From: a virus
DNA length: 29,384 nt
IMG/VR virus record: IMGVR_UViG_3300045999_008693
Location: 1 to 29,384 of that record
Strand: one strand, 5' to 3'
The translations under genes were made by a program, and so were the position numbers. The notes beneath the pieces were generated by a model, which had not been told where the DNA came from, did no database searches, and saw only the letters and a list, made by a program, of their open reading frames with translations. Shown one piece after another: positions 1 to 29,384 of this stretch. The first letter of the stretch is position 1, and each line of letters opens with the position of its first letter.

Positions 1-1
1 C

Positions 2-139
2 ACTGACCAAGATGGAAACTTCGCAATTGGTGATGAATTAGTCATTGATCAAGCAACTGGCACCATTCGTGGAAGAGCGTTTGAGCGTAGTTTGCTAAAT
101 ACAGTAACACCATTTATTATCGCGTTAGGGGCAAAATAA
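2..139 (+). CDS. 3' end of a virion structural protein (partial)
   Basis: The reading frame is open from the window edge to TAA at 137-139, giving the last 45 residues. The visible part starts TDQDGNFAIGDELVIDQATG. That style (acidic turn, 'GNFAIGDE', 'VxQATG') is typical of repeat-built fibre or baseplate-associated proteins in T4-like cyanophages. It ends ALGAK only 3 bases before the next ATG, so it is probably co-transcribed with the tail genes that follow. The N-terminus and overall fold cannot be judged. The structural role is inferred from sequence style and context. Confidence 0.7.
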   Translation, partial: TDQDGNFAIGDELVIDQATGTIRGRAFERSLLNTVTPFIIALGAK

Positions 140-142
140 AAA

Positions 143-478
143 ATGGCTGGAGCATTAGCACTCAATACTTATAAAACGGTTAGAGCAGAGGTAACAACAG
201 GAATCACGACTGTTTACACTGTCCCTAATGGTGTCTCATCAATTCATTTGTTTTCGGTCGTATCAAATGTTTCTTCTGGTATTGCAACTGTTACGGTAAA
301 TCATGTAAGAAATGGAAGTTCCTTTGAATTAATTAAGAATGCGAAAATACCTGCAACTGATGCATTAAATCCAATTGGCGGAAGTCTTGTATTGGAAGTT
401 GGGGATAGAATTGAAATAACTGGTTCTGCAAACAGCGCGATGAAATTCACCCTCAGTATTTTAGAATCTGCAAAGTAA
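143..478 (+). CDS. Small tail/virion protein, beta-rich (111 aa)
   Basis: The sequence has alternating beta-strand character with no membrane segment or signal. The pattern 'TTVYTVPNGVSSIHLFSVVSN' in the N-terminal third, 'VKNAxIPATDALNPIGGxLVLEVGD' style in the middle and 'LSILESAK' at the end resembles a small structural protein common in T4-like cyanophage tail clusters. I know that family from its sequence style and not from a solved function. It starts 3 bases after the preceding stop and is followed 4 bases later by the collagen-like fibre gene, so it belongs to the same late operon. A virion adaptor or decoration role is inference. Confidence 0.75.
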   Translation: MAGALALNTYKTVRAEVTTGITTVYTVPNGVSSIHLFSVVSNVSSGIATVTVNHVRNGSSFELIKNAKIPATDALNPIGGSLVLEVGDRIEITGSANSAMKFTLSILESAK

Positions 479-482
479 GTAA

Positions 483-2447
483 ATGGCGACTCTAAATAGC
501 GGAAAAGTTGTTGGTGCTGACGGAGAATTTATATCTCTTGAAGACGCGGAAAGATACCTGGGACTGCCAGGTACTAACGGATATGTTCTTGCATCAAATA
601 CTGATGGAACAAGATTCTGGACTGTAGGTGGCGCTCAAGGAACTGCTGGATCTGGTGGTGCCCAGGGTGCAACAGGAACACAGGGAACTGATGGTAGCAC
701 TGGATCTCAGGGAACCCAAGGTATTCAAGGAATTACGGGTACTCAGGGAGCAGTAGGTGTTCAGGGTTCTACTGGATCCACCGGAGCACAAGGAACTCAA
801 GGTATTCAGGGCATTTCGGGAACTGATGGTACATCTGTTACTATTGTTGGGTCTGTAGCATCTAAGACTTCTGGTATTGGATCAACAGTTTTAACCAATA
901 ATGATACGATTTATAGTTGGTATCCACCATCTTCTGGTAATGGAGTCATTGCCCAAGATAGTGGAAATCTTTGGGTATTTGATGGATCCATTTGGAACAA
1001 TGTTGGTCAAATTGTAGGACCTCAAGGAACCACTGGTGCAACAGGTTCCCAAGGTACTATGGGTTCTACAGGAACTCAAGGAACCACTGGTTCTACCGGC
1101 ACTCAAGGAACTACTGGATCAACAGGTTCCCAAGGCACTACAGGTGCTACTGGTTCTCAGGGAACTACAGGTGCTACTGGAACTCAAGGTATTCAAGGTA
1201 TTCAAGGTCTTGGTGTTCAGGGAGCCTCCGGAACATCTGTTACTATTGTCGGATCAATTGCAACAAAAACATCTGGTATTGGATCTACAGTTTTAACCAA
1301 TAATGATACAATATATCCATGGTATCCGCCATCTGCAGGTAGTGGTGTTATTGAAGACAGTACAGGTGATCTGTGGGTATTTGATGGATCCATTTGGAAC
1401 AATGTTGGTCAAATTGTAGGACCTCAGGGAATTACTGGAGCACAAGGAACGACAGGTTCTCAAGGAACAACAGGTTCTCAGGGTGTTCAAGGAATCTCTG
1501 GTTCTGGTGGATCTCAGGGAACTACTGGTGCTACTGGGTCTCAAGGAATTACTGGTTCTACAGGAACTCAAGGAACTACAGGTGCTACTGGTTCTCAAGG
1601 TTTAACTGGAGGAACTGGATCTCAGGGAACTACAGGTGCTACTGGTTCTCAGGGAACTACAGGTGCTACTGGTTCTCAAGGAATTACTGGATCGCAAGGT
1701 ATTCAAGGTAGACAGGGTACTACAGGTTCTCAAGGTTCTAACGGTACTCAAGGAACTACTGGAAATTCTGGAGGAATTGGTGCTCAAGGTGCTACTGGTT
1801 CTCAAGGAATTACTGGATCGCAAGGTATTCAAGGTAGACAGGGTACTACAGGTTCTGGATCTCAAGGAACAACTGGTGCTCAAGGATTAACTGGTGGAAC
1901 TGGTCCTCAGGGAGTTCAAGGAATAACTGGATCTCAGGGAACCATTGGTCCTCAGGGAACAATTGGTACTCAGGGTATTCAGGGTTCTTTAGGAACTCAA
2001 GGTTCTACTGGTCCTGGAACTATACTTAATGCTACTGCAGTTTCTAATGATGCAACTTATTATCCAGTATTTGTCGCAAATACCGGTAACCAAACACCAA
2101 GTATAAGAACAATAGCAACAGCATTTACATTTAATCCTTCATCAGGAACTTTAACTGTACCTGGTGATGTTAATTCTGGATCTGATTTTAGATTAAAAGA
2201 AAATATTGAAACAATCGTCAATGCACTTTCAACAGTTGGAAATCTTCGTGGTGTTAAGTTTGATTGGAAGCAAAGTCACAAAACATCATTTGGCGTGATT
2301 GCACAAGAACTTGAAGAAATATTACCAGAACTCGTAAACGGTGATGAGAATAAAACTGTAAATTATAATGGATTAGTTGGCGTTTTGATTGAAGCAATTA
2401 AAGAGTTAAAAGAAAAAGTTGAAGTTCTTGAAGTAAATTCTAAATAA
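483..2447 (+). CDS. Collagen-like tail fibre with C-terminal S74 chaperone domain
   Basis: This 654-aa fibre has four parts. Residues 1-50 form an N-terminal attachment part. Residues about 50-540 are Gly-X-Y collagen-like tracts rich in GTQG, GATG and GSQG, and they are interrupted twice by the same globular spacer of about 65 residues (starts near 117 and 251, containing NNDTIY.WYPPS and [19 protein letters not shown]). Residues about 540-565 form a beta neck. The last 90 residues are an S74 endosialidase-type intramolecular chaperone ([40 protein letters not shown]) ending in a coiled coil. In this family the domain trimerises the fibre and then cleaves itself off before its first conserved Ser, here probably in 'SGSDFRLK'. 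No Shine-Dalgarno is obvious. The DNA carries long direct repeats. Confidence 0.93.
831..1428. repeat. Duplicated ~196-bp fibre spacer module (402-bp offset)
   Basis: Two diverged copies of a spacer module lie at 831-1026 and 1233-1428, both inside the collagen-like fibre gene. The 3' part of the module, about 53 bases from TGGGTATTTG to GACCTCA, is identical between copies; the 5' part shows scattered silent and replacement changes. Each copy codes for the same globular insert between Gly-X-Y tracts. The pattern fits an internal tandem duplication of spacer plus collagen tract. Confidence 0.85.
1662..1856. repeat. Perfect 69-bp direct repeat in collagen tract (126-bp offset)
   Basis: Bases 1662-1730 and 1788-1856 are identical (start GGTGCTACTGG, end CTACAGGTTCT). 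They encode [19 protein letters not shown] and four further residues. Exact nucleotide identity, with no synonymous differences, points to recent duplication or ongoing gene conversion rather than selection on the protein alone. The repeat would allow in-frame loss or gain of 42 residues. Confidence 0.9.
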
Positions 2448-2465
2448 AAGTATAAGGAGAATCCA

Positions 2466-3905
2466 ATGACTGCAATAACAAGAAATAGAGAACTTTCTCA
2501 ATTCGGTTCTTTTATCTTTGTTGATGATTCAAATCAAAATGTTGCAATCACTACAGATTCTTCTCGTTTTGTTGGAATAGGATCTACAGTTCCAACATCA
2601 AAACTTGTTGTGTCAGGTGACGTAAGAATTTCCGGAGTTGTAACTGCAACAAGTTTTACTGGATCAAGTTTTATAGGAACTGCAACTAATGCATCTAATG
2701 CAGTTTATTCTGAAGTTTCTGGATTATCAACGGTTGCATCTATTGCCAATTACGCTATAGTTTCTGGACTATCAACCGTCGCATCTGGAATAGGATCCAC
2801 GAGTAGTATAAACACTTCTGGTATTATTACAGCATCTGCATTTTATTTGAATGGTGCTTTGATTATTAATCCCGAAGTATCTACTTGGGATTATCCTGGA
2901 ACTGCAGGACTCGCTCATACTGTTTATCGTTTAGGTAATGTTGGAATAGGAACTTCTGTAGGTATTAATGAAAAGTTAGTTGTAGATGGTAATGTTTCTG
3001 CAAGTCGTTACACTTCAACAGTTGCTTCTGGAACTGCACCACTTACCGTATCTTCAAGTACTCTTGTTACTAATTTAAATGCAGACTTTTTGAGAGGAAA
3101 GGCTGCGCCATCTGGAGACATCGTTGGTACTACGGATTCTCAAACTCTTACCAATAAAACTCTTACTACTCCTACTGTTGGTAGTGCTGGTGCTAACTTT
3201 AGTGGATCGTCTGGATTAACTAATTTACGTGCATCAACATCAGCATCGGGAACACTTACACTTCCAGCAGAAACTGGTACTCTTATTAGTACTGCAAGTG
3301 TTGGGGTAGTCACTTCAGGTAATATTTTAAATGGAACAATTTTAAATGAAGATATCAATGCCTCTGCAGGTATTGCGGTATCAAAGTTAGCGGCATCTAC
3401 AATTTCTGGTATTACTTTAGGAAATAATTTAAATTCTCTTTCTTTTGGTTCATATTTAACTGCAGGAAGTTCATATAATGGATCATCTTCGGTTTCTGTT
3501 TCTGTAGCTGGAACTACTTTAAACACAGGAGATACCTTAGTCGCAAGAAATGCGTCTGGAGATTTCTCTGCAGGATCTATTAATTGTTCATACCTAACTG
3601 CTTCATTTACAGTAGAAGCACTTGACTTTAATTCTACCAGTGACTTAAATCTCAAAACCAATGTGAATACCATTGAGAACTCTTTGGATATTGTAAATTC
3701 ACTAAGAGGAGTTTCTTTTGATTGGAAGGTGAATGGCAACAAATCATATGGTGTAATTGCACAAGAACTTGAAGAAGTTCTTCCTGATCTTGTAACAACA
3801 AAGGATAATAAATCAGTAAATTATAATGGACTTGTTGGAGTATTAATTCAGGCAGTTAAAGAACTTTCTGCTGAAGTAGAAGAACTTAAGAAAAAAATAC
3901 AGTAA
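2466..3905 (+). CDS. Tail fibre protein with C-terminal S74 chaperone domain
   Basis: A 479-aa fibre without Gly-X-Y repeats. The body is Ser/Thr/Gly-rich beta-structure with short recurrences (VSGLSTVAS twice near residues 84-108; GIGTS/GIGST motifs). It includes the 'GTTDSQTLTNKTLTTPTVGSA' type segment that recurs in many phage tail fibres near residue 220. The last 90 residues form an S74 chaperone ([49 protein letters not shown]) with a terminal coiled coil. A good ribosome site (AAGGAG at 2454-2459) supports this start. The same C-terminal domain as in the gene before suggests that chaperone domains are swapped between fibre genes. Confidence 0.92.
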   Translation: MTAITRNRELSQFGSFIFVDDSNQNVAITTDSSRFVGIGSTVPTSKLVVSGDVRISGVVTATSFTGSSFIGTATNASNAVYSEVSGLSTVASIANYAIVSGLSTVASGIGSTSSINTSGIITASAFYLNGALIINPEVSTWDYPGTAGLAHTVYRLGNVGIGTSVGINEKLVVDGNVSASRYTSTVASGTAPLTVSSSTLVTNLNADFLRGKAAPSGDIVGTTDSQTLTNKTLTTPTVGSAGANFSGSSGLTNLRASTSASGTLTLPAETGTLISTASVGVVTSGNILNGTILNEDINASAGIAVSKLAASTISGITLGNNLNSLSFGSYLTAGSSYNGSSSVSVSVAGTTLNTGDTLVARNASGDFSAGSINCSYLTASFTVEALDFNSTSDLNLKTNVNTIENSLDIVNSLRGVSFDWKVNGNKSYGVIAQELEEVLPDLVTTKDNKSVNYNGLVGVLIQAVKELSAEVEELKKKIQ

Positions 3906-3916
3906 TAAACTTTAAA

Positions 3917-3924
3917 ACTAAATA
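3917..3924 (+). promoter_or_regulatory. Late-promoter-like box ACTAAATA
   Basis: ACTAAATA lies in the 39-base gap before the 111-aa gene at 3945. It resembles the T4 late -10 box TATAAATA, of which CTAAATA forms appear to be frequent cyanophage variants. It sits 21 bases before the ATG, a sensible leader length. Similar boxes precede other structural genes here (4623, 7154, 12158). Confidence 0.45.
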
Positions 3925-3944
3925 CTTAAAATTCCTTAAAACAA

Positions 3945-4280
3945 ATGGCAGTCGCTGAAATTACGAACATAGTCATTGAGAAAGGAACTGATTTTGAAGC
4001 GACCTTCAATCTTTTTGAACCAAATCAGTCTGCGACAGTTCTTTCTGGATTGACTACTACTTATGCAACGATTCGTAAGTATCCAGACTCAACAACTGGT
4101 GAAGAGTTTTCAAAAACAATCACTGCTAATACTGGAACCATTAAACTTACGTTAACTGCGACACAAACTGCAAACCTTAAGGCAGGTAGAAACTATTTTG
4201 ATGTAGTTTTAACTATTGGTGGAAAGAAAACAAAGGTTATTAAAGGAACAGCGATCGTAGAAGAGAGTGCTTCTGTATGA
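3945..4280 (+). CDS. Small beta-sandwich structural protein (111 aa)
   Basis: The protein reads 'IVIEKGTDFEATFNLFEPNQS' then 'TIRKYPDSTTGEEFSKTI' and 'KLTLTATQTANLKAGRNYFDVVLT...KVIKGTAIVEES'. This matches the pattern of small phage Ig-like or baseplate-upper-protein N-terminal domains, with a polymer-type beta sandwich and a final GxVxVxES strand. It overlaps the next gene by ATGA at 4277, so the two are translationally coupled. A virion assembly or adaptor role is inferred from fold style and position between fibre genes. Confidence 0.75.
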   Translation: MAVAEITNIVIEKGTDFEATFNLFEPNQSATVLSGLTTTYATIRKYPDSTTGEEFSKTITANTGTIKLTLTATQTANLKAGRNYFDVVLTIGGKKTKVIKGTAIVEESASV

Positions 4281-4618
4281 CATATAAAGTTTCTGTTTCT
4301 TCTGGAAATAACTACTCAGTCAAATACTCACAACCAGCAAATTATAAAACAAGTCTTTCATACGATATAACAATCATGCCACAGAATCTTAATGAACTGA
4401 CAGATGTTGAGTTAAGTGGTAACAATTATGATAGATATGTGTTAGTTTATGATTCAGCAAGCGGAAAATGGAAAGATATGAACCCCGACGTTGTTCTTTC
4501 TGCAGCTACAACGACTCCAGATGCAAACAGAACAACATTTACTCTCCCAACTGACTTTGAGGAGAAACTTGACCTGGATCTCAGTAATAATATTGATCTT
4601 GATGCTGGAACCTTTTGA
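4277..4618 (+). CDS. Small structural protein coupled to the gene before (113 aa)
   Basis: It starts at the ATG that overlaps the preceding stop (ATGA). It has a short beta-rich N-terminus, a central 'LNELTDVELSGNNYDRYVLVYDSASGKWKDMNPDVV' type segment, and an acidic C-terminus (DLDLSNNIDLDAGTF). The segment 'L.DV......DRYVLVYD...GKW' recurs in T4-like cyanophage fibre-associated proteins and usually marks a fibre repeat. Probably a virion component, with no enzymatic motif. Its partner is probably the 111-aa protein upstream. Confidence 0.72.
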   Translation: MTYKVSVSSGNNYSVKYSQPANYKTSLSYDITIMPQNLNELTDVELSGNNYDRYVLVYDSASGKWKDMNPDVVLSAATTTPDANRTTFTLPTDFEEKLDLDLSNNIDLDAGTF

Positions 4619-4622
4619 GCAT

Positions 4623-4630
4623 TCTAAATA
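4623..4630 (+). promoter_or_regulatory. Late-promoter-like box TCTAAATA
   Basis: TCTAAATA lies in the 39-base gap before the 753-aa fibre-like gene (ATG at 4658). It differs from the T4 late consensus TATAAATA at one position. Its distance to the start (27 bases) matches the other late-type boxes in this window. Confidence 0.45.
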
Positions 4631-4657
4631 TTATTATAATCAAATAATAGTAAGAAG

Positions 4658-6919
4658 ATGCCTGCACCAGTACTTCAGTTTAAGAGAGGTAATGCGGGGG
4701 TAGCAGGAACCGTACCTGCACTCCGTCCAGGTGAACCAGCAATTTCGTTAAACAATTTTGATTTCTTTATTGGTATTGATACCTCAGTAGCAAATAATAA
4801 GTTCTTCGGTTCCCACCGCTATTGGGGAAGAGAGGATGGAACCAATTCTTTAAGATTGAAGTTAGTTGATAAAGATGGAACTAACAGTATAAATCTTAAA
4901 TCACCAAATACACTTGCTGGAATTGTAACTTATACCCTTCCAGGAACAATTACTGATGGATATTTTCTAAAAACCAATTCAACTGGTGTTCTTTCTTGGG
5001 AACAAGTTGTTAGCAATATCAATATTGCCGCAGATAGTGGAACTCCAGATAGTGTCAGTACTGGTGCAACTATTACATTTGCTGGCGGTACAAATGTCAA
5101 TACTGCCGTAACTAATGATACGATTACAATTAATCTTGATAATGATATTAATGTTTCTGGTGTAGCAACTGTTGGATCTTTTGTCTCTAATAATGGCGGA
5201 ATATTTAATGGTAATGTTCAAGTTAATAGTAACTTAACTGTAAATGGTAATGTTACCGTTGGAGGTACTACCGTTACTTTAAGAGGTGAAGACGTTTTTA
5301 TTGAAAACAAAGATATTATTCTTGGATTTACAACTTCAGTAACACCAAATGATGATACTGCAAATCATGCTGGTGTTGCCATTGCTTCTACAATAGGAAC
5401 TCCACTAACTTCATTTACTGCAACTGGAATCAATACTCTTCCAGATACTTATAAGCAATTAATGTGGTTCAAGAGTGGTACTCTTGGATTTGGTACTGAT
5501 GCATTTGCCTTTAACTATGGTGTTGCCATTGGAACTACAACAATGGCAAATGGCGTTCGTCTTGCCGTTGGTCCTAATGTAACTGTCACTGATACAACAG
5601 TTACTGCAACTACTTTTAGTGGAGCACTTTCTGGTAATGCATCATCTGCTAATCAAGTTAAAACAGTAACTGCAAGTGATACTAATGCAAATTATTATGT
5701 AACTTTTGTTGATGCTAATAATGGTTCTGCAACAAATGAAAGTGTTTATACCGATGATGGTATATACTACAATCCAGGTACAAATACTTTTACGACTCAA
5801 CACGCTTCACTTACTGGAAATATAAATGTTGCTGGTGTTTCTACACTTGCAGGAAACGTATTCTTAGGTGATTCGGGAAGTGACACTATTACTGTTGTTG
5901 GAGTAACTACATTTACCACTTCTAATGTTTTTATTGATAATCAACTTTTTGTTGGTGGCATTCAAGTTACTGGTGGCGCATCTGTTGTTGGTCAAGATAT
6001 TACTGCAAGACACATTAATCTCTCAGGTATTGCTACCGTCACTGGACTAATTGATGGTAATGGTGGTGCTGATATTTCTGGACACACTGAACTTGATACT
6101 GTAAATGTAAGCGTCGCATTAACTTCTACTGCTCTTACTGTAGGAACTGGTGTAGGTATTACCCAATTCTCTGGATCAGTATCTACAGGAACTTCAACAT
6201 CTTCTGTTCCTACTTCTTCTGCAGTAATTGATTATGTTGGTTCTCAAGTTGGTGCAATTGATTTAACTACAAGTATTGCTGCTGATAGTGGTACTGGATC
6301 AGTAAGCACTTCTCAAACTTTCACAATTGCAGGAACTGCAGGTGAAATTGAGACCTCTGCTTCTGGACAAACAATTACTGTTGGTCTTCCTGATGCAGTT
6401 GTTGTTGGAACTTCTTTAAGTGCTCCAACAGTTAGAGCAAATATTATTCAATCGCAAAATACTGGTGCGACAGCGATTACCATTACTGCAAATGATGTTA
6501 CCATTGCAGATGATTTAACGGTTGGTGGAAATCTTTATGTTAATGGAAACACCACTCAGGTTAATACAACTTCATTAACCGTTGAGGATCGTACCATTCA
6601 ACTTGGAATGGTTGATGGTGCTGCACCAACGACTGCAACGACTTGGGACCTTGGCGTTCTCTTTAATTATTATACTGATAGTGCAAAACAATCTGCAGTT
6701 GTTTGGGAGCACGCAGATGCAAGATTTAAGTTCGGCTCTGTAATAACTGATGGTGGCGGAACTGGAAATGACAATCCACAAATTACAGTTTCTACATTTG
6801 CTCCTATTGAAGTAAGTGCTCTTTGGGTAACAGATTGTGCGGGAACATCTCAAGTTATTTCTTGTACTGGCTCAACAAGAAACTTAGAGAATATCACTAT
6901 TGACGCTGGTGTTTTTTAG
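4658..6919 (+). CDS. Large fibre-like virion protein (753 aa)
   Basis: The N-terminus 'APVLQFKRGNAGVAGTVP' followed by 'LRPGEPAISL' is the short attachment domain seen at the start of many phage fibres and tropism determinants. The rest is Thr/Val/Gly-rich beta repeat. Similar blocks occur near residues 130-210 and 535-640 ('IAADSGT', 'GGTTVTLRGEDVFIENKDIILG' versus 'GNTTQVNTTSLTVEDRTIQLG', 'LxVNGN' turns). The final 60 residues carry three Cys (WVTDCAG, ISCTGS) and a beta end-cap. There is no S74 domain, unlike its neighbours. It is probably a long fibre or baseplate-linked whisker protein; receptor contact is inference. Confidence 0.85.
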   Translation: MPAPVLQFKRGNAGVAGTVPALRPGEPAISLNNFDFFIGIDTSVANNKFFGSHRYWGREDGTNSLRLKLVDKDGTNSINLKSPNTLAGIVTYTLPGTITDGYFLKTNSTGVLSWEQVVSNINIAADSGTPDSVSTGATITFAGGTNVNTAVTNDTITINLDNDINVSGVATVGSFVSNNGGIFNGNVQVNSNLTVNGNVTVGGTTVTLRGEDVFIENKDIILGFTTSVTPNDDTANHAGVAIASTIGTPLTSFTATGINTLPDTYKQLMWFKSGTLGFGTDAFAFNYGVAIGTTTMANGVRLAVGPNVTVTDTTVTATTFSGALSGNASSANQVKTVTASDTNANYYVTFVDANNGSATNESVYTDDGIYYNPGTNTFTTQHASLTGNINVAGVSTLAGNVFLGDSGSDTITVVGVTTFTTSNVFIDNQLFVGGIQVTGGASVVGQDITARHINLSGIATVTGLIDGNGGADISGHTELDTVNVSVALTSTALTVGTGVGITQFSGSVSTGTSTSSVPTSSAVIDYVGSQVGAIDLTTSIAADSGTGSVSTSQTFTIAGTAGEIETSASGQTITVGLPDAVVVGTSLSAPTVRANIIQSQNTGATAITITANDVTIADDLTVGGNLYVNGNTTQVNTTSLTVEDRTIQLGMVDGAAPTTATTWDLGVLFNYYTDSAKQSAVVWEHADARFKFGSVITDGGGTGNDNPQITVSTFAPIEVSALWVTDCAGTSQVISCTGSTRNLENITIDAGVF

Positions 6920-6934
6920 AGTTAATTAAAATCC

Positions 6935-6942
6935 AATAAATA
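6935..6942 (+). promoter_or_regulatory. Late-promoter-like box AATAAATA abutting a terminator
   Basis: AATAAATA ends at the second base of the hairpin that follows. T4 late promoters start transcription about 5-7 bases after this box. A transcript from here would therefore begin near 6948, at AGGAG, and would lack the 5' arm of the hairpin. Confidence 0.45.
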
Positions 6943-6967
6943 CACCCAGGAGACTGGGTGTATTTTT
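6941..6967 (+). terminator. Rho-independent terminator after the 753-aa gene
   Basis: TACACCCAG (6941-6949) pairs perfectly with CTGGGTGTA (6954-6962) around loop GAGA, and is followed by a run of T. It closes the fibre operon. The hairpin also holds AGGAG in its loop side and a GTG in its 3' arm, so it overlaps the start region of the next gene. Confidence 0.85.
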
Positions 6968-6969
6968 TT

Positions 6970-7158
6970 ATGTCTGAAGATGATTTGAAAGCAATTCTTG
7001 CAAAATATCAACAGAAAGCATTTGATTTGTTTAATAGAAATATTGTCTTAGAAACTCAAGTAGAAACACTCACGGCAACTGTAAGTAATTTGAGTTTTGA
7101 GTTAGAAAAATTGAAAAAACCAAAAAGAGGTTTAAAGACAGAAGAAGATTTTTCATAA
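6970..7158 (+). CDS. Small coiled-coil protein (62 aa)
   Basis: The protein starts MSEDDLKAILAKYQQKAFDL and is helical and charged, with heptads through 'LETQVETLTATVSNLSFELEKL' and a basic tail (KKPKRGLKTEEDF). Proteins of this type are common near cyanophage fibre genes. I know no assigned function. Two starts are possible. ATG at 6970 is the conserved-looking one. GTG at 6958 would add four residues and is better spaced from AGGAG at 6948-6952, but lies inside the terminator stem. The TAA at 7156-7158 lies inside the next late box. Confidence 0.75.
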   Translation: MSEDDLKAILAKYQQKAFDLFNRNIVLETQVETLTATVSNLSFELEKLKKPKRGLKTEEDFS

Positions 7159-7161
7159 ATA
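7154..7161 (+). promoter_or_regulatory. Late-promoter-like box CATAAATA
   Basis: CATAAATA overlaps the stop codon of the small coiled-coil gene and stands 51 bases before the collagen-like fibre gene at 7213. It differs from the T4 late box only at its first base. Confidence 0.5.
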
Positions 7162-7166
7162 CCTAA

Positions 7167-7184
7167 GATTCTTATATAAGAATC
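7167..7184. repeat. Perfect 18-bp palindrome in the leader of the second collagen fibre
   Basis: GATTCTTATATAAGAATC reads identically on both strands. It lies about where a transcript from the CATAAATA box would begin, upstream of the ATG at 7213. It could be a protein-binding operator or a small RNA hairpin with a TATA loop. There is no T run after it, so it is not a clear terminator. Confidence 0.7.
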
Positions 7185-7212
7185 CCTAAGGTTCCTACTA
7201 CCATGCGAATAA

Positions 7213-8226
7213 ATGGCTGACCCTATCATAAGAGTTAAAAGATCTACCGTTCAGGGAAAAATTCCTACAGTTGAACAGTTAGGTCTTGGAGAAATAGCTA
7301 TTAACCATTATGATGCAAAACTGTTTATTCGCCAAGATACTTTAGGAGTAGGAATAGGAACTACCGTAGTTCAAATTGGAGTTCAGGGATTACAGGGTAT
7401 TCAAGGAGTTCAAGGAACTCAGGGTATCCAGGGTGTCCAGGGAACCGATGGAATTCAGGGACTGCAGGGTGTTCAAGGAACACAAGGAATTCAAGGTACT
7501 CAAGGAGTTCAAGGAACTGATGGAATTCAAGGATCCATCGGTGCTCAAGGAACAACAGGAACCCAAGGTGCTACAGGAACTCAAGGAACTACAGGTACTC
7601 AAGGCACTGATGGTACTCAAGGAATTCAAGGTACTCAAGGTGCTATAGGAAGTCAAGGAACTACAGGTCCAGCTGGTACAAACACTGGACCTGGCATTTC
7701 TAGAATTGCTAACAACTATTACTTTGGATGGGGCGTCGCTCCAGGAACTGCTGGTACACGTCTTGTTACAGCAAGTAGGGTCTACTATGTATTGTTTAGC
7801 AATCCTGTAGCGACAACATGGACTCGCATTGGTGTTCGCGTTGGTACAAGTGTTGCTAGTAGCCTCGCACGCTTAGGTGTCTATGCGGTAGGAAACACAG
7901 GTCTTCCTACCACTCTTCTCCAAGACTTTGGTACCGTAAGTACTGCTTCAACTGGTGATAGAGAAATAACAATTTCATACACAATGGATCCTGGAAGTTA
8001 CTATCTTGCTTTAATTTGTGATAGCGCAGTTACTTTTGCAGGACACTTAACTGAGTCTGGTATGGCTGCCTATATGTTTGGAGCTTCGTCAACGACAGTG
8101 TCTGCAAGTATAGCTTTGTGGTACGAAACCGGTAGTGGAAGTACCCTGCCCAGTACTGCAAATACTACTTTGACGGCAGAGGATACGTCTTTGCGTAGAC
8201 CAATGATTTGGCTGCGTAAAGTATAA
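7213..8226 (+). CDS. Short collagen-like tail fibre with beta-rich head (337 aa)
   Basis: Residues 1-55 form an N-terminal attachment domain ('PIIRVKRSTVQGKIPTVEQL', then 'LGEIAINHYDAKLFIR') of the type that begins many cyanophage fibres. Residues about 57-160 are uninterrupted Gly-X-Y repeats (GIQGVQGTQG, GTTGTQG). Residues about 165-337 form a compact beta domain (NNYYFGWGVAPGTAG, 'LARLGVYAVGNTGLPTTLL', 'DPGSYYLALICDSAVTF') that looks like a receptor- or carbohydrate-binding jelly-roll head. It lacks an S74 domain, so trimerisation must rest on the collagen tract or head. Its neighbour downstream is an orphan S74 domain, which may be recombination debris. Confidence 0.9.
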   Translation: MADPIIRVKRSTVQGKIPTVEQLGLGEIAINHYDAKLFIRQDTLGVGIGTTVVQIGVQGLQGIQGVQGTQGIQGVQGTDGIQGLQGVQGTQGIQGTQGVQGTDGIQGSIGAQGTTGTQGATGTQGTTGTQGTDGTQGIQGTQGAIGSQGTTGPAGTNTGPGISRIANNYYFGWGVAPGTAGTRLVTASRVYYVLFSNPVATTWTRIGVRVGTSVASSLARLGVYAVGNTGLPTTLLQDFGTVSTASTGDREITISYTMDPGSYYLALICDSAVTFAGHLTESGMAAYMFGASSTTVSASIALWYETGSGSTLPSTANTTLTAEDTSLRRPMIWLRKV

Positions 8227-8262
8227 TTCGGATTGGAGTCACCTCGGAGTAAGCCTTTTTTC

Positions 8263-8292
8263 TTGACTAAGTGATTCATAAATTGCTATAGT
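8263..8292 (+). promoter_or_regulatory. Sigma70-type promoter TTGACT-18-TATAGT
   Basis: TTGACT at 8263-8268 and TATAGT at 8287-8292 are 18 bases apart, a good match to the host vegetative consensus. It stands 21 bases before ATG 8314, the first codon of the glycosyltransferase remnant. It is probably the promoter of that lost gene and is left behind among late genes that otherwise use TATAAATA-type boxes. The rest of the gap 8227-8313 shows nothing else recognisable. Confidence 0.55.
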
Positions 8293-8313
8293 TTGTGCAA
8301 CTTGTTATTCTCT

Positions 8314-8403
8314 ATGTCTAAACCAGTACTGCATTTACTGGGTTTATTTCACACGCAAACAGCTATCAAATATTCGCATTGTGCTTTCACTGGGGGAATG
8401 TAG
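8314..8403 (+). pseudogene. 5' remnant of a cyanophage glycosyltransferase gene
   Basis: ATG at 8314 opens a 29-codon frame reading MSKPVLHLLGLFHTQTAIKY then SHCAFTGG-M and a stop at 8401-8403. 'LLGLFHT', followed by 'SHCAFTG', is the N-terminal signature I associate with cyanophage glycosyltransferases that continue with KVLRF-type sequence for several hundred residues. Here the match stops abruptly at CAFTG, and the following DNA belongs to a fibre chaperone in another frame. It retains its own promoter-like sequence (8263-8292). The remnant identity is from memory of the family and needs a search. Confidence 0.65.
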
Positions 8404-8792
8404 CGGCAACCGCAATTAAAATGTATAATGATGGTTCTATCAGGTTTAAATCTCAAGACACTACTGAAACATCTTATAGATCAATTTTTGCTCTTGATGT
8501 CAATTCAACTTCAGATATTAGATTTAAAGAAAATATTAGTATACTAGAAAATCCATTAGAAAAATTATTAACCCTGAATGGAGTTTCCTTTACTTGGAAA
8601 GATACTGGAAAATATTCAATTGGATTAATTGCACAAGAAGTTGAAAAAGTATTTCCTCAAATTGTTCACTCTGAGGGTAAAGAAAAATCAAAATCACTTA
8701 ATTATAATGGTATGATTGGAGTTCTTGTTGAAGCAATTAAGGATCAACAAAAACAGATAGAAGAACTCAAATCTCAAATAAATAAAGCATAG
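8379..8792 (+). CDS. Orphan S74 chaperone domain (3' fragment of a fibre gene)
   Basis: The frame encodes almost only the S74 intramolecular chaperone: MYNDGSIRFKS, STSDIRFKENI, LNGVSFTWK, GLIAQEVEKVFPQIV, LNYNGMIGVLVEAIKDQ and a coiled-coil end. There is no fibre body for it to fold. The frame can begin at TTG 8379 or ATG 8421, neither with a clear ribosome site. It lies in the -1 frame relative to the glycosyltransferase remnant, so slippage at GGGGGA (8392-8397) would fuse the two. It is most probably the surviving tail of a fibre gene replaced by recombination. A stand-alone chaperone acting in trans on the S74-less fibre upstream is possible but unproven. Confidence 0.7.
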   Translation: MCFHWGNVAATAIKMYNDGSIRFKSQDTTETSYRSIFALDVNSTSDIRFKENISILENPLEKLLTLNGVSFTWKDTGKYSIGLIAQEVEKVFPQIVHSEGKEKSKSLNYNGMIGVLVEAIKDQQKQIEELKSQINKA

Positions 8793-8806
8793 ACGATATT
8801 ACTGAA

Positions 8807-9004
8807 ATGACTGATCACGAAACTAACCTAAAACAAATTCTAAACGAACAAAAATCAATCCTGAATGAAATTCAAGAGTTGAATAATACTCTTACAATTA
8901 AGAAAGAGCAATTTTTGAAATTGCAAGGAATTGTTGAATATCTATCTGCAAACGGCGTTAAATCACAAAATTCAGAAGAAGTAGTTCAAGCGGAGCAAAA
9001 TTGA
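8807..9004 (+). CDS. Small coiled-coil protein (65 aa)
   Basis: The sequence is almost wholly helical with heptads (LKQILNEQKSILNEIQELNN, then LTIKKEQFLKLQGIVEYL) and a Gln/Glu-rich tail ending AEQN. It belongs to a type of short coiled-coil protein found beside cyanophage fibre genes; the function is unknown. It starts 14 bases after the orphan chaperone stop and ends with a TTGACAATG junction to the next gene. Confidence 0.7.
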   Translation: MTDHETNLKQILNEQKSILNEIQELNNTLTIKKEQFLKLQGIVEYLSANGVKSQNSEEVVQAEQN

Positions 9005-9006
9005 CA

Positions 9007-9270
9007 ATGGCAATTACATACACAGTAGCAGAATACACTGAAGAAGATAGAACAGTAGAAGTTACATTTGAGAATTCAGAGGGACTTGTTCATAAAAGAA
9101 CGATCAATATTCCTCATAATGAAGATGGAACCATTGACGAAGAATATTTTCAGGAAATTCTTGAGGGACAACTTCGAGGAGTAGAAAATAAACTCAAAGT
9201 TGGTGTAGTTACATTTGTAGAACCAACTCCAGAACCAACACCACCTCCAATAGGTATTGCAACGACGTAA
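9007..9270 (+). CDS. Small acidic protein with proline-rich tail (87 aa)
   Basis: The protein starts MAITYTVAEYTEEDRTVEVT. It is beta-rich and acidic ('HKRTINIPHNEDGTIDEEYFQEILEGQLRGVENKLKVG'), followed by a Pro/Thr tail (EPTPEPTPPPIG). The reading frame extends to TTG 9001, but ATG 9007 gives the family-like MAITYT start. Probably a late virion-associated protein. No motif gives a function. Confidence 0.7.
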   Translation: MAITYTVAEYTEEDRTVEVTFENSEGLVHKRTINIPHNEDGTIDEEYFQEILEGQLRGVENKLKVGVVTFVEPTPEPTPPPIGIATT

Positions 9271-9340
9271 TATTATATTTTGCGTATGTTGTTTTAATTG
9301 CATTAAATAAAAAAAATCTATTTCTTAAATTTATTTTATA

Positions 9341-10315
9341 ATGAACTTTGTAAAACTTGCATTGGAGAATGGTGGAAGTATTAAACCATTACTCATAGAA
9401 CCTGAGAGTCTTTCAGGTCCATCACTCACAAATCCATCAGTTCTTGTATTGGGTGATAAGATTTTAGTTAATATTAGAAATGTTAATTATACTCTTTATC
9501 ATGCAGAATTAAATAAGTTTGAACATCTTTGGGGTCCTCTGTCCTACATTCACCCCGAAAATGATATGCATCTGCGAACTACTAATTACATTGCAGAGCT
9601 TGATGAAAACTTAAATACAATTTACTCAACAAAAGTAGATACTTCTCAGTTTGATACATACCAACCCCAATGGGAATTTGTTGGTCTGGAAGATTGTAGG
9701 TTAATTAAGTGGGAAGATAAGATTTATATCTGTGGAGTAAGAAGAGACTTGGATACAAAAGGAACCGGAAGAATGGAACTTTCAGAACTTGAGTTTAGTG
9801 ATTCTCAAGTCAAAGAAGTTTCAAGATACCGTATTCCTGGACCACCTCCAGATAATGAGTATTGTATGAAAAACTGCACTCCCATTGAAGGTAAACCATT
9901 TCATCTTTTAAAATGGACAAATCCAACTTGTTTGATGAAATTTGATAATGAAGGTGGAGAAACGGAGATCTTTGAGACAACAACTCAAATACCAAAAATG
10001 AATGATATGAGAGGTGGGTCTCAGGTTATTGAATGGAATGGTGGTTATCTCACATTAGTTCATGAGACAGAACTTTATAATAGTGAACAGGGAAGAAAGA
10101 ACGCAACATATCGCCATCGCTTTGTTTATTGGGATAAAGACTTTAAGAATCAAAAATTCTCTAAGTTATTTTCATTCCTTAATATGAAGATTGAGTTTTG
10201 TTGTGGTCTTGCAGCATATCAAGATGATTTCTTGATTACCTTTGGAGCACAGGATAATGCTGCATATATTTTAAAAGTTTCGCAATCTTTCGTGGAGGAT
10301 TTTATCAATGAATGA
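9341..10315 (+). CDS. GH130-like five-bladed propeller carbohydrate protein (324 aa)
   Basis: Short beta blades run throughout: 'NPSVLVLGDKILVNIR', 'GLEDCRLIKWEDKIYICGVRRD' (115-136), 'MKNCTPI' near 176, 'RGGSQVIEWNGGYLTLVHETE' (224-244), 'EFCCGLA' (285-291) and 'FGAQDNAAYIL' (301-311). The 'EDxR', 'GGSQ...HE' and 'GA.D' motifs match the beta-propeller family that includes GH130 mannoside phosphorylases and related glycosyltransferase-associated proteins. Several catalytic GH130 positions are hard to assign from sequence alone, so the reaction is open. The next gene overlaps it by 8 bases, and the pair probably acts together on glycans. The leader 9271-9340 is extremely AT-rich with no ribosome site. 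Confidence 0.7.
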   Translation: MNFVKLALENGGSIKPLLIEPESLSGPSLTNPSVLVLGDKILVNIRNVNYTLYHAELNKFEHLWGPLSYIHPENDMHLRTTNYIAELDENLNTIYSTKVDTSQFDTYQPQWEFVGLEDCRLIKWEDKIYICGVRRDLDTKGTGRMELSELEFSDSQVKEVSRYRIPGPPPDNEYCMKNCTPIEGKPFHLLKWTNPTCLMKFDNEGGETEIFETTTQIPKMNDMRGGSQVIEWNGGYLTLVHETELYNSEQGRKNATYRHRFVYWDKDFKNQKFSKLFSFLNMKIEFCCGLAAYQDDFLITFGAQDNAAYILKVSQSFVEDFINE

Positions 10316-12149
10316 ACTAATTCAACTGAGTTTAGATACCGAAAATGCAGAAAAGAACTATAATCTTGCAAAATGGTATGAGAATCAAGGACACACGGCT
10401 CCTGCACATACTTATTACTTGAGAGCAGCAGAAAGAGCAGAAGATGATAATCTTGCATATCAAGCACTGATAAGAGCATCATTCTGTTATAAATCTCAAG
10501 GTTCACGAGATGGTACAGAAAAAGTGCTTCTTGAAAATGCACTTAACCTTCTCCCACAAAGACCAGAGGCATATTATTTTCTATCGTTACTTTATGAAAG
10601 GAAAACAGAATGGCAAAATGCTTACACTTATGCGAACCTTGGACTTCAACAGAATGATTGCGAATCTTTAGACCTTCCAGAATTTCAAGGAAAGTATCTA
10701 CTTATTTTCCAGAAAGCAGTTGCTGCTTGGTGGTGGGGTAAAGGAATGGAATCTAGAAAACTTTTCCATTCACTTGTCGATAATCACTGGAATGAAATGG
10801 ATGAAACTCATAAAAAGTCAGTAGAAGATAATGTAACTCGTCTTGGTTCTGGTCCAGAATCTCAAGCATTTCATACCTATACAAAAGAAGAGTACTCAAC
10901 TCTGAGATTTAAGTTTGAGAACTCATCTGCCATTGAGAGAAACTATTCTCAGATCTATCAAGATATGTTTATTCTTTCAATGCTCAACGGAAAGAAGAAT
11001 GGAACATTCCTTGAGATTGGTGGTGCTGACCCATTCAAAGGTAATAATACAGCACTGCTTGAAAAGACTTTTGGATGGACTGGGGTTTCTATTGAGTATG
11101 ATGAAAAGTTCATTCAAAACTATAGAAACTGTAGAAGTGCAAAACTACTTCACGATAATGCACTTACTGTAGATTATGATGAGATTCTATCTACAAACTT
11201 CTCTTCAAATGTCATTGATTACTTGCAATTAGATATTGAACCAGCAAGGAATACTTATGAGTGTATGTTAAAAATACCTTTTGATAAGTATAAATTTGCA
11301 GTGATTACTTATGAACATGATTATTATGTTGATGTTACAAGGTCATTCCGCGAAAAATCAAGAGAGTTTTTAAGAAGTAAAGGATATGTATTAGTAGCAA
11401 ATGATTTATCACCAGATGGTAAATCAAACTTTGAAGACTGGTGGGTACATCCAGATTTGATTGATGAATCTATTCTTTCTAAGATGATATCAATTTCCAA
11501 CCAAACACAGCACGCAAAAGAATATATCTTAAGTTCATCAGGAGAAGAACTGGGTTTTTTTAACCTAAGTGTAAACTCCAAACCAACATCTTGGATTGTA
11601 GATAACTTTTACGAAAATCCAGATTTAGTAAGAGAGTTTGCATTAAAACAAGACTATGTTGAAGGTGGATTTGGTAGAGGTTTTATTGGGAGACGTACAG
11701 AACAGCAGTTCTTATTCCCAGGTCTCAAAGAAAGATTCGAAGAGATTATGGGAAAGACTATTACAAAATGGGAAGAACATGGAATGAATGGTCGCTTCCA
11801 AATTGCATGGTCAGGAGAACCATTAGTTTATCATTGTGATAGTCAAAAGTGGGGTGGAATGTTATATCTCACTCCCGATGCACCTTATCAATGTGGAACA
11901 ACTCTATATGCTCATAAAAAAACAAGAGCAAGAACTTATTTTGATAAAGGTTGGGATGCTTCTTGGGTAGATGTTCCCGGCGATTGTCACTTAGACGGAA
12001 CACCATTTGAACCAGTGGATGTTCTTGGAAATGTTTATAATCGTCTTGTAATCTTTGATGCAAGTGCTATTCATTCTGCATCACAATATTTTGGGACAGT
12101 CAAAGAAAACAGCCGCTGCTGGCAAATGTTCTTTTTTGATACTGAGTGA
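10308..12149 (+). CDS. TPR / FkbM-like / 2OG-oxygenase-like fusion protein (613 aa)
   Basis: Three parts are visible. Residues about 10-150 are helical TPR-like repeats (NLAKWYENQGHTAPAHTYYL, 'AYYFLSLLYERKTEWQNAYTYANLGL'). Residues about 215-385 resemble an FkbM-type methyltransferase: 'YSQIYQDMFIL', 'GTFLEIGGADPFKGNNT' as the SAM-binding loop, 'WTGVSIEYD', 'VIDYLQLDIEPARNTYECML'. Residues about 425-613 resemble a phage Fe(II)/2OG oxygenase of the DUF6445 kind: 'WIVDNFYENPDLVREFAL', 'YHCDSQKWGGMLYLTPDAP' with an HxD pair, 'IHSASQYFG' as the distal His, and 'SRCWQMFFF'. Together this suggests methylation and hydroxylation or hydrolysis on a glycan or peptide scaffold. It overlaps the propeller gene by 8 bases. 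Domain limits are approximate; activities are inferred from motifs. Confidence 0.75.
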   Translation: MNELIQLSLDTENAEKNYNLAKWYENQGHTAPAHTYYLRAAERAEDDNLAYQALIRASFCYKSQGSRDGTEKVLLENALNLLPQRPEAYYFLSLLYERKTEWQNAYTYANLGLQQNDCESLDLPEFQGKYLLIFQKAVAAWWWGKGMESRKLFHSLVDNHWNEMDETHKKSVEDNVTRLGSGPESQAFHTYTKEEYSTLRFKFENSSAIERNYSQIYQDMFILSMLNGKKNGTFLEIGGADPFKGNNTALLEKTFGWTGVSIEYDEKFIQNYRNCRSAKLLHDNALTVDYDEILSTNFSSNVIDYLQLDIEPARNTYECMLKIPFDKYKFAVITYEHDYYVDVTRSFREKSREFLRSKGYVLVANDLSPDGKSNFEDWWVHPDLIDESILSKMISISNQTQHAKEYILSSSGEELGFFNLSVNSKPTSWIVDNFYENPDLVREFALKQDYVEGGFGRGFIGRRTEQQFLFPGLKERFEEIMGKTITKWEEHGMNGRFQIAWSGEPLVYHCDSQKWGGMLYLTPDAPYQCGTTLYAHKKTRARTYFDKGWDASWVDVPGDCHLDGTPFEPVDVLGNVYNRLVIFDASAIHSASQYFGTVKENSRCWQMFFFDTE

Positions 12150-12157
12150 AAAAACTT

Positions 12158-12165
12158 TATAAATA
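12158..12165 (+). promoter_or_regulatory. Perfect T4-type late promoter box TATAAATA
   Basis: The exact T4 late consensus lies 9 bases after the stop of the fusion gene and 74 bases before the adhesin operon. It is the best late box outside the endonuclease cassettes. The leader between contains a possible 12-codon ORF (12197-12235) and a small hairpin (AAGAAA/TTTCTT, 12205-12220) just before the GGAGGAG ribosome site at 12226-12232. Confidence 0.65.
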
Positions 12166-12239
12166 ATTCTTAGTAAAGCCGAGTGGAGACACGAAGATGG
12201 CATCAAGAAAACTCTTTCTTGTAATGGAGGAGTGAACTA

Positions 12240-12578
12240 ATGGCAATTCAAATTTCAGGTAACACTGTCATTAATGACCAGAGGGAACTTGGAGCAGCTC
12301 TAACATCTGCTTATGATGTTGTAACTGCGGGGGGTTCTACTACCATCGCAAATAGAACTGTTTATTATGTGACAACAAATAGCCAAACTATTACGCTTCC
12401 ATTATCGCCTTCTGCAGGCAATGAAGTCGTTATTATGGTTGGTAATTATACCGGCGTTGTAGTAGCAAGAAACGGATCTAACATTATGGGTCTTGCGGAA
12501 AATATGACGTTAGATGCAGCTTACGCGGCAATAACGTTAATTTATGTTGATGCCACTCGTGGCTGGGTCATTTGTTAA
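12240..12578 (+). CDS. Fibre-type N-terminal domain protein (112 aa)
   Basis: It starts MAIQISGNTVINDQRELGAA, which is the standard opening of many cyanophage tail-fibre proteins. It continues with a beta segment ('TIANRTVYYVTTNSQTITLPL', 'GNEVVIMVGNYTGVVVARNGSNIMG') of the type that forms small trimeric fibre knobs. It is short, so it may be a stand-alone fibre adaptor linking the next gene product to the tail. GGAGGAG lies 7 bases before the ATG. It is first in the operon behind TATAAATA. Confidence 0.75.
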   Translation: MAIQISGNTVINDQRELGAALTSAYDVVTAGGSTTIANRTVYYVTTNSQTITLPLSPSAGNEVVIMVGNYTGVVVARNGSNIMGLAENMTLDAAYAAITLIYVDATRGWVIC

Positions 12579-12602
12579 TAACAAAAAAGGAGAAATAGAA
12601 CA

Positions 12603-13769
12603 ATGAGTCTTTTAAGTCAGTTTTTTCCAAAAGGTGGTGGAGATCCTCAAAGCGATGTAGTTCCATTAGAAATTCTTGCAGTCGGTGGCGGCGGCGGAAG
12701 TGGGTCGATGGTTGATGCTTGTATGGATTATTTTTATTTTTATCCAGCAGCGTGCCCAACGGGTGCGTTTTGTGCAACTCCAACGTGTTTTCCACTTGTT
12801 AACGGAAGTCCCCAATATGGTAGTGGGGGTTCTTGTGTGCTAGCTTGTGGTCCTGGAAACTGCCCCGCTCAATTTGCAGCTGGGGCTGGTGGAGCTGGAG
12901 GCGTATATTATGCAGATTATTTTGCAACTCCAGGAAGAACCTATCCAATTACAGTTGGTGCCGGTGGTGCAGGGGGAGTTTCTAGTAGAGGGTCTTCCGG
13001 AGGAACGACATCATTTAATAGCCCAAATGGTTCTCAGTTAATCTATGCTATTGGTGGTGGTGGTGGTGGATATCCTACTTCGATACACCAAGCAGGATCC
13101 CTCACAGCACGCGATACGTGTGCATCAGGAATTTCGGGAGGTTCTGCCGGAGGTTCTGTTCCAACATGTTACTGTATGCAATACTCTCCTACTACTTGGA
13201 ATATGAGTAGTGTTTGTACGGCACCCTCAGGATCCATATACGGAACCTCTCTTGCGACATTTACTGGAGCGTGTAACGTAACATATAGTACAACCAGACC
13301 TACTAGATTTGGATATAATGCAGGTGGACCATCAAGAAGTACACAGTTCAACTGTACTTGTACTAATATGTTAGGTGGTAGTGCAGGAAATACATTATGC
13401 GGAACCACGCCATTCTTTGTATCTTCTATGACAGGAACCACTGTATGTTTGGCAACTGGTGGATGTGCGGTAGGTTACACTTGCTGCAACCCAACTTTTA
13501 TTAATGGATGCCCAGGATGTACTAATGGGGTAACTGCAAATAGTGGAAATGGTGCTCAGGGAATATATTATACATATATGCCCCAACAATCTCAATATAC
13601 ATGTCTTGCTCCTAATGGATGGGCAGGAAGTCCCGGAGTTCTAGTTGTTAGATATCCTAGTGCATATGCAGCATCACCTTCATTCCCAGGAGCAACTGAT
13701 TGTAGTCCCGCAACTCCAGGATTTAGGACATATAGATTTACATCATCCGGATCAATTACTTTACCATAA
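12603..13769 (+). CDS. Cysteine- and glycine-rich putative receptor-binding adhesin (388 aa)
   Basis: The protein has a short N-terminus (MSLLSQFFPKGG), then VPLEILAVGGGGGSGS. Glycine runs (GAGGAGGVYYAD, GAGGAGGVSS, GGGGGG) alternate with cysteine clusters; I count 23 Cys in 388 residues (CYC, CTC, TCC, CPGC and singles). It ends 'GVLVVRYPSAY' and 'FRTYRFTSSGSITLP', the usual close of phage glycine-rich end domains. Glycine-rich sandwich folds are known in T4-like gp38 adhesins, which bind host surface receptors, so a tail-tip adhesin is the best guess. The cysteine content is far above its neighbours and may mean disulfide or metal cross-linking. AGGAGA precedes the ATG. It is followed 15 bases later by the W-rich protein. 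Confidence 0.72.
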   Translation: MSLLSQFFPKGGGDPQSDVVPLEILAVGGGGGSGSMVDACMDYFYFYPAACPTGAFCATPTCFPLVNGSPQYGSGGSCVLACGPGNCPAQFAAGAGGAGGVYYADYFATPGRTYPITVGAGGAGGVSSRGSSGGTTSFNSPNGSQLIYAIGGGGGGYPTSIHQAGSLTARDTCASGISGGSAGGSVPTCYCMQYSPTTWNMSSVCTAPSGSIYGTSLATFTGACNVTYSTTRPTRFGYNAGGPSRSTQFNCTCTNMLGGSAGNTLCGTTPFFVSSMTGTTVCLATGGCAVGYTCCNPTFINGCPGCTNGVTANSGNGAQGIYYTYMPQQSQYTCLAPNGWAGSPGVLVVRYPSAYAASPSFPGATDCSPATPGFRTYRFTSSGSITLP

Positions 13770-13784
13770 TAATAGGAGGATAAA

Positions 13785-14294
13785 ATGGCACATTTTGCAA
13801 AATTAGATGATAACAATAAAGTCATTGATATTATGGTGATAAGTGACGACCAAATTATGAATGAAAATGGTGTGGAAGATGAGCAAGTTGGTATTGCTAG
13901 ATGTAAAGAAATTGCTGGTGCTCATACAAATTGGAGACAATGCTCATTCAATTATAACATGAGAGGTACATATCCAATTATCCAAGAATCATATTATATT
14001 GAAGAAAATGATATTTTTACACCACCCAAACCTTTTGAAAGTTGGATTTGGAACACTACCGAACAAGAATGGAAATCACCTAAACCAAAACCAGAAGATA
14101 CCAATGAAGGTGGTTACACTTGGGATGAAGATTCTTTAGACTGGGTATTTAGACCAAACCCAACTATCCTCAATAATATACCCGTTAGACCAGAACCTCC
14201 TGATAGTCAGCATGATTATATCTTAGATTTTAGTACCGGTGAACCAACTTGGAAATTAATAGAACTACCTCCACCATCCACAGATACAATTTGA
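13785..14294 (+). CDS. W-rich small structural protein (169 aa)
   Basis: It starts 'MAHFAKLDDNNKVIDIMVIS', a start I recognise from a protein conserved in T4-like cyanophages. The middle holds 'TPPKPFESWIWNTTEQEWKSP' and 'GGYTWDEDSLDWVFRPNP', a W-Y-W repeat found in that family. A Pro-rich region and 'DFSTGEPTWKLIELPPPST' follow. The ribosome site AGGAGG stands before the ATG. It closes the adhesin operon ahead of a strong hairpin, so it may be a fibre or adhesin assembly partner. The function is not established to my knowledge. Confidence 0.78.
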   Translation: MAHFAKLDDNNKVIDIMVISDDQIMNENGVEDEQVGIARCKEIAGAHTNWRQCSFNYNMRGTYPIIQESYYIEENDIFTPPKPFESWIWNTTEQEWKSPKPKPEDTNEGGYTWDEDSLDWVFRPNPTILNNIPVRPEPPDSQHDYILDFSTGEPTWKLIELPPPSTDTI

Positions 14295-14301
14295 TAATGA
14301 A

Positions 14302-14331
14302 ATTGTGGATGTAAGTTTTTACATCCACAAT
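14302..14331 (+). terminator. 13-bp perfect hairpin after the adhesin operon
   Basis: ATTGTGGATGTAA (14302-14314) pairs perfectly with TTACATCCACAAT (14319-14331) around loop GTTT. It follows the stop of the W-rich gene by 7 bases. The sequence after it is TAAATAATATG, not a clean T run, so termination strength is uncertain; it may also protect 3' ends. Confidence 0.7.
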
Positions 14332-14336
14332 AAATA
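14329..14336 (+). promoter_or_regulatory. Late-promoter-like box AATAAATA after the hairpin
   Basis: AATAAATA begins in the last bases of the hairpin and precedes the TTG start at 14368 by 31 bases. It is positioned to begin the glycan-modification cassette. It differs from TATAAATA at one base. Confidence 0.45.
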
Positions 14337-14367
14337 ATATGTAATCATTTTTTGGGAGATTATTGAT

Positions 14368-14997
14368 TTGGCCTATCAAGCGATTTGGCACAATACGGAA
14401 TTACCAAGTAAGGTAGTAGATTGTGTTATAGAAGACTTAGAAAAATATAAATTGGATCAAAATCTACATCACTCTAAAATTGATGGAGATGTTACAGATT
14501 CTGATATTAGAAATTCAAAAAATTGTTGGTTACCAACCTCTCATTGGATAGGAGGATTTATTTGGCATTATATTCAATTAGCAAATAGAGATAATTTTTT
14601 ATTTGATATTAAACATATAGAAGCAGATAATATCCAATATACTTCTTACGGAGTCGGGGAGCACTACACTTGGCACATTGATGCCGGAATGAGTGGACTG
14701 TCAATTCCAACATCCAAAGGAGCTCCAGTACTGTGTAATGAGTTAGCAACTGATTTCATTAATAAAAATTGTGAATTAACTAGAAAACTATCTTTCTCAT
14801 TGCAACTTTCGGATGAAGATTCTTATGAAGGTGGGCAATTGCAATTTATTGATGAAAATAAAAGAACATTTTTTGCGCCAAAGAAAAAAGGAACGATGTG
14901 CGTATTTGATTCAAGAATGATGCACAGAGTTAGACCTGTTACAAGTGGCGTAAGAAAAAGTTTAGTTGGTTGGGTAAGCGGACCTAGATGGAGGTGA
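14368..14997 (+). CDS. Fe(II)/2-oxoglutarate dioxygenase, PKHD/prolyl-hydroxylase type (209 aa)
   Basis: The iron site is visible as H103-x-D105 (HYTWHIDAG) and H186 (MMHRV), with R196 (GVRKSL) as the 2-oxoglutarate-binding base. 'SFSLQLSDEDSYEGGQLQF' and 'KKGTMCVFDSRMMHRV' fit the PKHD/P4H fold. The start is TTG, placed by GGGAGA at 14354-14359 eight bases upstream; no in-frame ATG gives a full-length protein. Such enzymes hydroxylate a protein or small-molecule substrate with O2 and 2-oxoglutarate; the substrate is unknown. It is first in a cassette with a second oxygenase-like gene and glycan enzymes, which suggests surface or glycan modification. Confidence 0.85.
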   Translation: MAYQAIWHNTELPSKVVDCVIEDLEKYKLDQNLHHSKIDGDVTDSDIRNSKNCWLPTSHWIGGFIWHYIQLANRDNFLFDIKHIEADNIQYTSYGVGEHYTWHIDAGMSGLSIPTSKGAPVLCNELATDFINKNCELTRKLSFSLQLSDEDSYEGGQLQFIDENKRTFFAPKKKGTMCVFDSRMMHRVRPVTSGVRKSLVGWVSGPRWR

Positions 14998-15001
14998 TAA
15001 T

Positions 15002-15730
15002 ATGACTATGACTGAAGATTTTATATCTCAATGCGAATTATTCAACTATGGTAATTCTAAAACAAATAATGATTTTTTTGAGAAAAATGGATATCTAATT
15101 ATCAAAAATGTTTGGGATCCTAAAGACTTTTTTTGTTGGCCACCAAGCGAACGTGGAATGATTAAATATTTTGGAAAAATTTCAAAATTCCACCACGATC
15201 CCAATGAAATGCAAGTGCCAGGTTCTTTGGCAAGATATTCATTTCCACCATACAAGTATTTTCATTCTCAACTTAGATTGAAAATTGAAAAAGAAATAGG
15301 AAAAAAACTTTTTAATACTTATTATTATGATAGATTTTACTTTAACAACCAAGAACTCGAAAAACATTGTGATAGAGAGTCTTGTGAAATATCCTTGACA
15401 TTCCATGTAAGTAGCAATATTCCAAAACCTTGGCCTATTTGGATAAAAACTCCAGATACTTATGATGATCTTAACAAAACTCCCGACGAAAGAAAAATAA
15501 TATCAAAGGGAAGAGAAGTCTCGGTTACATTAAATCCGGGAGATGGGTTATTATATAAAGGTTGTGAAAGACCACATTGGAGAAATCCAATGCCATCAAA
15601 ATATAACTCTTTTCAAAAATTTCTAAATAAGGTAAGAAAAATTGAAGATGATTCATATTATCATCAAGTATTTTTTCATTATGTTCTTGCAGATGGAAAA
15701 TATTCTCATTTTGCAGGTGATAACAAATAA
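15002..15730 (+). CDS. Second Fe(II)/2OG-oxygenase-like protein (242 aa)
   Basis: 'FFEKNGYLIIKNVWDP' near residue 25 is the opening helix-strand of phytanoyl-CoA-hydroxylase-like oxygenases. The metal site is probably H122-x-D124 (EKHCDRESCEIS) with H192 (CERPHWR) and R194. 'NPGDGLLYKG' precedes the distal His as is usual in this fold. The final 'YYHQVFFHYVLADG' is typical of phage members. GGAGG at 14990-14994 suits ATG 15002. It is not a close copy of the preceding oxygenase, so the cassette carries two distinct hydroxylation functions. The substrate is unknown; a sugar or peptide on the virion or host envelope is inference. Confidence 0.78.
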   Translation: MTMTEDFISQCELFNYGNSKTNNDFFEKNGYLIIKNVWDPKDFFCWPPSERGMIKYFGKISKFHHDPNEMQVPGSLARYSFPPYKYFHSQLRLKIEKEIGKKLFNTYYYDRFYFNNQELEKHCDRESCEISLTFHVSSNIPKPWPIWIKTPDTYDDLNKTPDERKIISKGREVSVTLNPGDGLLYKGCERPHWRNPMPSKYNSFQKFLNKVRKIEDDSYYHQVFFHYVLADGKYSHFAGDNK

Positions 15731-15749
15731 AATTATTTTGGGGGATTAA

Positions 15750-17438
15750 ATGATTATACTTGGAATTTATGGTTCTTTTGATTGGATAGCAGACAAATCA
15801 TTCAATGAATATGGAGAAATGACATGGTGCCATGATTCTGGTGCTACTTTATTCATCAACGGTAACTTAGTTTCTAGTATCGCAGAGGAAAGATTAACTA
15901 GACTCAAGCATGATGGAAATTTCCCAATTAATTCAATCAATTATTGTTTAGGTGAAGGAAATATTAGCGGCGAAGATGTTGATTATGTCTACATTCCATC
16001 AATGTGCGTTGGGATTTGGTATAAAAAATGGTATGAAGGAAAAATTCATTCTATCATAAAAGAAAAATTTCCTAATGCTGAAATTAAATTTGTTTCACAT
16101 CACCTAAGTCATGCTTGTGCATCTATTTTTTCATCTCCATTTAATGATGGATCCTTTTTGACGTTGGATGGTGCTGGTTCTCTTATTATGAATGCGGATC
16201 ATCAATCCCAAATGGCAGAAACAAGTTCGATTGGTTATTTCAATAAGGAAAAAAGAATTCTTCGTTTCTTTGCCGGAATGAATGGAACAAATGATTTTGG
16301 TACATATTATCATGCTCTAGCACATCACATCTATTGTGAAAAAGTAGGGAAACAAATTGATGGATATGATGAAAAATATCGAGAAACCTGGGATGGAAAA
16401 ATCATGGGTCTCTCTGCATATGGTTCTTCAGTCAACTTTAACGATAGTTTAAAAGAATACAAACTATCGAAAGAACTTTCCCACGAATCTGTTCCTTATG
16501 TTGCATTTGATATTCAAAATAGATCATCTTGGAAGTTTAAAAACGTAGATGAAAAAGCATTTATCCTCCAAAAGAATTTTGAACATGCTCTATTAGATTA
16601 TGTAAATGAACTGAAAAATGAATCTTATCTTGAAGACAACATTTGCCTATCGGGAGGATCATTCTTAAATGTTCTTGGAAATAGCGTGTTAAAAGAAAGT
16701 GGTATATTTAAGGGTATTCATATTCCCCCGTGCCCCAATGATACAGGTCTTCACTTTGGAGCAGCGTGCTATGGGGTATTTAAGAATAAAGAATCAGTAG
16801 TTCTTCCAGATAACATTGCTCTTTTAGGAAAAGAATATACAGAAGATGAAATTATTTCTGCAATGGAGGAAGGTCAGGTTCAATATGAAAAATATGAAGA
16901 TTTTGATGAACTTTGCGAATTCACTGCACTTCAACTAAGTTCAAATAAAATTATTGGTTGGTTCCAAGGGAGATCAGAATTTGGACCAAGAGCATTAGGT
17001 TCTCGTTCACTTTTAATGCATCCAGGTCCAGCAAAAAATAAAGACATTATGAATCATAGAGTAAAACATCGTGAGTATTGGAGACCTTTTGCTGGAATTA
17101 TTTTGGAGGAACACTTAAATGAATATTTTGAAGAAGATTTCAATTCACCCTACATGCTATATTCTCTCACTGTTAGAGAAGAAAAAAGAGAAGAACTTGG
17201 GGCAATTACTCACAAAGATAACACTTGCCGCATTCAAACAGTAAATGAAAAAATGAATAGACGGGTAACTAAACTTCTAGAAAAATTTAAAGAAGAGACT
17301 GGTATTCCTGCAATTCTAAATACATCATTCAATGACAATGGAGAACCAATCGTAGAATCTCCTGAAGATGCGATTCGCTCATTTAAAAATATGGACATTG
17401 ATTATCTTGTAATTGGAAATTTTGTAATTAGAAAGTAA
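15750..17438 (+). CDS. NodU/CmcH-type carbamoyltransferase (562 aa)
   Basis: Full-length family member. The N-terminal part has 'HDSGATLF' near residue 28, 'AEERLTRLKHDGNFP' near 45 and 'VSHHLSHACASIFSSPF' near 114, then 'TLDGAGS'. The middle has 'CLSGGSFLNVLGNS' and 'IPPCPNDTGLHFGAACYG'. The C-terminal domain has 'GRSEFGPRALGSRSLL' near 408, 'REYWRPFAG' and 'AILNTSFNDNGEPIVESPEDA'. Such enzymes make carbamoyl-adenylate from carbamoyl phosphate and ATP and move the carbamoyl group to a hydroxyl, usually on a sugar. The gene follows two putative hydroxylases, so new hydroxyls could be its acceptors (inference). GGGGGA gives a good ribosome site before ATG 15750. Confidence 0.92.
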   Translation: MIILGIYGSFDWIADKSFNEYGEMTWCHDSGATLFINGNLVSSIAEERLTRLKHDGNFPINSINYCLGEGNISGEDVDYVYIPSMCVGIWYKKWYEGKIHSIIKEKFPNAEIKFVSHHLSHACASIFSSPFNDGSFLTLDGAGSLIMNADHQSQMAETSSIGYFNKEKRILRFFAGMNGTNDFGTYYHALAHHIYCEKVGKQIDGYDEKYRETWDGKIMGLSAYGSSVNFNDSLKEYKLSKELSHESVPYVAFDIQNRSSWKFKNVDEKAFILQKNFEHALLDYVNELKNESYLEDNICLSGGSFLNVLGNSVLKESGIFKGIHIPPCPNDTGLHFGAACYGVFKNKESVVLPDNIALLGKEYTEDEIISAMEEGQVQYEKYEDFDELCEFTALQLSSNKIIGWFQGRSEFGPRALGSRSLLMHPGPAKNKDIMNHRVKHREYWRPFAGIILEEHLNEYFEEDFNSPYMLYSLTVREEKREELGAITHKDNTCRIQTVNEKMNRRVTKLLEKFKEETGIPAILNTSFNDNGEPIVESPEDAIRSFKNMDIDYLVIGNFVIRK

Positions 17439-17439
17439 A

Positions 17440-17688
17440 ATGGACTCATTAATTGTTGATTTAAAAGAGGAACATTTTGAGGAATGGAAAGAACTTTTTG
17501 ATGCTACGATAGAAGAATATATTCCTATTCACAATCATATTCGAAAAAAATTTGGTTGTTTAGTGGGAGGAGACACCGGTAGTACATATTTTGGAACTGC
17601 TGGAGACATATTAAACATTTTTAATTTTTTTAATAACAAATGCGTAGAAGTTATTAAAAATAAATATCCTGAAATTTATGGGGAATAA
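17440..17688 (+). CDS. Unknown small protein (82 aa)
   Basis: The start lies two bases after the carbamoyltransferase stop. The protein is acidic and helical at first (LKEEHFEEWKELFDATIEEY), then 'KFGCLVGGDTGSTYFGTAGD' followed by 'ILNIFNFFNNKCVEVI'. I do not recognise it. There is no membrane span or enzymatic signature. Tight packing between two glycan genes suggests a role in the same pathway. Its stop overlaps the start region of the GT9-like gene. Confidence 0.6.
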   Translation: MDSLIVDLKEEHFEEWKELFDATIEEYIPIHNHIRKKFGCLVGGDTGSTYFGTAGDILNIFNFFNNKCVEVIKNKYPEIYGE

Positions 17689-17695
17689 ATCAGTT

Positions 17696-18685
17696 ATGAA
17701 GACAATTATTAACATTGATGGTGGTTATGGTCGCGTTCTTTGTGCAATCCCCGCCTTACTTAAATACGCAAAATTAAATCCAGATGAAGATTGGTATGTA
17801 ATGATTCCTGCTTGGGATGTTGCTACTTGGGGAATCCCCGAACTACAAAATAGAACTTTTAATCCAGAAACAAAAGGAATATTTGAAAATTATTATTGGG
17901 ATGCAGATAAAGTTATCTATCCAGAACCTTATAAACTTCCAAAGTTTTATAGAAATGAAATTTCTCTTAGAGAAGCTTTTGATGAAATTATCAATAACAC
18001 AGAAGACCATTCAGATCTTCCTGAAATGACATTTAAATGTTCTCTGGATGAAATTATTACTGCTAAGAGAACACTATCGCAAATTAGTAACGAAAATAAA
18101 AATAAAAAAATTATAGTTTTTCAACCTTTTGGTAGTACAATTGAACATACTGAGCTTGGAATGTATGATAAAAGTATGAGATCAATTAATCATTATATGG
18201 TTGAAAAAATTGTTGAAGAATTGTCTAAAGACTATATTATCCTCAACATGAATGCTCTAGTTTGGCAGCATGAAAAAGTCGTTAATATTTCTCCCGATCC
18301 AGGACTAAGAATCTGGGCAGCAATAATCCAAGAGGCAGACTATTTTATTGGTTGCGATAGTTGCGGTCAACACATAGCAAGGTGTGTTGGAACAGATTCT
18401 TCAGTTGTTGTTGCAGGAACTCACGAAGTGAATATTTCTTATCCAGAAAAATTTCACATCATCAAAAGAGAAGGTACAAAATATTACCCAAACCCAATGA
18501 GAGTTTCTATGTTAAATTCAATGTTATCTGATAAATTGAATGAAGAAAGAAATGCATTTACTGATGATGAAATTTTTTCTTCAATCAAAGAAATTAGAAA
18601 GCGTATTGAAAAGGGGAATAAAATTACTAGTGCAACTACAATAACCGCAACAGAAGTAAAAGAATCTAAAGGATTTTCTAAATGA
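17696..18685 (+). CDS. GT9-like (heptosyltransferase-type) glycosyltransferase (329 aa)
   Basis: It starts MKTIINIDGGYGRVLCAIPA, matching the N-terminal 'GD.....IP.l..' strand-loop of GT9 enzymes. The C-terminal half has 'IIVFQPFGST', then 'ADYFIGCDSCGQHIARCVG' and 'VVVAGTHEVNISYP', the nucleotide-sugar side of the GT-B fold. ATG 17696 is preferred because GGGGA at 17680-17684 lies upstream; ATG 17678 would add MGNKSV and has no ribosome site. The last 40 residues (IKEIRKRIEKGNK, then Thr-rich) look like a flexible tail. Donor and acceptor sugars are unknown. It overlaps the next gene by ATGA. Confidence 0.75.
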   Translation: MKTIINIDGGYGRVLCAIPALLKYAKLNPDEDWYVMIPAWDVATWGIPELQNRTFNPETKGIFENYYWDADKVIYPEPYKLPKFYRNEISLREAFDEIINNTEDHSDLPEMTFKCSLDEIITAKRTLSQISNENKNKKIIVFQPFGSTIEHTELGMYDKSMRSINHYMVEKIVEELSKDYIILNMNALVWQHEKVVNISPDPGLRIWAAIIQEADYFIGCDSCGQHIARCVGTDSSVVVAGTHEVNISYPEKFHIIKREGTKYYPNPMRVSMLNSMLSDKLNEERNAFTDDEIFSSIKEIRKRIEKGNKITSATTITATEVKESKGFSK

Positions 18686-19038
18686 AAATTACGATTCCAG
18701 TATCAGTTGGTGAACTAATAGATAAGATTACAATTCTCGAAATAAAGTCTAGGTTCACTAGCAGCGAATATGTTTCCAAAGAACTTGAAGACTTGAATAA
18801 GATTAAAGATACTCTCTTTCATTTTACAGTTGAGTATATGGATGAATTAAGAGAAGTAAATCAAAAACTTTGGGATATTGAAGATGAGATAAGAGATTTG
18901 GAAAAGAAACAAGACTTTAGTGAAAGATTTATCAAACTCGCCCGAAGTGTTTACCTCACTAATGATAAAAGAGCATTAATAAAGAAAAAAATTAATGAGC
19001 AAACAAATTCTGAATACTCTGAAGTAAAATTATATTAA
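18682..19038 (+). CDS. DUF6165-family protein (118 aa)
   Basis: It begins 'KITIPVSVGELIDKITILEIK' and carries 'ELEDLNKIKDTLF', 'VNQKLWDIEDEIRDLEKKQDF', 'RFIKLARSVYLTNDKRALIKKKIN' and a final 'SEVKLY'. This whole pattern is the DUF6165 family as I remember it: all-helical proteins often beside glycosyltransferases and LPS genes in bacteria and phages. No biochemical role is assigned. ATGA overlap with the GT9-like gene suggests coupled translation and perhaps a complex with it. Confidence 0.82.
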   Translation: MKITIPVSVGELIDKITILEIKSRFTSSEYVSKELEDLNKIKDTLFHFTVEYMDELREVNQKLWDIEDEIRDLEKKQDFSERFIKLARSVYLTNDKRALIKKKINEQTNSEYSEVKLY

Positions 19039-19041
19039 AAA

Positions 19042-19818
19042 ATGATCCCAAAAATTATTCACCAAACTGCCCCAGAAGATAAAAATGCATGGCATCCATG
19101 TTGGGAAATATGCCAAAAATCCATTAGAAAACAATTTTCATTAGAAGAATTCGAATATATTCTTTGGAATGATGAACAAATGGATAAATTTATTGAAAAA
19201 AATTATGGAAATTATTGGGAAGACTATAATTCAATACAAGAGCATATTATAAAGATTGATCTCTTTAGATACTTTGTTCTTCATTTTTATGGTGGAATTT
19301 ATATTGATATGGATATTTTTTGCCATAAGAATTTTTATGGTGAACTGAAAAGTAATATTTGTATAATTGAATCCGGACATGGTTTGGAAGTGCTCCAAAA
19401 TTCTTTAATGGCATCTGTACCAAAAGATGATTTTTGGATCTTTTGCGTAGAAGAGTGTCTAAAAAGATATAAATCATTAAAACCAGAAGAGTTTTTAAAT
19501 TTTCCACAATATGTTCATATTGTTTCTGGACCAAAATTATTAGAAAGTATCTATTTTTTATATAAAGATTCCAATAACATTAAAAAATTAAATTGTATTA
19601 ATTATTGTATGTCATCTTGTTTTTATCACAAAAATCAATTTACTGTTCACATGGCAACTGGACAGTGGGGAGAAAAACTTCACTATGTGGATATGAATGA
19701 GGTAAAAACCAAATTTAATTCAATTCAAGAATTGAAGAAAAATAATTATATAGAAAAAAGATTAAATGGAAATGCCAATATACTAAAATTTTACGAAGAA
19801 ATAGTGAAAGACATTTAA
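19042..19818 (+). CDS. GT32-type glycosyltransferase, DXD enzyme (258 aa)
   Basis: It starts 'IPKIIHQTAPEDKNAW' and continues 'WEICQKSIRKQFSLEEFEYILWND', then 'KIDLFRYFVLHFYGGIYIDMDIFCHKNF' (broken here by context only). 'R..L...GGIY.D.D' with D89-M-D91 is the metal and nucleotide-sugar site of the OCH1/GT32 family of capsular and LPS sugar transferases. The length suits a full catalytic domain. It is the last gene of the cassette, three bases after the DUF6165 stop and followed by a strong terminator. The sugar is unknown. Confidence 0.87.
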   Translation: MIPKIIHQTAPEDKNAWHPCWEICQKSIRKQFSLEEFEYILWNDEQMDKFIEKNYGNYWEDYNSIQEHIIKIDLFRYFVLHFYGGIYIDMDIFCHKNFYGELKSNICIIESGHGLEVLQNSLMASVPKDDFWIFCVEECLKRYKSLKPEEFLNFPQYVHIVSGPKLLESIYFLYKDSNNIKKLNCINYCMSSCFYHKNQFTVHMATGQWGEKLHYVDMNEVKTKFNSIQELKKNNYIEKRLNGNANILKFYEEIVKDI

Positions 19819-19832
19819 AAAACTGGCACATG

Positions 19833-19860
19833 ACCCCCCAAAACCGACTTGGGGGGTTTT
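19833..19860 (+). terminator. Strong terminator closing the glycan cassette
   Basis: ACCCCCCAA (19833-19841) pairs perfectly with TTGGGGGGT (19849-19857) around a 7-base loop, followed by TTTT. It stands 14 bases after the GT32-like stop and marks the border between late-type and early-type genes. Confidence 0.88.
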
Positions 19861-19876
19861 ATAGTAGGTACATACC
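19860..19876 (+). promoter_or_regulatory. Early-promoter-like -10 TATAGTA with GTACATAC
   Basis: TATAGTAGGTACATACC follows directly on the terminator T run. The form TATAGTAnGTnCATAC recurs after the second early terminator at 22234, so it is probably a phage early-promoter -10 with a conserved start region. No -35 match is visible 17 bases upstream. Confidence 0.45.
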
Positions 19877-19887
19877 GAACGAGACCA

Positions 19888-19992
19888 ATGAGGTACTCAA
19901 ATTTGGACCGACTGATTTTTGTTGGCAGTTTTGTATGGTTTTCTCACTGGAGTGCTAAAGTTGCCGAAGCAGTGTTGAGATTTGTACTTTAA
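19888..19992 (+). CDS. Possible 34-aa hydrophobic miniprotein
   Basis: ATG 19888 opens MRYSNLDRLIFVGSFVWFSH and runs to a TAA whose last A is the first base of the next ATG (TAATG at 19990-19994). The 'LIFVGSFVWFSHW' stretch is hydrophobic with aromatic residues, then AKVAEAVLRFVL. The exact stop/start coupling, a position just behind an early promoter-like sequence, and lack of any other use for this gap support a real gene. The function is unknown; a small membrane-active peptide is a guess. Confidence 0.55.
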   Translation: MRYSNLDRLIFVGSFVWFSHWSAKVAEAVLRFVL

Positions 19993-20420
19993 TGCACTAC
20001 CTTGATATAACTGGTTATGGTGCGCGTAGGAGACGCTGCAAGGGCACTGTTTCCTGGTTCCTTCATAAGTACCTACCCAGACATCATATTGCCGTAGAGG
20101 TCCTTCACAGAGGTCTTCGTAGGGAGCAATCCTACGGTTACTGTTCTGTGTCTGGTGACATCTATCGTCCTCGTGAGTTTCTGATTGAGATTGATCCCAA
20201 ACTTGATCTGGAACTTTATACAAAGACCATTATCCATGAGTTAATTCACTTGCGTCAATGGGTAAAAGGTCTTCTCAAAGAACGTAGAGGTAAGATGTAT
20301 TACAAAAACATCAACTGTGATGATCTTGATTACTGGGATCAACCACATGAAGTAGAAGCACACTCACTTGAACAAATGTATTACGAAGACTACTTGACAG
20401 ACACCCATCAATCCATGTAG
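19992..20420 (+). CDS. SprT-like zinc metalloprotease (142 aa)
   Basis: The zinc-binding motif HELIH is at residues 82-86 in 'YTKTIIHELIHLRQWVKG'. A downstream acidic cluster 'WDQPHEVEAHSLEQ' (115-128) probably gives the third ligand. The N-terminus is basic (GARRRRCKG). Length and layout fit short SprT/WSS1-like phage metallopeptidases. In other organisms such proteins cut DNA-bound proteins, but the phage target is unknown. It is translated through the TAATG junction with the 34-aa ORF. It starts the early region and could act in host takeover (inference). Confidence 0.8.
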   Translation: MHYLDITGYGARRRRCKGTVSWFLHKYLPRHHIAVEVLHRGLRREQSYGYCSVSGDIYRPREFLIEIDPKLDLELYTKTIIHELIHLRQWVKGLLKERRGKMYYKNINCDDLDYWDQPHEVEAHSLEQMYYEDYLTDTHQSM

Positions 20421-20423
20421 ACT
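20394..20423 (+). promoter_or_regulatory. Possible sigma70 promoter TTGACA-18-TAGACT
   Basis: TTGACA at 20394-20399 is a perfect -35; TAGACT at 20418-20423 matches the -10 at four of six positions. It overlaps the end of the metalloprotease gene and could drive the next unit from 20472. Only sequence match supports it. Confidence 0.35.
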
Positions 20424-20471
20424 ACCTTTGTCCTGGTTGATAGAAAAGCTTTAAGTACACATCAAAACACT

Positions 20472-20672
20472 ATGAACACCAAGAAAAAATTCATCAACGT
20501 TCAACCAAAGAGTTCTAAGGCAAAGAACCGATTCGTAAACATTATGCAATCACTTCATGCAATGGAGGTGGAACAAGAAACTGAAGATAAGTTCTTCTTA
20601 GTTTCTCTCAATCGCCAATACTGCACTTGGGTGCCTAAGAGTGGAAATGAACATTGGGAGATTATTAAATGA
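20472..20672 (+). CDS. Small basic early protein (66 aa)
   Basis: It starts MNTKKKFINVQPKSSKAKNR, followed by 'FVNIMQSLHAMEVEQETEDKFFLVSLN' and 'YCTWVPKSGNEHWEI'. The basic first third and 'RFVN.M.....EVE....F.LVSLN...C.WV...GN.HW' pattern recall a short protein common in cyanophage early regions. The function is unknown. The stop overlaps the RlpA-like start by ATGA, so the two are coupled. Confidence 0.72.
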   Translation: MNTKKKFINVQPKSSKAKNRFVNIMQSLHAMEVEQETEDKFFLVSLNRQYCTWVPKSGNEHWEIIK

Positions 20673-20980
20673 TTGGATTAATCGCAGCACTTACTTGTGG
20701 AATTTCTACATACTATGGAGTAGGAGACGGATTTCATGGACAAACTACGGCAAATGGTGAGCGGTTTGATGCTTATCGTTGGACTGCAGCTCATCCTTAT
20801 CTACCTATGGGTACACGCATACGGGTAACAAATCAGGATAATGGTAAGCAAGTAATTGTTCGTATCAATGATCGTGGACCGTATTCTCATGCTGATTTAG
20901 ATTTGTCTTATGCTGCCTTTGCGCACATTCAGTCTGTAAAAAAAGGTAACGCTGTCGTTTGTTGGAGGGTTGTTGGATGA
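20669..20980 (+). CDS. RlpA-like double-psi beta-barrel protein (103 aa)
   Basis: The short hydrophobic N-terminus (MIGLIAALTCGIST) may be an export signal. Then comes the whole RlpA-type double-psi barrel: 'YYGVGDGFHGQTTANGERFD', 'WTAAHPYLPMGTRIRVTNQDNGK' and 'VIVRINDRGPYSHADLDLS'. E31 (NGE), H42 (AAH) and D68 (IND) match the positions held to be catalytic in bacterial RlpA lytic transglycosylases, which cut denuded peptidoglycan. There is no SPOR domain. It therefore could nick host peptidoglycan or act as an expansin-like binder. It sits between coupled genes (ATGA on both sides), and the next gene has a signal peptide. The phage role, such as lysis aid or superinfection block, is inference. 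Confidence 0.86.
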   Translation: MIGLIAALTCGISTYYGVGDGFHGQTTANGERFDAYRWTAAHPYLPMGTRIRVTNQDNGKQVIVRINDRGPYSHADLDLSYAAFAHIQSVKKGNAVVCWRVVG

Positions 20981-21357
20981 AAAAACTGATTGTTCTTGCC
21001 GCACTTTTGTTTTCCTCTCCTGCCTTTGCTCAGGAAACTAAAACTTATCGTCCATTTCGTTATGAGACTGCATGTATGTTGGAATCAGGAGTTCAAACTT
21101 ATCCTGATGTATGTGTAGTGATTGAAACTCGTGAGACTGGTGGAGCACTTCGCACTCGTAATATCTTTTCTAACAAGCACGGACTTACAATCAAAGGACG
21201 TTTTGATAAAGAGAAAGGTTACATGACTTGGGATAGTCATAACAAATACGAATACAAGTGGGAATATAAGATCGGCGGTACTGGTGGAACTGATGGTCTT
21301 GGTGCCTGGACATATGTAATGCCAGGATTCCTACTACAAAATGTAAGTTGGGATTAA
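20977..21357 (+). CDS. Exported protein with signal peptide (126 aa)
   Basis: ATG 20977, in the ATGA overlap with the RlpA-like gene, gives a classic signal peptide: MKKLIVLAALLFSSPAFAQE with a cut expected after AFA. The mature part is about 107 residues, beta-rich, with two Cys (TACMLESGVQTYPDVCVVIE) and 'GGALRTRNIFSNKHGLTIKG'. I do not recognise the fold, but close relatives are typical of cyanophage accessory genes. Coupling to the RlpA-like protein suggests joint work in the periplasm. The frame extends upstream to 20959, but that would hide the signal. Confidence 0.82.
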   Translation: MKKLIVLAALLFSSPAFAQETKTYRPFRYETACMLESGVQTYPDVCVVIETRETGGALRTRNIFSNKHGLTIKGRFDKEKGYMTWDSHNKYEYKWEYKIGGTGGTDGLGAWTYVMPGFLLQNVSWD

Positions 21358-21408
21358 TTATTAAAAAATCATAAACTACCTTAAATAGTAGTAGAATAGG
21401 AGAAAACT

Positions 21409-21573
21409 ATGGTTGTATTTCTCACGGCAACCATAATCAGCTGCAGCGATGCATTGAGTGTTATTCAACGTATCTCAAGAGTTGTTGGATTAACTGAACT
21501 TCAAAAAACTGAAATCATTCACGAAATCCGCAAAGTTATCCCTTCCTGTCCCGTTAAAGTAGTAAAAAAATGA
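21409..21573 (+). CDS. Small protein (54 aa), first of a four-gene coupled string
   Basis: ATG 21409 follows AGGAG at 21399-21403. It encodes MVVFLTATIISCSDALSVIQ, then 'LTELQKTEIIHEIRKVIPSCPVKVVKK'. The start 'VVFLTATIISCSDAL' resembles a short cyanophage protein with a hydrophobic N-terminus. Its stop overlaps the next ATG (ATGA). The preceding gap (21358-21408) carries CTTAAATA at 21380-21387 as a possible late-type box. Confidence 0.68.
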   Translation: MVVFLTATIISCSDALSVIQRISRVVGLTELQKTEIIHEIRKVIPSCPVKVVKK

Positions 21574-21743
21574 CTGAAGAATCTCAAATTGACAAGTGGA
21601 ATCGTGGAGTGACTCTATTTGAAGAAAGTGTGTTGAAACCAGATCCTGAACTTCGTAACTGTGCTCACAACCAAAAGTGTTACAATGAACTCATGGCAGT
21701 ACGTGAACAAGTTCTGCAATATCTTAAAACTCTAAGACAATGA
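21570..21743 (+). CDS. Small soluble protein (57 aa)
   Basis: ATG 21570 overlaps the preceding stop. It encodes MTEESQIDKWNRGVTLFEES, followed by 'PELRNCAHNQKCYNELMAVREQVLQYLKTLRQ'. It is helical with a C-x5-C pair (NCAHNQKC) and has no membrane span. The stop overlaps the next ATG by ATGA. The coupling on both sides supports a real gene; the function is unknown. Confidence 0.7.
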   Translation: MTEESQIDKWNRGVTLFEESVLKPDPELRNCAHNQKCYNELMAVREQVLQYLKTLRQ

Positions 21744-21976
21744 GTTCATATACATTTTGGTTTGTTATTTTTGCTTTGCTCACCTATTTCATAGTTACAG
21801 ATAATAGTGTAGCGAGGGCATTTTATATGCTAACTCAACTGGCAAAAGTACAATATGAAAAAACAAAATGGTGGATACTACATAATCCAGCAAATCCAAT
21901 TGTAAAGTATTTGATATGGCGTAAGTCTATGAAACTTGCAGAAGAACTCATGAGAGAGTTTGAGGAAAAACAATGA
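21740..21976 (+). CDS. Single-span membrane miniprotein (78 aa)
   Basis: Residues 4-20 (YTFWFVIFALLTYFIVT) form one membrane helix. The rest is a helical basic and aromatic segment (KVQYEKTKWWILHNPAN, 'KYLIWRKSMKLAEELMREFEEKQ') probably on the cytoplasmic face. It lies between a soluble and an exported miniprotein, all coupled by ATGA. It may be an envelope-acting early protein; holin function cannot be claimed from one span and position. Confidence 0.7.
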   Translation: MSSYTFWFVIFALLTYFIVTDNSVARAFYMLTQLAKVQYEKTKWWILHNPANPIVKYLIWRKSMKLAEELMREFEEKQ

Positions 21977-22194
21977 AATATCTCATTCTTCTCTTACCTT
22001 TTATCACTCTTCCAGCAAGTGCAATTACTTGGAAAGAATTTTGGGAACCTTTTGAACCAAGAGTTTATTATAGAGAACCAATATGCACTCAAGATGTTTA
22101 CCGTGAGGAATATGTTCCAGGAGATAGGTGGAGACCTGGATATGTAAGATCTTGGAAAGAACGAGTAAGAGTCCCTTGCTGGCCCAGATATTGA
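21973..22194 (+). CDS. Exported miniprotein (73 aa)
   Basis: The signal peptide MKYLILLLPFITLPASA is followed by a 56-residue mature part rich in Trp, Arg, Tyr and Pro (WKEFWEPFEPRVYYREP, 'YVPGDRWRPGYVRSWKERVRVPCWPRY') with two Cys that may form a disulfide. No family is recognised. The arginine- and tryptophan-rich mature part suggests wall or membrane binding, which is inference. It is the last gene before a hairpin terminator. Confidence 0.72.
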   Translation: MKYLILLLPFITLPASAITWKEFWEPFEPRVYYREPICTQDVYREEYVPGDRWRPGYVRSWKERVRVPCWPRY

Positions 22195-22202
22195 ACTGTC
22201 AC

Positions 22203-22234
22203 AAGACCCCTTGATTTTTCCGTCAGGGGGTCTT
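22203..22234 (+). terminator. 12-bp hairpin terminator overlapping a promoter
   Basis: AAGACCCCTTGA (22203-22214) pairs with TCAGGGGGTCTT (22223-22234), with one G-T pair and an 8-base loop TTTTTCCG. It follows the exported miniprotein gene. There is no T run beyond TCTTATA, so efficiency is uncertain. Confidence 0.75.
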
Positions 22235-22239
22235 ATAGT
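22211..22239 (+). promoter_or_regulatory. Sigma70-type early promoter TTGATT-17-TATAGT
   Basis: TTGATT (22211-22216) and TATAGT (22234-22239) are exactly 17 bases apart. The -35 lies in the stem and loop of the terminator and the -10 overlaps its last base. TATAGTATGTGCATAC resembles the sequence after the 19.85-kb terminator. It would drive the zinc-ribbon gene at 22262. Confidence 0.62.
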
Positions 22240-22261
22240 ATGTGCATACAAGTCAAGAGCA

Positions 22262-22876
22262 ATGACCTACACAGCGAAACTCAAAGTTCAATTTGATACT
22301 GAATGGACCCAAACTTATGGCGGATCTGGAATCTATGATGATGAAACTCTTCCTGAAGAGCATTATACCTTTGAGATTCCTTGCGAAGACATTAACGCCA
22401 TTCAGTTGTTTCGTTTCTTTGCAACTATTGCCCGTGCAATGGGGCATAATGAAATCGGCATTATGAAAGGTGCTTGTTCACTTGCATTTAATGATATGCG
22501 TAGTGAAGAAGATATGAAAAAGATTGCTTATGAGTTTGATCTTAAACTCTCTGAAGAGTATTCAAAAGAATTTGCTGAGATGCAGGATGAGATTTATGAT
22601 CTGAAAGCAAAACTGTCTCGCTGTCAGCAACCTGATAATCCAAACTACACAGAGGAAGAAATGGATGCTCTCTGCTCTCAAAACGAAATTACTGCTGATA
22701 TTCTAAAAAGTGCTGAAGTTGTTTGTAGAGATTGTGGAAGTAAATATGGTCATTATTCAGTAGGTTGTTCTTCTACTTGGACTGGAACTTGTAATGTATG
22801 TGGTCAGGAAAAAAGTATTACAGAGGTAAGAGATTGGAATTACCTAAAAGAAGGTATTGATAAACTTTCTAAATAA
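22262..22876 (+). CDS. Zinc-ribbon protein (204 aa)
   Basis: ATG 22262 starts MTYTAKLKVQFDTEWTQTYG, 22 bases after the early -10. Upstream in-frame codons lie inside the terminator and are unlikely to be used. Residues 30-110 are mixed, with a helical stretch (EEYSKEFAEMQDEIYDLKAKL). The last 50 residues hold two CxxC pairs (VVCRDCGSKYG and GTCNVCGQEKS), a zinc ribbon, then 'ITEVRDWNYLKEGIDKL'. Such ribbons in phages often bind nucleic acid or host RNA polymerase, but nothing here fixes the target. Confidence 0.72.
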   Translation: MTYTAKLKVQFDTEWTQTYGGSGIYDDETLPEEHYTFEIPCEDINAIQLFRFFATIARAMGHNEIGIMKGACSLAFNDMRSEEDMKKIAYEFDLKLSEEYSKEFAEMQDEIYDLKAKLSRCQQPDNPNYTEEEMDALCSQNEITADILKSAEVVCRDCGSKYGHYSVGCSSTWTGTCNVCGQEKSITEVRDWNYLKEGIDKLSK

Positions 22877-22914
22877 TAATATCTGTTGAAACCGCAATCT
22901 CTACAGATAAGATT

Positions 22915-22937
22915 AGGTGCTCTTTGGGCACCTTTTC
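22915..22937 (+). terminator. Terminator hairpin inside element A
   Basis: AGGTGCTC (22915-22922) pairs with GGGCACCT (22926-22933), one G-T pair, loop TTT, followed by TTTC. It ends the zinc-ribbon transcription unit ahead of the HNH gene. Confidence 0.78.
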
Positions 22938-22940
22938 TTG

Positions 22941-22948
22941 TATAAATA
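22941..22948 (+). promoter_or_regulatory. Perfect late promoter box TATAAATA before the HNH gene
   Basis: Exact T4 late consensus, 26 bases before ATG 22974. It lies between the two arms of the closing stem, so its transcript would start near 22954, inside the 3' arm and without the 5' arm. Confidence 0.65.
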
Positions 22949-22973
22949 CTAATGCGGTTTCAATAGAATAGAA

Positions 22974-23696
22974 ATGAATTACCTAAAGGTTTATTGTAAT
23001 CTTATCAGGAAAGCAGAGAATAGAACTCCTCCTGAAGGATATACCGAAAAACATCATACATTTCCAAAAGGTATTTTTGGTGATAATGAAAGAATTGTTG
23101 TTCTTACTTCAAGAGAACATTATGTTGCACATTTGTTATTGGAACAAATTTATATTAAAAGATATGGAATTCGTGATGAAAGAACAGAAAAAATGACTTT
23201 TGCTTGTCTTTTAATGAGAAGTCGTAGTGAAAAATATAATTCTCATTTATATGAAAAAATAAGAAAAAGACATAGTAAAAATATGAAAGAAAAAATGAAA
23301 GGTAAAGGAAATCCAAGATATGGAAAACCTGGATGTAATGGTGAAAAAAATGGAATGTATGGTAGTGAAAGATTTGGCGAATTAAATCCAATGTATGGTA
23401 AAAAACAAAGTGATAAAACAAAAGAATTGATAGGAAAAAAAGCAAAAGAAAGATACGAAAATGGATTTGTATCTCCAACTTTAGGTAAAAAATTGAGTGA
23501 AGAAAGAGTTCTTTATATGAGTAAAGAGTTTTGTGTTGTTAGTCCTGGTGGAGAAGTTATAAAAGGTATAAATCAAACTGAATTTTGCAGAAAAAATAAT
23601 TTAGGACAAGGTGCTTTTAATAGAATGTTAAATGGAAAGTATAAACATTATAAAGGATGGACACTTTACAAACCGCACACATCACTACCATATTAG
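22974..23696 (+). CDS. HNH homing endonuclease with NUMOD3/NUMOD1-like tail (240 aa)
   Basis: The HNH-type core is at residues about 23-53: 'GYTEKHHTFPKGIFGDNER' and 'VVLTSREHYVAHLLL', with H27/H28 and H49/H53 as metal and general-base candidates. Residues 105-165 are Gly/Asn/Lys-rich NUMOD3-like repeats (GKGNPRYGKPG, GMYGSERFGELNPMYGKK, PTLGKKLSEER). The last 55 residues are a NUMOD1-like DNA-binding helix region (SPGGEVIKGINQTEFCRKNN, 'GAFNRMLNGKYKHYKGW'). Such enzymes cut a specific site in phages lacking the gene and spread themselves. The final residues after KGW (TLYKPHTSLPY) are coded by DNA containing an 8-base copy of the upstream stem arm. The ribosome site is weak (AGAATAGAA). Confidence 0.85.
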   Translation: MNYLKVYCNLIRKAENRTPPEGYTEKHHTFPKGIFGDNERIVVLTSREHYVAHLLLEQIYIKRYGIRDERTEKMTFACLLMRSRSEKYNSHLYEKIRKRHSKNMKEKMKGKGNPRYGKPGCNGEKNGMYGSERFGELNPMYGKKQSDKTKELIGKKAKERYENGFVSPTLGKKLSEERVLYMSKEFCVVSPGGEVIKGINQTEFCRKNNLGQGAFNRMLNGKYKHYKGWTLYKPHTSLPY

Positions 23697-23705
23697 GTGA
23701 TTTTG

Positions 23706-23714
23706 TGGTATGAT
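23706..23714 (+). promoter_or_regulatory. Extended -10 early promoter TGGTATGAT
   Basis: TGG-TATGAT lies ten bases after the HNH stop. The 13 bases TGTGGTATGATAC recur exactly after the GIY-YIG gene (28014-28026), again followed by nn-TCATA. No good -35 is visible 17 bases upstream, so it would rely on the extended -10. It drives the gene at 23754. Confidence 0.55.
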
Positions 23715-23753
23715 ACAATCATACACATACAAAAGACCATACGGTAAAGTAAA

Positions 23754-24074
23754 ATGAGCGGTGGACATTTTGGTGACTGTGGTTACGATTACTACAAAGT
23801 AGCACAGTTTGCTGATGAGTTGGAAGTAGAAATCCAAAACAACAACAAACCAAGTGAGTATGAATATGCTCCTAATTTTTCTCCAGAAACCATCAAGTAT
23901 TTGAGGAAACAACTTCTCAAGATGCGTAAGATGGCAGAAATTATGAGGCATATTGATTATCTGTATAGTGGAGACCACGGAGAGGATAGTTTTATGTGGC
24001 GTGTGAAAGAAGTGGAGAAACACTGGAAAGAGTGTGAAGACCTTGCTACTCGTATGGATGGAGAGTATCAATGA
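23754..24074 (+). CDS. MSGGHF-type small protein (106 aa)
   Basis: It starts MSGGHFGDCGYDYYKVAQFA, the opening of a short protein widespread in phages, followed by helical charged sequence (IKYLRKQLLKMRKMAEIMRH, 'DYLYSGDHGEDSF', 'RVKEVEKHWKECEDL'). In this family 'MSGGHFDY...' and 'DW..SGD.GE..F' are the conserved parts; both are present here, the first slightly changed. No function is assigned. The stop overlaps the DUF4385 start by ATGA. Confidence 0.8.
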   Translation: MSGGHFGDCGYDYYKVAQFADELEVEIQNNNKPSEYEYAPNFSPETIKYLRKQLLKMRKMAEIMRHIDYLYSGDHGEDSFMWRVKEVEKHWKECEDLATRMDGEYQ

Positions 24075-24532
24075 AAGAGTTTGATTACTCTTTAGATTAC
24101 AAAAACTTGGACTTCACTGACATAAATATCAGAAAACTTTATCGTATTGGCAGAGGTGAACAAGGAGTGCTCCTTGTTAGGCCATATACAGACGATATAT
24201 GTGCCCACTGGAGGTTCAAGGATGTGGATACTGCTCGTAAATCTTCTACTAAGATATACGAAATGTATTGTGATTATAAACGACAGAAAGATTTCATTGG
24301 AATGGATATGGCACGGAAATTCCTTGAAATGGGATTCACTCGCGCCAGACGGTATGCGAATCATAAGAGCGGACGCAAATACGATACGAATCGTACCGTA
24401 TTGCCTCAAGAAGCAGACGCATTGGTGTCCGTTAAAGCGATGGCTGCGAGCATATTTAAAGAAATACGCGACAGGGTTGCCAAGGATCCAGAATATGTTA
24501 TGATGAGAAAAAAGTGGCGGGCAGAAGAATGA
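24071..24532 (+). CDS. DUF4385-family protein (153 aa)
   Basis: 'YSLDYKNLDFTDINIRKLYR', 'GRGEQGVLLVRPYTDDICAH' and 'DFIGMDMARKFLEMGFTRARRYANHKSGRKY' match the DUF4385 pattern, found in bacteria and phages and without assigned biochemistry. The 3' third (about 24340-24500) is visibly richer in G and C, with codons such as CGC, GCG and GCC unlike its neighbours, and contains an imperfect palindrome at 24378-24402. This suggests acquisition from another genome. Length is near the family norm. ATGA overlaps link it to both neighbours. Confidence 0.82.
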   Translation: MKEFDYSLDYKNLDFTDINIRKLYRIGRGEQGVLLVRPYTDDICAHWRFKDVDTARKSSTKIYEMYCDYKRQKDFIGMDMARKFLEMGFTRARRYANHKSGRKYDTNRTVLPQEADALVSVKAMAASIFKEIRDRVAKDPEYVMMRKKWRAEE

Positions 24533-24807
24533 AACTCATTCAATTTGGTGTAAGAAATGATTATGGAAAAGAGTGGTATATGACCGTTCTTACGGGAAAA
24601 CATTATTCACTTCTTCAAGCTGCTATTGATTATGGTGAATATGGTAGATGGATTGAACTGCCTTATTTTCAAATGAGTATGGGGTACGGTAGACTCCTAT
24701 CAGTTCTTTTTTCTATTGGACGAGTAGGATTTACTTTTGATATCGCTGGTAGGAATTGGCGCGATGAATTGTTTTATGTCCAATCAAATGAGGTGAAAAA
24801 TGACTGA
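24529..24807 (+). CDS. Small protein, paralogue of the one at 28926 (92 aa)
   Basis: ATG 24529 overlaps the DUF4385 stop. It encodes MKLIQFGVRNDYGKEWYMTV, then 'LLQAAIDYGEYGRWIELPYF', 'LLSVLFSIGRVGFTFDI' and 'WRDELFY'. The gene at 28926 shows the same pattern: GKEW..xVLT, LL near the middle, LPxF, LLSxxxxxxRxxFxFD and a W near the end. The function is unknown. The GTG at 24514 is not needed as a start. Confidence 0.75.
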   Translation: MKLIQFGVRNDYGKEWYMTVLTGKHYSLLQAAIDYGEYGRWIELPYFQMSMGYGRLLSVLFSIGRVGFTFDIAGRNWRDELFYVQSNEVKND

Positions 24808-25375
24808 TCTAACTCATGAAGAAATGCTTGAAGAAGCAGCAAAACGAGAGAAAGAAAATGAAGTATTGAAGATTGCTATTGACTTCATTGAAGAACATTC
24901 AGAAGCAATGAAACAACTTCGTAAGATTGAACATGAAGAACTGATGGAAGAATTGCAAGCAAAGAAGAAAGAAAACTTCCGACTGGTTGCAAAAGCATGT
25001 ATACAAGAGTATGAGAAGACATACAACCGTGATGTGTTCCCAGTGGATGAACACTGGGTGTATATGGTTGCTGAATACTTTGGCACAGGTGAAGGTCAAA
25101 CCACCTGTATTATGATGACACAGGCAAATCCTGGTCATGCAGAAGATTTTGAAACATCCACCAACAAGTATGTTGCTTGCACAACCAAAGAATATCGTGC
25201 GGTGCGTGAGTTTCATAAACAGTTTGGTACTTGGATGCTACACGGTTTAAAGTTTGTCACCAGAGAGGATTTCTTTGCAAATTATGCATATTATATTCCT
25301 CCAGTAATGATGAAACTGTCTAATAAACCATGTTATAAAACTTTCTACACTTACGTTCACTATAACTTCTCATAA
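24800..25375 (+). CDS. Unknown coiled-coil protein (191 aa)
   Basis: Residues 5-75 are acidic coiled coil (THEEMLEEAAKREKENEVLK, 'MKQLRKIEHEELMEELQAKKKENFR'). The rest is a small mixed domain with 'DEHWVYMVAEYFGTGEGQTTCI', 'TTKEYRAVREFHKQFGTWMLHG' and a Tyr-rich end. I do not recognise it. It overlaps the gene before by 8 bases and the next by one base (TAATG). Early regulatory or takeover roles are possible; nothing specific is visible. Confidence 0.7.
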   Translation: MTDLTHEEMLEEAAKREKENEVLKIAIDFIEEHSEAMKQLRKIEHEELMEELQAKKKENFRLVAKACIQEYEKTYNRDVFPVDEHWVYMVAEYFGTGEGQTTCIMMTQANPGHAEDFETSTNKYVACTTKEYRAVREFHKQFGTWMLHGLKFVTREDFFANYAYYIPPVMMKLSNKPCYKTFYTYVHYNFS

Positions 25376-25527
25376 TGGATTTCACAAAACGTCAACTTGT
25401 TCTCTTGACGACTGCACTCACTCTGTTTTATGATGAGATTGCAAAAACAGCACCCTCTGAAATGAAGGTGGAAGTTATGGAACTCGCTCAAATGATTCAA
25501 GATGTATATAATGAACGAGAAATCTAA
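25375..25527 (+). CDS. Small helical protein (50 aa)
   Basis: ATG 25375 overlaps the stop before (TAATG). It encodes MDFTKRQLVLLTTALTLFYD, then 'EIAKTAPSEMKVEVMELAQMIQDVYNEREI'. It is amphipathic and helical. Its 3' end overlaps the next gene in another frame by 17 bases. The tight coupling supports it as real; the function is unknown. Confidence 0.65.
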   Translation: MDFTKRQLVLLTTALTLFYDEIAKTAPSEMKVEVMELAQMIQDVYNEREI

Positions 25528-25684
25528 AATCTATTATAATGTTTGGTGCTGTGCATATCAACGCAGGGGACTATATAAAGGAACCGATAGAGAACATAGA
25601 GAGCACGAAACTGTTCGTATGTGTCTTGATATGAAAGACGTAAAGTTCTATCAATTTGATACTGAAAAACCGCATTATCTCTAA
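25511..25684 (+). CDS. Small basic protein (57 aa)
   Basis: ATG 25511 encodes MNEKSKIYYNVWCCAYQRRG, followed by 'YKGTDREHREHETVRMCLDMKDVKFYQFDTEKPHYL'. ATG 25502 would add MYI. It has a Cys-Cys pair and is His/Arg-rich but shows no complete zinc motif. The stop overlaps the next ATG (TAATG). The function is unknown. Confidence 0.65.
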   Translation: MNEKSKIYYNVWCCAYQRRGLYKGTDREHREHETVRMCLDMKDVKFYQFDTEKPHYL

Positions 25685-26049
25685 TGATATTCTCCAGACC
25701 AATTTTAGGAACTAATACCAAGAAAACTAAATTGTCTTGGTTTGAATACTACTGGCACTCCTGTATTATTCAGGGGTGGATGGGTTGTTTGTATGCCTTT
25801 AAGAATTGGTCGGACTTGATGGGTAATAACTATCAGGAATATGCTCTTCTTAAAACTGATGATCCATTGGAGATGTGTATTCTTTATTTCTGGGACAGTC
25901 TTGAAGATGAAATTTATCCAAAGCATTTCTTAGATAGTTTGCTTCAAATGGTTCATGATATTGATACTGGTAAGGAAAAAGTTGTTCCACTTGATGAAGA
26001 CTTCTTTGATAGAATGAAAGACCTTGTAAAAGATGTGGAGGTGGACTGA
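25684..26049 (+). CDS. Unknown early protein (121 aa)
   Basis: It is aromatic-rich at the start (SWFEYYWHSCIIQGWMGCLY). The C-terminal third has 'EIYPKHFLDSLLQMVHDIDTGKEKVVPLDEDFFDRMKDLV', the ending (P..F...L...V..I..G...V.PLDEDF..M..L) shared in outline with the 109-aa protein at 28441 and with many small cyanophage proteins. The function is unknown; it overlaps the next start by one base. Confidence 0.72.
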   Translation: MIFSRPILGTNTKKTKLSWFEYYWHSCIIQGWMGCLYAFKNWSDLMGNNYQEYALLKTDDPLEMCILYFWDSLEDEIYPKHFLDSLLQMVHDIDTGKEKVVPLDEDFFDRMKDLVKDVEVD

Positions 26050-26432
26050 TGGGGATGTTTGACTATGTGCGTTCTTCATATGATCTTGGAGAACAATTCA
26101 CAAATGTAGAACTACAGACCAAGGGACTTGCTTGTGCAATGGTAAGGTATTGGATTGCACCTGACGGTTGTTTGTATGAATTCACATATAAAGAAACTCA
26201 TACCTTTGAAGACATTAAAGAGGATGATGAGCGTTATGATCCAAAAAGAGGATTTTTAAACTTTGAATGGATACCAACAGGGAAACACGGTAAAGTAGAA
26301 CCTTGCAATGTGACTGATTATATTGAGGTTTATCCTGCAACTTGGGATGGACAGTGGGAAGACTGGCCCCGTTGCAGAATCCACTTCAAGCATGGTAGAG
26401 TGCTTGAGCACGAAGATGTCACTGGACGATGA
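26049..26432 (+). CDS. MGMFDYV-type conserved phage protein (127 aa)
   Basis: It starts MGMFDYVRSSYDLGEQFTNV, 'ELQTKGL', then 'YWIAPDGCLYEFTYKETHTF' and 'LNFEWIPTGKHGKVEPCNVTDYIEVYP', 'WEDWPRCRIHFKHGRV'. This whole layout is a protein common in phages and some bacteria, with 'GKV.P..IT.YIEVYP..W.G.WE.WP..RIHF..G' as its core. Beta-rich; no function is established to my knowledge. ATGA overlap with the next gene. Confidence 0.85.
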   Translation: MGMFDYVRSSYDLGEQFTNVELQTKGLACAMVRYWIAPDGCLYEFTYKETHTFEDIKEDDERYDPKRGFLNFEWIPTGKHGKVEPCNVTDYIEVYPATWDGQWEDWPRCRIHFKHGRVLEHEDVTGR

Positions 26433-26746
26433 TTTCCACTGATTTATTCCCCTACGAAAAGTTTGGATTTAGACTTGAGTTCGGTGAAAAAAAGAACCCA
26501 ACAATTTGTTGGTTTGAATGTCAAGAACACCTTGACAAATACTTAGAAAGATATAAACTGGATAAAAGAACTATTAAGATTGATTATCGCGATGAAAAAC
26601 CCACTGAGCCCAATAAAAAACACAAGAGAAGTGTGGAACAAAAACCTAAACCAAAAAGTAACGGAAGTGCAGGTTCAGTTCGCAAACGAAAATCCAGCGT
26701 GGATTCCAATAGAAACACTACTCGCAATACAAAATCTAAAAAATGA
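26429..26746 (+). CDS. Small protein with basic disordered tail (105 aa)
   Basis: Residues 1-50 form a compact domain (LFPYEKFGFRLEFGEKKNPT, 'ICWFECQEHLDKYLERYKLDKRTIKI'). The second half is lysine-, serine- and proline-rich and looks unfolded (KHKRSVEQKPKPKSNGSAG, 'SVRKRKSSVDSNRNTTRNTKSKK'). The front half matches a short domain frequent in cyanophage early proteins; the tail suits nucleic-acid binding (inference). It is coupled on both sides by ATGA. Confidence 0.72.
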   Translation: MISTDLFPYEKFGFRLEFGEKKNPTICWFECQEHLDKYLERYKLDKRTIKIDYRDEKPTEPNKKHKRSVEQKPKPKSNGSAGSVRKRKSSVDSNRNTTRNTKSKK

Positions 26747-27192
26747 CTGATGAACAACTTAATGCTATAATGATACATCCAGAGGTTGTGAAATCTATGA
26801 GAGATGAATATTATGGTATGAGTAAGTGGGAGTGGTGGATTGAAGGGTTTCGTAATATTCATTATATCTTTGATTGTTATAATGATGGGCATAAGTATGG
26901 ATATGGTGACTTCTGGGAGGGATTATCTATGGGGTATTATGAAATGTATATTTACCCATACGACGATTTGTATAATCCCACAATCTCAAAGGAAAGACAA
27001 CTGCGATTAGGACAAAAACCACCACAACGAAAAGTTCAACTGGTTATTGATGTGAGTAATTCATTTGTTGCTTATGATGATAATGGATTTACTATCTGTT
27101 CTCAACCAGATAGAGAAAAAGCAAATAGTTGTCTTGAATATTATAAATCTCAACACCCTGATGCTACTTTTTATGGGACTTGGGACACCTGA
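26743..27192 (+). CDS. Unknown aromatic-rich protein (149 aa)
   Basis: It starts MTDEQLNAIMIHPEVVKSMR, with a central Trp/Tyr-rich part (GMSKWEWWIEGFRNIHYIF, 'YGYGDFWEGLSMGYYEMYIYPYDDLY') and a C-terminal beta segment (KVQLVIDVSNSFVAYDDNGF). I do not recognise it. It is the last gene before endonuclease element B; its TGA runs into AATAAATA at 27192. Confidence 0.65.
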   Translation: MTDEQLNAIMIHPEVVKSMRDEYYGMSKWEWWIEGFRNIHYIFDCYNDGHKYGYGDFWEGLSMGYYEMYIYPYDDLYNPTISKERQLRLGQKPPQRKVQLVIDVSNSFVAYDDNGFTICSQPDREKANSCLEYYKSQHPDATFYGTWDT

Positions 27193-27199
27193 ATAAATA
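27192..27199 (+). promoter_or_regulatory. Late-promoter-like box AATAAATA upstream of element B
   Basis: AATAAATA overlaps the stop of the gene before. It lies upstream of the whole stem-loop cassette, so a transcript from here would include the 5' arm, unlike one from 27263. It may be chance in AT-rich DNA. Confidence 0.3.
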
Positions 27200-27234
27200 G
27201 TAGTGCTCTAATGAGTTCGCATCCATAAGAGTGG

Positions 27235-27258
27235 AAAAGGTGTCTTCGGGCACCTTTT
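27235..27258 (+). terminator. UUCG-capped terminator hairpin inside element B
   Basis: AAAAGGTGTC (27235-27244) pairs with GGCACCTTTT (27249-27258), one G-T pair, with loop TTCG closed by C-G, a very stable tetraloop. The T tract is part of the stem's 3' arm. It ends the preceding operon. Confidence 0.85.
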
Positions 27259-27262
27259 CTTG

Positions 27263-27270
27263 TATAAATA
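27263..27270 (+). promoter_or_regulatory. Perfect late promoter box TATAAATA before the GIY-YIG gene
   Basis: Exact T4 late consensus, 31 bases before ATG 27301. The surrounding CTTTTCTTGTATAAATA is identical to that in element A. A transcript would begin near 27276, within the 3' stem arm. Confidence 0.65.
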
Positions 27271-27300
27271 GTATTGCGAACTCAATTTAGAAGCAGAACT

Positions 27301-27999
27301 ATGGAAACCCTAAACAGGTTTTACACTTACGCATATTTGCGGGAAGACGGAACTCCTTACTATGTTGGTAAAGGTAAGGGAAGAAGGTTATATAAGAAAG
27401 GTAAAGGTGAAGTTGGAAAACCGACTGATAAATCCAAAATAATCTTTCTCAAACAAAATCTTACAGAAGAAGAAGCATTAAATCACGAAATCTATATGAT
27501 TGCTGTTCTTGGTAGGATAGATTTAGGAACAGGTATTTTGAGAAATAAAACTGATGGTGGTGATGGAATAAGTGGTTATAAGCATAGTGATGAAGCACTT
27601 TTTTCTCTTAGAGAAAGAATGATTGGTAATGAACTTTTTAAAGGATATATTCATTCTATAGAAACAAGAGAAAAAATAAGTAAAGCAAATAAAGGAAGAG
27701 TTTATACTGAAGAAAGAAATGAAAAGATTTCCCTATCAAAAATAGGACATAGTGTAAGTGAAGAAACAAAACAAAAATTGAGAGAGCATAATGTAAAATA
27801 TTTGTATGAAATAAAAGACCCAGAAGGGAACATTTACACAATAGATAATCTCAATTATTTCTGTAAAATGAATGGACTTGATACTGCTGCGATGCAGAGA
27901 GTTTGTTCTGGAAAACAAAAATCACACACTCCAAAAAGAAAAGATAGAGTTCCTAATGTGGTGGGATGGACGGTTCGCATACTGGAACATATCACTTGA
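27301..27999 (+). CDS. GIY-YIG homing endonuclease with NUMOD3/NUMOD1-like tail (232 aa)
   Basis: The GIY-YIG module is at residues 7-80: 'FYTYAYLREDGTPYYVGKGKGRR' supplies the two tyrosine strands and an arginine (R28/R29), and 'LTEEEALNHEIYMIAVLGR' the helix with the metal-binding Glu. Residues about 95-165 hold NUMOD3-like helices (SGYKHSDEALFSLRERMIGN, 'SIETREKISKANKGRVYTEE', 'IGHSVSEETKQKLREH'). The end is NUMOD1-like (IKDPEGNIYTIDNLNYFCK, 'AAMQRVCSG', 'VVGWTVR'). ATG 27301 is chosen; an upstream TTG at 27274 lies in the stem arm. Overall layout parallels the HNH gene at 22974, though the nuclease domains are unrelated. Its stop overlaps the -35 of the next promoter. Confidence 0.87.
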   Translation: METLNRFYTYAYLREDGTPYYVGKGKGRRLYKKGKGEVGKPTDKSKIIFLKQNLTEEEALNHEIYMIAVLGRIDLGTGILRNKTDGGDGISGYKHSDEALFSLRERMIGNELFKGYIHSIETREKISKANKGRVYTEERNEKISLSKIGHSVSEETKQKLREHNVKYLYEIKDPEGNIYTIDNLNYFCKMNGLDTAAMQRVCSGKQKSHTPKRKDRVPNVVGWTVRILEHIT

Positions 28000-28024
28000 A
28001 AACGGGTGCCCTCTGTGGTATGAT
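27996..28024 (+). promoter_or_regulatory. Sigma70-type early promoter TTGAAA-17-TATGAT
   Basis: TTGAAA (27996-28001) and TATGAT (28019-28024) are 17 bases apart, and a TG precedes the -10 in TGGTATGAT. The -35 overlaps the endonuclease stop codon. TGTGGTATGATAC is shared with the promoter after the HNH gene. It drives the gene string from 28047. Confidence 0.72.
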
Positions 28025-28046
28025 ACTCTCATAAGCAACCAAACCG

Positions 28047-28262
28047 ATGACTTCTCTTTCACCTCAAGCACAAGCAATCGTAGGTGTAATTTCAACTACC
28101 ATAGACAAACCTATGAACCGTATTGAGGTTGCTACTGCTGTTCTTCGGTCTTTGATTGATGAGTGTAGTGAAGTTCGGGGAACTGGAAGAGTTGATAAAA
28201 AAAATCAGGTAGTATCCGTAAAAACTTTGATGAAACTTGTTGACGAATTGGAGCAAATCTGA
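28047..28262 (+). CDS. Small early protein (71 aa)
   Basis: It starts MTSLSPQAQAIVGVISTTID, then 'MNRIEVATAVLRSLIDECSEV' and 'VVSVKTLMKLVDELEQI'. It is mostly helical. The opening 'LSPQAQAI..A' and 'A.VLRA..D' is a form common in small cyanophage proteins. Function unknown. It is the first gene behind the early promoter, and its stop overlaps the next ATG (TGATG). Confidence 0.72.
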   Translation: MTSLSPQAQAIVGVISTTIDKPMNRIEVATAVLRSLIDECSEVRGTGRVDKKNQVVSVKTLMKLVDELEQI

Positions 28263-28444
28263 TGACTGATACTTGGAAGAAATGGAACATTTATACATCC
28301 ATTTACCTCTTTGAGTATTGTGTGTTCTCTTGGAGAAATCATATGTGGAACCATCTTGATGGATTTGAGGATGATGAAGTTATAATGAGAGGACTATTTT
28401 GGTATTACTTGAACTACGGAAATATCAACACTTATTATAAATGA
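28262..28444 (+). CDS. Small aromatic protein (60 aa)
   Basis: It encodes MTDTWKKWNIYTSIYLFEYC, then 'VFSWRNHMWNHLDGFEDDEVIMRGLFWYYLNYGN'. It is rich in Trp and Tyr with no clear membrane helix. Start and stop overlap the neighbours by one and four bases. No family is recognised. Confidence 0.62.
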   Translation: MTDTWKKWNIYTSIYLFEYCVFSWRNHMWNHLDGFEDDEVIMRGLFWYYLNYGNINTYYK

Positions 28445-28770
28445 CCTTTCTTCATAAACTCATAATCACCAACAAGTATCTCCGTTACACTCCATTCTGG
28501 TGGTGGTGGAGGTTAATTTCGCATCAAGGATTCCGTTTTGATGATTACCACGTATGGAAAGAATTCTGGTTTTCATTGAATAGTGGTTGGGATAATATGG
28601 AATATGTTCATAAGTTTGAAGAGTTCTGGGGTAAAGGTTCTTATCCTCCAGAGAAGACTATTTTGCCAAAAGAGGACTTTGATTCTCTGGTAGAGAAACT
28701 AAATGAACCACCACAATATAATGAAAATCTTGCTAAACTATTAAATCGTAAAGCACCTTGGGATGACTAA
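28441..28770 (+). CDS. Unknown early protein with W-rich start (109 aa)
   Basis: 'YTPFWWWWRLISHQGFRFDDY' near residue 16 is the notable segment, with four Trp in a row. The end 'KTILPKEDFDSLVEKLNEPPQYNENLAKLLNRKAPWDD' matches the short C-terminal pattern of many cyanophage early proteins (I.LP.EDFD.LV..L..PP...E.L.KLL.RK.PWD). The function is unknown. ATGA overlap at its start and an 8-base overlap with the next gene. Confidence 0.72.
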   Translation: MTFLHKLIITNKYLRYTPFWWWWRLISHQGFRFDDYHVWKEFWFSLNSGWDNMEYVHKFEEFWGKGSYPPEKTILPKEDFDSLVEKLNEPPQYNENLAKLLNRKAPWDD

Positions 28771-28939
28771 ACCACTACCCACAAAAGAGACTCTTGATAT
28801 TCTATGGACTGTTGCCACCAGCTCCGCAATAGAAAGTGGCACAAGACCCCACATCCTCTTTGCCAGATTGCTGTATGATGAACTCAATGACATTAAACTC
28901 CCAGTTGGACTTGCTGAACTGAAAGATGAAACTCTTTGA
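28763..28939 (+). CDS. Small early protein (58 aa)
   Basis: ATG 28763 opens MTKPLPTKETLDILWTVATS, followed by 'SAIESGTRPHILFARLLYDELNDIKLPVGLAELKDETL'. It is helical with no motif. It overlaps both neighbours in other frames (8 and 14 bases), as usual in this packed string. The function is unknown. Confidence 0.65.
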   Translation: MTKPLPTKETLDILWTVATSSAIESGTRPHILFARLLYDELNDIKLPVGLAELKDETL

Positions 28940-29189
28940 TTATGAAACTTATGAAGATTTTGGGAAGGAGTGGTTCTTCCAAGTTCTCACATCCCGTAGG
29001 TTTGCTCTGTTGGATATTACAGTTCAATGGGATGATTTTGGTTGCGATGCCATCCTCCCAGAATTTTCTTTGTGTATCAACTCTGCTACGTTGCTTTCAT
29101 TTTTCATCCGATACAAAAGATTTCAATTTGATTTGAGTGTAATTACTGCACGACCCAGAGACCTTCGTTGGTATAAAGAACACAAATGA
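28926..29189 (+). CDS. Small protein, paralogue of the one at 24529 (87 aa)
   Basis: It encodes MKLFDYETYEDFGKEWFFQV, 'LTSRRFALLDITVQWDDFG', 'ILPEFSLCINSATLLSFFIRYKRFQFDLSV' and 'WYKEHK'. GKEW..xVLT, LPxF, LLS and R..F.FD are shared with the 92-aa protein at 24529, so the two probably arose by duplication with later divergence. Function unknown. Its stop overlaps the next start (ATGA). Confidence 0.75.
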   Translation: MKLFDYETYEDFGKEWFFQVLTSRRFALLDITVQWDDFGCDAILPEFSLCINSATLLSFFIRYKRFQFDLSVITARPRDLRWYKEHK

Positions 29190-29384
29190 CTGACATTTCT
29201 AAACTTTCTTTCAAAGAACTCCAACAACTTGAAAAACAAATTGAAGAACGAAAAGAACTTCTAAAACAATCAAAGGATTGTGTTGAAGGATATAAAATCA
29301 CCTTCTGTGTGAAGTTTAATCCTGCTGACCATCAATTTGATGAATTGAAAAGTCCAGAAGAGTTTGGTGATTACTTGGCAATAT
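29186..29384 (+). CDS. Start of an early protein cut by the window end (partial)
   Basis: ATG 29186 overlaps the preceding stop. At least 66 residues are visible: a coiled coil (MTDISKLSFKELQQLEKQIE, 'ERKELLKQSKD') then 'GYKITFCVKFNPADHQFDELKSPEEFGDYLAI'. The coiled coil followed by a small beta domain is a frequent design in this phage group. The C-terminus lies outside the window. Confidence 0.7.
   Translation, partial: MTDISKLSFKELQQLEKQIEERKELLKQSKDCVEGYKITFCVKFNPADHQFDELKSPEEFGDYLAI

Follow-up and report, generated by a model that had tools for sequence, protein, structure and literature searches.

A silencing logic that combines a leader hairpin with a late promoter is known for T4 I-TevI, I-TevII, I-TevIII and segB, and for mobE of phage Aeh1 (PMC2988022). 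In the Aeh1 mobE leader, an RNA hairpin that contains the late promoter sequesters the ribosome site (Gibb and Edgell 2007, 2009; PMC2988022). The T4 genes e, soc and 49 are late genes kept silent on long early RNA by a helix in the leader (PMC3014915). The T4 late promoter box lies about one turn before the transcription start, at -13 to -6 (PMC2988020), and the cyanophage late promoter is NATAAATA (PMC2984593). Earlier known late-only endonuclease hairpins amount to a handful of T-even and Aeromonas cases.

The window analyzed here is a 29.4-kb fragment (29,384 nucleotides) of one virus record, IMGVR_UViG_3300045999_008693. Its genes and TATAAATA promoters suggest that it comes from a T4-like cyanophage (Kyanoviridae), as do the named phages closest to it, which are Synechococcus phages. 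Two homing endonuclease genes in the window, gene A and gene B, are each preceded by a leader in which a pair of complementary arms encloses a terminator-like hairpin and a late promoter box. We consider it very probable that this element locks a freestanding homing endonuclease gene at both transcription and translation, with an escape through late transcription start. Cyanophages carry the same swappable lock before many different selfish DNA-cutting genes, and most likely it keeps them silent until late infection. The preliminary description of this DNA had placed the two elements at 22882-22967 (A) and 27208-27290 (B) on the + strand, and there we find the parts it described, with the long stem, terminator hairpin and TATAAATA present in B as well as in A. 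The features of the locus are as follows.

22880..22909, + strand: local small hairpin of element A, TATCTGT with ACAGATA (pre-promoter fold; family-wide test)
22882..22896, + strand: 5' arm of the long-range stem of element A, TCTGTTGAAACCGCA (RNA fold; covariation)
22915..22933, + strand: nested intrinsic-terminator-like hairpin of element A, then TTTTCTT (RNA fold; helix 2 of the alignment)
22941..22948, + strand: T4-type late promoter box of element A, TATAAATA, predicted start ~22954 (consensus and spacing, PMC2984593, PMC2988020)
22953..22967, + strand: 3' arm of element A, TGCGGTTTCAATAGA, 6 nt 5' of the ATG at 22974 (RNA fold)
22974..23696, + strand: homing endonuclease gene A, HNH/MobE-like, NUMOD3 (homology, profile matches)
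23704..23716, + strand: sigma70-type -10 region, TGTGGTATGATAC, 3' of gene A and 5' of the next early gene
27212..27221, + strand: 5' arm core of element B, TGAGTTCGCA; the fold reaches outward to 27204 (RNA fold)
27233..27260, + strand: nested terminator-like hairpin of element B, AAAAGGTGTCTTCGGGCACCTTTT (RNA fold)
27263..27270, + strand: late promoter box of element B, TATAAATA, predicted start ~27276
27275..27284, + strand: 3' arm core of element B, TGCGAACTCA, 16 nt 5' of the ATG at 27301 (RNA fold)
27301..27999, + strand: homing endonuclease gene B, GIY-YIG-type N-terminus (YTYAYLREDGTPYYVGKG), NUMOD3 (motifs, profile matches)
27996..28024, + strand: sigma70-like promoter TTGAAA-17-TATGAT, 3' of gene B

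Element A has a folding energy of -41.6 kcal/mol (z -9.3) and element B one of -40.8 kcal/mol (z -5.7), and in each case 0 of 200 shuffles did equally well. RNA beginning at the late start has no special structure in either element (z 0.25 in A, z -0.67 in B). The long stem of A, initially described as 10 pairs, is present and extends to 15. A small hairpin had been ascribed to both elements; it is clear in A, where 22880-22886 pairs with 22903-22909, whereas the best local fold predicted for B is a different one. Its 5' strand in A is also the outer 5' arm, so that the hairpin competes with the long stem. The nested hairpin has the predicted make-up of an intrinsic terminator, a G+C-rich hairpin followed by a U run, and in B this U run lies partly inside the stem, which makes terminator strength there unsure.

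The two enzymes had been called unrelated. Their catalytic classes do differ, with HNH/MobE-like motifs in A and GIY-YIG motifs in B, but they have the NUMOD3 region and three of five PHROG matches in common. Gene A is 26-35% identical to MobE and matches phrog_655 and phrog_2081; the only Pfam match of gene B is NUMOD3, and the motif YTYAYLR..YYVGKG is present. A single relative was found of the gene before B. In the comparison of empty sites for the gene after A, most genomes have junctions without the promoter, and gene order varies among them.

The family was sampled by scanning IMG/VR for CCTTTTCTTGTATAAATA and for relatives of both endonucleases, and every TATAAATA site was searched for complementary arms. 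Arms scoring at least 24 surround TATAAATA at 187 of 327 distinct sites, compared with 1 of 327 after letter shuffling; because sampling favored sites with the core and relatives of the two endonucleases, the locked fraction is no census, and the contrast with the nulls is the result. In a larger set, analyzed under the stricter rule of Watson-Crick pairs only, long arms straddle TATAAATA at 192 of 357 distinct sites. Swapping partners between elements of this set still left 15-25 sites with arms, a null that is inflated because many elements have arm sequences in common. Among named phages, locks are found in S-SRM01 (seven, of the standard kind), B23 (three), S-B68, MC09 and Sf-CH5; the covariance model overlooks those of Sf-CH5 and MC09, which have a different core, though they are obvious by eye. 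Rfam covariance models gave no relevant match in positions 20000-29384, and a literature search of incomplete coverage found no cyanophage report of the lock arrangement.

In 173 of the 187 sites, the 3' arm starts 3-5 nt after TATAAATA. With the T4 spacing, the first nucleotides of late RNA would be the innermost bases of the 3' arm, and the transcript would contain neither the 5' arm nor the terminator. The gap from arm to ATG is 5-16 nt in nearly all locks, and the stem spans about -20 to -8 relative to the start codon. The computed cost of opening the region from -18 to +6 averages 15.0 kcal/mol in read-through RNA versus 3.9 in late RNA, with a computed difference above 5 kcal/mol in 138 of 139 locks. 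A canonical Shine-Dalgarno sequence is rare between arm and ATG, and 85 of the 139 locks are without even GGA, GAG or AGG, which argues for occlusion of the leader and not of a strong ribosome site. The I-TevI-like logic first suggested for A and B is thus borne out in its layout: by computation and covariation, a stem covers the start region of upstream-initiated RNA, and the late promoter lies between the two strands.

From this layout we infer termination, late initiation and translational silencing as follows. Polymerase coming from upstream early promoters would reach the nested terminator, where most transcripts should stop. Any read-through RNA would have both arms, and the 20-odd nt before the start codon would fold into the long stem and block ribosomes. 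At the late stage, gp55, the late sigma factor of the phage, would use TATAAATA, and the late RNA, starting at the innermost base of the 3' arm without 5' arm and terminator, would have an open leader and be translated. The lock is a module, its arms free to drift while pairing holds, that recombines between nuclease genes. Analogy with T4 and Aeh1 (PMC2988022), together with the predicted folding, suggests that expression is late-only.

A sigma70-like promoter (at least 10 of 12 matches) occurs within 140 nt after 38% of locked endonucleases, compared with 8% after other ORFs and 5% in shuffled sequence (p = 4e-9), and TGTGGTATGATAC is found downstream of both gene A and gene B. Such a downstream promoter would restart early transcription beyond the terminator. 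The same style of promoter is also found elsewhere in these phages.

The lock is linked to endonucleases. Endonuclease motifs are present in 134 of 148 non-redundant ORFs 3' of locks, and of the other 14 the majority resemble endonucleases or NUMOD proteins. The 134 comprise four GIY-YIG-type N-termini, MobE-like HNH and another HNH, and hidden Markov searches agree; a Pfam GIY-YIG match is found in 8 of 144 lock-associated ORFs. S-SRM01 has 14 endonuclease ORFs with TATAAATA upstream, and 8 of them have arms, compared with 0 of 15 other late genes (p = 7e-4). The exact terminator-promoter core occurs at 102 sites, 93 of them with strong arms; three of the other nine precede endonucleases and have slightly shorter arms, and six precede non-endonuclease genes and have no arms.

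These observations bear on the possibility that only the terminator and the late promoter matter, with the stem acting on the early mRNA upstream, which it would trim or protect as an RNase III or stability element. Long duplexes in RNA are often sites of processing, and a terminator plus late promoter with arms absent precedes S-PM2 F-CphI (after psbA) and B23 gp280 (after the capsid gene). However, the short and fixed spacing from 3' arm to endonuclease start codon, together with the use of the same core without arms to drive non-nuclease genes, ties the arms to the downstream and not the upstream gene, and we regard a role in upstream mRNA processing as unlikely.

One site (L113) has kept the 5' arm, the small hairpin, the terminator and the promoter but no longer has the 3' arm or the nuclease, and the gene immediately downstream is a baseplate hub gene; L001 and L029 retain both lock and nuclease at the corresponding position. 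An arrangement like that of L113 would result from recombination between two TATAAATA boxes, and it shows that the 3' arm goes with the nuclease. In S-N03, RN05-S and ACG-2014f, endonucleases between late genes are without a lock. The trend among named phages is in line with a need to silence early read-through, with exceptions: L001, L029 and S-SRM01 126148 are locked among structural genes, and the S-SRM01 162245 endonuclease lies among early genes, in the uvsX/helicase-gene interval, yet its late promoter has no arms, so that the match between lock and early context is imperfect. When flanks were mapped to S-SRM01, nearly all MobE-like relatives proved to be locked, several "no lock" calls being wrong starts (ATG inside the 3' arm), and the comparison of contexts therefore offers little contrast.

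Pairing of the arms is conserved at the RNA level. The differing triplet of A and B, which the preliminary description saw as compensated on the other side, is a real compensation and recurs across 57 related elements with different arms. Among these 57, chosen for their different arms, two-sided changes that keep pairing occur in 14 of 15 arm pairs. The arms score 0.622 for covariation, compared with 0.207 +/- 0.011 after shuffling and 0.10-0.19 with the partner slid; the rows were selected for having arms, which biases the percentage paired upward, and the shuffles and the partner-swap null address this bias. RNAalifold recovers the same long stem independently, and the nested terminator is helix 2 throughout the alignment, with a conserved CCTTTT. 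Homologs that keep their sequence while losing the pairing had been named as the finding that would count against the reading; we observed the opposite, with pairing kept while sequence diverges.

The arms could instead mark a site acting as DNA, such as a cruciform, a recombination site or an operator for endonuclease autorepression as in T4 I-TevI. I-TevI and its relatives bind operators that overlap late or middle promoters (PMC2988022), and here too the promoter is surrounded by the arms. However, imperfect symmetric pairs are far more often G.U (52) than A.C (15; p = 6e-6) in stems found by a scoring that treats G.T and A.C alike, which argues that sense-strand RNA, rather than DNA, is under selection. 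The G of the G.U pairs is nearly always in the 5' arm, in agreement with the G-poor 3' arm. The direction of the arms is also fixed relative to the start codon and the start site, and the arms do not track the enzyme but are exchanged between enzyme types. The B lock is base-for-base identical to the lock before a different GIY-YIG type (YKITF-type enzyme, L082), and the A lock is near-identical to that before a YIGQT-type enzyme (L237), in keeping with the portability first proposed for the cassette. More than one enzyme type is present in 11 of 32 clusters of near-identical locks, and conversely a single enzyme family carries many different arms; together these indicate that the leader moves between genes. 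We judge a DNA-level site to be very unlikely. Within single genomes, 0 of 43 pairs of locks share an arm, where 1.1 would be expected, so avoidance of the same arm is not significant. Inherited baggage, in which one ancestral endonuclease leader keeps its pairing by recent ancestry alone, would fit the conserved arm flanks and core and the recurrence of lock clusters but can practically be dismissed, since selection must still be acting on pairing to account for 67 distinct 8-mer 3' arms with matching partners and for a covariation three times that of the shuffles.

The outer 5' arm has a second, local partner immediately 3' of it in 89 of 114 distinct arms (score at least 11), compared with 37 with swapped partners and 20 with shuffled letters, and in A the small hairpin is the fold predicted for the RNA at the stage when the 3' arm has yet to be transcribed. 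That the outer 5'-arm bases have two partners suggests an ordered folding path, as a lead and not a demonstration. A tentative extension is that the leader is more than a lock, namely a kinetic RNA switch, in which the two conserved partners of the outer 5' arm exclude each other and the local one pairs before the distal 3' arm, so that local hairpin, terminator and long stem form sequentially, and that this unit circulates independently of the enzyme. If so, termination and translational blocking would be ordered steps.

The lock is the standard leader of the main freestanding cyanophage endonuclease types; it is compact, moves between enzymes and adds a terminator. Why endonucleases must be late becomes testable by comparing genomes in which the lock is kept, lost or bypassed, and the dozens of matched arm pairs are a natural collection for the study of translational repression by RNA structure.

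Among known systems, the Aeh1 mobE leader (L224) has a 12-bp hairpin, TTTGCACCCTCT/AGAGGGTGCAAA, around the late promoter CTCTAAATA, directly 5' of the ATG, and mobE likewise encodes a freestanding HNH endonuclease, homologous to gene A (26.5% identity). In contrast to the cyanophage locks, it is without nested terminator and small hairpin, its hairpin is short and has the late promoter at the edge, a Shine-Dalgarno-like run is within the stem, and the leader is not common to other enzyme classes. T4 I-TevI, I-TevII, I-TevIII and segB resemble the lock in having the structure on early or middle transcripts only, with late RNA lacking the 5' strand. However, a clear Shine-Dalgarno sequence is sequestered in them, no terminator has been described inside the stem, the three I-Tev enzymes are intron-encoded, and all are single cases and not a cassette exchanged among enzymes. 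The T4 e, soc and 49 leaders similarly use a helix to silence a late gene on long early RNA, but they belong to structural, lysis or recombination genes, form no mobile module and have no described nested terminator. S-PM2 F-CphI and B23 gp280 also have a terminator fused to TATAAATA before a cyanophage endonuclease and differ in having no flanking arms. The cyanophage locks have the downstream endonuclease ORF, the computed stem over the start region and the late promoter between the strands of a T4-type hairpin leader; a consensus Shine-Dalgarno paired in the stem is not typical of the 139 locks, and we thus place them as working like T4-type occluded leaders, as a variant rather than a plain member. 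The silencing logic is already known, and what is new is that a terminator is nested in the leader, that the architecture is standard, that the unit is modular and that it is prevalent in cyanophages.

Across the family, a sigma70-like early promoter is enriched approximately fivefold 3' of locked endonucleases, as if early transcription were restarted past the lock terminator. A terminator hairpin is overlapped by several such promoters, e.g., in the cyanophage sequences L011 and L012. Both locked endonucleases of the window are followed by one:

23704-23716, sigma70-like early promoter after endonuclease A
27996-28024, sigma70-like early promoter after endonuclease B

Many 3' arms carry an ATG exactly at the predicted late start site, e.g., window 22952-22954 (TAATGC), and in some cases, such as L158 and L208, this ATG is in frame with the endonuclease.

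Comparison with L029 and L001 identified a lock relic at approximately 3031-3120 of L113, immediately 5' of a baseplate hub gene, that retains the 5' arm, small hairpin, terminator, and promoter and has lost the 3' arm and the endonuclease. It looks like the product of recombination between two TATAAATA late promoter boxes.

Cyanophages S-SRM01, B23, and Sf-CH5 have GIY-YIG-type endonucleases labeled "translation initiation factor 2", an evident misannotation in:

L225, 12515-13273
L311, 2001-2624
L312, 1995-2417

Other late-promoted endonucleases depart from the standard lock:

S-SRM01 (L226), ~126125-126190 of the record, variant lock upstream of an endonuclease VII-like gene
S-PM2 (L331), 690-745, F-CphI upstream region, terminator fused to TATAAATA, arms absent
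S-SRM01 (L227), 12214-12245, late promoter, then short hairpin AGTATGGTTAGTAACCATACT, at an endonuclease flanked by uvsX and a helicase gene

The variant lock is a terminator-less hairpin of 15-20 bp with the late promoter as its loop, and its 3' arm contains the ATG of the endonuclease VII-like gene. F-CphI is the collaborative-homing enzyme adjoining psbA. At the uvsX/helicase endonuclease, the AGTATGGTTAGTAACCATACT hairpin lies within the late leader and stands in place of a lock, an arrangement reminiscent of seg43 of Aeromonas phage 25.
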